From the NCBI GenBank assembly GCA_003602575.1, contig QQRY01000057.1, positions 96,137-156,670 of the forward strand: a stretch of DNA of 60,534 nucleotides. Reading direction: 5' to 3'. The stretch is from Candidatus Poseidoniales archaeon. Its GTDB lineage: Archaea; Thermoplasmatota; Poseidoniia; Poseidoniales; Poseidoniaceae. Within the stretch, counting starts at the first letter, position 1, and each line of letters opens with the position of its first letter. This document shows positions 1 to 60,534 of this stretch, one piece after another. A program made the position numbers and the translations under genes. The notes under the pieces were generated by a model. It saw nothing but the letters and a program-made list of their open reading frames with translations, did not search any database and was not told the DNA's origin.

Positions 1-1415
<1,415 letters not shown>

Positions 1416-1710
1416 TCAAATTCCAAATTTATCGGATTTATTATTGTAGAATATGCAGTATTCAACTAACTTTTAGTTTCAGCAGAGGTGCTTAAAATCG
1501 CCCGCTATGCACTGAATATCTGCGTGTCACTCCCCTACCATTAGCAACCAGCCGTGAAGGTGTTTAAAGGTAGTGGAAAACGAGGCAAAAATCAGGCGTA
1601 ATATGGACCTATTTTACTTGTTCAAAAATTGAGTTTTTTATAAGTTTACAAAATTGGAAAATTTAACTTTCATCCGTGAGCGTTAATAACACCCCCTAAT
1701 TGGACGGAAT

Positions 1711-2508
1711 ATGGCAGAGCCGAAGATATGCGTATCTCTGGAAGGGATTTCGGTAGATGAGATGATTGATGAAGCGAATAGAGCAAATATTGCTGGTGCT
1801 GATTATGTTGAAGTACGCTTTGACAAATTATACCTCATCAAACCCGAACCAACAGTAACAGAAAACGAAGATGGGGAAAAAATTAGTAAAATGTCCCCAG
1901 AAAAGGAATGGGCCGTTAAAGACTTCAAGGAAATTGATGTCGAAAAGTCAATTGAATCGCTGAAAGAAGGCATCCCTGTACCTGTAATTTTCACAGTAAG
2001 ACCGGTTCGAGAAGGAGGATTCTTTGCCGGGACTGAAAAGCAAAGACTCGATATACTGAACAAGGCGATTGATTCAAGTGTAAGTTTTGTAGACCTGGAA
2101 CTTTCGATAGATGGCAAGGAAAGGGACAAACTTTCTGAAAAAGCCAATTCTTCTGGAAGTAAGATTATCGCATCATATCACGACTCAAGTTCTACGCCAA
2201 ACGCAGAAGAAATTGTAGAAATGGTCAGGTCAAACTATGGCAAAGGAGACATCATGAAGTTCTGCTCATCAGTAGTAAATCACCAAGATTCATTACAAAT
2301 TATTGAAGCAGCTCATTCATTGAAAGATGATGATGAACCTCACTGTCTAATGGGGCTTGGCAACGGCGGAGATTGGGTAAGACTTCATGCACCTGTGCTC
2401 GGGCAAAGTCTAGTTTATGCAACCATGCTTAACCACTTCAGGCTATCAGATAGAGGACTAATTAATGTTAGAGATCTTCGCGATGCCTGGGCATTATTAG
2501 AATATTAA
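1711..2508 (+). CDS. aroD: 3-dehydroquinate dehydratase, type I
   Basis: MAEPKICVSLEG...ADYVEVRFDKL...VIFTVRPVREGGFF...SKIIASYHDSSSTP...GDIMKFCSSV pattern typical of type I DHQase. Confidence 0.9.
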   Translation: MAEPKICVSLEGISVDEMIDEANRANIAGADYVEVRFDKLYLIKPEPTVTENEDGEKISKMSPEKEWAVKDFKEIDVEKSIESLKEGIPVPVIFTVRPVREGGFFAGTEKQRLDILNKAIDSSVSFVDLELSIDGKERDKLSEKANSSGSKIIASYHDSSSTPNAEEIVEMVRSNYGKGDIMKFCSSVVNHQDSLQIIEAAHSLKDDDEPHCLMGLGNGGDWVRLHAPVLGQSLVYATMLNHFRLSDRGLINVRDLRDAWALLEY

Positions 2509-2517
2509 ATTTACAAA

Positions 2518-3654
2518 TTACTCTTCGGGTAAGTTTGGAATTTGCTTATTTTCATCATCTAATTGCCCTATATCGTGACTGTTTAGGGCAGTTGGAGTAT
2601 TCGCCACTTGCTCAAGATCTCTAACTACTGGAGGCAGTTCTGGCTCCATATTTAGAGAAGGGACGAATCCTGTCGAGGTTTGTTCTGTATCCAATCCTGC
2701 TCTCATATATCTTGCATTGATGATAAATGGTGAAATTGCTAAAAGTATAATCAAAGCCAAAAATACCAAAGAAACGGTAAAGTTCGGTAATATCAATGTT
2801 CTTTCAGTAGTAATAATAGTGACATCTGCAGCAATTATAGCATCAGGTGGTAATTCGTCATTGTCATGGACATTGTCCCAAGTATCAATTACAATGTAGA
2901 AGTCCTGCCAATCTGCATCTCCAAAAAGACCGCTGTAAACCTCTGGGCCATCTAAACTTAGAGCAAAATTGACGCTATCTACTTTTTCGTACTGATGCGC
3001 ATCCCTGTAAGTTTTCCAACCAAGGAAATTAAAACTTCTCCATTCAGGAGGTATGTCGCTCAAAGATTCTTCGGCTTCTGAGTACCAATTATTTCCTGAA
3101 TGGGATGAAAAATAACTTTCTTCATACTTATCATATTCACTAGAAGTCATAAGATAAACATCTGCACTCACGTCGGAATTACTGGTCTGATTTAGATTTT
3201 GAAGAGTTATACATACCGTAGTTCTATGATTTGCGGATAAATTTAATTTTAACGCACCTACGCTATCATTTCCAATCAAAAGAGTGGAATGATGATTAGA
3301 ATCGAAAGATTCTAAATTATGTTCATATAGATCATACATCCATGAAGGCTCAGGACTTAGAGACATATCTACAGTTGATTCTTGTTCGGCCGAGTCGCCA
3401 TTCCCTGAATCCTTATTATTCCCTTTACGACCATCGCCCTCATCCCAAAAACCCCACCAATCATCATAGGGGTTGAAATGAGGCACCATAGCAATTCTTT
3501 GTAGAGTTTGATTCCATTTAACCGGCTCCAAATCTCCTTTACAAGCATCTGCTGCAGATGCATTCTTACTAATTGACAAAGAGGAATCCGGAGAAATTGC
3601 AATAAGAGGAGCGAGTAATATGAATAGTACAATAAGTACGAATCTTGACCTCAT
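2518..3654 (-). CDS. Secreted/membrane-anchored protein of unknown function (N-terminal signal, C-terminal TM)
   Basis: N-terminal hydrophobic signal MRSRFVLIVLFILLAPLIAIS; C-terminal TM FTVSLVFLALIILLAISPFIINA; no recognised domain. Confidence 0.75.
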   Translation of the reverse strand: MRSRFVLIVLFILLAPLIAISPDSSLSISKNASAADACKGDLEPVKWNQTLQRIAMVPHFNPYDDWWGFWDEGDGRKGNNKDSGNGDSAEQESTVDMSLSPEPSWMYDLYEHNLESFDSNHHSTLLIGNDSVGALKLNLSANHRTTVCITLQNLNQTSNSDVSADVYLMTSSEYDKYEESYFSSHSGNNWYSEAEESLSDIPPEWRSFNFLGWKTYRDAHQYEKVDSVNFALSLDGPEVYSGLFGDADWQDFYIVIDTWDNVHDNDELPPDAIIAADVTIITTERTLILPNFTVSLVFLALIILLAISPFIINARYMRAGLDTEQTSTGFVPSLNMEPELPPVVRDLEQVANTPTALNSHDIGQLDDENKQIPNLPEE

Positions 3655-3705
3655 TTACTTCTCCCTCAAATATTCTATTTCATAGGCAGTTCAAGATTGT
3701 AACGA

Positions 3706-6700
3706 TTAGATTCTTCTGCGTAAAGGCCTAATGTAACCGCTATCATCATTACGACGTTCGTCTTTCGAAAGTATCGCTGGAGCGGGAGGTGGTGTATGTT
3801 GGTCCATGCCAAGTAATCCGCCTTGAACCTCGACATGTTCAACATCAGTATATGTTTCAGCAGCTTGTTTAGCCTCATCTTCAATATCGCTTGATTCGCG
3901 CATTACTAGCCAACCTAGAATTAATGCCACAGCAATTAACGCTACGAATGTAGCCAAATCAGAACCTGCTTCTTTAATCCAACTCATCCAGTCTTCAAAT
4001 TCAAAGTCTGATAATGAAGGCGGGTCATCGGGTTGTGGAACAACATTGATTTCTTCAGTTAAATATGCACACATCCCCAATCCATCACATGCTAGAAGGC
4101 CAATTGTATACTTACCAGATTCATTCCATGTAGGAGATATTCTGTAAATTGGTGAATTTTCTGGAATTTCATAATCATCTGCAGGGTCTCCATTTCCATC
4201 TTCATCGAATTCAATATTTATGTCCCATTTAACTAAAAGTTCTGATTCAATAAACTCATCTTCATCGAATAAAGAACCATCATCAACATTAGTATCACGG
4301 TAAATCAATTTATTTTGATCGAGTTCAATATCAGAAATATTGGCAGAAATATAAGTTGATTCTTCAACAATTATTTCCTCTGGAATAGAAATATCGATTA
4401 TCACCGGAGGGTTATCGACTACGATAGTAAATGATTCTCTACTAACGTCACCTGTTCCAAAAGCATCTCTAACAGTCAAAGTGACAATATATGTGCCTGG
4501 GTTTGAGTAAGAATGCCAAGGAGAAGGTTCGTGATTAAGAGGTGATGCATCCCCAAAATCCCAGGTATATTCCACCAAACCATTCCAATCTTCTAGCATT
4601 GCATCAAGAGGTGCAAATTTACCTTCAAACCTTCTATCACCATCCCTTGTTCCATCAGAATCAAAATATAGCATTAGGTTTGGAGCAGTAAAGGTATTGT
4701 CGTTCTCATCAAATGTATGCGACCATGCGTCGGGAATGAAACCTTCAGGCCTAGGAGTAGTATCTGACACCTGTTGACCTGAAACCCAAGCATCTAGAAC
4801 CTTAACCGAAATTATAGGCAGAGGATTGGCAATTCTAATTGTCAAAGTCCTGGTTAAACTTTGAGCGCCATCTTCATCTACTACGAATAAACTAACAACA
4901 TGAACACCCGGCTCTGTAAAGGTGAAGGTTGTTTGAGGTTTGTCGCCAAAGTTACCATCGCCAAAAGACCAATTAAAAGATAGATCGCTAGAATCTCCCA
5001 TAGTTCCATCGATATCAAAAGAATTTCTTCCGTCGAATGTATATGGTACATCAACTAACCCATCTTCTGCTCTGAAGTCAATCATTGAATTACCTTCACC
5101 ATCATTGACTCTAACTAAGAAATCAGCGACTGGAACTTGATTGAGCACATTAATGAATATTTGAGCAGAAGACTCACTACCATCATCATCAGTAACAGTT
5201 AGAACCGCCGTCTTCAACCCAGAAGAATCCCATGAAGGAGTTGGATAGGCAACTGTAGAAGTAGTTTCAACGAAATCATCACTCTTATCGGTAATTCCTC
5301 CGCCAAGATTTACGCCCTCTGGGAAGTTCCATTCATATTGAATTATTAAGCCGTCATCATCAGTGAAAACATCCGGCATGAGAATCGATGTGTAAGTGTA
5401 AGTGGTGAGATTATCTGAAAAAATCTGATATGGCACTCTGTTATTAACATACACAAGTATACTTTTCTGGCCACTATTGATTCCGTCAAATATAGTCAGC
5501 GTAAGATTAAATGTGACATTTTCTCCAATGATATCCCCCCATTCATGCTGAGCGAGATACATCCCCATACCTGAGTCAATATCTCCATCACCCCAATCCC
5601 ATTGGTACTGTAAGTTTTCAACTGGGACATTGTCTGAAGATCTTGAGGCTGAAAATTGAATCAATTGATCTGTGAAAATACTTATCTCGCTATCAATAAC
5701 TAAGTTATTTACTGAAATAACAGGTACTGGCATTGAATCGTCTGTAACATTTACCTGATGGATTTCGATATCAGACCAAGTATTTCCTTGGTCCATGATT
5801 CGAAGTGTTGCATTGTATATTCCAATTGACTGATAAGCCCTGGTTGGAGACTTCAAAGAAGACGTACTACCATCATCGAAATCCCATGCATAAGCAATTG
5901 GCGAATCTAAATACGGAAGTGAATTATTGTCGAAAGATAATCCCCATGCGTCAAATCCGCCTCCACTAAACTCGATATTTTCCCATGTCTGAGTTTGATT
6001 AGATGAGATACTTCCATTTGCAGTAGGGCGCATATTAGAAAGCGACAAAGGAGCAGAAGACGTACTATCAACTAAAGTTCCAATCATATCGTACATGTCA
6101 AACTGAAATGTATAAGTTCCATCAAGAGGAGCTGTGAACCAAATATCACTACCTGTATCTTGCCCACCACCAGCAGAAATCCTGTTTGAAGTGGAATCGA
6201 CAACTTGACCTGATGAATCTATCACACTAATATCGACATCTAGGTCTTCAAAGAAAGCATTTGAAAATACATTGAAATTAATGTGCGATGTATCATCATT
6301 ACCATCACCGTCTCTATCTGATGTTTCAGTTGTATTTAGGGTCAATGTAGCCGGAGAAGTAATTCTTGCAGCCTCAATATCAACAGTCCCTTGAGGATAT
6401 GAAGGACCACATGAAGTATAATCACAATCTGCCACAGTACTTGCATACCATGTGATTGCCCAGACTTCATCGGTTAAATTTCCAAATCCTGGGACAAGTG
6501 CTGTAGCTACATTGCTCTGGAAATCTAAATCTGTAACTGTTAGTAGACCATCTACAGTAGATTTAGAAACCACAACTCCATCAAATTGGCTCACATCTGA
6601 GGTCAGTCTAATAGTAAGTGGAGCAGGTGATGATGCCCCTGGTGTAAACTTGAATGCCCTTATTCCCCACCCTTCAACAGAATTACCCGTAGAGGACCAA

Positions 6701-7920
6701 GGAGTACTCCAATCACTATTTGTAGCAGCAGGTTGAACTCTACAGAACGATGCTGAAGAGCATGTAGGTGTCAAATCAAGGTTGGAAAATCCGTATATTC
6801 CTTGTTCTGAATCCAAAACTGCAGCAATAGAAAAGTTAGCAAAAATTTGATTCATCGTTCTGCCGATAGAACCGCTCTGCCCTGATGGAGGAGACAAAGC
6901 TAATTTTTCAACACCAACCCCCCCAGTAGCTGAATCTTGAACTAATTGCCTAACGGCTGGACCGCCTCCAAGATGGTCAGCAAGGTACATAGTAAATATG
7001 AACCCAGCCCCATAGTCTGCAAATCTTTGATTCCACCAACGAACAGAAAGTTCAGATGCTTCTGTCCATTGGTTGAGGTGACTAACCAGCGTGGAATCAG
7101 CCCCAAAACAAAGATAGATCGCAACATCAGCGTTTCCTTCATCAATCCATAGATTTTCATACGGGTCTTGTGCATTATGTAAAAGATGCTCAAATTCATG
7201 CGCTAAGATTGATTTACCCCAAGATAATGTTATGTCTGCATAATCGACAAATACCGATTCTCTCGAACTCGAAAAGGATGGAGCGAAGTAACCGCCAGTG
7301 TTGAACGCTCCATCAATGTCGTAGATTATTATTTGAACTTGACAATTATTGTCTATGTCTGGAGGAGCGAGCCCTCTTCCGTCTTGGTAGTCTTTCCCAT
7401 AATAAGTGGTCATAGTTGGGTAAATTGTACTATCCCAGGAAGATGCAAGGTTGTTCAATACTGTAGAAGAAAGGGTCCTTCCTGTTTGGACTATGAAAGC
7501 GACAGTATTGGTGGTCTTAGCCACATAAGCATTTATTGAACCACCAGATGTTGGCACACTTAATTCATCACCGACTAAGTGAGGATTACAAACCCTCCCA
7601 CTAGACCTTCCTTGGATTGTTGGCTGATATTTCATATCTTCAACACCTGGCCGCCCCGCATCAATCCAAGCCTGTTTCATGAAACCATAGGCAGATACAA
7701 CTGGCTCTTGCTCATCAAAAAATAGGTATTTAGAACCATTATCGGGGTTGAAATCATCTAAGTCACCAATAATTATCCCGCCTGCGTTGTAAGGCACTCT
7801 CTCGGCATTGTCATCCGAATCAGCAGTAGCAGAACCGAGTACTGGGGATAGGATAGAAACGAAAAATAATGCAATCAAAAATAAGGCTTTATTGGAACGA
7901 TTTTCCGACATAATAAACAT
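3706..7920 (-). CDS. Large cell-surface metallopeptidase (HExxH, M6/M30-like) with multiple PKD domains and C-terminal TM
   Basis: Signal peptide; HEFEHLLHNAQDPYENLWIDEGNADVA zinc-peptidase motif; repeated PKD signatures (YAWDFDDGSTSSLKSPTRAYQSIGIYNATLRI, YQWDWGDGD, FNWSFGDGNFGDKPQTTFTFTEPGVHVVSL, YTWDFGDASPLNHEPSPWHSYSNPGTYIVTLTV); C-terminal TM. Confidence 0.88.
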   Translation of the reverse strand: MFIMSENRSNKALFLIALFFVSILSPVLGSATADSDDNAERVPYNAGGIIIGDLDDFNPDNGSKYLFFDEQEPVVSAYGFMKQAWIDAGRPGVEDMKYQPTIQGRSSGRVCNPHLVGDELSVPTSGGSINAYVAKTTNTVAFIVQTGRTLSSTVLNNLASSWDSTIYPTMTTYYGKDYQDGRGLAPPDIDNNCQVQIIIYDIDGAFNTGGYFAPSFSSSRESVFVDYADITLSWGKSILAHEFEHLLHNAQDPYENLWIDEGNADVAIYLCFGADSTLVSHLNQWTEASELSVRWWNQRFADYGAGFIFTMYLADHLGGGPAVRQLVQDSATGGVGVEKLALSPPSGQSGSIGRTMNQIFANFSIAAVLDSEQGIYGFSNLDLTPTCSSASFCRVQPAATNSDWSTPWSSTGNSVEGWGIRAFKFTPGASSPAPLTIRLTSDVSQFDGVVVSKSTVDGLLTVTDLDFQSNVATALVPGFGNLTDEVWAITWYASTVADCDYTSCGPSYPQGTVDIEAARITSPATLTLNTTETSDRDGDGNDDTSHINFNVFSNAFFEDLDVDISVIDSSGQVVDSTSNRISAGGGQDTGSDIWFTAPLDGTYTFQFDMYDMIGTLVDSTSSAPLSLSNMRPTANGSISSNQTQTWENIEFSGGGFDAWGLSFDNNSLPYLDSPIAYAWDFDDGSTSSLKSPTRAYQSIGIYNATLRIMDQGNTWSDIEIHQVNVTDDSMPVPVISVNNLVIDSEISIFTDQLIQFSASRSSDNVPVENLQYQWDWGDGDIDSGMGMYLAQHEWGDIIGENVTFNLTLTIFDGINSGQKSILVYVNNRVPYQIFSDNLTTYTYTSILMPDVFTDDDGLIIQYEWNFPEGVNLGGGITDKSDDFVETTSTVAYPTPSWDSSGLKTAVLTVTDDDGSESSAQIFINVLNQVPVADFLVRVNDGEGNSMIDFRAEDGLVDVPYTFDGRNSFDIDGTMGDSSDLSFNWSFGDGNFGDKPQTTFTFTEPGVHVVSLFVVDEDGAQSLTRTLTIRIANPLPIISVKVLDAWVSGQQVSDTTPRPEGFIPDAWSHTFDENDNTFTAPNLMLYFDSDGTRDGDRRFEGKFAPLDAMLEDWNGLVEYTWDFGDASPLNHEPSPWHSYSNPGTYIVTLTVRDAFGTGDVSRESFTIVVDNPPVIIDISIPEEIIVEESTYISANISDIELDQNKLIYRDTNVDDGSLFDEDEFIESELLVKWDINIEFDEDGNGDPADDYEIPENSPIYRISPTWNESGKYTIGLLACDGLGMCAYLTEEINVVPQPDDPPSLSDFEFEDWMSWIKEAGSDLATFVALIAVALILGWLVMRESSDIEDEAKQAAETYTDVEHVEVQGGLLGMDQHTPPPAPAILSKDERRNDDSGYIRPLRRRI

Positions 7921-7999
7921 CTCAAATAATTGCGATACTGCTATCTAATTGACCGAGTCGAAAAGAGGTATTTAAGGGTCAGTCTGCTAGGCATCAATA

Positions 8000-9202
8000 A
8001 TGCTCATGGATATAGGAGTGAAAAAAACATTTAGTAAACAACTGATTGGTTTGACCTTTGTTTTATGCCTATTGTCTCACAGTACGCTAGTTATGGCATT
8101 AGAAGATGGACAAAAACCTATCTATAAATCAAGTCAGCCTTGCGACTATTTCGATGATTTGATTTTCAATTCAACCGCAGCCAACTCATCAATTAAATGG
8201 CAAGTCGACTTAGGCCACAGACTTCCTGGTTCTGAAGCATCTTACAATCTTAGAGAATCAATTAAAGAAAACTTAACTCAATGGGAATTCAGAGAGGAAA
8301 CTCATGCAAGAGAAGATTTCAATCTAACAAACTTGATTGCAACATATGAGCCTGAAAATTCATCCGGTCAAGAAATATATTTTGTTGCACATTATGATTC
8401 TAGAGACCGAGCAGAAAGAGATGAAAATGAGAGCATGCGCGACAAACCCATCGATGGCGCTAACGATGGAGCGAGCGGGGTTGCTGTACTAATCGAACTC
8501 GCTAAAATAATACCTGAAATGAACTTAAACCACACAGTAAGACTCCTATTTACTGATGGTGAAGACCAGGGAGAAAGACCTGGTATTTATGGCTCAAAAG
8601 CATGGGCTGATAACAAAACAGATTCTGAATTAAACAAAATTTCTGCGTTCATAGTAGTAGATATGATCGGAGATTATGACCTACATTTCACCCATGTTTG
8701 GCCGGGAACTTCTGAACTCTGGCTAACGATTCAGCCATTAGCAATAGCTACAGGCTTAGTTGATGGAGAGTTGGATTGTAATGGCAATCCTGGAGAAGAT
8801 ATATTTGATATCGAAACTTCAAATGGAGTTATTGATGACCATGTTGCTGCATATGAAAGAGGAGTTCCCGCTATAGATTTAATCGATATTCGTTCTGGAG
8901 AAGGTGCTGAAAATTGGGGAGGTTATTGGCATACCCATAACGACACTGTTGACAAAGTAAGTGCTCAATCACTAGGTAGAATCGGTGAACTCTTAGAACT
9001 CGGTTTGAGAAGCTCTTCTTGGATTATTGAAAATGATAGTTCACAACAAAATAACTCGGGGGACACTATAGAAGAAGAAATAGACAAGGAAGATAAGATT
9101 GATGTCGAAACCTTCACAATAATTGGATTGATATCGATAGTAATTATTTTTGCCTTATTTACGTTAATTTTGATCCTTGATTATCGCGTAAAAAAGGTAT
9201 GA
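8000..9202 (+). CDS. M28-family zinc aminopeptidase, membrane anchored
   Basis: IYFVAHYDSRD...GANDGASGVAVLIELA...VRLLFTDGEDQGE...GSKAWA...VVDMIGD; N-terminal signal and C-terminal TM. Confidence 0.88.
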   Translation: MLMDIGVKKTFSKQLIGLTFVLCLLSHSTLVMALEDGQKPIYKSSQPCDYFDDLIFNSTAANSSIKWQVDLGHRLPGSEASYNLRESIKENLTQWEFREETHAREDFNLTNLIATYEPENSSGQEIYFVAHYDSRDRAERDENESMRDKPIDGANDGASGVAVLIELAKIIPEMNLNHTVRLLFTDGEDQGERPGIYGSKAWADNKTDSELNKISAFIVVDMIGDYDLHFTHVWPGTSELWLTIQPLAIATGLVDGELDCNGNPGEDIFDIETSNGVIDDHVAAYERGVPAIDLIDIRSGEGAENWGGYWHTHNDTVDKVSAQSLGRIGELLELGLRSSSWIIENDSSQQNNSGDTIEEEIDKEDKIDVETFTIIGLISIVIIFALFTLILILDYRVKKV

Positions 9203-9275
9203 TATAGCGCGGACTATTAGGGGAAGGGGTATTATCCGCGCACCTTCACAGATGAATTGAGCGGAGGACTAATCG

Positions 9276-10118
9276 GTGTCAGACAAAAGTTTTGATGAAC
9301 GCCGGGAAGCACTCAAGGCTCGTGTAAAAAAACAACTTGAAGAATCCTCAATGCAAGATGAAGAACCAGAACTTACTGTCTCTCAGTCTGAATTAATTAT
9401 AGAGGATGAAAGTTTCAACCAGATAGTCGAATTAGAATATGATGATAAAGCAAGACTTAGGAAATTAGCTGCTATTCTGATATTAGTTGGAAGTCTTCTA
9501 GGTATTTTCAGTGGTGGAGTTATATTACAAGGTAATCCTTCTGAATTATTAAATTCATCACTCTTTGAACAGACTCAGAGCGTAGATATTACTGGTCAAA
9601 CATTGGATATAGAAGGAGAAGCGATATTTAATGTAAGTATTGAATTAGTCGACTATGATAGTTCTGAAACATTGCAAGTGACCTACACAAATGATAATGG
9701 TTACTTCCAGTTAAAGGATGTCAAATCTGAAACTATGTTGATAAGAGTGTCTCTAGAGGGATATGACACTATAGAACGGACCTTCGATGCAGTTGATGGA
9801 ATTATGCAACCATTTACCATGAAAAATGGTACTGGAATTACTGAAGAAACATTTCAATCTCAGGACTCTGGTTGGTCCCTAGAAGCGGCTGTTGGACTGT
9901 CTACATTCATCGGTGTAATGACTATAATCACTGGTATTGTCGGAGTTCAAGCCTCGGTTGAAATACGTCGTGCTAAGAGATATCGGAGGACTCAATATCT
10001 TGCTGGCATCAGTTTATTCAGTAGGGGCTTGATTTTATTTGGCCCAATCTTGATTTTAGTAGGAATGGGATTATTGACATTGACAAAAGAACAATTTGAA
10101 GATACTGAAGAGGTGTGA
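9276..10118 (+). CDS. Membrane protein with carboxypeptidase-regulatory-like (beta-sandwich) extracellular domain; GTG start
   Basis: TM helices flank a domain (DITGQTLDIEGEAIFNVSIELVDYDSSETLQVTYTNDNGYFQLKDVKSETMLIRVSLEGYDTIERTF) with a CarboxypepD_reg-like pattern; GGAGG upstream of GTG at 9276. Confidence 0.7.
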   Translation: MSDKSFDERREALKARVKKQLEESSMQDEEPELTVSQSELIIEDESFNQIVELEYDDKARLRKLAAILILVGSLLGIFSGGVILQGNPSELLNSSLFEQTQSVDITGQTLDIEGEAIFNVSIELVDYDSSETLQVTYTNDNGYFQLKDVKSETMLIRVSLEGYDTIERTFDAVDGIMQPFTMKNGTGITEETFQSQDSGWSLEAAVGLSTFIGVMTIITGIVGVQASVEIRRAKRYRRTQYLAGISLFSRGLILFGPILILVGMGLLTLTKEQFEDTEEV

Positions 10119-11476
10119 GAATGTATCTTATTTCCATCGAAGGAGGAGATGGTTCTGGTAAGGGTGAAGCAGCTAGAATAATTCTTGAGTTAGTCAATGA
10201 GTATCCGTTCCCTCAAGTTCATCCAACTCATGAACCAAGAAGACATAGTGAACTTGGCAAACTCGCACTTGATTCGGTAAAAACAGGTGATAGAACACCA
10301 TTGCAAGAGGCGGGTTTATTTGCGGCTGATAGACTAGACCATTCTCATACTTGGATTAAACCACTATTAGAACAAGGCCATGTTGTGATTTCAGACAGAA
10401 ATATCCATTCATCGCTAATCTATCAAGGAATTGTTGGAAATCTAGGTATTGATCAAGTTTGTAAAATGAACTCTGCCGCCATGGTCCCAGACTTGGTTAT
10501 ATGGATTGATTGTGACCCTGAAAAGGCAATAAAAAGAATTCAAACAGGTACATTGAGAATGACCAGTCAAAAGCAAGAGTACTTCGAAACAACGGACATT
10601 CAAAAGAAAATCCGTAAAGGATTCAATGATTTATTATCTGGAAATATTCAGGTGTCTAGTCCTTTTGACAAATGTTGTGTTGTGGGGCCAATACTGAACG
10701 AAGGAGGTTTAGATGAGTTGAGAAGGAAACTTCGCGACGAGTTACGCACGTTTTTCAATAGAAAACCTACACCGTTAAATGTAGACCCTGACCAAGTCGA
10801 TAGGTTCCTTCTAAGTACTCTTGTAAAAGATGTAAAAAAACAGACTCGGCTACCAGGAGCCCCAGAAATGAAAACTGCGATTCATATTGGTTGGCTTTCA
10901 GGACTTACTCCTAGTCAGTGGATGAAACAAGCAGAAGATGAATGGCCAAAGGTCAGTGCCAAGGAATATGATGTACCTGCTACTTCGTACTCTCAATCAT
11001 GCTGGTCTATTTTGGGTACATTATCATTAATCGTTGGCTCAACTGAAGTACCTAGGCTACACAAATCCCTAGGACCTCACCGGATGGTTACTCAGAGACA
11101 TACTCAAAGGTTAGTAAAGTGGCTTGAACATGAAAGGTGGATACATAAGCAGCAATCTCATGTGCCATTCTCTGAAGCAAAGGTGTTCAAATTAAGAGAT
11201 GATAAATTAGGCTATGGAAGATTGGCTCTAGCAATGTGGCCTCTTCGAACATCACTAGCATCTTGGAGGAGAACAAATCCTAATTCAAAATGGGATAATG
11301 CTCTATCTGATATTCTAATGATAAAAGAAGATAAAAGTCCACCACCTTCGATTAGAAAAGCGGTACAAAATGTACTCAGTCGGCTCGATATGTTAACTAG
11401 CGGACATGAAGATTGCCCCACTCCAAGTAATATTGAAGAATTGATTATTTGGTGGAAAACTCCCCCGCCAAAATAG
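10115..11476 (+). CDS. tmk: Thymidylate kinase-like protein with about 230-aa C-terminal extension of unknown function
   Basis: P-loop MYLISIEGGDGSGKGEAARII; THEPRR; DRNIHSSLIYQG; LVIWIDCDPEKAIKRI, as in dTMP kinase. C-terminal half unassigned. GTG start at 10115 or ATG at 10121. Confidence 0.82.
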   Translation: MRMYLISIEGGDGSGKGEAARIILELVNEYPFPQVHPTHEPRRHSELGKLALDSVKTGDRTPLQEAGLFAADRLDHSHTWIKPLLEQGHVVISDRNIHSSLIYQGIVGNLGIDQVCKMNSAAMVPDLVIWIDCDPEKAIKRIQTGTLRMTSQKQEYFETTDIQKKIRKGFNDLLSGNIQVSSPFDKCCVVGPILNEGGLDELRRKLRDELRTFFNRKPTPLNVDPDQVDRFLLSTLVKDVKKQTRLPGAPEMKTAIHIGWLSGLTPSQWMKQAEDEWPKVSAKEYDVPATSYSQSCWSILGTLSLIVGSTEVPRLHKSLGPHRMVTQRHTQRLVKWLEHERWIHKQQSHVPFSEAKVFKLRDDKLGYGRLALAMWPLRTSLASWRRTNPNSKWDNALSDILMIKEDKSPPPSIRKAVQNVLSRLDMLTSGHEDCPTPSNIEELIIWWKTPPPK

Positions 11477-11478
11477 TA

Positions 11479-12204
11479 TTATTCTTCCTCTTTTGACTTT
11501 AATTCAAACTTAGATCCGCTAGGCAATGAGACTGAACTGGCCGATTTGAAAAATTTAGGCCTTGCAGAGTACGCTGCACCGACCAAAATACCAAACCCGA
11601 TTCCAAAAGCAATTCCTGTCAAAGGCCTTGTAAGATTATTTGATTCATAGGAAGTTAACAATTGTGTAAATCCATCAAAAATTAATGGTAGGCAGAAAAT
11701 AGTTCCTGTGATTAACCATGCATAAGTCCTGTAATTCTTTCTATAGATTCCATCGAGCCAGTTATCAGGGAATAAAGAAAGACATGTATCTTTTACTGTC
11801 CAGCGGTTATAGCCTCTTCTAGAAAAAATCAACCCTCCGACTGCAATACCGAAAAACATCCCTACATCACGGGTACAAACCGGCATTTGATTTCCATTTA
11901 TGTCCCATGACCTCTCATGCTTCATATGGCAATTGAAATCTCCAAATGCATAAATGAAAGCACTGTAAGGATCTAGATTTGTCCAAGCAAATTTCTCATC
12001 CTCGCCATGGTTTCCGGAAGAATACTTTCCATCTTCTGACATGTAATCCAAGGCATTGGCTCTAGCCTCTAGTTCAGGTACCGTGCCACTCGGTAGAAGA
12101 GTTGGTGAAAGGAAAAAAGAAACAAAAAAGAATCCAAAGATGCCAAAAATCCACATCCCAACTTTCTTTTCTCGGTTCCTGTCAGGTAAACCATTTTTCT
12201 CCAT
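11479..12204 (-). CDS. Multi-TM membrane protein, unknown function
   Basis: Several hydrophobic segments (WIFGIFGFFFVSFFLSP, AWLITGTIFCLPLIF, GIAFGIGFGILVGAAY). Confidence 0.65.
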   Translation of the reverse strand: MEKNGLPDRNREKKVGMWIFGIFGFFFVSFFLSPTLLPSGTVPELEARANALDYMSEDGKYSSGNHGEDEKFAWTNLDPYSAFIYAFGDFNCHMKHERSWDINGNQMPVCTRDVGMFFGIAVGGLIFSRRGYNRWTVKDTCLSLFPDNWLDGIYRKNYRTYAWLITGTIFCLPLIFDGFTQLLTSYESNNLTRPLTGIAFGIGFGILVGAAYSARPKFFKSASSVSLPSGSKFELKSKEEE

Positions 12205-12281
12205 AATACTAGGTTAACAGGATAAGATTTAATCATTGTCATAATAAGAGTATTGATGTGTCATGGCTATTTCGTTAGCAT

Positions 12282-12917
12282 ATGACAGAGGAAAAGGGCG
12301 ACCCAGTTGGTCTTCGCATGGGCCTTCAAGCAGGTGCTTTGATAGGTTTGTACCTAGGTTTCTCTCTAGCAACTATTTCAGTTCTAACCAATGCTGAAGA
12401 GATTAAAAGAACAATCTATCTAATGTGCTTGCCACCTTTCATTTTCTCCATTTTACTCGGTCCATTTTTGGCGAAGAGAAGACGTCCTGTAAAATTATCA
12501 AAAAAACCATTAGAAGAGGCTAGAGAAATTCTCAAACCATTTAATGAAGGTCAAGGAAATTGGAGAGTTCTGAGTCATGTTTCTAGTGATGGAATGAATA
12601 TTAGAATCGATATGCATAATTTGAAAAATGTAGAGGGGGTTGTCGAGGCTGCATTAGTATTAGCAGATCGAACCACAGTTAAGTTCATTGTCGGAAAAGG
12701 CAATGCTAAAAGTGCATCGCCCGAATTAAGAGATCGAGTTCTTTCAGTTGTTGAATCTAAAATTAACATACTAAGAAGAACTAGAAAAGTCAAGTCTATC
12801 GAGGTAAGTCCTGAAAAAACAAGAGAGTATAATGAATATCAAAGTAGATTGAATAAAGTTCTGTTTACTTTACTACCTATTGTTTCGTTTTTAGCTTGGC
12901 TTGAAATGAAAAAATGA
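12282..12917 (+). CDS. Small membrane protein, unknown function
   Basis: Two N-terminal TMs, one near the C-terminus, soluble central region. Confidence 0.6.
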   Translation: MTEEKGDPVGLRMGLQAGALIGLYLGFSLATISVLTNAEEIKRTIYLMCLPPFIFSILLGPFLAKRRRPVKLSKKPLEEAREILKPFNEGQGNWRVLSHVSSDGMNIRIDMHNLKNVEGVVEAALVLADRTTVKFIVGKGNAKSASPELRDRVLSVVESKINILRRTRKVKSIEVSPEKTREYNEYQSRLNKVLFTLLPIVSFLAWLEMKK

Positions 12918-12960
12918 AGAAACAAATATCAAGACATATTATGACCTAAGATGATAAGGG

Positions 12961-13884
12961 TTGTATATGCGCGAAGTCACCTTGTTTTGGAAGAGAGCAA
13001 GGCTGAGGACCTTAGATATCGCCGAAATTTTGGAAATTTTCAAGCATTTGGAGTTTCTTTCATATGTCAAAAGGGTCCCTAAAGATGTCCGAATAATTGT
13101 AAAAGCAAACTTTTGTGAAGGTAAAGGTATATCAGATATTGATGATTTACATTTTCTTGAACTGTTAGAAGTCGTTTTAGAGCCTAGGGGGCCCAATGAT
13201 TCATACATACTTTTAGTTAGATTAAATCATTCATTATCAAACCTGAATGCTAGAACAAATGGAACAAGTGCTGTTCCAGGTTGTAGGCTGGATGGAGAGG
13301 GGTTAAGTTATATTATTCAAGGGCCTCCAATGAAACTTAGAATTGTAACAACCTTGGCAAGAATTATGTCAAAACCAGATAGAACTAGTGCTAGAAGTCT
13401 GGATTTTAATCTTACATCCGATAATTCGCTTCTAAGTGCTAAACAATTGAAGTTAGCAAAATTCGCCTATGATAAAGGCTTCTTCGACGTACCTAAGAGA
13501 ATTAGAGTAAGTGACCTTGCCGAACAAATTGGACTAGCTCGTGCGACGATTTCGGAACATCTAGCAAGAATAGAGGCGATAATAATGGATGATATGTTTT
13601 CGTCTTTTGATGATCCATATGTACCTCCTGAAATTATAAAAGTCATGCTTGAAACAATCGAATTGGATTCAGATGATGCTGAAATTGACCAAAAGAAAGG
13701 TATGAAGAAAATGCTTGAAAATATTAGAGATAATATCAAAAATGAAATTTCACAGAAAATACTTCACGATGATGATGAATTAACTTCAATGGATGAAATG
13801 GTTGAATTTGGGATCCAAGAGCATCAGCAGAACATCAGCCAAATAGATCAAATTTTAGAAGAGAAATTCTCATCATTGAACTGA
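12961..13884 (+). CDS. Transcriptional regulator, bacterio-opsin activator-type HTH
   Basis: LKLAKFAYDKGFFDVPKRIRVSDLAEQIGLARATISEHLARIE is a classic HTH_10 motif. TTG at 12961; ATG alternative at 12967. Confidence 0.82.
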   Translation: MYMREVTLFWKRARLRTLDIAEILEIFKHLEFLSYVKRVPKDVRIIVKANFCEGKGISDIDDLHFLELLEVVLEPRGPNDSYILLVRLNHSLSNLNARTNGTSAVPGCRLDGEGLSYIIQGPPMKLRIVTTLARIMSKPDRTSARSLDFNLTSDNSLLSAKQLKLAKFAYDKGFFDVPKRIRVSDLAEQIGLARATISEHLARIEAIIMDDMFSSFDDPYVPPEIIKVMLETIELDSDDAEIDQKKGMKKMLENIRDNIKNEISQKILHDDDELTSMDEMVEFGIQEHQQNISQIDQILEEKFSSLN

Positions 13885-13926
13885 TTTAATGGGATTGTTT
13901 ACAAGATACCACCTCATACCAACGAT

Positions 13927-14892
13927 ATGACCCGTATATCCGACCTGCTCAAAAGGTTGGAACAGAGCGGCATTGAAGTTCCAAGAAAGATTAGAGACAC
14001 TATGGAAAATACCGATGTAGAAATGTTTTCAGATTTTGATACCGAACCATTCTATTCAGACCGTCCTATTCAATTCATGGAAACTATTGATGGGAAAATA
14101 AAAACAATTTCAGCGCCTCACATGATTGTTACATTACTCCATCACTTGGAGTTAAATAGTGGTCAAGAAGTGATTTTAATTGGCTCTAAAGGAGGCTATC
14201 TTGCAGCTCTAATAGCTCAAATTATTGGTGAAAAAGGTAATGTCAGAGTATTAGATCAATGTGATGAATCAATTTTACATGCAAAAGAAAGACTCACGCA
14301 TTGGCCAACTATTGAGATGAGAACTTTAGAATCAATCGATGTTTCACCAGTTGCTTTTCCCGGAGAATTTAATCGTGTTTTAATTACTGGCCATATTGAA
14401 AACTTACCGGAATGGATTTCTGCAAGAATATCTGAAGGGGGATTCGTCATAGCACCTTTAGGCCCTGATAGTCATCAACAATTAGTTAAAATGGAAAAAC
14501 AGGATAATGAATTATTACCGACTGACCTAGGACCTGTATGTTTTGGTCCACTCGATGATAGAAAGGAACAAAATCAAATGATAAGTCCTATTGAATTGGC
14601 AGACTTATTACAATTAGTCATCGAAACATGTCAAGATTTAGATATAATTGAACAACAAGAATTAAACTGTCTTCAAGATATTATCGCTGAACTTCACTTT
14701 CTACCGGATGATTTACCGCCTCTAGGAGAAGGAGAATTGACTCCTTCTGAGCATCCAATGTTCAAATCACTAATCGAAAATGCTGATTCTTTCGTTAGAT
14801 TTTGGCCAATTTTACAGGTTATTTTACATCCGGTATTATCTGAAATTGGATTTGAAAATTGGATATTTGATGACTTTGAAGGACTAGAATAA
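13927..14892 (+). CDS. Protein-L-isoaspartate O-methyltransferase-like protein (divergent)
   Basis: SAPHMIVTLLHHLELNSGQEVILIGSKGGYLAALIAQIIGEKGNVRVLDQCDESILHAKERL resembles the PCMT fold with a degenerate SAM motif; C-terminal extension. Confidence 0.65.
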   Translation: MTRISDLLKRLEQSGIEVPRKIRDTMENTDVEMFSDFDTEPFYSDRPIQFMETIDGKIKTISAPHMIVTLLHHLELNSGQEVILIGSKGGYLAALIAQIIGEKGNVRVLDQCDESILHAKERLTHWPTIEMRTLESIDVSPVAFPGEFNRVLITGHIENLPEWISARISEGGFVIAPLGPDSHQQLVKMEKQDNELLPTDLGPVCFGPLDDRKEQNQMISPIELADLLQLVIETCQDLDIIEQQELNCLQDIIAELHFLPDDLPPLGEGELTPSEHPMFKSLIENADSFVRFWPILQVILHPVLSEIGFENWIFDDFEGLE

Positions 14893-14912
14893 ATCAAAAA
14901 TGTGGTGGAAAA

Positions 14913-15905
14913 ATGCCTAAGTCAGCAAGTACTCACGTATCTCAACTATCTCACAAAGATATTCGAATTCGTAGAAGAGCATTGAGATCTCTATTCGAGT
15001 TAGATTCTCCAAGTAATCTAGAAGCCTTCGTACCTTTACTTGACGACAAAGACCCGTGGTTTAGATCAAAAGCTCTCGACGCTCATAGGATGTGGGCGCC
15101 TAGGCTTGAAATTGATTCTCTGATTTCTCTAGCGACCCATAAATCAATTGATGCTAGAAGGTGTGCAGCGAATCTACTTGAGAAATTTATTGGAGACACA
15201 AGTTCTGTTGCTGAAATTCTCTATCAAGATGAAGACAATATTTGTAAAATAAAAGCCAGTAAAGCATTGATTAAATCTGACTTAGAAGGAAAATTCACTA
15301 ATCAGTTAATCGAATCAGATAATGAAAGAATAAAAATTATTGCATTATCTAGCAAGCATATTTCTAAACAACAGTTACTATCATGTTTAACCGAAACATC
15401 CAATTTCATCAAAGAAAGTGCACTTAATCAACTTAGTATGAAAAATGAAATTATTACTGAAGAGAAGTTAGCAGAACTTCTATCAGAAGGAGTAAATCCG
15501 CTATCGATAATTAAATTTTCAGTTGATAATGGTGGAGATACAATGGTTAAATTGGCAAATGTTAGTGATTCTAAAGTTCAAAAGAATCTAGTCAAAGCAC
15601 TTCGAGAAAAATACAAATCTACGGATGATAATTCGATAAAATTACTAATTAAGAATGAATGTTTCTTAATTTTAGGAAGATGGTTACAAGGAAAAAGAGA
15701 TATTGAAAGTGATAAACTTCGATGGCAGATTATTGAAAATGAAGAAGTTGATGAAATAGAGAGGTCAAGATTACTTGAACGCTTGATTGGAAGGTGTACT
15801 GAATCTGAAATTATCGATAAAGCGGATAATTTAATCAAATCTACAAAAAGTGAATTATTGAAAATTACAGCACAGAACCTTTCAACCGCCGGCAACTCAA
15901 GGTAA
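14913..15905 (+). CDS. HEAT-repeat-like protein
   Basis: Alpha-helical repeats such as SHKDIRIRRRALRSLFELDSPSNLEAFVPLLDDKDPWFRSKALDAHRMW. Confidence 0.65.
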   Translation: MPKSASTHVSQLSHKDIRIRRRALRSLFELDSPSNLEAFVPLLDDKDPWFRSKALDAHRMWAPRLEIDSLISLATHKSIDARRCAANLLEKFIGDTSSVAEILYQDEDNICKIKASKALIKSDLEGKFTNQLIESDNERIKIIALSSKHISKQQLLSCLTETSNFIKESALNQLSMKNEIITEEKLAELLSEGVNPLSIIKFSVDNGGDTMVKLANVSDSKVQKNLVKALREKYKSTDDNSIKLLIKNECFLILGRWLQGKRDIESDKLRWQIIENEEVDEIERSRLLERLIGRCTESEIIDKADNLIKSTKSELLKITAQNLSTAGNSR

Positions 15906-15907
15906 CC

Positions 15908-17743
15908 ATGCGAGATGGATATTCGGGGCTGAAATTTCTTTTTGATGCTACAGAAGGAGATTCAAGACACCTGTATGTAGGTATTGAATTAGAAGGACCT
16001 TTCACAGGTAAAAATTTGACTTTAAGTTTCCCAAGATGGGTCCCTGGATCTTATTTTTTACGAGAACCAATTCAATATATGTTTGATTTTGAAGCATTTG
16101 ATGGAAATGGAAATCTTCTATCTAGTAATCGAAAAGATGTTGATTCAATGAGAATAAATCTAACAGAAAGTACGAATTTAGTTAAAATTAAGTATAAAAT
16201 TTTAGCAATTGAACTATCCTGCAGATCGACTCATCTCGATGGCACTCACGTACATGTTATGCCACCTTTCACTTGGTTTCTTCCAGTTTCGGGAATCGAT
16301 TCAGAAAGAATGGAAAAAACACATATTATCAAAGCTCACATTCCTTCACACTGGACTCCTGCAACTCAATACCTAGAAATATCTAATAATGATAGTAAAG
16401 GACTACTTACTAACAACTCTGGACGCACATACCACTTTGAAGCCCCGAATCGTGATGAACTACTAGATGGAATTTTGGAAGCGAATGAAAATGAAACAAT
16501 GAGTTGGGTAGTAGAGGGAAGAACCCATCACCTGAAAATATGGGACAGTGGAGGTTATGTTCCAAATAAAAAGATGCTTGAAAGGTTGAAAGATGACATG
16601 GATAAGGTTGTCATGGAGCATCATGCTCTTTTCGGCATTCCCAAGTGGGACAATTATGTGACTGTGTTACATTTCACTGAAAAGTCTAGAGGAGGCTTAG
16701 AACATTTGAATTCACAGACTTCTATGCTTCCTAGGCAATGCTTGATGCCAGGATTTGAAGATGAATATAAAGACTTAGTGAGCCTTTTTAGTCATGAATA
16801 TCTTCATCAATGGAATGTAAAAAGATTGAGGCCAAGAAATTTCTTAAATTATGATTTACAAAAAGAAACTCACTCTGATTTACTATGGTGGTTTGAAGGT
16901 GCTACGTCTTGGCTTGGAGATGTTCTATGTGTAAGATCTGGAGCATGGAGTGAAGAAGACTGGCGTAAGGATTTCCTTCGTAAAATGAAAAGACATACAC
17001 TCAGAAATGGGATGGAAAAAGAATCCTTGGCAGAGTCTAGTCATGATGCTTGGATTCACCTTTATCGAAGCCATGCGTTTTCAAGAGAAACTCAAAATTC
17101 ATATTACTTAGAAGGAGAATTAGCTATTTTTTGCCTAGATGCTGAATTACGAAAGCGTTCTAAGGGCAAATCCGGTTTATGCCAATTAATGGCAATACTT
17201 TGTGAAAAGCATGCTATACATTATCCCGAAACTCAAAAACTAGGAGTAACATACAAAGATATTCGTTCATCTTTGACTGGAATGGAAGGTGGCCTAAGAC
17301 TTGGTAAAATGTTAGATAAATTAGTTTTTGAGCGTAAAGCTCCTGATGTCGATAAAGCATTGCAATATTTCTCTCTGGATTTAATTCCTGAAAAGGTCTC
17401 TAAGGAAGGGGAAATAGAAAGTGCGTGGATGGGGGTCCAAATAAGAGAAGTAAACAAGCAATTGAGAGTGACTTCTCATCAACAAAATTCACCTTTAAGA
17501 AAAATCTTGATGCCCGGTGATGAAATTATTGCAATCAATGGATTTAGAGTTAATAGTAATAATCTCTTGAATAAATACTTGAAAGGTTTAGTTGATTGTG
17601 ATACTGAAATTACATTTAATCATGAAGGAATTGTTCAAACTTGTACTGTTTCTTTACCTAGTCAACCAACTAAGAATGTAAAACTAGATGGTAAAGGAAA
17701 CAAAAAATGGAAAGATTATATCGCAACTAGACAGACTATCTAA
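15908..17743 (+). CDS. M61-family (glycyl-aminopeptidase-like) metallopeptidase with PDZ domain
   Basis: SFPRWVPGSYFLRE...; VTVLHFTEKSRGGLEHLNSQTSM; SHEYLHQWNVKRLRPRNF; WWFEGATSW; C-terminal PDZ (LMPGDEIIAINGFRV). Confidence 0.92.
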   Translation: MRDGYSGLKFLFDATEGDSRHLYVGIELEGPFTGKNLTLSFPRWVPGSYFLREPIQYMFDFEAFDGNGNLLSSNRKDVDSMRINLTESTNLVKIKYKILAIELSCRSTHLDGTHVHVMPPFTWFLPVSGIDSERMEKTHIIKAHIPSHWTPATQYLEISNNDSKGLLTNNSGRTYHFEAPNRDELLDGILEANENETMSWVVEGRTHHLKIWDSGGYVPNKKMLERLKDDMDKVVMEHHALFGIPKWDNYVTVLHFTEKSRGGLEHLNSQTSMLPRQCLMPGFEDEYKDLVSLFSHEYLHQWNVKRLRPRNFLNYDLQKETHSDLLWWFEGATSWLGDVLCVRSGAWSEEDWRKDFLRKMKRHTLRNGMEKESLAESSHDAWIHLYRSHAFSRETQNSYYLEGELAIFCLDAELRKRSKGKSGLCQLMAILCEKHAIHYPETQKLGVTYKDIRSSLTGMEGGLRLGKMLDKLVFERKAPDVDKALQYFSLDLIPEKVSKEGEIESAWMGVQIREVNKQLRVTSHQQNSPLRKILMPGDEIIAINGFRVNSNNLLNKYLKGLVDCDTEITFNHEGIVQTCTVSLPSQPTKNVKLDGKGNKKWKDYIATRQTI

Positions 17744-18143
17744 GAGCATCAAGAGAAATAAAAATCGGTGGAATGTCATAAGAAAAAATATGTCTACTTG
17801 TTTTTGGGGGATATAGTTCACCTGACATAGACATCTCAATGACATCTTTTTTAGTAATTTGATCTAAATCTGAATTCGGCCAAGTCTCTACAATTATGCT
17901 CTCGTCGGAAAAATAATCTACACAAATAGCTGGGACACTATTCAAATTCAACAAACAAGCAACTGAGTGACGGTGATGGCCATCAAGAAGAGAACCTGTT
18001 TTTTTATCAACAACAAGAGGTTTAGTGAACCCTCCCCATTTCTTTGTCATTTCTAGTAACTTATCTCTTGCCCTAACTCTGACCTCTTCGTGAGCCTTCA
18101 GCCACTCGACTGGAACTAAAGACACCGATTCATCACTCCACAT
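17736..18143 (-). CDS. ParB/SerK-like domain protein (ParB N-terminal-like fold)
   Basis: LVPVEWLKAHEEVRVRARDKLLEMTKKWGGFTKPLVVDKKTGSLLDGHHRHSVACLLNLNSVPAICVDY; DGHHR motif shared by ParB-like domains and archaeal free-serine kinase. Start revised to ATG at 18143 (ORF track gives 18185). Confidence 0.68.
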   Translation of the reverse strand: MWSDESVSLVPVEWLKAHEEVRVRARDKLLEMTKKWGGFTKPLVVDKKTGSLLDGHHRHSVACLLNLNSVPAICVDYFSDESIIVETWPNSDLDQITKKDVIEMSMSGELYPPKTSRHIFSYDIPPIFISLDALR

Positions 18144-18214
18144 GGTCAACTGGAAGATGGTTTCAAGGATAATGCTTTGGTGCAATTGACTATAGCGGGG
18201 CTAGGGGTGATAAT

Positions 18215-19573
18215 TTGAATAAGATTATTCAAGGGCGAAAAGCGGACTTAGATGGCCTTGATTGCTCAAAACATATAATTGATTTTTTAGATGATTTACC
18301 ATCTGACCTTGTAGTAATACTAAACACGATTTGTGAAAATGGTGGTGGAGCATGGATAGTAGGCGGAGCAGTAAGAGACTGGATGATAGGTCACAAACCA
18401 AATGATATCGATATAGCGGTTGATTTAACTCCAGATGAAATGTTAGAAATCTTCCCCGATGCAATTCTAACTGGAGAAGAATTTGGGACTGTTTCTCTGC
18501 GTGGCAGTGATGGTTTGTACCAAGCGACTACACTAAGAACAGATGGAGAGTATACCGATGGTAGAAGACCTGAAAGCGTCACATGGGGAATGTCTCTAAG
18601 GGGGGATCTGGAGCGTCGCGATTTCACCATTAATGCAATGGCTGTAGATGTTGCAAGAAAAGTGCTTTATGACCCTCATGATGGTAGAACTGATATCTCT
18701 AGAGGAATTATTAGAGCTGTTGGTAATGCTCACCAGAGATTATCTGAAGATGGACTTAGAATTATGAGAGCCTATCGATTTGCTGACCGCAGGGGTAGTG
18801 GAGTTTGGGAAATTGAGCATAGTCTTAAACAATCTATTTCTCAACAAAAACATATGCTTGACAATGTTTCTAGAGAGAGAATTTGGATAGAATGGCAAAA
18901 AATACTGGGCGGTCAAAATTCAGGAAAAATAATTGAAAAAATGGCATTAGAAGGTATTTTAGATAGATTTTTGGTCGGGGAATGGAGTAATAAATATCTG
19001 ATTATTGATGCAATGAAGGCGAATCTAGATGGATTTGATAAATTAGAAAAATTTGCACTTCTACTTTCAATTTGCAGCGAAAAGGAAGTGGAAATAATAT
19101 GTTCTAATCTTAAATTATCAAAAAGAGATAGAGAGACTATTCAATCAATTCACATGATGTTTGGGGCTATACCCGAGAAATCAAAGCAATCGATGAGAAA
19201 ATACAGATTTATTCTTGGAGAATTTGCAGAAAAAAATCTAACTCTGGGTATTATTATTTTGAAAAATAATGTTAAGATAAATAATAAAAAATCGGATCAT
19301 TATTCAATTGATGAACTTGAAGAGAGATTGGAAATTTTATTAGAATTAGAGGAATTAAAGACCAACGTACAACCATTGGCTGATGGAAATTGGATAATGA
19401 ATCAAACCGGTTTAACAAAAGGAATTCGGCTAGGAAGATTGAAATCATGGCTGCACACTATTCAAATTGAGAGAGATATCACAAATATTTCTCAAATCGA
19501 AAGAATTCTTTCAACACTATCTTGGGAGAACAGTGATTTTAATAATTGGCCTCAATTAAAATTCCCTCCATGA
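18215..19573 (+). CDS. Class-II (bacterial-type) CCA tRNA nucleotidyltransferase / poly(A) polymerase family protein; TTG start
   Basis: IVGGAVRDWMIGHKPNDIDIAVDL; GEEFGTVSLRG; LRGDLERRDFTINAMAVD; RLSEDGLRIMRAYRFADRRG: class-II PolyA_pol motifs. Confidence 0.9.
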   Translation: MNKIIQGRKADLDGLDCSKHIIDFLDDLPSDLVVILNTICENGGGAWIVGGAVRDWMIGHKPNDIDIAVDLTPDEMLEIFPDAILTGEEFGTVSLRGSDGLYQATTLRTDGEYTDGRRPESVTWGMSLRGDLERRDFTINAMAVDVARKVLYDPHDGRTDISRGIIRAVGNAHQRLSEDGLRIMRAYRFADRRGSGVWEIEHSLKQSISQQKHMLDNVSRERIWIEWQKILGGQNSGKIIEKMALEGILDRFLVGEWSNKYLIIDAMKANLDGFDKLEKFALLLSICSEKEVEIICSNLKLSKRDRETIQSIHMMFGAIPEKSKQSMRKYRFILGEFAEKNLTLGIIILKNNVKINNKKSDHYSIDELEERLEILLELEELKTNVQPLADGNWIMNQTGLTKGIRLGRLKSWLHTIQIERDITNISQIERILSTLSWENSDFNNWPQLKFPP

Positions 19574-19629
19574 TGGCAGTATATTGAAGAGTTAGAATAC
19601 ATAGCACCATACAAGCAGGGTGTGTATTC

Positions 19630-20751
19630 ATGAGTCTGGAACAATTAGAAAGTAAAATCTTATCAGGTGGCGGACTAAACTCTCTAGATGATAATGAACT
19701 TTATCAACTCGCTATACATTTTGTAGGGGACGCGCCACCATCCCACATTCCTAGAGAAACTGTAATCAGTATCCTATCTGAACAAGATTCCATTAAGAAT
19801 TGGCAAAATGATGTGAAGTCTAAAGCTGCTCAAATGGCCTCCGCAAAAGTTACTGAGGCGGTACAGAACATCCAATCTAAGATTGAAGAGGAATCTGATA
19901 ACCCTATGGTTGCAAAGATCAAACAAAGTTTTGGACAGTGGCTAAAAGATTCTGGTCATTCTGTCCAAGAACTAACAGTTAAGCTGGATAAAAATAGAGA
20001 TGGAATAATCTCGATAGAAGAAATCTCAAACTTCATAGTTGAATTAACTGGTAATCAACCTCCAGGCTGGGTACTATCACACATATCCACAATCCTCGAT
20101 AAGAATGGTGATGGTGAAATATTAGTATCCGAACTTTGGCAGTTCTTAGAAGAACTTGGGTTCCAAATGCCCGTTATTGAAGAACCGGTAATCGAAGAGC
20201 CTGAAGTTGAATCTTCAATTATTGAAGAAAATATTATCGAAGAAGATAACCTAGATGAATTTGAAAATGAGTTCAATAATGATTCTATTGAGATTGATAC
20301 TGAAGTAAAGGAGGTCCCTGAAATTATTGATGCTCAAGATTCAACTCCTGAACCGCCTGAAGATAATATTATTGAAGAAAAAACTGTTACTGATGAAATG
20401 GTTTCTACCTCTATAGAAAAGACTATTGAGGAGTTAGGAAATTCCAGATTACACAGTGAAGCAAACCTAATAATCGCTAATTCAGATAGCGGCCCTTGTA
20501 CTCTCAAGGTAGAGCGAATAGAACGTAATTTAATGGTCAGTGATAGTTATAGAGGCGGTAAAACCCTAGTTGGATTACTAGATGGTGGGCCATTTAGTAT
20601 AGCAGTTTTATTCGAGCCAGAATTCAATGATTTCATAGACGATAATGTTAGCAAAAATAAATCGGTTTCGTTTAACGCATCTGTGTTTGAATGGTCGAGT
20701 GGACTTAGACAAGCCAAACTAAAAGGAAAATCTCTTGAAATAAAAGATTAG
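19630..20751 (+). CDS. EF-hand domain protein with acidic linker and C-terminal domain of unknown function
   Basis: Two canonical EF-hand loops DKNRDGIISIEE and DKNGDGEILVSE, followed by an E/I-rich acidic linker. Confidence 0.85.
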   Translation: MSLEQLESKILSGGGLNSLDDNELYQLAIHFVGDAPPSHIPRETVISILSEQDSIKNWQNDVKSKAAQMASAKVTEAVQNIQSKIEEESDNPMVAKIKQSFGQWLKDSGHSVQELTVKLDKNRDGIISIEEISNFIVELTGNQPPGWVLSHISTILDKNGDGEILVSELWQFLEELGFQMPVIEEPVIEEPEVESSIIEENIIEEDNLDEFENEFNNDSIEIDTEVKEVPEIIDAQDSTPEPPEDNIIEEKTVTDEMVSTSIEKTIEELGNSRLHSEANLIIANSDSGPCTLKVERIERNLMVSDSYRGGKTLVGLLDGGPFSIAVLFEPEFNDFIDDNVSKNKSVSFNASVFEWSSGLRQAKLKGKSLEIKD

Positions 20752-21917
20752 ACTAGCGAACGTGATATAACTATCCTTTGTACTTCTTGAGTCCCTTCAT
20801 AAATTTGAGTTATTTTAGCATCTCTAAAGAATCTCTCGACTGGGAATTCTTTGGTATAGCCATATCCTCCAAGCACCTGAATTGCCCTTTCTGATACCCA
20901 CATTGCTGTATCTCCAGCGTATAACTTAGCCATACTAGCTTCCTTGGTATGCCTTGGGCCATCATGCTCGTAATGTTGTTGTTTAGCCCATGATGCTTTG
21001 TAAACTAATAATCGTGCAGCATCAATTTTTGTAGCCATATCTGAAAGATAAGACATAATCATTTGATGATATGCTATAGGTTTTCCAAAAGCCTCTCTTT
21101 CATGAGAATACTTCAATGCTGCTTCATACGAACCCTGAGCAATGCCCAATGCCTGTGCAGCTATACCGATTCTACTATTATCAAGTGCATTCATTGCTAT
21201 TGGGAAACCTTTACCTACGCCTTTTAGGACATTCTCAACTGGAACTTTACAGTTCTCTAGAATCAGAGTACAAGTATCAGATGAGCGAATACCTAATTTA
21301 TCTTCCTTCTTGCCTACTTTGAATCCTTCAAAAGAAGACTCTACAATAAATGCAGTAGTACCGCCATGCTTTTTTACTCCATAATCTGGATGATCAACAT
21401 CCTTTGCAAATAGAACCAATATCTTGGCTTGTGCTCCATTAGTGACCCACATTTTTTCTCCATTCAAAATGTAATTCTTACCATCATCTGAAAGTTTTGC
21501 TTTACATATCATTGCTGCTGCATCTGTCCCTGCACCTGCTTCAGAAAGAGAATATGCGCCGACTTCTCCGGCAGCTAGCCTAGTGAGATATTTTTGCTTC
21601 TGTTGTTCATTTCCATGTAGCGAAATTGTTTTTGCACAAAGACCGACATGAACACAAAACATAACGCCAAATGAGGGGTCGACTCTAGAAAGTTCTTCAA
21701 CAATTATTGATTCAGATATATCATCAACTGGCGAACCTCCATATTCTTCAGGAATTGTTACACCTTGCAGACCGTATTCTAGGAATGCTTCCCACTCTTC
21801 GGATGGAGGGATTTGATTCTGGTCTCTGTGCTCTGCAGTAGGACTAAGTGTGGTTTCTGCAAAGTCGCGAACTAGTTCTCTTATCATCTGCTGCTCATCG
21901 TTTTCTGCAAAGTTCAT
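20748..21917 (-). CDS. Acyl-CoA dehydrogenase
   Basis: ALSEAGAGTDAAAM-type motif (YSLSEAGAGTDAAAM), WVTNGAQA, RIGIAAQALGIAQGSYEAALKY, QVLGGYGYTKEFPVERFFRDAKITQIYEGTQEVQ. Start revised from 22109 to ATG at 21917 (MNFAENDEQQ). Confidence 0.93.
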   Translation of the reverse strand: MNFAENDEQQMIRELVRDFAETTLSPTAEHRDQNQIPPSEEWEAFLEYGLQGVTIPEEYGGSPVDDISESIIVEELSRVDPSFGVMFCVHVGLCAKTISLHGNEQQKQKYLTRLAAGEVGAYSLSEAGAGTDAAAMICKAKLSDDGKNYILNGEKMWVTNGAQAKILVLFAKDVDHPDYGVKKHGGTTAFIVESSFEGFKVGKKEDKLGIRSSDTCTLILENCKVPVENVLKGVGKGFPIAMNALDNSRIGIAAQALGIAQGSYEAALKYSHEREAFGKPIAYHQMIMSYLSDMATKIDAARLLVYKASWAKQQHYEHDGPRHTKEASMAKLYAGDTAMWVSERAIQVLGGYGYTKEFPVERFFRDAKITQIYEGTQEVQRIVISRSLV

Positions 21918-22037
21918 ATTGCTCCCAATACAACCCAAAAGGCCGTGTTTCTTAACCCGTTTGTATAAATGAAAAGTTTTAATTCCCCCAAATTGTTCAT
22001 ATACAATGCCCTTGAGGCGCGTAAAGGAGGACATGAA

Positions 22038-22439
22038 ATGGATGAAGAAACAGTTCAGTTTAAGGTTGCACACAATAGAAAATACTCTACAGACCACTTG
22101 TGGTATCAAGAGAAAGATGATAGGCTTATGATAGGAGTAAGCGAATTTTTAAAATTTGAAATCGGAGAAGTACTTCGAATAATTTTGCCTCAGGCTGAAA
22201 CCGAAGTAGATGAAGGAGACGGTATGTTTTCAATATGGACTTCAGAAGAAAAACTTCCGTTTGCTGCACCATTCTCTGGTCTAATTACAGATGTTAATGG
22301 GGAAGTAGAATATAGTCCACACTTAGCCAATGAATCACCTTATGATCTTGGATGGATTATAATTCTTGAACCTCACAACTTAGACCTTGAACTATTATTG
22401 GACCCTGATGAATACGTTGACTACTTAGCAGAACTTTGA
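22038..22439 (+). CDS. Glycine cleavage H protein-like (GcvH fold; lipoyl Lys apparently absent)
   Basis: HLWYQEKDDRLMIGVSEFLKFEIGEVLRIILPQAETEVDEGDGMFSIWTSEEKLPFAAPFSGLI...NESPYDLGWIIILEP aligns with GcvH. Start revised to ATG at 22038, preceded by GGAGG. Confidence 0.82.
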   Translation: MDEETVQFKVAHNRKYSTDHLWYQEKDDRLMIGVSEFLKFEIGEVLRIILPQAETEVDEGDGMFSIWTSEEKLPFAAPFSGLITDVNGEVEYSPHLANESPYDLGWIIILEPHNLDLELLLDPDEYVDYLAEL

Positions 22440-22440
22440 T

Positions 22441-23025
22441 TTGGAGTTACCAATCATGGATTCTATGGAAGTCTTGAGGCAAAGTTTGGCTAACGCACCA
22501 GTAATTTGGAAAGGCGATTATCCTTATTTTATCCATCCTATTACCGATGGAGTTCCTAGATTGGATGCAAAAGTTCTTTCCGCAGTCACAGACTTATCCA
22601 TCGAAGCGATTGATTGGTCGACAGTAGATTTGATTCTTGGTATTGAGGCAATGGGACTTCCATTGACTTCACCAATTAGCGTAAAAACTGGAGTTCCATT
22701 AGTCATTGCTAGGAAAAGAGAATATGGGCTTGAAGGAGAAGTTGTAATCGATCAAAACACAGGTTATTCTAAGGGAGCAATGTACCTTAACGACATCAAA
22801 CCGGGAGAAAAAATTGTTATTGTTGATGATGTCCTGTCTACTGGAGGAACCCTAGATTCTATAATCGAGGGTGTTAAAAAAACTGGAGCACAAATCCAAG
22901 ATATCTTAGTTGTTGTAGAAAAAGGCAAAGGCCTACAAATGTTAAAATCAAAATATCCGGAAATTAATATTGATTCACTGGTTAAGTTAGAAATGGATGG
23001 AGAGAAAATTATTCTCTTGGAATAA
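22441..23025 (+). CDS. Archaeal-type purine phosphoribosyltransferase (adenine/hypoxanthine PRT family)
   Basis: PRPP motif KIVIVDDVLSTGGTLDSIIEGV; DLILGIEAMGLPLTSPISVKTGVPLVIARKREYGLEGE. Confidence 0.88.
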   Translation: MELPIMDSMEVLRQSLANAPVIWKGDYPYFIHPITDGVPRLDAKVLSAVTDLSIEAIDWSTVDLILGIEAMGLPLTSPISVKTGVPLVIARKREYGLEGEVVIDQNTGYSKGAMYLNDIKPGEKIVIVDDVLSTGGTLDSIIEGVKKTGAQIQDILVVVEKGKGLQMLKSKYPEINIDSLVKLEMDGEKIILLE

Positions 23026-23036
23026 ATGGTGATTTT

Positions 23037-24146
23037 ATGGATTTGGATAGACATGATTTTGAATTAGATGATTTAGTCGCTAGGATTAAAGAAAATGACA
23101 ACCGTCTAATCGCATTGCAAGTTCCTGAAGGTTTGAAAATGCAAGCCTTAGAAATGATGGATGAGATTGAGTCTGAAACCAGTGCCAAGGTAGTATTAGC
23201 AGCCGACCCATGCTATGGTGCATGTGATTTAGTGCATGATAAAATGAGTATGATGGGTGTTGAACTAGTTGCACACATGGGACATTCTCAGATGAATATT
23301 GATTCAGGCATGCCAACTCAATTTATCGATGTTACCTATGATGGAGACCCTGAACTATCACCGATATTACCATTCCTTGAAGCACATAGAAATATGGCAA
23401 TAAAAAGAAAAGAAGATCAGAATACAGAAGCAGATATTTCCGATGAACAAGCAAAAGAGCGCTTCTTGGACGCAGTAGGAAGAATCTCACCACTTACTGA
23501 CACAAAACTGGGCCTAGTTGGCTCAATTCAACACTTACACCTACTACCTGAATTCCACGACCGTTTAGAAAAAGCGGGTTATGATGTAACAATACCAATC
23601 GGTGGTGCGAGACTTTCTTTTCCTGGGCAAGTACTTGGGTGCAACTACTCCGGAGATGACCCTTCTATAGGTCATTACTTATTCCTAGGTTCGGGTGACT
23701 TTCACCCAATTGGACTTGTCTTACATACCGGAAAACCATTAGCAATGCTAGACCCTTACACAGGAGATGCTGAAGAAATGTCTCTAGAGAGGATTGAAAG
23801 AATCCTAAGACAAAGATTTGGTTTGATTATGTCTTGCAGTGATGCTCAGTCATTTGGAATACTAATCGGAGAAAAGCCTGGACAAATGCGTCGAAGCCTA
23901 GCCCTAAAAATGAAAAGAATGTTAGAAAAACATGGTAAGAAAGGATATCTGTTAGCTCTTGAGCACGTAGGCCCTGATTTGATTGATTTCTATCCCGTCG
24001 ACGCATTTGTCAATACTGCATGCCCCAGAATTGCTATTGACGATGCTATCAGATACCGTAAACCTTTGATCACTCCTTTTGAACTTGAAGTAGCACTCGG
24101 CGAGAAAAAGTGGGAAGCAGGTTATATGTTTGATGAGATTCCTTGA
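23037..24146 (+). CDS. dph2: 2-(3-amino-3-carboxypropyl)histidine synthase (diphthamide biosynthesis)
   Basis: LIALQVPEGLKMQALEM...VVLAADPCYGACDL...HMGHSQM...AFVNTACPRIAIDDA: Dph2 Cys motifs. Confidence 0.94.
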   Translation: MDLDRHDFELDDLVARIKENDNRLIALQVPEGLKMQALEMMDEIESETSAKVVLAADPCYGACDLVHDKMSMMGVELVAHMGHSQMNIDSGMPTQFIDVTYDGDPELSPILPFLEAHRNMAIKRKEDQNTEADISDEQAKERFLDAVGRISPLTDTKLGLVGSIQHLHLLPEFHDRLEKAGYDVTIPIGGARLSFPGQVLGCNYSGDDPSIGHYLFLGSGDFHPIGLVLHTGKPLAMLDPYTGDAEEMSLERIERILRQRFGLIMSCSDAQSFGILIGEKPGQMRRSLALKMKRMLEKHGKKGYLLALEHVGPDLIDFYPVDAFVNTACPRIAIDDAIRYRKPLITPFELEVALGEKKWEAGYMFDEIP

Positions 24147-24222
24147 AAGGTCTATTTATCGATAAAATAACATCTAAATTATCCGTATATTCAATAACGG
24201 TTGGCATGAGGCTTCCAATGTT

Positions 24223-25422
24223 ATGAATAGTTATCTTGACAGAATCGGTGCTGGGTTTATTATTTCTAATCCAGAGGCACTAGACTTTGATTTTGTTCCA
24301 AATGAAATTGTAGGGAGAGAAACTATTCAATTAGAGTTGGCTAATAAGTTTGCAATGATAGATAGACATGATTCTAGTTGTAGAGCAATAATCACTGGCC
24401 CAGTCGGTAGTGGTAAAACCGTTTTAGCCAAAACCTTCTGTAGTGATTTACAACGACATTTAGCAAATAAAAGAGATATTATGATTGCTCATGTTAACTG
24501 TAGAAATGCTTCAACAAGCACCAGAGTAGTCCAAAGAATACTCCATGAAATAGACCCAGGACACCCTGACAGAGGGTTATCGATGGGAGAACTACTACTT
24601 AGTCTAAGGAAATTAACTCGTAAAAATTCATCTCACTTGATTGTAGTACTGGATGAAGTAGACCATATGCTACGGAAATCTGGTGATGATTTACTTTACC
24701 AATTACTAAGAATTGATGAGGACCAACAAGGAAAAGGAACTCTTTCTTTGATTTTGATAAGTCAAGAACAGGTTCTAGATGTTCTTGAAACTGCGGTAAT
24801 CTCGAGAATGGGTAAAACTAATCTTATGCATATTCCGCCTTATGACTTTGAAGGTCTCGGTAAAATTGCAAGACAAAGAGCATCTTTAGCACTAAATGAA
24901 GGAACCTATTCTGAGGAAATTATGGATCTGATCGCTGAAAAAGCCGTTCAAAGTGGTGATGCGCGATTGGTCATTGAACTTATCAAAGCCGCAGCAGAGA
25001 CAAGTGAATTTAGACAGGACGCACACACACAGAGGAAAATAACAGTGCAAGATGTTTATTCACAGGATAAGGCTTTAGCGATTGATGTAATTAGTGAAAT
25101 TCAAACCGTTGATGACTTGAGAACTCATGAAATGTTAGTTTTATTGAGTATCTGTCGAAGACTTCGTAAAGAAGAATCGATGACTACTGGGGATGTTGAA
25201 CAATTATATGCCGTTGTATGTGAAGAATATGGTCAAAAAATGAAGAGTCATACCACAATTTGGAAATATATCAAGGAGCTAGAAAAGCGACAAATAATTT
25301 CTTCGAGAATAGCAACTATCTCTGATGGAAGAGGTAGAACCACTCACCTTAGAATGCCACATTTTCTACCAACAGACTTGGTAAATCGAGTTGAAATGCT
25401 TCTAAAAAAGCGATTGAAATGA
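24223..25422 (+). CDS. cdc6: ORC1-type DNA replication initiator
   Basis: VGRETIQLELANKFAMID...AIITGPVGSGKTVLAKTFC...HLIVVLDEVDHML...GDARLVIELIKAAAE; C-terminal winged helix. Confidence 0.94.
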   Translation: MNSYLDRIGAGFIISNPEALDFDFVPNEIVGRETIQLELANKFAMIDRHDSSCRAIITGPVGSGKTVLAKTFCSDLQRHLANKRDIMIAHVNCRNASTSTRVVQRILHEIDPGHPDRGLSMGELLLSLRKLTRKNSSHLIVVLDEVDHMLRKSGDDLLYQLLRIDEDQQGKGTLSLILISQEQVLDVLETAVISRMGKTNLMHIPPYDFEGLGKIARQRASLALNEGTYSEEIMDLIAEKAVQSGDARLVIELIKAAAETSEFRQDAHTQRKITVQDVYSQDKALAIDVISEIQTVDDLRTHEMLVLLSICRRLRKEESMTTGDVEQLYAVVCEEYGQKMKSHTTIWKYIKELEKRQIISSRIATISDGRGRTTHLRMPHFLPTDLVNRVEMLLKKRLK

Positions 25423-25498
25423 AATTTTATCCCTCACTTTCCATGCGGTGGGCATAAATACGGGTCGATGTTCGGCAAGATGTCTTAGAGGGATTACT

Positions 25499-25990
25499 AT
25501 GGCTGTTGGTCAACAAGGAGAATTTGTAGCTGTCGTCAACGACACAAACCCAAAGAGTGGCGGTAAAGCCTACTCACTGAAAATTAGTGGTAATAACCAT
25601 GCCCAATTACTTGGAAAGAAGATTGGAGACGAAATCGATGGAATGTTCGTCGGCGAAGGTGAATCAATCCTTAGTGGATACAAACTTGTTATTACCGGTG
25701 GTTCTGATAAAACTGGAACTCCTCTTAGAAGAGATTTATCCGGCGGTTCAAGACAATCTATTTTGGTAACCCGCTCTACTGGATTTAAGGGTCATAACCT
25801 TGTTTTCAAGACCAAAGGCGGAGAGAAGAAGCGTTTTAGATACAAGCCTGATGGTTTGAGAAAGAGAAGGTTCTTCAGAGGAAACACAATCAATCAAGAC
25901 ACTAGACAAATTAATCTAAAGGTCATAGAAGCAGGGAAGAAATCTCTTGCTGACATATTGTCATCACAAACCGAGGAATCATCGGAGTGA
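25499..25990 (+). CDS. rps6e: 30S ribosomal protein S6e
   Basis: VAVVNDTNPKSGGKAYSLKISGNNHAQLLGKKIGDEIDG...YKLVITGGSDKTGTPLRRDLSGGSR. Start revised to ATG at 25499 (track: 25448). Confidence 0.95.
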   Translation: MAVGQQGEFVAVVNDTNPKSGGKAYSLKISGNNHAQLLGKKIGDEIDGMFVGEGESILSGYKLVITGGSDKTGTPLRRDLSGGSRQSILVTRSTGFKGHNLVFKTKGGEKKRFRYKPDGLRKRRFFRGNTINQDTRQINLKVIEAGKKSLADILSSQTEESSE

Positions 25991-26026
25991 ATCCCGAGAG
26001 GGTTATCGTAGATTGGGAGGGAGCAA

Positions 26027-27265
26027 ATGTCACGAAAGCTTCCTTCACAACCAACTGTCAACATTGGACTAGTTGGTCATGTTGATCATGGAAAAACAAC
26101 TCTTACTAAGGCTCTTTCTGGAATCTGGACTGATACCCATTCAGAAGAAAGAAAGCGTGGTATATCTATAAAGTTAGGATATGCAGATACTGCATTTTAC
26201 AAAACAAAAGATGGGGTTTACTATCCATCTGGAAGACATCCTAAAGGAGAAAAGGATTCCAAAGAAGATTTACAACGAGTTGTTTCCTTTGTCGACGCTC
26301 CAGGTCACGAAACGCTGATGGCAATTATGATTACTGGGGCATCAATTATGGATGGAGCACTTCTAATGGTGGCTGCCAATGAAACATGTCCTCAACCTCA
26401 AACTAGAGAACATTTGATGGCACTAAATATTTCTGGAATCAAGAATATTATTGTTGTACAAAATAAAATTGATTTAGTCAGTAAAGAAAGAGCGATTGAA
26501 TCTTATAGTGAAATAAAGAATTTCCTTAAGGGTACGGTTGCTGAGGATTCTCCTATTATTCCTGTTTCTGCACATCACGATGTCAACTTAGATGTACTTA
26601 TTGAAGCGATTGAAAGTTCTATTCCTACCCCAGATAGAAGTTCTGATACACGTTCTATTATGCATGTAGCTCGTTCCTTTGACATAAATAGGCCAGGAAC
26701 AAGACCGACTAAAATGCGTGGTGGAGTTATTGGCGGTAGTATCATTGAAGGTGAATTCAAGATTGGAGATGAAATTGAAATTGGACCTGGAAGAAAAATT
26801 CAGAAGGGCTCAAAAACTCATTGGGAGCCTATTGCTGCTACTGTAAGCAGTATGCAAGGTGGAGGAAATAATCTCGAAACCATGCATGCTGGTGGTTTGT
26901 GTGGTATGGCTACTGAATTAGATCCATCGATTACCAACTCAGATAATCTATCTGGTCAAGTTGTTGCTTTGAAAGGAAATCTACCTGAGGTTCGCTCAAA
27001 TGTTAAGATTTCAGTTAATTTGATGGAACACATGGTTGGAGGAGACTCTAGTAATCCTGATAAAATTCAACCTCTGAGAAATAATGAGATGCTTATGATA
27101 AACGTTGCAACTGCAACATCAGTTGGAGTAACTCGAAACGCTGAGAAAACTAGAACAAATTTAGAACTTAGATTACCTATATGCGTTGATTCCGGCCAAA
27201 GAGTGTCGCTGTCTAGAAGAATTGGTTCAAGATGGCGTCTAATTGGCTATGGAATCATAGAATAG
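26027..27265 (+). CDS. eif2g: Translation initiation factor aIF2 subunit gamma
   Basis: NIGLVGHVDHGKTTLTKALSGIWTDTHSEERKRGISIKLGYAD...FVDAPGHETLMA...VVQNKIDLV. Confidence 0.97.
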   Translation: MSRKLPSQPTVNIGLVGHVDHGKTTLTKALSGIWTDTHSEERKRGISIKLGYADTAFYKTKDGVYYPSGRHPKGEKDSKEDLQRVVSFVDAPGHETLMAIMITGASIMDGALLMVAANETCPQPQTREHLMALNISGIKNIIVVQNKIDLVSKERAIESYSEIKNFLKGTVAEDSPIIPVSAHHDVNLDVLIEAIESSIPTPDRSSDTRSIMHVARSFDINRPGTRPTKMRGGVIGGSIIEGEFKIGDEIEIGPGRKIQKGSKTHWEPIAATVSSMQGGGNNLETMHAGGLCGMATELDPSITNSDNLSGQVVALKGNLPEVRSNVKISVNLMEHMVGGDSSNPDKIQPLRNNEMLMINVATATSVGVTRNAEKTRTNLELRLPICVDSGQRVSLSRRIGSRWRLIGYGIIE

Positions 27266-27658
27266 GTGAGAATTATGTCCCAGAGCATAATAATTGATGC
27301 TTGTGGATGGGTTGCTATCATAGATTCTGGAATTAATTTTGATGTTGAATTAAAACAAATAATTGGTAATTTTGACCTAATTCTCTTAGATTCTGTCCTA
27401 GATGAATTAAAACAATTAGACAGCACGAGGCCTAAAAGAAAATCATTACTACTAACTATGCTAGAAAATAAATCGACGATTAGCGAATTTGAAATCGAAT
27501 CAACTCATACTGATGACCAAATATTCGAATTGGCAAAACGTGAGAGTTTTTCAGTACTGACTGTCGATAAAGAATTGAAGAAGCGATTGTTTGAGTCGTC
27601 AATAAAGGTCATAGAAGTTAGTAAAAATAATCATCTTAAGATCATAGAAAATCTATAG
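27266..27658 (+). CDS. PIN-domain protein (archaeal Fcf1/VapC9-like)
   Basis: IIIDACGWVAIID...ILLDSVLDELKQL...ESFSVLTVDKELKKRL; follows aIF2-gamma, as is common in archaea. GTG 27266 or ATG 27275. Confidence 0.82.
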   Translation: MRIMSQSIIIDACGWVAIIDSGINFDVELKQIIGNFDLILLDSVLDELKQLDSTRPKRKSLLLTMLENKSTISEFEIESTHTDDQIFELAKRESFSVLTVDKELKKRLFESSIKVIEVSKNNHLKIIENL

Positions 27659-27661
27659 AAA

Positions 27662-27961
27662 CTATGGCAGAGTGAAAAGTACATCGTCACCATGACCATC
27701 TAGTAGACCTAACTTGACACCGGCATCAATCCATGCATGGGCATAATTTATTGCTCCAAATGCTCTAACATAATCTCCAATTTTCAAAAAGTGCCTAGCG
27801 TCAAAAGTATAATCATCAGCCATCTTTAACATAATCGCTAATCTTTTGCCATCGTCGGAATTTTCCTCGACAAGTGGTGTAGCTTTATTTCTAGCCCTAG
27901 TAGTAATATCAAGATATTTATCTACGCGTTGTGTAGTTACTTCTATCTTATCGTCAATCAT
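27662..27961 (-). CDS. DUF357 family protein
   Basis: RVDKYLDITTRARNKA...ADDYTFDARHFLKIGDYVRAFGAINYAHAWIDAGVKLGLLD. Confidence 0.85.
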   Translation of the reverse strand: MIDDKIEVTTQRVDKYLDITTRARNKATPLVEENSDDGKRLAIMLKMADDYTFDARHFLKIGDYVRAFGAINYAHAWIDAGVKLGLLDGHGDDVLFTLP

Positions 27962-29007
27962 TCTCCTCCCTCCTTTTGTCTCTTCAGCAATCTTCTGACA
28001 TCTTCACTTCTTCCAAGAGATTGATAAAGTTCTACAGCTAAAGAGAGTCTTCCCTCATCTTCAGCAGTTCTTGCTCTTTGGAATAAAGTTCTTCTTTCGT
28101 CCCAATTTCTTGCAAGTGCTGCATCTGCTGCAGCCTTAAATCGGCCTTCTCTCTGGGATTGAGCAAGATGAGGTGCTGTCCAAAATCGTATCAATCCTTG
28201 ACGAGTTGATGAGATCATTGAGTCTGCAGTTAATCCTTCTAACATATCACCCAGGCCCATTCCTTTTCCAAGTTCTACTAAATCTTCTTCTTTTTCTTCA
28301 GTTGAAATATGTGTCAAATGACCTTCAATGCCTAGTATCCACCAACCATCGCCACACCTTACACCTTCCATAGGTTCCAAGGAATCGGTTTGAAGTCTAT
28401 CTATGGTATCCCATCCAAACGGATGAGGTATTCCTTCCCACACATCTCCACCACTAGCTTGTAACAATAATCTTCCAGAGGATATTTTTGTTACCCAACT
28501 CCAGATTCTATCCTCTAATAATCGCTTTTGATATTTTTGCGCCAGCCTGCCACACCATAGTTTTCCATCACCTGATTGCCACAACAGGTGTTCTCTGTCC
28601 AACCAACCAACTAATCGACGGACTTTGCCACTATCAAAGCGACGGATACCTTTTCCTTCATGTGTAAAGAGATGTAATTGACCTTCTCTTCCTGATAAAA
28701 TCCAACCACCCCCTGGACGTGACGCTATGTCCGTGAAACCGCCATAGGTGGATCTTCCCTCGTGCAGCATACTTCCATCGGTTGTAGAGATTACATAGAA
28801 GCCATGAGCAGCCAATACAGCTAGAATTCCGTTATTATAGTCCATAGCATGAACCTTAAACGGCATATCTACACTCCATCTCATGTCTCCATTTGATTCT
28901 ATCATTATTAGTTCTAAACCGCTGCTTACCGCAATACCTCCTTCTACTGAAGCGATACAAGCGATTCTTGACGGTGCTTGCCAAGACCAAGAAATTGTCC
29001 ATGTCAT
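27958..29007 (-). CDS. Beta-propeller (WD40/PQQ-like) protein with helical C-terminus
   Basis: Repeated W/G-rich blades (GGIAVSSGLELIMIESNGDMRWSVDMPFKVHAMDYNNGILAVLAAHGFYVISTTDGSMLHEG...) and C-terminal TPR-like helices. Confidence 0.72.
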   Translation of the reverse strand: MTWTISWSWQAPSRIACIASVEGGIAVSSGLELIMIESNGDMRWSVDMPFKVHAMDYNNGILAVLAAHGFYVISTTDGSMLHEGRSTYGGFTDIASRPGGGWILSGREGQLHLFTHEGKGIRRFDSGKVRRLVGWLDREHLLWQSGDGKLWCGRLAQKYQKRLLEDRIWSWVTKISSGRLLLQASGGDVWEGIPHPFGWDTIDRLQTDSLEPMEGVRCGDGWWILGIEGHLTHISTEEKEEDLVELGKGMGLGDMLEGLTADSMISSTRQGLIRFWTAPHLAQSQREGRFKAAADAALARNWDERRTLFQRARTAEDEGRLSLAVELYQSLGRSEDVRRLLKRQKEGGE

Positions 29008-30845
29008 TACTCAACACCTCCTATTAATCCCCAAGCAGTTAATTGGGCTCTAGCATCTTGAGTTAGTTGAAAAAATCTACTCCGACCTACTGTCCTTACA
29101 TTTAGAATTCCAGATTTTAATAAATGGTTGCTTATTTGTGACAATCTAGGTCGTTTTATTTTCAGCTCTCCAAGTATTTCTTTATCCGAGGGAGAAAATC
29201 TTCTTACTTGCGCTATTGATACTACGTAAGACTCACTATGAGATAATGCAGATAAGATTGAAGCATTGAGAGGGAAATCATACTTTTCTCCCTTTTTCTC
29301 TCTTCTCATACTAGCCAAAGCCTCGGCTAATTTACGCTGCCTTACTGAATGGTTTGAAGGGGGGCCTTGATTATGAATGAGAAGTTCTTGTAATGCTTCT
29401 AAAATAGGCGACAAATAACTCATATCTGTGTTACTTAGATTACCTGTAGAACCAATTGAGGGTTTTTCATCATATGACTGATGTATAAGCAATTCTTCTG
29501 ATTCGTCTAAACTATCTATGTCTTCAAAAATCATTTCAGGAAGACCTATTTCATCATGAATTAGCGCTGCAGAATCCTCTTCCGAAATCTCTACTTCCTC
29601 TTCTGAAGGCTTAATCAATTCTTCTGAAACCCATAATTCTGCACCAGAGGATTCTTCATCCATGACCATGTTTTCTTCATTATCGTTGTTTTTCTTGTAA
29701 CCTCTTGTTCTACCAAGTAGTCCATGGAAAGTTCCTGCATCTATTGATGGTTTAGGATTTGATTCAGCAATAATAAGTTCCTCATTCTCAGGAGTTGCAG
29801 AATATGTGAATGGTTCAATTGGTTCATCTTCCGATATTGAATCAGAAAGACCCTCTAGATCTAAATCAAAGCCAAATATTTCACTTACAGCGTCGTTAGA
29901 ATCATGAATTTCTGCTACTGAGTCCCTTTCTTGCCATGGAAGAGATGCATCGATTATCTCTGAATCTTGGACAATATCTAATTCTTGATTTGATTCTGAA
30001 TTGGTATCTTCAAGATTACTATCTATATTACTGTCTTCAATATTTTCAACTTGTTTGGATTCTGAAGGATAATTAAATTGTGGACTAGGGTTAATTTCTA
30101 ATGAAGTTCCTGAATGTAAGGATACATCGATAGAGTCTCTCATGAATCGTATTACTTCTGATGGCTTTCCCCCGCTTAATGAATGAATATATTCAGCATC
30201 GATAGTCGATAATTGAAAATCTTGAGTAGTAGCAGAAGAAACCCTTCTCTCAATTAGGACCTTTACTTCATCAATAGTCAATGGTTCTAAAGTCTCAATA
30301 CTGGCAAAACTGTGTAAAATACTATCTGGAAGTATGCTACGTTGTTTAGGCTCAACAACCACTACAACGACCGCTTTAAGCCTCTCCAACAGTGGAAGAA
30401 CGTCACGCAAGGCCACTGTCATAACAGATGTCTCAACAGTTGGCATATCAATTACAATAAGAGGTATCTTCGAAGTATAGGTATAGGATGCTTCGACAAT
30501 TTTGTGTGCAAGTTCCGCCCTGCTTTTAGGAATATTATAATCTATCAACTGAGAATATAGATTTTCCAATAGGCTATGCGCTGGATTTGTAGCTGAAATA
30601 TGGTCTACATGAACATAAACTGGTGTTTCACTAGCCGAGCATCTAAGCAAAGACGTTCTACCTGAGCCCATCTCTCCTACAATCAACAATCTTCTGTTAG
30701 ATCTAAAATTGATGTGCTTTGAAATTCTTCCTCTGACATCCAAACGCCCCACATACAACGATTCTTGGCCACTTTCTAATGGACTTGTTGAAAATGGATT
30801 CTCTGTTAGAGGGGGAAAGTCAATCTGTAAACCTTCAACTCGCAT
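29007..30845 (-). CDS. P-loop ATPase (AAA/STAND-like) with long acidic linker and C-terminal winged-helix domain
   Basis: LLIVGEMGSGRTSLLRC (Walker A-like, Arg for Lys), IPLIVIDMPT; long acidic linker; C-terminal wHTH (KEILGELKIKRPRLSQISNHLLKSGILNVRTVGRSRFFQLT). Confidence 0.75.
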   Translation of the reverse strand: MRVEGLQIDFPPLTENPFSTSPLESGQESLYVGRLDVRGRISKHINFRSNRRLLIVGEMGSGRTSLLRCSASETPVYVHVDHISATNPAHSLLENLYSQLIDYNIPKSRAELAHKIVEASYTYTSKIPLIVIDMPTVETSVMTVALRDVLPLLERLKAVVVVVVEPKQRSILPDSILHSFASIETLEPLTIDEVKVLIERRVSSATTQDFQLSTIDAEYIHSLSGGKPSEVIRFMRDSIDVSLHSGTSLEINPSPQFNYPSESKQVENIEDSNIDSNLEDTNSESNQELDIVQDSEIIDASLPWQERDSVAEIHDSNDAVSEIFGFDLDLEGLSDSISEDEPIEPFTYSATPENEELIIAESNPKPSIDAGTFHGLLGRTRGYKKNNDNEENMVMDEESSGAELWVSEELIKPSEEEVEISEEDSAALIHDEIGLPEMIFEDIDSLDESEELLIHQSYDEKPSIGSTGNLSNTDMSYLSPILEALQELLIHNQGPPSNHSVRQRKLAEALASMRREKKGEKYDFPLNASILSALSHSESYVVSIAQVRRFSPSDKEILGELKIKRPRLSQISNHLLKSGILNVRTVGRSRFFQLTQDARAQLTAWGLIGGVE

Positions 30846-30963
30846 AACCCTTCAACTTCGAATGGGTATTTGATGTTTGACCTAATTGATAGCACTAAAG
30901 TACCCGTTAGTAAGCGTCAATAATTATGCCATAAGCCATATTGAGTGCTGAAGGTAAGGTAAA

Positions 30964-31020
30964 TAACGCATCATTAACGCATCATTAACGCGTTAGAAAT
31001 TCCGTTAATTGCGTTAATTT
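30964..31020. repeat. Cluster of short direct and inverted repeats (ATTAACG/CGTTAAT-type) in a divergent intergenic region
   Basis: AACGCATCATT at 30965-30975 and 30976-30986; palindrome TAACGCGTTA at 30986-30995; CGTTAATT at 31003-31010 and 31012-31019. Confidence 0.85.
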
Positions 31021-31126
31021 TTAGATATTAAGGAAATAACAATTACAACTAATACACTTAGAAATTATTTACATTTATCCGATTACTTATGTGTCTGGCA
31101 TGCTTGGATGAGTTTGAGGAGAACTC

Positions 31127-32425
31127 ATGCCGGTAGATAATAGTCGTTTGAGTGGTTTTTTCCGCCATAGTGTCGCTGAAAGGCGCAATTTAGTAAAAAA
31201 ATTGGCTGATTTGACCGAGGAACAAGTCATGGCACTTGCATCTAATGGTGAGTTAGATGATGAAGCGGCGGATAGAATGATTGAGAACGTCATAGGAACT
31301 ATGTCTTTACCCGTTGGTATTGCGACTAACTTTGTTATCGATGGTAAGCATTACTTGATCCCATTTTGCCTCGAAGAGTCAAGCGTGGTTGCTGCAGCAT
31401 CAAATATGGCAAAACGATGCCTTGAGAAAGGTGGCTTTAGAACTCAAAACGACGCCCCAATGATGATTGGTCAAATTCAAATTCTTGATTGTCCTGACAT
31501 AAATCAATCTCAATTAGCATTGCATCAAGCTAAAGATGAGTTGATCTCCCTCTGTAATAGCCTACCATCTACGATGATTAAACTTGGAGGAGGCTGTAAA
31601 AGAATAGAAACGCGAATTATCGAATCTCTTTCAGGGCCCATGCTTGTACTTCACATCATAGTCGATTGTAGAGATGCTATGGGCGCCAATGCAGTCAATA
31701 CTATGGCTGAATTGATTGCACCAGAAGTAGAAAGACTGACATCTGGAAGAGTACATCTGAAAATTCTTTCTAACTTAGCATCTCATAGACTTGCCCGTGT
31801 TGAGGCCACATTTACTCCTGAAGAACTCTCTAATGATGGCACTAAAGAAAATGGTAAGCAGATTATTCAAGGAATACTAGAGGCGCATCATTTCGCTCTA
31901 GCAGACCCATTCAGAGCAGCCACCCACAATAAGGGAGTTATGAACGCAATTAGTAGCGTCGCAGTTGCTTGTGGACAAGATTGGAGAGCAATTGAGGCTG
32001 GATGCCATTCTTGGGCGTCTTTTTCTAACAACCAATACTCTTCCATGACCGAATGGAAACTTGATGATGAGGGTTGCCTAGTAGGAAGTATAGAAACTCC
32101 AATGGCTGTTGGAATTGTAGGTGGCGCATCCAAAGTTCATCCTGTTGCAAAAACAAATCTAGCCATTCTTGGTGTAACTTCTGCTAGCGAATTAGCTGGA
32201 ATTATCTGTGCCGCAGGATTATCTCAAAATCTTGGAGCCCTTAGAGCACTTGCTACCAACGGAATACAGGCTGGACATATGAAACTCCACTCCAGGAATA
32301 TGGCAGTTAGTGCAGGCGCAGTTGGTGAAGAAATAGAACTGGTATCAGCAAAACTACAATCCCACATTGGACCTAAAACACAAACTGTGGTACAAAAAAT
32401 ACTTGAAGAATTACGAGAGTCTTGA
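31127..32425 (+). CDS. Hydroxymethylglutaryl-CoA reductase, class II-like
   Basis: SRLSGFFRHSVAERRNLVKKLADLTEEQV; VDCRDAMGANAVNTMAE; HNKGVMNAISSVAVACGQDWRAIEAGCHSWA; PVAKTNLAILGV. Confidence 0.93.
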   Translation: MPVDNSRLSGFFRHSVAERRNLVKKLADLTEEQVMALASNGELDDEAADRMIENVIGTMSLPVGIATNFVIDGKHYLIPFCLEESSVVAAASNMAKRCLEKGGFRTQNDAPMMIGQIQILDCPDINQSQLALHQAKDELISLCNSLPSTMIKLGGGCKRIETRIIESLSGPMLVLHIIVDCRDAMGANAVNTMAELIAPEVERLTSGRVHLKILSNLASHRLARVEATFTPEELSNDGTKENGKQIIQGILEAHHFALADPFRAATHNKGVMNAISSVAVACGQDWRAIEAGCHSWASFSNNQYSSMTEWKLDDEGCLVGSIETPMAVGIVGGASKVHPVAKTNLAILGVTSASELAGIICAAGLSQNLGALRALATNGIQAGHMKLHSRNMAVSAGAVGEEIELVSAKLQSHIGPKTQTVVQKILEELRES

Positions 32426-32426
32426 T

Positions 32427-33005
32427 TCACTCTTCTTCAAAATTCAAAGTGGATTGAACTGAACCATCCAATTCGCCTTCTTCTTTTACCACTTCTTTAC
32501 CAACTAAATCATCAAGTAACCCAGTATTTTGAACTTGTTCCCTAAACCAGGCCTTAACCTTCTTTCTATCAGTGTATGGACAACCAAATGCTTCTGAAAA
32601 TCTTCTCGTTGTTGTCAATCTTCTAGTATTACCATCTTTTCTACGATCAATCATACCATATTGGGCAAGTTCCCTAACATAGTCATATGCTTTCTGTCCT
32701 AATAATTCAATCAAACGAGATTGGGCCATAGGTTGATGATAAGCAATAAGGGAAGCTGCTTTGAGTAACTTCTTTGGAAGTTCAGTCTTAGCTTCTTTTG
32801 GAAGATGGTCAGCAATATCTGGTTTTACCTCAATAGCCCAGCGTTCACCTACCTCGGCAATTTGTAAAGCACCTCCACGTCTCCTCTTTAGAGTTGATCT
32901 CAATGAATATAATGAGTCAAGCATCTCATCTTCATCATAACCTAAGGAAAGACTCAACTCTGAGACAGTCATAGATCTTCCAGCACCAAATAGAGTTGCT
33001 TCCAA
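32427..33005 (-). CDS. scpB: Segregation and condensation protein B
   Basis: ScpB winged-helix pattern: KKLLKAASLIAYHQPMAQSRLIELLGQKAYDYVRELAQYGMIDRRKDGNTRRLTTTRRFSEAFG. True start may lie upstream (see findings). Confidence 0.9.
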   Translation of the reverse strand: MEATLFGAGRSMTVSELSLSLGYDEDEMLDSLYSLRSTLKRRRGGALQIAEVGERWAIEVKPDIADHLPKEAKTELPKKLLKAASLIAYHQPMAQSRLIELLGQKAYDYVRELAQYGMIDRRKDGNTRRLTTTRRFSEAFGCPYTDRKKVKAWFREQVQNTGLLDDLVGKEVVKEEGELDGSVQSTLNFEEE

Positions 33006-33044
33006 AAGTGTATCTAATTGTATTTCAGTAATGTAAACAACTCC

Positions 33045-34250
33045 TTACTCGACCAACCATTCGTGATTTTGAAAATTAGTATCGCTTTGAGAAGTCTCCA
33101 CAGATACTGTTTCTAAAGATTCTTGTTTTTCTAATTCTAGTTCTTTGGCTTTCCTTTCAGCCTCTTCAATCAATCTGATTTTTTCTGCTCTTTTCTTAGC
33201 AAATTGAACTGACCCTGAATCTTCATTTTGTGAATCAATGCTATGCTTCTCGTCTAACTCATCTATCGCTAGTTTAACTTGTTGGAAATCATCCAAATCA
33301 GGCCATAGGTCTTCAAGGAAAATATCGCCATCGGGAACAACTTCTTGACTTATTGATGCAAATCCCCTATGTGTCAAAAATAATCCAGCGATAAATGATG
33401 TAACCTTGGCCTCGTCTTGATAGCCTTCGGGCACTTCACCAAATAATTCTTCTAAGATCACTCTAAGATGGGCTTTTACATTCTCAACCGGTACTTTGTT
33501 GCTATTTTGCTCTATACAGGTCCTTCTCAATGCAGACCAACATCTTCCAATGTCGCCCTCTAAATCTTCATTATGCATTCTACCGCCAATGTTTTCTAAA
33601 TAATCCTTTAATTCGGCCTGATGAGCTATTCGATTCTCTTCTCTAAGCCTGAGCCCCTCAGCATCATCGGCTGCATCTTTGAATGCTGAAAGCAATTCTC
33701 CCAAAGTGACAGGTCTTCCTTCTTCTCTTCTGACCCTCTCGCCAAATAATGATGGTAAAATCTCATCGGCATCTCCTTGAAGAATCGAATTGGTAAACAA
33801 GAAAGCCTCGTCATCATACTCGGATTCCCAACCAAAATCGAATCCTTCATCCCATTCTTCTTCTTCTTCAGTCCTTTGAACTCTATCAAAAAGATCGATT
33901 GCTTGATGATGTAATACCTCCCAGGATAAACGAATAAGTCTACCGCATGCGGGAAGATCAAGATTATTGGAATTGTTTTTCACTCTTTGTGTAAAGAACT
34001 TCAAAAATTTAGATAAATCGATATTCCAGGCATCCAAATCCTCTTCTCTCACAAGTGATAGAACTAGAGCTACTGAACGATCAAATGGGTCTGATAATGA
34101 CCTGAATTCGGCTTCTTCTGTTTCGGCTATTGAAAGTATCCTATCTGCAAATAATTGGGCCTCCGCAGTTTCTTCTCCTGATTCAATCAATTGATTGATT
34201 ACATCCTGTCTAAGGAACCACTTGTCTAAGACCGCTTGTTGCTCTGCCAA
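33045..34250 (-). CDS. scpA: Segregation and condensation protein A
   Basis: ALVLSLVREEDLDAWNIDLSKFLKFFTQRVK: ScpA N-terminal signature; between smc and scpB. Confidence 0.88.
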   Translation of the reverse strand: MAEQQAVLDKWFLRQDVINQLIESGEETAEAQLFADRILSIAETEEAEFRSLSDPFDRSVALVLSLVREEDLDAWNIDLSKFLKFFTQRVKNNSNNLDLPACGRLIRLSWEVLHHQAIDLFDRVQRTEEEEEWDEGFDFGWESEYDDEAFLFTNSILQGDADEILPSLFGERVRREEGRPVTLGELLSAFKDAADDAEGLRLREENRIAHQAELKDYLENIGGRMHNEDLEGDIGRCWSALRRTCIEQNSNKVPVENVKAHLRVILEELFGEVPEGYQDEAKVTSFIAGLFLTHRGFASISQEVVPDGDIFLEDLWPDLDDFQQVKLAIDELDEKHSIDSQNEDSGSVQFAKKRAEKIRLIEEAERKAKELELEKQESLETVSVETSQSDTNFQNHEWLVE

Positions 34251-34259
34251 AAAATCACC

Positions 34260-37200
34260 TCAAAGTTCCTCATGTGAATCGACTACATCTGGCAATTCTA
34301 CTTCTGCTTCTAGTTCTGATTCTTCCCCAGATATTGCTTCTTTCAAGTCCTTCATCTCTTGAATGTCTTCAGTAAGTTCAGCAGTTCTTTCTCCTAATCC
34401 TTGCATTGTGGAATCTTCTTCGTCGTTTTGTTGATCATCATCAATAATATGATTTAGTAGCCCACCTAAGCTCTTAGGAGGCGATAATGCATCAGGAACT
34501 GTCGGCATATCAAATTCAACTTGTTGGATTTCATCACGTCTTAGCGCATTCATTTTTGCTATTCTCTCTGCTTCTTCTTCAGCTTCGGCACCCAGTTTTA
34601 TAGCCCTATCTCTATCGAAATCAACAATTCTTCTACTGCAACCATCTCCTCCATGAGTAATTCCAATGTGGTGGTCTGCAAGACGCAAAGAGACCTTTCT
34701 TAGTGTGACCATGATAAATTGCGCATTCTTACTTCTTTGCCTGCACATTTCAGCAATTCTCTCTGCATTGGTTGCATCTAGGTTTTGGTCGACTTCATCA
34801 AAGTAATAGAAAGGACTTGGATCATAATCTTGAATAGCGAAAATCAGTGCTAATGCTGCCATAGATTGCTCTCCACCTGAAAGTTGTAGTCTACTTACCT
34901 TAGATGATTTGCCTTTTGGTTTAGCCCATAATTCCAAACCACCCTTGAAAGGTTCTTCAGGATTTTCTAGGTATAATTCTCCTCTACCTCCATCACTAAG
35001 GACGTTGTATGAAACTTTGAAATTTTCATTGACTTTCTCTAAAACAGACACTAGCCTCTCTTTTCTTTGTGCCTCTAGCTTGTCTGTCACGTCGATTAGA
35101 GATGTTCTGCGCTTCTGTAAGGTCTTGAAGTCGTCTTTCATTTCATTAAGACGTGATTCACATGCCTCGAATTGCTCAATAGCTAGCATATTGACTGGCC
35201 CATAGGCTTCCATCCTTCTTTCAAGAGAACGTACCTTCTTCTCAGACTCTCCTACAGAAGGTAGAGTGATATTTGCTTCAGCCGGTTTAATTCCTGCAAC
35301 CTCCATCTCATTGAGCAACTCTGCAAGTGCTGTTTCTTTAGTAATCAAAGATCTACCAACCTCATCACTCATTCGTCTTCTTGATTGTGCATCGGTTGCT
35401 TTTTGAGTAAGTGAAGTTCTAAGACTTGCTCTTTCATCAACCAATTGCAATCTTTCATCTTCTAATCCCTTATTCTCTTCTAGGAATTCAGAAAGTTCTT
35501 CTTGCCTTTCTTTCAATTCTATAGAATCAACATCTATGGACGATTTTAATTCCTCGACCAATTCATTTCTCTTGGTCATTGAAGAACTAACTGATTCAAT
35601 TCTAGAGTTGTTATCGTCAACCCTTTGAGTAAGTAAATCTCTATGACTACTACCGCTTTCTAAGGCTGTTTCTGCTTTTGATTTGAGACCTTCAGCATCT
35701 AAACGCTTCATTTGTGCTGCATGCATTCTATCTTTCAGATGGCTTGGACTAGCTAATTCTACAGCCTCTCTAGCAGATGTACAATTTGCTTCCATTATCT
35801 CAAATTGATTTTGTGATTCATCAAGTCCTTCAAGGTTTGACCTCGCTAAGGTTTCCAATTCACTTAGTTTCTTCTCTACTTCAGCAACTGCCCCTAATGA
35901 TTTGTTATACAATGATTTAGCTTGCTTCATCTCGGCACGCCACTCTTGTAATTTTACAGCGTCTTCTCCATCAGATAATTGATTGATACTAACTCGAATT
36001 ACTTGTTGTTGTCTCCTTGCTTCGATTAGTGCTGCTGAAACTGTGTCTGACATCAATCTTAATTTCTCTACTTCACCAGAAAGTTTCTCAACTTCTGAAG
36101 CACCTTTGATACGTCCACCAAATGATACCGACATCTTACGCTTTGAACCGCCAATCATAGCACCGCCTGCTTCGGTTACATCGCCCCTTAATGTCACTAA
36201 GCGAATACCTCCCATGTGAGACCTTGCAGTTGACATCGAATCTACAATCAGGGTATTCCTGAGTACAAATCGTATAGCGATATCTATCTTAGGGTCATAA
36301 TCTAGTAACTCGTGTGCAAATCCGATGACCCCTGGTTTCTTAGATACCATTACTGCTTTACCAGCAGCCCTGGTGTTGGTTAATTTGTTTAGAGGAAGGA
36401 ATGTTGCTCTTCCTGCCCTGTTTTCTGCCAACCAACGAATAGCCTGAGCGGCGACTTCATCACTTTCAACTACCAGAGAGGTCATTCCCCCTCCAATTGC
36501 TGTAGATAACGCTGATTCATGAGAATCGTCAATTGGTGCACACAACTCTGCGATAGATCCAATGATTCCTTTCAACTCACCACGGTCTCTAGCCGCAATA
36601 ACTGCAGCAGCTCCTCCAGCCATCCCTTTAGAACCGCTTGATGTTTCCATTTCAGCCCTAGTTCGCTCAAGTTTTCTTTCAGTCTCCCTAAGTTTAGATT
36701 CTATCACTTGGGATTCTTCGACCAGCTTTTGCTCAGCATTTTGAGCATCCATGAGTTGCTTTGATAGTGAACTTCTGTCCTTTTCTGCGGACTTACCTGA
36801 AAGTTCTTCGCCTTTAATCTCTAATTCGCCCAATGCAAGTCTTGCTTCTTCGGATGATTCTTGAACTTGTGAAAGCTGTTCTGATATAACCTCAGCCTGT
36901 GCTGCAGTCCTGTCTACTTCGCTTTGAGATTCCGATAATTTAATTCTAGCATCTTCTAATTGCGTAATTGCTTTGGATAAATTTCTAGATAACTCCGCAC
37001 TTTCATCATTTGATGATTCCATTATCTTAGTGATTTCTAGTTCTTCTAATTCCGCTTCTTTCAAGGCTTTTTGTGAATCTTCCAAATCTTGCTTTGCCGA
37101 TTCAAGAGAAGTTGTGAATTCTTTTAGCGAAGCAACCGAAGAGTCCAATTGTTCTTTCAAAGATTCTAATTCGGCCTGGTCTTCAGAATTCTTACTAGTG

Positions 37201-38177
37201 GCATCCTCAATCTTATCCTTATTGCCATCTATTCTTAGATGCAAGTCATAGATTTGTTTGTTTAGCCCGTTTGAATCTCCGCCCATCAAATCTTCGATCT
37301 GCTTTTGAAGAACTCCTATTTGATCCTCGAGTGAAATCAAGGACTTAGCGCCTTCTTTAACTTCCAACTCAAGCGAATTAGCCTCTTCTAGATATCTTGT
37401 CTGTTCAGTCAATTGGTATTCTTTCTCTGCCATTTGACTAGCATAATTCGATTGATAAGCGGTAACTCTAGCTTGATTTAGTTCATCGGCCAAATCCTTT
37501 GCTTTAACTGCGATATCCTTTTCTTTTCTAAGATCTTTTAATCTAACTTTTTGTTCCTCTTCAAGAAGTCCAATTCTTTCGATATAATTCTCGACGTTGG
37601 CTTTTTGCTTGTCAGCTTTTCTTATTTCCTCATCATACGATGTAACTCCAGCGACACTATCAAGAACCTTTCTTCTTTCTTTAGAAGTCATTTTTGCCAG
37701 ACTTGTTACGTCTCCTTGTAAAACGATATTGTAGCCATCGGGCCTAGCATTTGCTGCTCCAAGTATCCTGTGGAAAGATTTCTGGGTACTTTCTTCTCCA
37801 TCGAGTAAATACTGAGTTACGACATTATTCGACTTAGTTAATCTAATCGAACGAGTCATTCTTACTTCATCAGAATCAATTGGTAATCTTCTCCTCTTAC
37901 TAGATAAAACTGGATTGGCAAATATCAGTGTCACCTCACAATCCCTTGCAGGCTTCGAGTTTTTACCCCCATTGAAGATTAAATCTTTAGAGTTTTGAGC
38001 TCTTATTGTTTTATTAGAACGTGGCCCTAGAACAAATTGTATTGCATCCCCACAATTGGATTTACCTGAACCATTAGGACCTGTAATTGCGGTAAAACCT
38101 CTATCCAAAGGAATTGTTACTTGTCCCTTGAATGATTTAAAATTTGATATCTCAATTGCTTTTAGGTACATTACCAT
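34260..38177 (-). CDS. smc: Chromosome segregation protein SMC
   Basis: LKAIEISNFKSFKGQVTIPLDRGFTAITGPNGSGKSNCGDAIQFVLG; coiled coils, hinge; LQLSGGEQSMAALALIFAIQDYDPSPFYYFDEVDQNLD. Confidence 0.97.
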   Translation of the reverse strand: MVMYLKAIEISNFKSFKGQVTIPLDRGFTAITGPNGSGKSNCGDAIQFVLGPRSNKTIRAQNSKDLIFNGGKNSKPARDCEVTLIFANPVLSSKRRRLPIDSDEVRMTRSIRLTKSNNVVTQYLLDGEESTQKSFHRILGAANARPDGYNIVLQGDVTSLAKMTSKERRKVLDSVAGVTSYDEEIRKADKQKANVENYIERIGLLEEEQKVRLKDLRKEKDIAVKAKDLADELNQARVTAYQSNYASQMAEKEYQLTEQTRYLEEANSLELEVKEGAKSLISLEDQIGVLQKQIEDLMGGDSNGLNKQIYDLHLRIDGNKDKIEDATSKNSEDQAELESLKEQLDSSVASLKEFTTSLESAKQDLEDSQKALKEAELEELEITKIMESSNDESAELSRNLSKAITQLEDARIKLSESQSEVDRTAAQAEVISEQLSQVQESSEEARLALGELEIKGEELSGKSAEKDRSSLSKQLMDAQNAEQKLVEESQVIESKLRETERKLERTRAEMETSSGSKGMAGGAAAVIAARDRGELKGIIGSIAELCAPIDDSHESALSTAIGGGMTSLVVESDEVAAQAIRWLAENRAGRATFLPLNKLTNTRAAGKAVMVSKKPGVIGFAHELLDYDPKIDIAIRFVLRNTLIVDSMSTARSHMGGIRLVTLRGDVTEAGGAMIGGSKRKMSVSFGGRIKGASEVEKLSGEVEKLRLMSDTVSAALIEARRQQQVIRVSINQLSDGEDAVKLQEWRAEMKQAKSLYNKSLGAVAEVEKKLSELETLARSNLEGLDESQNQFEIMEANCTSAREAVELASPSHLKDRMHAAQMKRLDAEGLKSKAETALESGSSHRDLLTQRVDDNNSRIESVSSSMTKRNELVEELKSSIDVDSIELKERQEELSEFLEENKGLEDERLQLVDERASLRTSLTQKATDAQSRRRMSDEVGRSLITKETALAELLNEMEVAGIKPAEANITLPSVGESEKKVRSLERRMEAYGPVNMLAIEQFEACESRLNEMKDDFKTLQKRRTSLIDVTDKLEAQRKERLVSVLEKVNENFKVSYNVLSDGGRGELYLENPEEPFKGGLELWAKPKGKSSKVSRLQLSGGEQSMAALALIFAIQDYDPSPFYYFDEVDQNLDATNAERIAEMCRQRSKNAQFIMVTLRKVSLRLADHHIGITHGGDGCSRRIVDFDRDRAIKLGAEAEEEAERIAKMNALRRDEIQQVEFDMPTVPDALSPPKSLGGLLNHIIDDDQQNDEEDSTMQGLGERTAELTEDIQEMKDLKEAISGEESELEAEVELPDVVDSHEEL

Positions 38178-38304
38178 CCCTCATCCGGAAAATTATCTCC
38201 GGCCTTAACGAGGTCATCGGGAATCTAGAGGTATTAAACTATGCGAGACATTAGAACTCAATACACTGTTTTTCGAAGGGCTTGAAAGTTGCCGAAAGGA
38301 GCCT

Positions 38305-39108
38305 TTAAATTGTACCAGTGGAGTTGCATTTACGACATCCTCCGCCTTTACAATATGGACATGTGGCTTCAACCTTTAATCCACTAGCCTTTCTTGACAT
38401 TGCAAGTTTTGAATCGCGGTGCATCAAAGGAGACCTAGCAACTCTTTTTTGTTTACCCTGTAATTCATTTAATGGCCTAGCTGAAGTTCCGAAAGTGGAC
38501 CTAAATTTATCAGCGACTTCCCGTCTACTTTCTAAACGTTGATTTGTTTGCTCAATCGCTTCGGCTTCCCAGTATTTTGGACCTCGCATCATAAATGCAC
38601 CCAAAATTGCAATTCCAATCTGAACGAAAAGAGGTGAAATATTGAATGGAAGTAATGTGGCTATTCCTTCTGAACCGACGGCTGTTGGAAGTAATTCTAA
38701 TCGGTCTAAAATTGCTAATCCAAAGAAAGAGCAACCAGTAATAAAAAGTATTTTTCTAATTCTTTTAGCCCATCTACCTTTTTGAGGTAACTTTAGTCTA
38801 CCAATCATCAATATGAATATTCCTTCTCCAAGAAGTAAGAAATCAGCGCCATTCCATTCACCCACAGGACCTAAACAAAAACTGTCATTGCCCGCTGCGA
38901 GTTCCTTCTCTACCTCTTCTTGAGAGCAATGAGGCTCAAATAATTTCATTACATCCAACTTGGAAGGATCGGCGCCATCATAGTATTGTGGCGCAGCTAG
39001 TCCGAATTGTACATTGATAATCACAAAACCAACCATTAAGAGACCAAGTATGGTTGAGAAATTACGACCAATCACTCCCATGTCAAGGCCACAATGAGTA
39101 TACATCAT
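38305..39108 (-). CDS. Membrane protein with C-terminal zinc-ribbon-like tail
   Basis: Multiple TMs; C-terminal CPYCKGGGCRKCNSTGTI (CxxCxGxxCxxC). Confidence 0.7.
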   Translation of the reverse strand: MMYTHCGLDMGVIGRNFSTILGLLMVGFVIINVQFGLAAPQYYDGADPSKLDVMKLFEPHCSQEEVEKELAAGNDSFCLGPVGEWNGADFLLLGEGIFILMIGRLKLPQKGRWAKRIRKILFITGCSFFGLAILDRLELLPTAVGSEGIATLLPFNISPLFVQIGIAILGAFMMRGPKYWEAEAIEQTNQRLESRREVADKFRSTFGTSARPLNELQGKQKRVARSPLMHRDSKLAMSRKASGLKVEATCPYCKGGGCRKCNSTGTI

Positions 39109-39169
39109 AGTGATATCGCTTCACAATAGTTCAAATGATGGAGTCTTTACCGTCAATTTGAGGGGTGTT

Positions 39170-40792
39170 ATGGCTCACATAATCATCATTGGCAGTGGCA
39201 TTGCTGGGTTATTCGCTGCATTAAAAATCGCAGACTCAAATAATCAAGTCACTGTAATCACCAAGCAGAGACTCAAGGACTCTTCTACAAACTGGGCCCA
39301 AGGAGGAATTGCTGGAATTCTTGATAAAACAGATATACAAGGAATTGATTCTCATATCCAAGATACACTAAGAAGTGGAGATGGTATGTGTGATGAGAAC
39401 GTCGTTAATGAAGTGATAAATAGTGCAAGTGAATGTATTCATGAATTATTGAAGATAGGAGTAAGGTTTGAAAAGAACGAAGATGGAGATTTTCGATTGG
39501 CCAAAGAAGGTGGGCACTCTTCAAGAAGGATACTTCATTCAAAAGATGCAACTGGAAAGGAAATAGAAAGAGCTCTAAGCGATGCAGCCAAAAGACATCC
39601 CAATGTCAGTTTAAATCCAAATATGTTAGCAATCGATTTGATTCAAAAAGAGCATGGAATCCCAAGCAAAGGCATTTCAGGAGTATGGTGCTTGAATCAA
39701 GAAACCAATAAAGTGGAAACCTTTTCCGCTGATTCAATTATTTTAGCAACTGGAGGAGTTGGACAACTATGGAATCAAACGACTAATCCTAGTGTTGCGA
39801 CTGGGGATGGGCTTGCTATGGCTTGGCGAGCAGGCGCAAATGTCAAAGATATGGCATTTATTCAATTCCATCCTACAGCGCTATCCATATCCAAGGATAG
39901 ACCATTCCTAATAACTGAAGCTCTAAGAGGTGAAGGCGGAGTGATTCTAGATAAATCGGGGCTCAAGAAATGGCAGAAAGATTGTGAAAAAGCGATTGAC
40001 CAAAATAGCAATCCTCCTCTGCCCGATAAGTACTCTTTCACATTAGAATTCTCGCCTTTGGGCTCTATGGCCACAAGAGATATAGTTGCTAGATCTATAG
40101 ATATTAAACTCAAAAAGACTGGAGAAAATAACGCTTTTCTAGTAACATCACATCTTGATAGTAAACATTTACAAGAAGAATTTCCCAATATTCAGTCTCG
40201 CTTAAATCGTCATAATCTAAAACTAGGAATTGATCACCTACCAATCGCCCCTGCCGCACATTACATAGTTGGAGGTTTGGAAGTAGATACTTTTGGCAGA
40301 CCTATGCTAAGAGAAGATGAAAATAATTTCATTCCATGCCTATATGCAATAGGAGAGGTTGCTTGTACAGGCATGCATGGAGCAAATAGGTTGGCATCAA
40401 ACAGTCTACTAGAAGCAGTAGTTTATGCGGATAAAGCTGCAAATCATATTATTGAAAATACCCCGAATACACAGAATAAGGAAGCCCCAGAATGGAGACA
40501 AGAAGGGCTTGATTCTCTAGTTGAACACGCCCCGATAGTGAATGATTTGAGATTACTCAGATCGACAATGTCTCAAGAAGTTGGAGTTGTAAGAAGATTT
40601 CAACGATTGGAAAGAGCGTCAAGAAGACTAAAACTTCTCGGTAATGAAGTGGATTTGATTTGGAGAAATTCCCTAGCAAGCAGAGAAATTGTGGAATTAA
40701 GAAATCTAATCTTAGTAGGTCAATTGGTGACTTCTGATGCTTTGGCAAGAACTGAAAATAGAGGATTACACTATAATTCAGACCTAGTATGA
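39170..40792 (+). CDS. nadB: L-aspartate oxidase
   Basis: MAHIIIIGSGIAGLFAALKIAD; TNWAQGGIAGI; EGGHSSRRILHSKDATGKEIE; ATGGVGQLW; FIQFHPTAL; GLYAIGEVACTGMHGANRLASNSLLE-type motif. Start revised to ATG at 39170. Confidence 0.95.
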   Translation: MAHIIIIGSGIAGLFAALKIADSNNQVTVITKQRLKDSSTNWAQGGIAGILDKTDIQGIDSHIQDTLRSGDGMCDENVVNEVINSASECIHELLKIGVRFEKNEDGDFRLAKEGGHSSRRILHSKDATGKEIERALSDAAKRHPNVSLNPNMLAIDLIQKEHGIPSKGISGVWCLNQETNKVETFSADSIILATGGVGQLWNQTTNPSVATGDGLAMAWRAGANVKDMAFIQFHPTALSISKDRPFLITEALRGEGGVILDKSGLKKWQKDCEKAIDQNSNPPLPDKYSFTLEFSPLGSMATRDIVARSIDIKLKKTGENNAFLVTSHLDSKHLQEEFPNIQSRLNRHNLKLGIDHLPIAPAAHYIVGGLEVDTFGRPMLREDENNFIPCLYAIGEVACTGMHGANRLASNSLLEAVVYADKAANHIIENTPNTQNKEAPEWRQEGLDSLVEHAPIVNDLRLLRSTMSQEVGVVRRFQRLERASRRLKLLGNEVDLIWRNSLASREIVELRNLILVGQLVTSDALARTENRGLHYNSDLV

Positions 40793-41719
40793 GTTCAAAG
40801 ATTTAATCAGTTCGCTCAGTAGATTATTTTTGGGAGTTGAAATGCCATAGCGTTCCGCCCTATCAACAACTGCTTGATTAAGAAATTCTATTTCAGTATC
40901 CCGCCCTTTCTTGACATCTTGTAACATGCTACAATAATTATGTGAAGTCGCCTTAATAACATCATGCAAACTTGAATTTAATTCTTCATCTGAAGGTAAA
41001 TTAACTCTTTCCTGCCTAGCTATATTTGCACCTTCTAGCATGATTGAAGAACATAATTCGAAAAGATTGTTCTGTAATAGAAAACCGTTTTCGCAACCAA
41101 TTAAAGCTGCAACTGGATTTATTGCGATATTTATCAAAACCTTATTCCAAACTAACCTTCTACCATCATCTTCCCAAAATGGGTTAAGCCCCGACTTAGA
41201 TAATAAATCGATAACCTCTTCTGCATCGCTTAAACCTGGTCCGTCGCCAAATTTACCCAATGATATATTTCCTTCTCCAGCCCAATTTACAACACCGGGT
41301 TCCGGCCTCCAAGCACCGTGTGATATCGATGCTGCAAATACACGGTGAGGGCCGAAAAAATCGATACATTGCTCTACATGACCCAAACCATTACTCAAAC
41401 ATATTATCTTGGATTTTTCATTCAATAATTCCACTGATTTCTCCATTAAAGATACTACGTCATTAGCCTTACTCGTGATAAATAAGACATCTATTTGATT
41501 TTTCAATCCATTGTATAACCCCACTTCTTCCAAGGAAATTATCATTGAATCATTTTTGACTAAAAAGGATTCCTTGCCAGTCACTTCAATTCCATTTAGG
41601 GCCATAGCAGAACCGTGTTCCCCTCTAGCATGTATCAAAATATTATCTACTCCATATTTAGCTATCTTTGCAGCGATTAAAGAGCCGATTGAACCGGCAC
41701 CTAATACTGCTATATTCAA
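40784..41719 (-). CDS. 2-dehydropantoate 2-reductase family protein
   Basis: LNIAVLGAGSIGSLIAAKIAKYGVDNILIHARG; VLFITSKANDV; VWNKVLINIAINPVAALIGCENG. TTG at 41719 preferred because the Rossmann motif starts there. Confidence 0.87.
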   Translation of the reverse strand: MNIAVLGAGSIGSLIAAKIAKYGVDNILIHARGEHGSAMALNGIEVTGKESFLVKNDSMIISLEEVGLYNGLKNQIDVLFITSKANDVVSLMEKSVELLNEKSKIICLSNGLGHVEQCIDFFGPHRVFAASISHGAWRPEPGVVNWAGEGNISLGKFGDGPGLSDAEEVIDLLSKSGLNPFWEDDGRRLVWNKVLINIAINPVAALIGCENGFLLQNNLFELCSSIMLEGANIARQERVNLPSDEELNSSLHDVIKATSHNYCSMLQDVKKGRDTEIEFLNQAVVDRAERYGISTPKNNLLSELIKSLNSY

Positions 41720-41729
41720 TTTATCACGC

Positions 41730-44297
41730 TCACATATAACTTCCCAAATAGATGTAAACTTGGCCATCTTGATGGTCTATTCTCATGGTAGAAAATGTAC
41801 TATTTGAAGGAGAGAATTCAAAATTATTAGTACCTTGTTCAAGAATCGCTGTTGATTCGATAATGGACCATTCTTGAGCCTCATTTCCTAAAGTAGTTTG
41901 AATAATGTTAACTGGAATAGATTCATTGGATGGATTATTTATCTCAAAGTCTGCCATCTCTGGATGAAGTAAGGTTCCATTCATGGATGCTGCCCAAATA
42001 TTCGTCCACAAACGATGAGCAATTCCTTCTCGCACTAAAATAAGTTCAGGACCTCTTTCTATAGAAATTTGTTGCTGGGGCAATGGATGATTAGAGTTTG
42101 AACAAATAGATAAATATTCAGATTCTGGAACCTTTAAAATTATTGAACTATTTTCTTTAATACTTGGAACTTGAGCAATATCTCTGTATTCCATATCCCA
42201 AACCCATGATTCATTATTACTACTTGGTTTAGCAGGAGTGCTAACCTTAGAATCTAAATCGCAATACTCTGTAGATGTAGACAAGATTTGACCTGGGCCG
42301 ATAATAATCCCCCAACCATATTCTAAAGAGTCATTTATTTCCCATCCTGATGAAGGAATAATTGCCCGGTTAGAAAGACTGGGTTGATCTGGAATAAACA
42401 ATGATTCGCCTATTTTTATTACATTCAGCTCCGTAGACCTCATTAAAATTATAGCATCTTGGCCTCGGATACATATTGAATCATCATCTGACTGTAATGA
42501 TGATTCTAGCCCCTGTTGCCCCTCAATCCAGTACATTCGTATTTGGAAATCTACTGAAGATGATTGAGGGAAGGAAATATTTACTGGTTCTTCTGAATCA
42601 ATTGAAATACTTAGACAGCGTTTAATCTCTCCATTTGAATCGACTAATTCCCATTGTGAGACAGGATATGCAGGTAGTTCTGGATATGCGAGAATTGTAT
42701 CCATTTGAGCCTTAGAGTCAATGTATGTAAGAAGAAAGAACTCTTCTGCAATCGGTTCAAATCCTGTAACATTCCAAGTTAAGTTTAATATTACTGATGA
42801 TTTTTTACCAGGCAATATATCGTCACCACACCCCAATTCTTCAATCGAAATTGATTCGTCGTCACTACACAGCCAATCAACATCCCACTTAGTAGAAGCC
42901 ACTCCATTGATTCTTGCCAAATCTATAGTCCAATGTTGTGTAATTGCTGAAGGGTTCAAGACCTCTATTTCCAAATGACCATACCAAATCCCATCTTTTT
43001 CCATAATTTCGAGTTGATCATCGAATTGATATTCAATAGAATCATCCCAGTCTTCATCCATTGCAAAGGGAGTTTGACTTGGTAGAGATATCATGAAAAT
43101 TAAAAATAGAACCATTCCCATTTTTGAGACTGATTCTGGCTCAATACCTTTTGATTCATCAAGTACAATTGGTACCCTCTTATCCGAACCCATGAATAAT
43201 AATAATGGAATTATAACACCAAGGATAGGTAACCAAATTGTAAAACCATCAAATGCATTAAACATCCAAGCAAAAACAAGTATTATCATAAACAGAAATA
43301 ACTGGTTAGAGGAATTTCTAGCATCATTTAGCCCTACACGAGCAACTAGAATGCGTCCACCAGGGAAAGTAGGAATTGGAAGAAGAGATATCCACCCATA
43401 GAAACACAATAATGCACCTGCTTTAGTAAATGGATGGGCCCATAATAATCTAACAGATAAATCATCAAATGTCATTAAACTTATCAGATTGACCAATAAT
43501 GGTGAATCTGAAACATATTGCATAGAGGTAATCTCTACCAATTCAGGAGTCAAGAATAACCCTAAAATCCACAATAAAGAACCAACTGATATGAATATCA
43601 TAGGAACTGAAAGAGCAACCCACCCCAAAGAATGCCGATTTTTCCAAGGTCGAGCATCCATTCTTGGTAGTGATGGAATTAATAGTAAACCGAATGGCCA
43701 AATAAGATAAGATTTGGACAAAAACCCTAAACTAAACAAAGCTATCGTTGGCTCTGGAAGTGGAAATAGGTGCCCAACACGGATTCCATGTCTTTCAGCC
43801 CACTTCTTTTGGACAAATGAGGCAATTAACATAATACTAATCACTGGTAAAACATAACCTATTACGGCATCAATAAAAAGAGACTCATGGAACCATCCGC
43901 CCTCTGGAATTGAACCCTCCATCCAATACATTCCTGCTAAAGTCAACGAAATAACCGTCAATGACCACATGGCAAGTAAACTCTTAGAAGAAGGAAATTG
44001 TCTTTCAGGAAGAGGAAGAACCTGTAAGACCCACGGATCTCCGAAATCTAATTTTATCATCCAACCTAGTTTCTGTAAATATTCATTCGCCTCTTCCAAA
44101 CTCTCATGAACATCTCGCTCATCTTTAGAATCAGCTTTCCAAATTGGCCATCTACTGCCCCCGATTTCTCCATAAAGGTGGAAATATCTCTTTAGAATAG
44201 TTTCCAGTAACTGCTTTTGATCCCATGATTTCTTTTGCGCAATAAGTTGATCAACAGCCTCAGAGTCATCACTCTTGGAATCACTGGGACCTGACAT
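41730..44297 (-). CDS. Multi-TM membrane protein with M50/site-2-protease-like core (apparently non-catalytic) and large C-terminal region
   Basis: IASFVQKKWAERHGIRVGHLFPLPEPTIALFSLGFL and GALLCFYGWISLLPIPTFPGGRILVARVGL resemble S2P core motifs without HExxH or the Asp of LDGG. Confidence 0.6.
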   Translation of the reverse strand: MSGPSDSKSDDSEAVDQLIAQKKSWDQKQLLETILKRYFHLYGEIGGSRWPIWKADSKDERDVHESLEEANEYLQKLGWMIKLDFGDPWVLQVLPLPERQFPSSKSLLAMWSLTVISLTLAGMYWMEGSIPEGGWFHESLFIDAVIGYVLPVISIMLIASFVQKKWAERHGIRVGHLFPLPEPTIALFSLGFLSKSYLIWPFGLLLIPSLPRMDARPWKNRHSLGWVALSVPMIFISVGSLLWILGLFLTPELVEITSMQYVSDSPLLVNLISLMTFDDLSVRLLWAHPFTKAGALLCFYGWISLLPIPTFPGGRILVARVGLNDARNSSNQLFLFMIILVFAWMFNAFDGFTIWLPILGVIIPLLLFMGSDKRVPIVLDESKGIEPESVSKMGMVLFLIFMISLPSQTPFAMDEDWDDSIEYQFDDQLEIMEKDGIWYGHLEIEVLNPSAITQHWTIDLARINGVASTKWDVDWLCSDDESISIEELGCGDDILPGKKSSVILNLTWNVTGFEPIAEEFFLLTYIDSKAQMDTILAYPELPAYPVSQWELVDSNGEIKRCLSISIDSEEPVNISFPQSSSVDFQIRMYWIEGQQGLESSLQSDDDSICIRGQDAIILMRSTELNVIKIGESLFIPDQPSLSNRAIIPSSGWEINDSLEYGWGIIIGPGQILSTSTEYCDLDSKVSTPAKPSSNNESWVWDMEYRDIAQVPSIKENSSIILKVPESEYLSICSNSNHPLPQQQISIERGPELILVREGIAHRLWTNIWAASMNGTLLHPEMADFEINNPSNESIPVNIIQTTLGNEAQEWSIIESTAILEQGTNNFEFSPSNSTFSTMRIDHQDGQVYIYLGSYM

Positions 44298-44370
44298 ATG
44301 ACTTCCTCGGAATATACCTGTGAGCCCATCCCTACTTTAACCATCGGCGGATTGATGATTAAAAATATAA

Positions 44371-44988
44371 TCACTTATTCTTGAATCGCTTGAGACGGAA
44401 CGTTTCTTCTCTTTCCATCTCTTCAAGTCTTAGTTGAATAAACACTCTTGCTTCTTCGAGTTCCGGTATTACCTTGAATTCAAGAGCATTTACACGCCTC
44501 TTTGTCGCTTCGATTTCTTCCAGTAGTCTCTTAAGAGTCGCTTCCATTTCCGAAGCTGTAACTATTTTTTCAATCAAATCGCTAAATGAATCTCCCGCTT
44601 CATCGATGTATGGTGAAGAACCGATATATCCTACTCCACGCTCCTTAAATGTTGATTTCAAATTAGATCCGCTTACACTAGGAACTACAACACCCATGAT
44701 GTTTCTTCGCTCGACTTCGACTTCTGGGTGAGCGCTATTTGCAATAGCGGTAGCTCTAACTGCCAAACCACCTTCAATGGCATTAGCCAAATCAATTCTC
44801 TGCTTTGCCAAACGATACGATTCTGTTAAATCACGCTTTGCCTCAATCATCTTAGATAATAATTGTCGGAATTCATGAAATAGACCGTCTCTCTTCATTT
44901 TTAGAAGTTTATATCCATTCTTAGTTTGCTTAATTCTAGCCTTGAGTTTGATTAGTTCACTTCTTGTTGGTTTAATATCCAATGCCAT
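44371..44988 (-). CDS. atpD: A-type ATP synthase subunit D
   Basis: PTRSELIKLKARIKQTKNGYKLLKMKRDGLFHEF; TKRRVNALEFKVIPELE. Confidence 0.95.
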   Translation of the reverse strand: MALDIKPTRSELIKLKARIKQTKNGYKLLKMKRDGLFHEFRQLLSKMIEAKRDLTESYRLAKQRIDLANAIEGGLAVRATAIANSAHPEVEVERRNIMGVVVPSVSGSNLKSTFKERGVGYIGSSPYIDEAGDSFSDLIEKIVTASEMEATLKRLLEEIEATKRRVNALEFKVIPELEEARVFIQLRLEEMEREETFRLKRFKNK

Positions 44989-45013
44989 GAAAAATCACCT
45001 CAAATTATTTTAC

Positions 45014-46393
45014 TCACTCTTTATTTTCAGGATGGTACTTCTCAATCCACTTTTGGTCAAGACGGACTAGATACTTGGTATCAATAGACGACATCAATGA
45101 CCAACAAAGGTCGAGTGTTTCTTCAATGGAACGGTCTTCATCTCTAGTTTGTCTAAGGAACTTATCTTCGAAAACTCCGGAGAAGTCAAGCAATTGCTTG
45201 TCACGCTCATTCAAAGCATCTTCACCAACAATTGCAACTAGACCTCTTAGTTCACGACCTTGAGCATAAGCTGCATACATCTGATCTGATACTGATTTAT
45301 GGTCTTCTCTGGTGGTCTTTTCACCAATACATGAACCCATCAAACGAGACAACGATGGTAAAACATTGATTGGAGGGTAAATTCCTTGTTGGTGTAATTC
45401 ACGAGAAATAACAATCTGTCCTTCTGTAATATATCCAGAAAGATCAGGAATTGGGTGAGTAATATCATCACCAGGCATTGTCAAAATCGGGAATTGGGTA
45501 ATTGAACCCTTCTTTCCTTTAACAATTCCAGCACGCTCGTAAAGCATTGCCAAATCTGTATACATATATCCTGGGTAACCTCTTCTACCTGGAACTTCTT
45601 CACGTGCTGCACCAATTTGTCTTAGGGCATCACAATAGTTCGTCATGTCAGTATAGATAACAAGTACGTGGTAATCTTTCTCGAAAGCAAGATATTCTGC
45701 CGCCGTCAAAGCAAGACGAGGTGTAATGATTCTCTCAACCGCAGGGTCGTCTGCAAGGTTAACAAACAGTACAGCATTCTCTAGAGCACCTGTTCTTTCC
45801 AAGTCAGAACGGAAGAAATTATATTCTTCAGCTGTTATTCCCATAGCGCAAAATACTACAATAAATTCTTCATCAGAACCCTTTAGTTTTGCTTGACGTG
45901 CAATTTGAAGAGCAATATCATTGTGAGGAAGTCCAGATGCTGAGAAAATTGGAAGTTTCTGTCCACGGACTAGTGTAGTACAGCAATCTATTGCAGAGAT
46001 TCCTGTTTGAATGAAATCGTGCGGGCTTTGTCGACTGTATGGGTTGATAGCAGCACCGATAATGTCTGCTTTCTCATCTGCAACGATTTGAGGTCCACCA
46101 TCTCTTGGTCTACCTGCTCCGTCAAGAATTCTACCAACAAGTTCAGTACTAACTGGAAGTTTAAACACATCTCCCATGAAAGTAACACCAGACTCTCTAT
46201 CAATCTTAGCTGTTCCTTCAAACACTTGGACGATAACTAAATCATCGGATGTATCGAGAACTTGCCCGTTTTTGATTGTACCATTGGATAGTCTTAAGGT
46301 AACTATTTCACCAAATGCTACAGGTTCAGTTTTATTCAAAAAGACCAATGGTCCTTTAACGTCAGTAATTGTTCGGTATTCTTTTCCACTCAT
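45014..46393 (-). CDS. atpB: A-type ATP synthase subunit B
   Basis: [70 protein letters not shown]. Confidence 0.97.
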
Positions 46394-46404
46394 AATTATC
46401 CCTC

Positions 46405-48144
46405 CTAGTTCTCCTCCACCGTATTGGCGATTTCTTCATTCATTGACTTTATCATTCCTTCGATGGTGTCTACGTATCCCTTCTCGAACCTTCCTCTCAT
46501 CAAGTCAGTTCTTGCTGGAACGTTTACTACATCATTTAGTTGTCCACCATTAGCCATTGCAGACTTCGCTGCATCTTGGAAAGATAGAATGGCTTTAGCC
46601 ATCTTGTATTGCAAGTGTATGTCACAGTATGCATCAACTTCGTGGAACCCGTTCTGTTGTAGGAAGAACTCACGAATCATTCTTGCAACTTCAAGAGTTA
46701 GTTGCTGATCTACTGGCAGAGCATCTGAACCAACTAATTGCACAATTTCTTGTAATTCTGCTTCAACCTGTAATAGACCACTGATTTGAGTTCTAACTTC
46801 AGGGAAATCCTGAGCGATATTATCTCTAAACCATTGGTCGAGACTTTGTGGGTAGAGAGAATAAGAATTCAACCAGTTAATAGCTGGGAAGTGTCTTTGT
46901 CTTGCAAGACCAGCATCTAGACCCCAGAAAACCTTTACAATTCTCAAAGTACCTTGTGATACCGGTTCAGAAATATCTCCACCCGGAGGTGAAACTGCAC
47001 CAATGACAGTAACTGAACCATCGTCCCCATTGAGCGTTTCAACACGGCCTGCTCTTTCGTAGAATTCTGCGATTCTTGAAGATAAGTAAGCAGGATATCC
47101 TTCTTCACCCGGCATTTCTTCAAGACGTGATGAAATCTCACGCATTGCTTCTGCCCATCTAGAGGTTGAATCAGCCATCAAAGCTACATCGTATCCCATG
47201 TCGCGGAAATACTCAGCAATGGTAATCCCAGTATACACAGATGCTTCACGTGCAGCAACAGGCATGTTTGATGTGTTTGCTATCATAACAGTACGTTCCA
47301 TCAATGGCTTACCAGTGTTAGGGTCAATCAAGTGAGGGAACTCGTCAAGAACTTCAGTCATCTCATTTCCTCTTTCGCCACATCCAATATAGACAACCAG
47401 TTGTGCATCAGAGTACTTTGCAAGAGATTGTTGGGTAACTGTCTTACCAGATCCAAATGGACCAGGAATACCAGCTGCACCGCCTTTAGCAAGTGGGAAC
47501 AAGAAATCTAGAATCCTCATACCGGTAACTAGAGGGGTGTCAGGCGCATACTTTTGTCGGTATGGACGTGGAGTCCTAACCGGCCACTTCTGCATCATCT
47601 GTAATTCAGAACCATCGTCTAATACACAGACAGTTTGAGTAACGTTGAAATCTCCAGATTCAATTGACTTTACTTTTCCACTCATACCAGGTGGAACCAT
47701 GATTTTGTGTACGATTGTTTCAGTCTCTTGGACGTTTCCAATCACTTGTCCACTTTCCACAGTGTCACCCTTAGCGACTACAGGTTCAAACTTCCAATTC
47801 TTTTCTAAATCGAATGCATCAGCGTCAACTCCTCTTGTAATGAACACACCCATTACTTCTTCGAGGGTTGCCAGTGGCCTTTGTATCCCATCATAAATCT
47901 GGGTCAAAAGACCTGGACCCAAGGATACTGAAAGTGTTTCTTCAGTATTCAGAACTGGTTCACCAGGTCTAATTCCTGATGTATCTTCGTATACTTGAAT
48001 AACTGCTTTATCGCCGTGTAATTCAATTACTTCGCCCATTAGTCCTTCTTCGCCAACTCTAACAACGTCATACATCGCTGCGTTCATTCCAGTTGCGGTC
48101 ACAACAGGACCGGATATTCGGTATATTACTCCTTCATTACTCAT
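46405..48144 (-). CDS. atpA: A-type ATP synthase catalytic subunit A
   Basis: [85 protein letters not shown]. No intein-sized insertion. Confidence 0.98.
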
Positions 48145-48171
48145 ATTTTTTCCTCCATTTTTATTGGAACA

Positions 48172-48471
48172 TTATTTCCATAGGTCGACTCCTATTGCCT
48201 TACGAATTGTATCACGTAAGGTTGTATCCTCTTCTGTACCAATTCCGAGTACAGTAGGTGTTACTGATGCCGAAAGCCTATTTCTAAGGCGCTCTGGCAA
48301 TGCTGCAAGTATTGCGGAGTCGATAACCACAATACCTACATTTTTACTATTGAGAAGTGATTTCAAGGCTGAAGCCATTTCATCATCATTCTCTGGATTA
48401 GTGATATTAGAAATTCCAGCAAGCTGGAATCCCAATGTGAATTCAGGTGAGCCTATTACTGCTAAATCCAT
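48172..48471 (-). CDS. atpF: A-type ATP synthase subunit F
   Basis: MDLAVIGSPEFTLGFQLAGI...VGIVVIDSAILAALPERLRNRLSASVTPTVLGIG. Confidence 0.93.
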   Translation of the reverse strand: MDLAVIGSPEFTLGFQLAGISNITNPENDDEMASALKSLLNSKNVGIVVIDSAILAALPERLRNRLSASVTPTVLGIGTEEDTTLRDTIRKAIGVDLWK

Positions 48472-48481
48472 ATCCTCACCT

Positions 48482-49525
48482 TCACATTATATGTGCCTCT
48501 AACACATCTTCTGGAAGACCCGCAAGCCTACCTCTAACTATAATTCTTAAATCTGCAACCTCTTGAACTTTCATACAAATATAATGAATAATCGGTAATG
48601 CAGATACTGGATGTAAGTAACTCATTCTTTGCATGAAATTATGCTCTTGATTCTTGAACCAAGTAATAACTGGATCTAAACTTCTAACATCTTTAGAGCG
48701 AGAAAGAAGTTGTTCAAATTCTGCAAAGTCTAACTTACTTGAAGACCTTAAAATATCCATCATAGAATCCTTTCCACCGGCAGCAATGGATGAAAAGGAA
48801 CTACTAGGGAGCATTCTACCGCCTGGAATTAATAGTTCAGATATATCTTCTGAATTAATTCCAACTGACTGCGCCTCTAGAATATTCAAAATATTACGAT
48901 GATCTATTTCCATAGCAAGATAATTTCTTAGATACCTTGTTGAAGGCTTAGAAGAAGATAATGCTTTTATCGCTACTGAGAAGTAATGTCTATCCAAGGC
49001 ATCTTCATAATCGGACAATCTAGCATCATCTGGCAGAGCCATCAATGAAGAACCAAATGATTTTCTGCGCATTTGAGTAACTGCAGAACGTAAATCATCT
49101 GAATTTTCAATTATCTTCAACCAAGGTGTATTGATTTGATTTAACTCCGGCAATATAGAATGTGATACTTTTTCCAATTCTACATCATTCATTACCGCTC
49201 GTAAAACTACCTTAGCATTTTGATACTCAAATCTAGAAGTATAAACTTCTACTAATGATTTGACTTTACCATTACACATTGAAACTATTTCTTCAAGTTC
49301 CGACTCAAGGTTGTGAGTCAAAGCAGCTTCAACAAGGTCTCCTCCATTGAATTTTCCAGCATATAAGTTGATTTCATCGGAATATCCGATGTTACTTATC
49401 GCTACAGTCAATTGATCGGGTGATTGGTGAATCAATTGACGCATACGCGCCAAATCTGCAAGTTTATTTCGACGGGATTTAGCCCTCGAAGCAACATAAG
49501 CAGTATTACCAAACACAATAATCAC
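48482..49525 (-). CDS. atpC: A-type ATP synthase subunit C
   Basis: YVASRAKSRRNKLADLARMRQLIHQ; C-terminal AMPHxxxPxxYxxxK-like pattern (HPVSALPIIHYICMKVQEVADLRIIVRGRLAGLPEDVLEAHI). Confidence 0.93.
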   Translation of the reverse strand: MIIVFGNTAYVASRAKSRRNKLADLARMRQLIHQSPDQLTVAISNIGYSDEINLYAGKFNGGDLVEAALTHNLESELEEIVSMCNGKVKSLVEVYTSRFEYQNAKVVLRAVMNDVELEKVSHSILPELNQINTPWLKIIENSDDLRSAVTQMRRKSFGSSLMALPDDARLSDYEDALDRHYFSVAIKALSSSKPSTRYLRNYLAMEIDHRNILNILEAQSVGINSEDISELLIPGGRMLPSSSFSSIAAGGKDSMMDILRSSSKLDFAEFEQLLSRSKDVRSLDPVITWFKNQEHNFMQRMSYLHPVSALPIIHYICMKVQEVADLRIIVRGRLAGLPEDVLEAHIM

Positions 49526-50104
49526 CTAACCAAACAATATCGAATTCACTGAAGACAGTGAATCATTCCAAGCATTTTCTAAAAGGGTATCAAATCTCAT
49601 ATCATATGAAATTGAACCATCGGGTGCTTCGAGGATAAAACCTCCAAGTCCATCGACAGATTCTCCGATTTTTCTCTTGCCCTTAAGGCCGTCTAAGGCC
49701 TTGCGGTCAACTTCTACCGGTCTTATGATATAATCAGCACCAGCCATTTTCCCAGCATTTGTCATCATAGACTTTAGCATACTAGCACGCCCTTTGAATC
49801 CAGGGTCTGCTAATTGTTGCTTAACAGCATCGTGAGTAGCATCCAAAACCTTTCTCCTAGCAATCAAAATTTCCTTTTGATTGGCCTGGCGAGCGCTTGC
49901 AACTACTTCTCTTGCAATCTGAACAGATTCTCTTTCTGCTCTTGCATCTGCTTCACTACGAATATTCTCTGCTTTACTTTCAGCCTCAGATAGTATCTCT
50001 TCGGCTTCGGCTTTAGCTTTCTTGATTATCGCTTTCGCTTCAGCGTCAGCCGTCGCTGCGATATCCTTTGCTAATGTTTCTAGCGTCATCTTTTTTTCCT
50101 CCAA
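49526..50104 (-). CDS. atpE: A-type ATP synthase subunit E
   Basis: DIAATADAEAKAIIKKAKAEAEEILSEAESKAENIRSEADARAERE helical stalk; GGFILEAPDGSISYDMRFDTLLE. Confidence 0.92.
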   Translation of the reverse strand: MEEKKMTLETLAKDIAATADAEAKAIIKKAKAEAEEILSEAESKAENIRSEADARAERESVQIAREVVASARQANQKEILIARRKVLDATHDAVKQQLADPGFKGRASMLKSMMTNAGKMAGADYIIRPVEVDRKALDGLKGKRKIGESVDGLGGFILEAPDGSISYDMRFDTLLENAWNDSLSSVNSILFG

Positions 50105-50150
50105 ACATCTTTCGAAATCCTAAATTAAACAGGATTACGAATGATCTTCC

Positions 50151-50489
50151 TTATTGAAGGAAGAGCGGCAATGCACCAAGAATCACGATAGATTCTGGCA
50201 ACGCTGTAAAGATAAGCGCAACACCGAACTTGCTTCCATCTTCAGCAAGCATACCGACAGCAGCGCTACCAATAGCAGCTTGGGAGAAACCAGCGCCAAT
50301 GGCCGCAAGACCAAGTGCTAGTCCAACACCGATCATGCCGATGTCTCCATTTATGTCGTTCGAATCGTCGTCAGTTGTTGCTGCATCTTGTGCGGCGACA
50401 CCTTGTGCAACCAAGGTTAGTACCAACAATACGATCAGTGTTCTTAGGCTCATTTTCAGGGTATTATTATTCATTTTTGCTACCTCCAT
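50151..50489 (-). CDS. atpK: A-type ATP synthase proteolipid subunit K/c with N-terminal signal-like extension
   Basis: GMIGVGLALGLAAIGAGFSQAAIGSAAVGMLAEDGSKFGVALIFTALPESIVILGALPLFLQ; N-terminal hydrophobic leader LRTLIVLLVLTLVAQGVAAQ. Confidence 0.93.
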   Translation of the reverse strand: MEVAKMNNNTLKMSLRTLIVLLVLTLVAQGVAAQDAATTDDDSNDINGDIGMIGVGLALGLAAIGAGFSQAAIGSAAVGMLAEDGSKFGVALIFTALPESIVILGALPLFLQ

Positions 50490-50504
50490 TTATTGTCCAT
50501 TGGA

Positions 50505-52841
50505 CTATGATTCACCCTCTACGTGTAGGGTGCGGCCACCAAGCGGCGCAAAAGCGCTACCCGAGCCATCGTAAAACTTGCCCATCCATTCTACGAAGTG
50601 TAGACGGACGGCGTGAATTGTAGGGGAAAGTATTCCCAGTGCTATAGCAAATAATTGAATCAAAACGAATAGAATTATTCCTAATAAAAGTGCGACTATA
50701 TCGCCTGATTCAATTGCTGGACCTATTTTTTCCCAGCCCATTGTAATTGATACCTCTGCGATTTTAACACCTGCAACACCTACTCCCATTATTCGAAGAT
50801 AGGATAGAGTATTTGCTAAAAGACCGAAGGTTTCGATTGGACCCATTATCAGCCCGCCGACCCATCCAAACTTTTCATAGATAGCCAAGCCAATTACTAA
50901 ACTAACCAATCCAATCATGATTAGGAAAGTCCATATTTGTACTTCGAAAAGATCATTGTAATCCATTACCATATTCCTTGCTTGCATCGAGCCACCGGTC
51001 AAAATTAGTAACCAAGATCCTTTCTCGAAGTATGCTGCTGCCGCTCCATGAGCTTTGTAAACAGTGAATAGTCCAATTACAAGTCCAAGGAATATGTGAG
51101 CAATACCGATGTAAACTGATAGAACTACATATTCCTGTAACCCATGACCTGGGCTTGCTCTGTGGAATGGCATATGTAATCCACCAAGATTGAGTAAATC
51201 GGCAATAGCATGAGGTACGTGGACATTAGCATATGTCCAATCATAAAATGCATCGAATGGAGAGGAATTGCCAAGTTGTCCAGTATCATCCCAAACAAAA
51301 CCAAAGCCTTCGGCGAAAATTATACCCCAAATGATACACCAAGCGCCCATCCACTTCAGAATTGTAATTCCATTTTGAGCAAGAGGGTCTTTGGCGAAGG
51401 GTTTCGAACCCAAGAAAACTGCAAGTAAATAGATTAGTAGACCGTATCCCCAGTCACCTAAAATCATCCCATAGAAAAGAGGGAAAGTCATCATTAGAAG
51501 CATCGAAGGGTCATATGTACCATACTTTGGCCTTCCTACTAAATCAACTAAAAGTTCGAATGGTTCAGTGGCTTTACCATTGACGAATTCAATCGGGGGA
51601 ACTGCTTCATCATGTTCGGAATGTGAATCAGAACTGGTGGCTGAAACTCCCGATAATGCAATATCTAGTTCAGGCAAATTGATTTTACCATCCTTATTTA
51701 GATCGATGGCAGCCAAGAACTTGGCCATATTCCAAGGAGGCAACTCTCCAATATCTGCGGACTTCATGGCACTCTCGATTTCTTTAAACTCAAGTTGGCC
51801 AGAATCATCTAAATCCATAGACTTGAAAAACTGGAAAACTGATTGGTTGGAAGAGGATAAGTAATCTGCCAACATAACCAATTCTTTTGGAGTGCTACTT
51901 GTATGTGAATCGTGGTCTTCTTCATGGTGGTGATGTGAATCAACGTATTCTTCTATAGAAACATGAGATGCGCACTCAGATAGTGCTTTTCTGACTTCGT
52001 CCGCTTTGATTGTAGGAATCCATGCGTCGAGAGCAAATGCTTGATTGCTGACTGCAACCAAAGTAGGAGCGGTGAAAATTTGTTCTTCCCTTTCCAAATG
52101 TTCTTTGATTCTTACCAAGTTGGAACCATTAGATTTGGACCATTGTTCAAGAGACTTACTAGTACTTTCACTTTTAGAATGTAGTTCTTCAATAGTGCTC
52201 TCTATCTCTGATATCCTCTTACTAGGAGTGCCTTCTCCACTAGGGATTTGAACAGCCTTTGAACCCAGTTCTGCTAATCCGATTTGAACCGCTGCCCCAT
52301 CTTTAGGTTGGCATGCAATTGCAACTACTCCTTTCGAAGCTTTGAGTTCTATATCCTTAATTATATCACTGAATACAACTTGTGCCTTTGAAGCCTTACT
52401 GGTTTCAGCTAGATAAATCTCAACACCATCATAACCAGACATAAGTTCCAACGGTATGTCTAAAGGAGCTATTCTTGTTAGCGCTTTTAGTTGCTCTTCT
52501 AAAGAATTGATCTCTGATTCGCAGCCTCTAATTATTTCAATGAACTCAAGAGCGTCATCTACCTTTGCTTCGAACCCATCCAACATTTCTACAACATTTT
52601 TACGTGTAGTTGGACCATCCATGTTTATGGCGTTGACTTCCGATTGTAATGAACGGACTTTAGTTAGTAATCTACTTACTATCTCTGAATTATCGCTCTT
52701 AATAGAAGATCCTATTCCGATTCCGTCTTCAAAATTACTGTATTCTTCTATGTGAACGCACTTTAGATTTGTACATTGGCGGATTACTTCTTCCAAATTA
52801 CCGACTGGTGCAGCGACGGTTAATCTGGACATTTCAAGCAT
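50505..52841 (-). CDS. atpI: A-type ATP synthase subunit I with inserted EF-hand pair
   Basis: C-terminal TM domain RPKYGTYDPSMLLMMTFPLFYGMILGDWGYGLL...LSYLRIMGVGVAGVKIAEVS...HAVRLHFVEWMGKFYDGSGSAFAPL; EF loops DLDDSGQLEFKE and DLNKDGKINLPE in the soluble part. Confidence 0.96.
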   Translation of the reverse strand: MLEMSRLTVAAPVGNLEEVIRQCTNLKCVHIEEYSNFEDGIGIGSSIKSDNSEIVSRLLTKVRSLQSEVNAINMDGPTTRKNVVEMLDGFEAKVDDALEFIEIIRGCESEINSLEEQLKALTRIAPLDIPLELMSGYDGVEIYLAETSKASKAQVVFSDIIKDIELKASKGVVAIACQPKDGAAVQIGLAELGSKAVQIPSGEGTPSKRISEIESTIEELHSKSESTSKSLEQWSKSNGSNLVRIKEHLEREEQIFTAPTLVAVSNQAFALDAWIPTIKADEVRKALSECASHVSIEEYVDSHHHHEEDHDSHTSSTPKELVMLADYLSSSNQSVFQFFKSMDLDDSGQLEFKEIESAMKSADIGELPPWNMAKFLAAIDLNKDGKINLPELDIALSGVSATSSDSHSEHDEAVPPIEFVNGKATEPFELLVDLVGRPKYGTYDPSMLLMMTFPLFYGMILGDWGYGLLIYLLAVFLGSKPFAKDPLAQNGITILKWMGAWCIIWGIIFAEGFGFVWDDTGQLGNSSPFDAFYDWTYANVHVPHAIADLLNLGGLHMPFHRASPGHGLQEYVVLSVYIGIAHIFLGLVIGLFTVYKAHGAAAAYFEKGSWLLILTGGSMQARNMVMDYNDLFEVQIWTFLIMIGLVSLVIGLAIYEKFGWVGGLIMGPIETFGLLANTLSYLRIMGVGVAGVKIAEVSITMGWEKIGPAIESGDIVALLLGIILFVLIQLFAIALGILSPTIHAVRLHFVEWMGKFYDGSGSAFAPLGGRTLHVEGES

Positions 52842-52850
52842 AATAACACC

Positions 52851-53162
52851 TTAAAAAGTAGTCATGGTATCCAATATTGCTTTTACAGCCTTGTCTAAAT
52901 TCTTTGTAGCATTTGATTCAATCGAATCAACTTCCTTGGCTCCAGTCTTTTGGACTTTACTTGCTTCTTTATCTGCGCCCTCTCTTGCCGAGTCGAGTTT
53001 AGCTTGTGTATTTGACACTGAATCATCGGCAGCGCTAGATACAATCTCGCTAGATTTCTTCCTAGCGTCAGACATAATTTTTGATGCTTCGGTTTGTGCA
53101 TCAGCAAGTTTCTTTGCTGCATCGCGCTCAGTTTGTTTGATTTTACGAAGAACGTCGGACAT
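52851..53162 (-). CDS. atpH: A-type ATP synthase subunit H
   Basis: Short coiled coil MSDVLRKIKQTERDAAKKLADAQTEASKIMSDARKKSSEIV directly upstream of subunit I. Start revised to ATG at 53162. Confidence 0.85.
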   Translation of the reverse strand: MSDVLRKIKQTERDAAKKLADAQTEASKIMSDARKKSSEIVSSAADDSVSNTQAKLDSAREGADKEASKVQKTGAKEVDSIESNATKNLDKAVKAILDTMTTF

Positions 53163-53269
53163 ACCCAAGTAAATCACCTACAATTCGCCGTATTATAGGG
53201 GGTTTATGAGTCTAGTGATTGGACATGATTTCAAACACAATCCCATTGATTGTATAATTGCGCCTGTAG

Positions 53270-54016
53270 TCATCGTTTAGGCTTAAAACCCCTAAACCTG
53301 CTCGACATACCAAATGGTAACAAAAGTCTTCCTTGGACATCTTCAAAACCAACATCTCTCATGACTTTTCGATAGTAACCATTTGTACCATAATGAGAGT
53401 ATGTTCGGGCTAAACCTTTCCATGGATGGTCTTTCTCTTTGGTAATTATTCTAGCGATTATCTGTACAACTGTTGCCATCCATATCCTTCCGGCCAAACC
53501 ATGGAACCAATTTGCTTTACCTGCATCGCAAATTACAACTTGACCTCCCGGTTTTAGTACCCTGAAAATTTCTTCAAGCCCCTTCTTCTTATCTTGAAAA
53601 TCTCTAAAAGAAAAAAGGCAAAATACTCTATCAAAGGTATCGTCTGGAAGAGGGATAGATTCAGCGATTGCTTCAACATATTTTGCGGGACCTTCGCCTC
53701 GAGACGCTCTAGCAGAGTCAACTCTCTTCTTAGCAACCCTCAACATTTCTGCCGAAGGGTCAAGACAAGTTACATCCAAGCCCACTAGATCTTCAGCAAA
53801 TGAACCAGGACCACATCCAACCTCTAGAATTTTCATTCCTTTCTCTGCATGATTACGAACATTCTTTCTCCAAACTTTATCCTGCCCGAAAGTCATCCAG
53901 TGATTTACCTTATCATAATGAGGGATTGATTGTTCTAGTTGTTGTTCTAATTTAGTCCAAGCGTCTAAATCGATGCCTGATGGGTCATAGCCACCCGTTG
54001 AACTCCTATCCGACAT
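53270..54016 (-). CDS. SAM-dependent methyltransferase (UbiE/MenG-like)
   Basis: GMKILEVGCGPGSFAEDLVGLDVTCLDPSAEML; IPLPDDTFDRVFCLFSFRDFQDKKKGLEEIFRVLKPGGQVVICD. Confidence 0.87.
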   Translation of the reverse strand: MSDRSSTGGYDPSGIDLDAWTKLEQQLEQSIPHYDKVNHWMTFGQDKVWRKNVRNHAEKGMKILEVGCGPGSFAEDLVGLDVTCLDPSAEMLRVAKKRVDSARASRGEGPAKYVEAIAESIPLPDDTFDRVFCLFSFRDFQDKKKGLEEIFRVLKPGGQVVICDAGKANWFHGLAGRIWMATVVQIIARIITKEKDHPWKGLARTYSHYGTNGYYRKVMRDVGFEDVQGRLLLPFGMSSRFRGFKPKR

Positions 54017-54074
54017 ATTAACTCCTCACGGCTGACCTCTTTGGACATATCGTTTTCAAAACACTGGTAATCGG

Positions 54075-54887
54075 TCAAGCAATACGCTCAACTGTTTCAG
54101 GAGTAATACCTTCTTCAGGAGTCACTCTAAATACAAGTATCTTCAAATTTTCCGGAGCATTTCTAAACTTGGAAACTATCATAGATGTTTCAAAATCAGT
54201 ACCTATAGTCCTAACTTGGAAAGATAGTACCATATCTGCAATTGATGCTAATTCTTGTTTTACTGAAGGAGAAAGTCCGTCGGTAGATACTGAAATTAAA
54301 ATCAAACCTCTGTATAATTGTGCGTGTGCTTGTAACATTCTAACCATAGCGACAACTCTCGCAGGGTCGTCTCTTTGAAGGAAGAAATCTAGACTGTCGA
54401 TAACTGCTCTAAAATATGGCCCTAAAGCCATAACTTCATTTGTAACTTCGGTCAAATAATCCTGTGTCACATCATCTACGAATCTCGTTTGGGCTAATCT
54501 TTGAATGTCTTCAAGCCTAAAGCCTTCCAATCTATACCTGCTTGCCAATAATTCTTTTTCCAGAACATTTGAATTGTATTCTTCTCCAATAGTCCTTACA
54601 TTGATATCTAAAGGCCAGTCATACTTTTGAAAAATTCTAACAATCTCTGCCTGCCCTTCATTAGTCGAGATGTAAAGGGTGTTTTCAGCTTCTTCTGCGG
54701 GTGAAACGAATTGTTTGGCGAATAATTCACTTCCTGAACCTGTGCCTGTAAATGCTATCATCGTGAAACCTCTAGGAACTCCACCATGCATTTCATTATC
54801 GAACTTCGGAACTCCAAAAGAACCGACTGAGCCAAAGAATTTCTCATCTTCCTCATCAAACTTGAATTCTTTTGCCATGAATCTCAC
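54075..54887 (-). CDS. KaiC/RecA-like protein, degenerate Walker A
   Basis: FGVPKFDNEMHGGVPRGFTMIAFTGTGSGSELFAKQFVSPAEEAENTLYISTNEG; FRAVIDSLDFFL; KaiC-like order with the P-loop Lys missing. Confidence 0.8.
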   Translation of the reverse strand: MRFMAKEFKFDEEDEKFFGSVGSFGVPKFDNEMHGGVPRGFTMIAFTGTGSGSELFAKQFVSPAEEAENTLYISTNEGQAEIVRIFQKYDWPLDINVRTIGEEYNSNVLEKELLASRYRLEGFRLEDIQRLAQTRFVDDVTQDYLTEVTNEVMALGPYFRAVIDSLDFFLQRDDPARVVAMVRMLQAHAQLYRGLILISVSTDGLSPSVKQELASIADMVLSFQVRTIGTDFETSMIVSKFRNAPENLKILVFRVTPEEGITPETVERIA

Positions 54888-54888
54888 C

Positions 54889-55482
54889 TCAGTGTATTAC
54901 AACCTGACCTCTGTCGATAAGGTCTGTACAGTATAGATCTAAATTTGACAAAACCAATGGCGGTGTTTGGTCAGGTACATTTAGAATAACAGTTAGAACT
55001 TCCTGCTGTCTAAATGTGTTAATGAATGTGTGAAGATATTCAGCCAACATTCTGTCCTCGTTGTAAATAGCTAGAGAATTAACGCTGTCAAGGAATATAA
55101 AATTGCGTTCATGTTCAGTGGTTTTTAGAATATATAAGGTGCGCAAAAGTACAGATTCTAGCATGATAGGGCTGTCAACAAAATGAACATTGGAATAAGG
55201 TACTGTCGTCCCTCCTAAAATCCCTGACGATACTAAATCGATGAATTGTATATGAGAGACATCCACTCCTATTGCCTCAAAGCCTTGGATGACTTCTGCC
55301 GCACCTCTACTTGCGCTAATATATACTCCGCTCATCTCAAACATCTGTAGTAGTGGTATCATAGTACTGGCCGTCACCATAAATGCATTAGAGTTGCCAC
55401 AGCGGACTTGAACTGCGCTATTTAGTGAAACCTCTGTGAGTTGATCCGATATACCCTGGTCTAGTTCAAACATATCATGCAC
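54889..55482 (-). CDS. KaiC/RecA-like protein lacking a P-loop
   Basis: NAFMVTASTMIPLLQMFEMSGVYISASRGAAEVIQGFEAIGVDVSHIQFID...RNFIFLDSVNSLAIYN; RecA-like layout without GxxxxGKT. Confidence 0.68.
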   Translation of the reverse strand: MHDMFELDQGISDQLTEVSLNSAVQVRCGNSNAFMVTASTMIPLLQMFEMSGVYISASRGAAEVIQGFEAIGVDVSHIQFIDLVSSGILGGTTVPYSNVHFVDSPIMLESVLLRTLYILKTTEHERNFIFLDSVNSLAIYNEDRMLAEYLHTFINTFRQQEVLTVILNVPDQTPPLVLSNLDLYCTDLIDRGQVVIH

Positions 55483-56257
55483 CCCATCTATTCTGTGTAT
55501 CGCTTACTGCGCCCCATTTTAACATTGGAGTCAGCATTACTCCAAGAGGGGTTAATTCGATGGCATGCTTAGCCCTACTGTGAGAAGTTCCCCTCATTTT
55601 TACTACTTGTAAAAATCTTAGCAAGTGACCCATTCGCTCTACATCTCCAAGTACGATAATTCCATCTGCAATTGCTTCTTCAACACCAAAAGATGACCAA
55701 TGTGCGTTTTCGGTAGCAGAGGTAATCTCTGCGATCAAAATTGTTGTGCAGCCTAGAGTTGCTAACTTTTTACCAAGTGTAAACAAGAAGTCTCGAATCA
55801 ACTGCTCGGATTTAATCTTATAACAAAGCGTAGTTACCGAATCGATAACCAATCTAGTGACACCAATTGTATTGACAATGTCCACTATGGCTTTAATCAA
55901 AGAATGAACATCATCTAAATCGAAAGACGACTTTTCCAATCCCAGCCAAGAGTATAGAACGTCCATATCAAATACATTTATCAGGCCTGAATCTACCATT
56001 TTAACATCAAAGAATTGAAATTGCCTGATGTTTTCAAGAAGTTTTACAGAGGGTTCAGTAGCGGTGAAATGGGCACATGCCTCGCCAGCATCGGCTCCTC
56101 TGACTAAAAATTCCATGCCTAGAGTGGTCTTTCCTGAACCACAGGTTCCTGAAGCCAAAACTGTTGAACCATAGGGTATGCCACCTCTTAGAATTTCATC
56201 TAGACCATGCACGCCTGTAATGCATCGGTCTCGGGAATATTGGCCGGCTGGTTGCAT
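55475..56257 (-). CDS. KaiC-family RecA-like ATPase (intact Walker A)
   Basis: ITGVHGLDEILRGGIPYGSTVLASGTCGSGKTTLGMEFLVRGADAGEACAHFTATEP; TRLVIDSVTTL. Confidence 0.92.
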   Translation of the reverse strand: MQPAGQYSRDRCITGVHGLDEILRGGIPYGSTVLASGTCGSGKTTLGMEFLVRGADAGEACAHFTATEPSVKLLENIRQFQFFDVKMVDSGLINVFDMDVLYSWLGLEKSSFDLDDVHSLIKAIVDIVNTIGVTRLVIDSVTTLCYKIKSEQLIRDFLFTLGKKLATLGCTTILIAEITSATENAHWSSFGVEEAIADGIIVLGDVERMGHLLRFLQVVKMRGTSHSRAKHAIELTPLGVMLTPMLKWGAVSDTQNRWGA

Positions 56258-56346
56258 GGGGAACAGTTAGGCTAAATCGCTTAGGTTCATGAAGCATACG
56301 CCCAAGTAGGCTAAAATTACATGAGTTTCAATGCAGTTAATCAAAC

Positions 56347-57423
56347 CTAATTTCCAGGACTAGGTTGTGAAGGTATGAACCAATCTGAAGAAGAAGCTGG
56401 GATGTTGCCATTCCATTCCAATGTTTGACTGGGTGTAAGGAAAAATCCTGTATCTCCGCCCCATTCAACTCTAAAAATCTCAAATGGTCTAAATTCAGAT
56501 AGTTGCGTATAACTCAGTTTTACTATCCCACCTCCATCATCAAGGCCGCTGATTGAACCAACGCCCAAAAAACCGGATTGACCCAAATCAATCACTTGGG
56601 TCGCATTTCCTACGTCTTGAGAAAGAGCATCACCGGTGAATAAAGTAGTCGAATGACCCTTTAAAACTCCCTCTTTTAGAAGTATATTGGTTTCCCCGGA
56701 AGGCGAAATATGATTAAAACTCCAACCTTCTAGAGATATTGCGAAATCATTAGGGTTGGAAACTTCAATCCACTCTGGGCTACCTGAAACCGAGCGAGGA
56801 CTTATTTCGGTAATGTGTAATGAATTTGATTTACGCCCTCCATCATGGACTTCTAATATCAATTGAATTTTTTCAGCCCCATCCTGGAAGGTCACTGACG
56901 CACTAGATGATGTTTGAGCTGTATTACGAGGAGTTCCACCTTCAAATAATACTAAATTATTTCTTGAGGAATTATCACTATCGATAATTTTTATTTCGAT
57001 AAATAAACTTAGCCCGTCATCTAGCCCAAGTCCCTTTACCATTCCATCTTCAGTTACATTGGAAAGTGAACTAACTCTATCAAAATCTAATTCTCCGTCT
57101 AGCATTAGTCCGACTTGGACTACACCATTATCAAGTTCATTAGCACTAACATCATGCCACTCAGTTGTAGCATTTTCATAATCAAGATTTGAATCTAACA
57201 TTGGAACAAACCAGCCGCTGTTTGATGTCATACGGTCAAGCCCATTGTATGCTGCACGATCGATTCGATCTACTGAGGTGTCGTTAGAACCCATTTCTAG
57301 TTGTGCCAAAGAGAGAAATGCTGTCAAAATCATCAAAAATAATGTGAAAGCTGAAAGAAATTCAATAACTGCAGTCAAACCATTTTCATCTCTTTGAAGA
57401 GAATGTTGAGACTGCTTGCGCAT
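56347..57423 (-). CDS. Pilin-like N-terminus fused to a lamin-tail-like domain; surface protein
   Basis: N-terminus RDENGLTAVIEFLSAFTLFLMILTAFLSLAQLEMG resembles archaeal pilin H-domain; SLHITEISPRSVSGSPEWIEVSNPNDFAISLEGWSFNHIS resembles LTD. Confidence 0.78.
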   Translation of the reverse strand: MRKQSQHSLQRDENGLTAVIEFLSAFTLFLMILTAFLSLAQLEMGSNDTSVDRIDRAAYNGLDRMTSNSGWFVPMLDSNLDYENATTEWHDVSANELDNGVVQVGLMLDGELDFDRVSSLSNVTEDGMVKGLGLDDGLSLFIEIKIIDSDNSSRNNLVLFEGGTPRNTAQTSSSASVTFQDGAEKIQLILEVHDGGRKSNSLHITEISPRSVSGSPEWIEVSNPNDFAISLEGWSFNHISPSGETNILLKEGVLKGHSTTLFTGDALSQDVGNATQVIDLGQSGFLGVGSISGLDDGGGIVKLSYTQLSEFRPFEIFRVEWGGDTGFFLTPSQTLEWNGNIPASSSDWFIPSQPSPGN

Positions 57424-57531
57424 GTTAGTGGTAAGTGTGAGTAATTCAAGAGGTTACCGATTGACACACATGATTGGGTCTGATTTTAGCCACTTTTTGG
57501 CAATTCGAAGCGATGAGTCTTTGAATGTTCA

Positions 57532-60516
57532 ATGAGAGGAAGGTGTATGAGTGCAGTCCACAAGCGGCTAAATGGCAACCGGAAAAGTTGCTTCTCGTTC
57601 GTGTTGTTACTGCTGTTTAGTTCACTTTCAGGTATTGCTATGACGCCAAATGCGGAAGCTGCCGCTAATGGGGATTTAGGAATTGTTTCTACTGTCTATC
57701 CTTTAGAGGATACATGGATTGCTGCATATGACTCTATTAAATTCCAGGTTGAGATTGAAAATTTCCATGCAGCGCCTTCCCCTTCAGGCAGAGTACTAGA
57801 CTGGTATGTGTGTGAAGGAGTTAAAGCTTCAAATTTATGTATTAGTTCAAGTGTAAAAGATGGAAGTATTACGATAAGTTCAATTTTACCTGGCATAGTT
57901 GAAACTATTGAATCTCCTACTTTTTTCAATCCAAATGGATTCAATGGTTTAATGACAATAGTGTACAAGTTTGATCAGTTTGATTTTGACTCCAATAATG
58001 ATGTGTTCTCATTTACAGTCAACTCATCAACAAGTTTTACAGATATAAAAATGAATGAAGAGATTAATATTCTAGATGACATTGATAATCTTGCTATTCA
58101 TGAAGGACAACCAATCATAAATTCGAATACGACTTACACATTTCAATTTGATGGTTATTCACATCTATGTGGGTCTTGTCAAATTAATTCTAGCATAGGA
58201 TGGGAGTTATGGAATATAGAATCGGGAGAGAAAATTTCCGACTCAATGGTCAATTACTCTAATTTCCCTAAATATGGATATTACAAATCATTTTCCATTC
58301 CACTACCTGAGTTTCAACATAATGAAACCGGAGAATTTTTGATCAAATATGGGATGTTTGAATCGCAAGGTAGCCCTAACAATGACATGGTTACAGATAA
58401 TAACATAAAGCAAGAGATAATATCCATTGATAATCAAATAGATGTTGTTCTAAGTCAGATGTATCCATCCCATAATCCATCATCGCAAGAATATTATTTC
58501 GGAGAAGGTATGCTTACTGCGCAACTATTGAATGATGGCAATAAATCTGTACATAATCTAAGTACTACCATGGAAGTTTTTAATGCTGTAAATGAATTAC
58601 AAACTATTGACACTTGCCTAATAGAAGTAATTCACCCAGGCGATACATTTACCTGTTATTTTGATATATTCACTAGCGGGGTGTTTTTAGACTTAATCGT
58701 AACAATTCCAACTATCACTGAAGATGGTACTGATGATGTTACAGAGAATAATGTTATCGAAGAAAATACGGAGATAGTAATCCCTTCACTGAGTGGCTAC
58801 ATAGTCAATAATAACGAAAAAGCATGGTATACTAACATAGATCAAATAAGTCTTACAGGTAATGCTAATTTATTCGCCCCTGGGCCAGTTAATTATTCTT
58901 GGTGGTATGCAGGAATAATCAATTTAGGATATGGTAAAAATCTCACAATTGATTCTAGCTCATTAGGTCTTGGAGAGCACGTAATCAGGCTAACAGTGCG
59001 TGATATTTTTGGTAATACCGAGAATATTTTTGAAGTTGTGAATGTATATTATTACTCGGAAGAAGACAATTCTCCAGAATATATAGCCTCTGGAGTAACC
59101 ACTGAAGAATCATCGATAATAACCGAAAAGATGTTACCAATTATTGGAGAAACATATGGCGTAGGTAACGGTAAATCTCCTCTTTTGATAATGTCATTCG
59201 ACATAATTAGAGAATCTGATAACTCAAGCCTCTTTACCGGCTCTAATTGGATGGATATTGAACTGAATATGTCATATTTATTACTTGATTCAATTCCATT
59301 TAGTTCATTAGAGATTAGAACACTAGATAACTTTGAAGATACAACTTGGGAGGTTTACCAGGGTTCTGATCCAGTACTAGATACTGTTAATGAAAATATT
59401 TCTTTAACAATTTATGATAGCATGACCATACTGGTTATTGGACAAATAAATACTCCTTATGTATTTGCAGATAATTTTTCTACTTCGTTGATTGAAGGTG
59501 GCAAATTTAGATTAGACTGGACTCCTACTGGAGATGTAAACAATGACTACATAGGAGGATGGAACATCTATCAATTAGCATTGCCTGAAACAGGAGGGAC
59601 TGTATTTCCTTCTTCGAACCAAAATTTCAATCAATTAGTTTGGGATGATTTGACTACAGATTCATTTAGAATGTTCTTACCGATTGAAGAATCTCACTGG
59701 CTAGATTCTTTCAAAGTTGAAGATGGTTTTTGCTCATCTTATGCCATAGTACCCGTAGACAGACAAGGTATACCTTACTTTGAAAGGGCAAATGTCACCG
59801 TTGACGAGAATGGGGACGGTACTTATCTATGCGGGGACAACACTCCCCCAGAATCAAATGTAATTCAATTCAATCATGCTTGGGAATTTACTAATAGTAG
59901 TGATTGCTATAAGATTCGAAATGATTGGTCAATGTGCTATTCTGTAGAAATTAATTGGATTTGGCCAGAGCACGAAATAGATGGTAATGTGACTTGGAAT
60001 CTATATAGAATAGAGCAGAAACCTAATGGCATTGACATTTCACTAGCAACGCCTATTTTAGCCGACATTCAAGCAACTCCACTACAGCCTGGAAATTTCA
60101 CTGAGTACGGCTGGGAAGATGATGGAATTAGGCCGCAACGGACTTATTACTATATTTTGACGCCAGTAGACTGGGTAGGTAATGAAAAGGTAGTAATCCA
60201 GTTCCCATCACCAAACGTTGAAAGAGTGTATATTGAAGATGATTGGTGGTCTTATTATCAACACCTGATTCCAGTTCCACCTGAACCTGAAGAACCGCCC
60301 TTAGGCAATGAATGGCTCGGAAACTTTAGTGAGAGTTTAGAGCAGGATGAATTCAAGTATGCAGGAATCGTTGTATTGCTAACTTTATGTATCTCTTTGA
60401 TAATGCTCCCACTGATAATAAAGAAACGAAAGCGCCTAAACAGAGTCATCAATGCTAGAAATAGACAGAAACTGACAGATTCTATGGCTGATGAGTTCGA
60501 TGATTTCTTCGATTAA
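57532..60516 (+). CDS. Large cell-surface protein, signal peptide and C-terminal TM anchor
   Basis: Signal CFSFVLLLLFSSLSGIAMTPNAEA; beta-rich repeats; C-terminal TM YAGIVVLLTLCISLIMLPLIIKKRKR. Start ATG 57532 or 57547. Confidence 0.82.
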   Translation: MRGRCMSAVHKRLNGNRKSCFSFVLLLLFSSLSGIAMTPNAEAAANGDLGIVSTVYPLEDTWIAAYDSIKFQVEIENFHAAPSPSGRVLDWYVCEGVKASNLCISSSVKDGSITISSILPGIVETIESPTFFNPNGFNGLMTIVYKFDQFDFDSNNDVFSFTVNSSTSFTDIKMNEEINILDDIDNLAIHEGQPIINSNTTYTFQFDGYSHLCGSCQINSSIGWELWNIESGEKISDSMVNYSNFPKYGYYKSFSIPLPEFQHNETGEFLIKYGMFESQGSPNNDMVTDNNIKQEIISIDNQIDVVLSQMYPSHNPSSQEYYFGEGMLTAQLLNDGNKSVHNLSTTMEVFNAVNELQTIDTCLIEVIHPGDTFTCYFDIFTSGVFLDLIVTIPTITEDGTDDVTENNVIEENTEIVIPSLSGYIVNNNEKAWYTNIDQISLTGNANLFAPGPVNYSWWYAGIINLGYGKNLTIDSSSLGLGEHVIRLTVRDIFGNTENIFEVVNVYYYSEEDNSPEYIASGVTTEESSIITEKMLPIIGETYGVGNGKSPLLIMSFDIIRESDNSSLFTGSNWMDIELNMSYLLLDSIPFSSLEIRTLDNFEDTTWEVYQGSDPVLDTVNENISLTIYDSMTILVIGQINTPYVFADNFSTSLIEGGKFRLDWTPTGDVNNDYIGGWNIYQLALPETGGTVFPSSNQNFNQLVWDDLTTDSFRMFLPIEESHWLDSFKVEDGFCSSYAIVPVDRQGIPYFERANVTVDENGDGTYLCGDNTPPESNVIQFNHAWEFTNSSDCYKIRNDWSMCYSVEINWIWPEHEIDGNVTWNLYRIEQKPNGIDISLATPILADIQATPLQPGNFTEYGWEDDGIRPQRTYYYILTPVDWVGNEKVVIQFPSPNVERVYIEDDWWSYYQHLIPVPPEPEEPPLGNEWLGNFSESLEQDEFKYAGIVVLLTLCISLIMLPLIIKKRKRLNRVINARNRQKLTDSMADEFDDFFD

Positions 60517-60534
60517 TATGGCGCGGCAGGGGAG

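Follow-up and report, generated by a model that had tools for sequence, protein, structure and literature searches.

Rotary ATPases are subject to many kinds of regulation, and we know of no calcium sensor built into their subunit a/I, the N-terminal domain of which is cytosolic. Free calcium is low in the cytosol, where an EF-hand can serve as a sensor. In subunit I of T. thermophilus (6r0z_N, 3rrk; PF01496), as in the archaeal protein described here, a cytoplasmic domain with a long helical hairpin is followed by a membrane domain, and the operon neighbours are similar. The EF-hand pairs of calmodulin, centrin and parvalbumin (PF13499) resemble the archaeal module in their two 12-residue loops 37 apart, in their canonical ligands and in the modelled fold. 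Some eukaryotic type II NADH dehydrogenases bear EF-hands, and they too have a calcium-binding domain added to a respiratory-chain enzyme; such enzymes are not ion pumps. Like the module reported below, an EF-hand-like domain is physically associated with a rotary ATPase in the case of mEAK-7, a partner of the mammalian V-ATPase, whose EF-hand-like region is without ligand residues and shows no calcium response (PMC9263379).

The window, a stretch of 60,534 nucleotides from a Poseidoniales (Marine Group II) draft genome of 1.97 Mb in 59 contigs, carries an A-type ATP synthase operon on its minus strand, with the genes arranged as H/G, I, K, E, C, F, A. We find that its subunit I contains an EF-hand pair, and we propose, giving the idea an even chance, that this pair is a mobile Ca2+-responsive cassette copied onto ion-coupling complexes, where it tunes ATP synthesis or steadies the complex. 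The gene, atpI (50505-52841, minus strand), encodes 778 aa and matches Pfam V_ATPase_I (PF01496) at 100.2 bits (cut-off 30.7, E 1.1e-28). NCBIfam equivalog models reach 1.5e-103 at best, yet stay under their full-length cut-offs. The AlphaFold model, computed on 45 sequences with a mean pLDDT of 71, has a cytoplasmic domain and a multi-helix membrane domain, and Foldseek aligns it with the V/A-ATPase subunit I of T. thermophilus (6r0z_N) at E 3e-23, TM 0.57/0.66. On both sides lie further genes of the operon, all on the minus strand: upstream a peripheral-stalk subunit H/G-like protein of 108 aa (52851-53177; ORF and a sub-threshold V-ATPase_G_2 match), and downstream the c-ring subunit K of 112 aa (50151-50489; ATP-synt_C, 44.6 bits). 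Subunits E, C, F and A (49526-50104, 48482-49525, 48172-48471 and 46405-48144, minus strand, together spanning 46405-50104) were assigned by eye from ORFs and gene order, without a profile search. Family match, context and fold thus identify an A-type ATP synthase subunit I and bear out the sequence-only reading, which had called the protein ATP synthase subunit I. A search of the genome revealed a single full-length subunit I and no second EF-hand-bearing ATPase.

Subunit K has a Na+-type motif, with Gln in GFSQ and the sequence LPESIVI (50151-50489, minus strand). The Na+-type c-ring motif LPESxxI has been discussed for the MGII/MGIIa ATP synthase, with calcium unmentioned (PMC6336850). Elsewhere in the window, three successive KaiC-type ATPase-like genes occupy 54078-56257 on the minus strand (PF06745; 59.8, 21.8 and 180 bits, the middle one below the cut-off). 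The window also encodes a 358-aa protein (56350-57423, minus strand), whose match to the lamin-tail domain stays below threshold (30.1 bits, cut-off 34.3), and a 994-aa protein (57532-60516, plus strand) for which Pfam gives nothing at E 0.001.

The layout of subunit I, on the minus strand throughout, is as follows. The N-terminal cytoplasmic (stator) domain (residues 1-298, 51948-52841) runs from AlphaFold element E4-12 to E293-298 and corresponds to 3rrk. A His/Asp/Glu-rich linker comes next (VDSHHHHEEDHDSHTSST and its neighbour; residues 299-317, 51891-51947), defined by alignment and with pLDDT below 50 at residues 301-315. The EF-hand pair module of about 82 residues (318-399, 51645-51890), delimited by the Pfam matches, the module alignment and the modelled helix-loop-helix pair, holds loop 1, DLDDSGQLEFKE (residues 343-354, 51780-51815), and loop 2, DLNKDGKINLPE (residues 380-391, 51669-51704). 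A second, flexible linker (SATSSDSHSEHDE; residues 400-412, 51606-51644; pLDDT below 50) leads to the membrane domain (residues 413-778, 50508-51605), where NCBIfam and PDB matches begin at residue 402-415 and where the stretch FELLVDLVGRPKYGTYDPSM lies shortly after the EF-hands. Two canonical EF-hand loops within 51650-51830 had been predicted from the letters, and both are there. Each is 12 residues long with ligands at positions 1, 3, 5, 9 and 12 and Gly at 6, as read from the sequence and from column counts over 44 sequences, and the two are 37 residues apart, the spacing of a canonical EF-hand pair. Against residues 335-392 four Pfam models score over their cut-offs: EF-hand_1 (29.2 bits, cut-off 25.4), EF-hand_7 (30.2, cut-off 30), EF-hand_5 (26.9, cut-off 25.9) and EF-hand_6 (25.7, cut-off 25). 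An independent whole-genome search returned the EF-hand_7 pair in subunit I at 34.7 bits (E 4.4e-8). The match is far beyond chance.

Where does the module sit relative to the known subunit? Compared with T. thermophilus subunit I, query residues 298 to 405 correspond to chain residues about 301 to 309. Given that 3rrk covers 301 residues and that the membrane match starts at chain residue 309, query residue 405, the module is placed where the stator and membrane domains meet. Alignment with insert-less relatives, in which the cytoplasmic domain passes through a short linker, for instance VDDHHHADDEGHHHASPP (L059), into the membrane domain, establishes that the EF-hands are an insertion ahead of the membrane domain, as had been claimed. 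These relatives keep HHHxDDxxH at the linker position, so the module is placed exactly within a His/Asp/Glu-rich linker that they already have. An apparent second insert of about 120 extra residues in one homologue (L057) was rejected, the stretch being a run of N.

The modelled fold agrees with the sequence. In the whole-subunit model the EF region forms helices 335-340, 352-361, 372-379 and 389-403 with short strands at 349-351 and 386-388, the pattern of an EF-hand, and an extra helix occupies residues 319-330; block means of pLDDT in this region, 60-77, are of moderate confidence. Modelled alone, the module reaches a pLDDT of 79, and centrin, parvalbumin and calmodulin-type EF-hand proteins dominate the best 50 Foldseek matches listed, with probabilities near 1 and weak E-values (best 0.02). 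We therefore regard the module, with moderate confidence, as an EF-hand-like pair of two helix-loop-helix units. To that degree the loops fold in models as EF-hands should.

More than 40 of 80 loci from public genomes have the insert, and it recurs in dozens of independently assembled genomes of the window's genus (MGIIa / Poseidoniaceae), which include the MG-II chromosome CM001443.1 (L039) and AG-333-I22 (L022), a single-cell genome judging by its name. When a subunit I tree is computed with the insert columns removed, the 47 rows that bear the insert fall into one clade (SH-aLRT 93) explained by one change, and five insert-less rows are its sister. The module was gained once on this tree, in the ancestor of most of the window's genus. 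Across 44 sequences, positions 1, 3, 5, 6 and 12 of loop 1 are invariant (D-L-D-x-S-G, with Glu at 12), as are positions 1, 5, 6 and 9-12 of loop 2 (D-x-(D/N)-x-D-G, with N9 and Glu at 12), where position 3 is D or N. Positions 1, 3, 5 and 12 are Ca2+-compatible in 44 of 44, and both loops end in Glu. Averaged over the usable close pairs from an 18-pair list, of which three were skipped, pN/pS is 0.08 for the module, 0.11 for the cytoplasmic (stator) domain, 0.19 for each linker and 0.04 for the membrane domain. The module is under strong purifying selection, and the invariant ligands together with the low pN/pS indicate that the metal ligands are part of the selected property.

Is the selected property sensing, or merely a bound metal? 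A pair permanently loaded with Ca2+ (or Mg2+) might stiffen the hinge between stator and membrane domains and sense nothing; the strong conservation of the module fits such a structural role as well as it fits a sensor, and mEAK-7 offers a precedent for a structural EF-hand-like domain near a rotary ATPase (PMC9263379). However, a module hung on two low-confidence, faster-evolving linkers would be a poor stiffener, and its loop ligands are canonical, unlike those of mEAK-7. Moreover, Glu at loop position 12 is known from EF-hands in general to prefer Ca2+ over Mg2+. We consider a purely structural site unlikely.

The proposed cassette is not confined to the ATP synthase. In a search with subunit I, its residues of about 298-420, and no others, match a second protein of the same genomes at 40-55% identity. 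This is a multi-helix membrane protein of about 650-780 aa that carries the EF-hand pair close to the C-terminus, in some members ahead of a SAP domain, and whose gene adjoins that of a YchF-like GTPase (L119:4037-6211, minus strand, G000:C51; homologues L120-L123, L128-L131, L167-L173 and L178-L181). One family member matches COX1 (PF00115) at 35.1 bits, just over the cut-off of 34.8. In PDB sequence searches, the matches listed for the profile were EF-hand proteins and the membrane part of one member was unmatched; the name COX1-like is therefore tentative. The family has no invariant histidine, which, with the marginal COX1 match, suggests that the protein may be a degenerate oxidase subunit. 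Apparent in-frame stops in some matches (for example in 656-aa frames with '1 TGA') probably reflect matches extending beyond the gene's own stop. The tail module is present across Poseidoniaceae; the protein also occurs in the order's other family, where profile matches stop at about position 549, before the EF-hand part.

Copies also occur in complex I. In genus g18 the host is NuoL, where the module interrupts a His-rich loop (HEVHHAHHHLHH) that comes immediately behind the conserved, H/K-bearing helix FNHAMAKGMLFMASGAVIH (L176:2873-5413, plus strand; also L177, L186, L188 and others in g18, and L125 and L215 in g9). At this site solved NuoL chains have about six residues; a crude hydropathy analysis of the NuoL gave 11 segments. 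In g15 the module is carried by the C-terminal part of a split NuoJ, which ends in it and is encoded between nuoJ part 1 and nuoK (L175, ORF at 3004, 191 aa; L216, L217), and a genome of the other family, G296, has it on both NuoJ, likewise split (L215, ORF at 2250, 198 aa), and NuoL. Hosts vary by lineage. The g1 genomes bear the module on subunit I, and their NuoL has the His-rich loop without it, whereas the strong matches of g18, with host identity confirmed on a subset, fit NuoL and the COX1-like protein by the length of their frames, and none is as long as subunit I. With a module profile (A1), strong copies turned up in Poseidoniales, and the remaining Thermoplasmatota in a draw of 298 genomes yielded none at E 1e-12. 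Given its presence in the NuoL, NuoJ and COX1-like proteins of relatives, the subunit I insertion belongs to a lineage-wide pattern, which the sequence-only reading had missed, and is not unique to the ATP synthase. In a tree of the module, the subunit I, NuoL and NuoJ copies fall within the COX1-like diversity and COX1-like members form the deepest branches, which suggests that the COX1-like protein was the source. With 82 columns, an unsettled bootstrap and many forks unresolved, this tree makes the copying direction a lead rather than a proof.

Similar modules on two membrane proteins of one genome, at 40-55% identity, could also mean docking, in that the EF-hand pair would bind a partner, possibly the module of the COX1-like protein, and tether the ATP synthase to other membrane complexes. 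Certain inactive EF-hand units are described as typically forming dimers with other EF-hand proteins (PMC7016017). Against this, the candidate partner is hypothetical, and subunit I modules and their COX1-like counterparts in the same genome have diverged; docking seems to us rather improbable.

EF-hand domains are common across the Poseidoniales genomes that we searched. Small stand-alone calmodulin-like proteins of 88-136 aa with one EF-hand pair are found in several Poseidoniaceae genera (L220-L224). A C-terminal EF-hand pair occurs on what by eye is an APC-family-like amino acid permease (L005, G000:C35:68329-68496) and, after an apparent transmembrane segment, on a partial amidohydrolase-like ORF (L003, G000:C28:1261-1440). 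Zinc-ribbon proteins in several Poseidoniales genomes combine multiple EF-hand pairs with long acidic stretches (L127:491-2689, minus strand, G000:C50; L126, L182, L183). Since the window's own genome has EF-hands on unrelated proteins of the permease, amidohydrolase and zinc-ribbon types, the presence of a module on a bioenergetic complex is no sure sign that it regulates that complex. In addition, the five sister rows in the subunit I tree do without the module.

It is conceivable that a self-folding mobile domain has accreted almost neutrally, tolerated in disordered His/acid loops and kept for no other reason than that its unfolding would harm the host protein. The abundance of EF-hands in these genomes and the observed insertions, in low-complexity linkers or tails, would suit such a history. 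Drift constrained by folding alone should, however, erode the ligands first, whereas the Ca2+ ligands are invariant genus-wide and pN/pS is 0.08, and we judge accretion improbable still. An assembly or binning artefact, which a draft in 59 contigs might invite, has a negligible chance. The sequence-only reading had named a misassembly as a possible refutation; misassembly is ruled out by the insert in those dozens of independent assemblies, including CM001443.1 and AG-333-I22, and the frame is open and under strong purifying selection.

How might a Ca2+-responsive cassette have come to act on the ATP synthase? The EF-hand pair of 82 residues would probably have resided first on the tail of the degenerate COX1-like protein in Poseidoniaceae and been copied a single time, in an ancestor shared by most of the window's genus, into the His/acid-rich linker of subunit I; close copies would have reached complex I, in NuoL and NuoJ, in other lineages. 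The subunit I module most likely faces the cytosol, by analogy with the cytosolic N-terminal domains of subunit a/I in rotary ATPases, and most likely binds cytosolic Ca2+. A Ca2+-driven change in the module, beside the neck of rotor and stator, might then turn ion-driven ATP synthesis up or down, or steady the complex. We infer the direction of copying, the binding of Ca2+ and the effect on coupling or assembly. Two antiporters of the Na/Ca-exchanger type and one P-type cation ATPase, all encoded in the window's own genome, make calcium export plausible; such exporters are common, also in bacteria such as E. coli, and therefore give the calcium reading weak support. The module in the ATP synthase, with close copies in the complex I of relatives, points to a tuning of energy-making by calcium in these archaea, though it falls short of proof. 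A wider version is possible though doubtful: in Poseidoniales, Ca2+ would serve as a common signal setting energy coupling, one cassette having spread in separate events onto the ATP synthase of a single genus, at subunit I, onto NuoL of a second, onto NuoJ of two further genera and onto the COX1-like protein, to place oxidative phosphorylation under direct calcium control.

These archaea are very abundant, uncultured and dominant at the ocean surface. Should the module sense calcium, ATP synthesis and complex I would be under calcium control in a dominant archaeal group of the surface ocean, a kind of control long regarded as eukaryotic. Being small, the module can be tested on its own, and natural insert-less relatives are ready-made controls. 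One small domain repeatedly entering low-complexity loops of large membrane complexes is also a clean case for the gain of regulation.

Had the insertion been described before? In the open-licence literature we found no description of it, nor any report of an EF-hand in a rotary-ATPase subunit a/I or with an archaeal ATP synthase; because open-licence papers were covered, the absence of a report is no proof of novelty. The one paper found there that joins EF-hands with Poseidoniales remarks only that calcium-binding domains occur in the protein modules specific to the families Poseidoniaceae and Thalassarchaeaceae (PMC9258230). Known subunit I structures pass directly from cytoplasmic to membrane domain, whereas the window's protein has about 105 residues with the EF-hand pair between them. 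The module profile matches calcium-dependent protein kinases and calmodulin, but unlike calmodulin-type sensors, free or kinase-linked, the subunit I module is a single pair embedded in a membrane-protein subunit, with an extra N-terminal helix (residues 319-330). mEAK-7 is a separate protein without ligands, while the window's module is part of subunit I with its ligands intact. In contrast to the EF-hand type II NADH dehydrogenases, the archaeal hosts are ion-translocating complexes, ATP synthase and complex I. The EF-hand pair and subunit I are each known; what is new is their combination and the recurrence of the module on complex I.

Follow-up and report, generated by a model that had tools for sequence, protein, structure and literature searches.

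Gene organization

The stretch of DNA that was analysed (the window, 60,534 nt) belongs to a Marine Group II archaeon with Candidatus Poseidoniales relatives and contains three consecutive genes on the minus strand, K1, K2, and K3, at positions 54075-56257 (Table 1). The encoded proteins have lengths of 260, about 194, and about 267 amino acids, respectively. A first-pass annotation, made from the sequence alone, had described three KaiC-like reading frames, one active-looking and two degenerate, and all three frames are present. It had also placed an 8-bp overlap between K1 and K2 and a 1-bp gap between K2 and K3. The tight coupling of the three genes stands, but both spacings have to be revised because other start codons are preferred. 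For K2 the ATG at 55473 is a likelier start than the GTG at 55482, judging from the sequence; the motif M[FIM]ExD at this ATG is kept in the alignment of relatives. For K3 the likelier start is the ATG at 54878 and not the GTG at 54887, which lies inside the GAGGTGA site. With these starts the spacing is 1 nt between K1 and K2 and 10 nt between K2 and K3.

Table 1. Features of the K1-K2-K3 cluster and its upstream flank (positions in the window)
Feature	Position	Strand	Support or conservation
K1, single-domain KaiC-family ATPase, predicted catalytic subunit	55475..56257	-	PF06745, KaiC structures, alignment A1
K1 Walker A GTCGSGKTT, residues 37-45	56123..56149	-	G40, G42, K43, T44 identical in all 32 K1 proteins compared across the phylum
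K1 KxR finger K220-M-R222	55592..55600	-	aligns with KaiC K224-L-R226
K2, predicted KaiC fold, no P-loop and no KxR strand	54889..55473	-	ATG start; AlphaFold2 and Foldseek
GGGGTG, ribosome-binding-like site of K2	55480..55485	-	similar site before the K2 ATG in relatives
K3, KaiC/ArlH-like, degenerate P-loop	54075..54878	-	ATG start; PF06745; AlphaFold2 and Foldseek
GAGGTGA, ribosome-binding-like site of K3	54884..54890	-	just before the ATG at 54878
K3 degenerate P-loop TGTGSGSEL	54723..54749	-	Lys replaced in 20/20 Poseidoniales K3 proteins; next Thr is Glu/Asp
K3 KxR finger K240-F-R242	54162..54170	-	aligns with the KaiC KFR finger
LTD (lamin-tail) protein, prepilin-like N terminus ENG followed by LTAVIEFLSAFTLFLMILTAF	56347..57423	-	PF00932 6.6e-7, just under cut-off
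Large, divergent protein (membrane or surface) in the upstream flank	57532..60516	+	same place in most Poseidoniales loci

The K1 protein

By its sequence, K1 is a canonical single-domain KaiC ATPase. It matches the KaiC model PF06745 with an E-value of 5.6e-53 and 180 bits (cut-off 26.6), and its best match by sequence among KaiC structures is 8zn5 (1.5e-42). The protein features one KaiC domain, not two in tandem, and it scores below the cut-offs of TIGR02655 (101 bits, cut-off 546) and of the ArlH model NF052589 (36.4 bits, cut-off 215). The P-loop noted in the first-pass annotation is intact, and both the Walker A motif and the KxR finger are conserved across Poseidoniales in alignment A1. 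The Walker A lysine is invariant phylum-wide (32/32), and the KxR arginine is missing only in families f30, f37, and f38. K3 is also absent from these three families and their K1 proteins cluster in the tree, so the arginine was probably lost in a single event. At five loci with K1 and K2 and without K3 (L172, L180, L186, L203, and L204), the finger arginine of K1 is replaced (KMK, KMA, KMS), much of the family similarity of K1 is gone, and a pilin gene occupies the place of K3.

The K2 and K3 proteins

The absence of a P-loop from K2, noticed at first pass, extends to 27/27 K2 proteins, and K2 stops short of the finger strand. Its match to PF06745 is weak (1.3e-4, 21.8 bits) and lies under the curated cut-off of 26.6; a search of the PDB by sequence profile found no relatives of K2. 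The AlphaFold2 model of K2, built with 19 relatives, has a mean pLDDT of 71.7. Foldseek against the PDB gave KaiC-family matches to this model, among them PH0186, PH0284, KaiC, and ArlH (4yds), with 2zts as the best entry (E 5.6e-6); the TM-scores are about 0.56-0.63 and the KaiC and ArlH matches have E-values of about 1e-5. The K2 family features two conserved motifs of its own, DSPIMLE and DSVNALAIYNE. The DUF7090 model matches 23 of the 27 K2 members (best 5.3e-8), with the K2 of the window below the cut-off, and it also gives a match in Haloferax volcanii. The Pfam model Iki1/Elp5 matches 13 of the 27 weakly (best 5.9e-5), too weakly to claim a kinship of K2 with Elp5.

K3 is closer to the known family. 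Its match to PF06745 (3.3e-16, 59.8 bits) is above the cut-off of 26.6, and its best NCBIfam match is ArlH (8.5e-15), where its 55.1 bits against NF052589 fall below the cut-off of 215. K3 also matches DUF7504 and DUF7125, with the K3 of the window below those cut-offs. The AlphaFold2 model of K3, built with 20 relatives, has a mean pLDDT of 78.1, and Foldseek matched it to KaiC (1.1e-15) and ArlH 4yds (9e-14). Comparison of family profiles with that of K1 gave 3e-7 for K2 and 1.4e-17 for K3. The fold predictions are of moderate confidence, yet they agree with the profile comparison. K2, despite its lost P-loop, and K3 are both predicted from these models to retain a KaiC/ArlH-like fold, in keeping with the RecA-like fold that the earlier proposal had assumed for both degenerate proteins.

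The K3 P-loop without lysine was confirmed. Phylum-wide, the Walker A lysine of K3 is lost except in family f3, and the threonine that follows is nearly always Glu or Asp. The finger is retained: among 20 Poseidoniales proteins R242 and N243 never vary and K240 hardly does, while across the phylum N243 is invariant, K240 is nearly so, and K-x-[RK]-N is present in nearly all. FRN and TPETV are conserved motifs specific to the K3 family. The division into one catalytic and two non-catalytic proteins put forward earlier therefore applies to this genome and to most of the phylum, but not to family f3, whose K3 keeps the lysine. Family f3 (L183, L184, L201), which is probably Marine Group III, another lineage of the same class, has a K3 with the sequence GSGKEL. 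These K3 proteins are nested in the lysine-less K3 group of the tree, which would require either a regain or repeated losses.

Conservation and phylogeny

K3 was detected in 87/146 Poseidoniales genomes (E <= 0.01, two weak matches included). It is present in essentially all of family f1 and, within f2, in genera g14, g16, g18, and g21. The order K1-K2-K3 is unchanged in all Poseidoniales loci with enough sequence, 20 of which were read in detail. A search of the phylum with a K2 profile found K2 in 198/390 genomes and in 85/155 genera. Outside Poseidoniales, 40 loci from about 26 families were compared, and most of them have the same order with the same tight spacing. The joint conservation on which the idea of a complex depended is thus borne out in Poseidoniales and most of the phylum, which argues that the arrangement is not due to chance. 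Families f22, f30, f37, f38, and f54 have K1 and K2 only. No relocated K3 was found in the whole genomes tested from these families, where general KaiC matches reached 43-48 bits, versus 341-355 in controls. The existence of these lineages indicates that the core can do without K3. One locus with K2 but no K1 (L188, on a phage-like contig) was left out as possible contamination.

In a tree of 89 proteins, K1, K2, and K3 each fall on one side of a branch, with supports of 93/84, 100/100, and 92/99, and the three clades have similar internal branching. This result points to one ancient set rather than repeated local duplication. Relative to close relatives, dN is 0.01-0.09 and dS is above 1 or saturated; where dS is measurable, dN/dS is about 0.01-0.02. 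On these sequence comparisons the trio is under strong purifying selection. K2 and K3 lack catalytic residues, as decaying duplicates of K1 would, but their open frames, the purifying selection, the family-specific motifs, and the separate ancient clades all speak against decay. Together with the phylum-wide conservation, the selection refutes this explanation, which has virtually no chance of being correct.

Neighbouring genes and pilins

The functional context that the first-pass annotation overlooked is that of type IV pilins. Nearly every Poseidoniales locus of adequate length has the LTD gene directly upstream of K1, and this gene is the only pilin-like one beside the trio in the window, its pilin-like N terminus having been assessed by eye. 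An LTD homologue in L171 passes PF00932 at 2.5e-11. Conserved in Poseidoniales and L171, the LTD protein is, on sequence grounds, a possible candidate for an adhesive tip pilin. Beyond the LTD gene, Poseidoniales loci that are long enough feature, with few exceptions, a large divergent gene; the protein encoded by this gene in the window has no clear Pfam match.

In other Poseidoniales a type IV pilin (PF07790) follows K3 in the sampled loci of f2 (g16, g18) and of the f1 genus g9, and a gene similar to archaeal prepilin peptidases (PF06847) adjoins the set in genera g14 and g16. Type IV pilins lie directly downstream of the set in 14 of 34 non-Poseidoniales loci. In the same loci the 69 kb directly downstream of the set contain 20 pilins and the other flanks, 349 kb, none; ten families contribute to this count, in which loci within one family are not independent. 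Those pilins that were tested score above the cut-off of the Pfam model Pilin_N. In over half of the non-Poseidoniales loci (f3, f6, f24, f35, f43, and others) no pilin adjoins the set.

In the genome studied here the probable Pilin_N orthologue maps to C53:71241; a non-archaellar pilus operon, with a T2SSE ATPase gene and two TadC-like genes, lies about 5 kb from it. The trio shares no operon with the pilus ATPase and platform (TadC) genes, which in this genome are separated from it by about 74 kb of the contig that carries both (C53:76802). In trio-bearing genera there is also a second non-archaellar type IV pilus-like locus (L071:8814-13904, also L072, L076, and L077). Besides a T2SSE ATPase of about 507 aa and a TadC-like protein, it encodes a large membrane protein together with two small proteins that resemble pilins.

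The downstream methyltransferase and A-type ATPase genes adjoin the trio only in part of f1. A function tied to the A-type ATPase or UbiE-like methyltransferase neighbours was rejected, as these genes are not beside the trio in g6, g9, g10, and f2. Subunit I of the A-type ATPase (50505-52841, minus strand) features an N-terminal EF-hand pair at residues about 335-392 (PF13499, 6e-7). This insert also occurs in G002, of the same genus (L044), and is absent in two other genera checked (L048, L070). The enzyme is, by sequence, possibly a candidate calcium-sensing ATPase. A second EF-hand protein is encoded within the window at 19630-20751 on the plus strand.

Co-occurrence with pilus ATPases and the archaellum

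The trio occurs in 14 Poseidoniales genera, all with genomes that have at least two T2SSE ATPases, and the 7 genera without it have one T2SSE ATPase (ArlI-like) or none. At the genus level the trio therefore goes together with two non-archaellar T2SSE ATPases, 14 genera having both and 7 having neither, though trio-less Poseidoniales genomes are smaller, and genome size and shared ancestry confound such counts. For this reason gene adjacency is given more weight than co-occurrence. Across the phylum, T2SSE ATPases are present in 196/198 K2-positive and 132/192 K2-negative genomes. Many T2SSE-positive genomes lack K2, and pili therefore do not require the trio.

A role as an archaellum accessory, a second ArlH set, would fit the best NCBIfam match of K3 and the presence of an archaellum in most Poseidoniales genomes with the trio. 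However, this genome has its own ArlH in the archaellum locus (arlH, arlI, and arlJ on contig C7, the trio on C53). In Poseidoniales the trio is also found without ArlH (g16, g21) and ArlH without the trio (g13, g20). This dissociation led to the rejection of an archaellum role, which is most improbable.

Proposed function

The reading we prefer, which has nearly an even chance of being right, is that the trio is an ancient KaiC-family set in which the three proteins work jointly, driven by ATP, to switch a type IV pilus-like system of Thermoplasmatota other than the archaellum. In KaiC, Lys224 and Arg226 from the adjacent subunit contact the gamma-phosphate bound by its neighbour (PMC9599734). 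Because the KxR pair of KaiC is supplied in this way, it is proposed that K1 would be the ATPase, K3 the finger donor, and K2 neither. K1, K2, and K3 would assemble into a mixed ring, or K1 and K3 would form a ring joined by K2. The ATP bound by K1 would be hydrolysed once a neighbour inserts its KxR finger, and K3 would donate a finger without hydrolysis of its own. K2, which has neither site nor finger, would interrupt or cap the ring and may regulate it. The assembly state would then control pilin assembly or the motor ATPase, as ArlH is thought to control ArlI; the switching of a pilus machine by a mixed KaiC assembly is drawn by analogy with ArlH.

The three proteins may instead be co-expressed but form separate homo-oligomers, with the degenerate members acting alone, for instance as ATP-bound scaffolds. 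ArlH has been reported as a homohexamer (PMC8978795) and KaiC is also a homohexamer, which makes homo-oligomers the default. This explanation appears unlikely in view of the phylum-wide gene order, the tight spacing, and the similar branching of the three trees; moreover, K2 has no finger strand with which a homotypic ATP site could be completed.

The strongest rival of a machine-level role is one at the level of expression, in which the trio is a general KaiC-like signalling hub that senses a signal, either from the cytoplasm or from the environment, and regulates the expression of surface proteins, including pilins, and not the pilus machine. KaiC-family ATPases near archaeal type IV pilus genes have been proposed as regulators by Makarova et al. 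2016 (PMC4858521), and the many loci without a pilin neighbour point the same way. So does a gene located between K2 and K3 in L171 and probably also in L169. Nevertheless, the trio has no conserved DNA-binding or output partner, and the conserved neighbours (pilins, the LTD protein, and prepilin peptidase) look structural, which leaves a signalling hub doubtful though worth weighing. The inserted gene in L171 (L171:8285-9400) encodes about 372 aa and matches the methanogen output domain MetOD1 with 24.5 bits (cut-off 23.8), a match that hints at signal input to the trio; the probable counterpart in L169 (L169:3751-4875) is also of about 372 aa.

Comparison with known systems

KaiC-family proteins are widespread archaeal ATPases. 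To our knowledge, little is known of their roles or partners in archaea beyond ArlH. A phylum-wide set of one live and two altered paralogues near pilins offers a concrete candidate partner complex. Marine Group II is an abundant, uncultured ocean lineage, and it gains here a candidate control system for attachment filaments.

Compared to cyanobacterial KaiC, K1 aligns over the full domain with an E-value of about 1e-40, and the P-loop and KxR finger are common to both. Cyanobacterial KaiC has two domains whereas K1 has one, and the trio splits catalytic and non-catalytic roles over three genes. No KaiA or KaiB was seen beside K1. The link between KaiC and archaeal pili was already published in 2016; K1 fits the KaiC gene next to pilins described in the consulted text of that paper, which mentions neither a conserved partner devoid of a P-loop nor a set of three genes (PMC4858521). 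No published description of the K1-K2-K3 set was found in an incomplete literature search, the scope of which did not extend to a 2017 survey of archaeal KaiC-like ATPases. In 2017 Makarova et al. reportedly treated KaiC-like ATPases as archaeal signalling hubs.

ArlH (FlaH) features a single KaiC-like domain, like the members of the trio, and the K2 and K3 models match its structure. It is tied to a machine derived from the type IV pilus, which resembles the pilin context of the trio. The ArlH hexamer associates with ArlI, the motor ATPase, and comes apart when it autophosphorylates (PMC8978795). ArlH is the product of a single arl operon gene and retains a P-loop, in contrast to the trio, which consists of three genes outside the arl operon, two of them degenerate; trio-bearing genomes have either their own ArlH as well or none. 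If the preferred reading of a pilus switch is true, the principle of ArlH, a KaiC ring steering a motor derived from the type IV pilus, extends to other archaeal pili.

The eukaryotic Elp4/Elp5/Elp6 (Elp456) proteins, part of a tRNA-modification complex, are three RecA-like paralogues in one hetero-hexameric ring. A kinship with Elp4 was dropped, as the PAXNEB/Elp4 match is equally common in K1, which is a plain KaiC. Elp456 is a precedent for how a trio of three paralogues could work. A tentative, more specific form of the proposal is that the trio would be a hetero-oligomeric ring with divided sites, K1 supplying the ATP site, K3 the finger, and K2 neither, an archaeal counterpart of Elp456 that would switch a type IV pilus machine in the manner of ArlH. 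If so, it would represent a prokaryotic three-paralogue RecA-like ring resembling Elp456.
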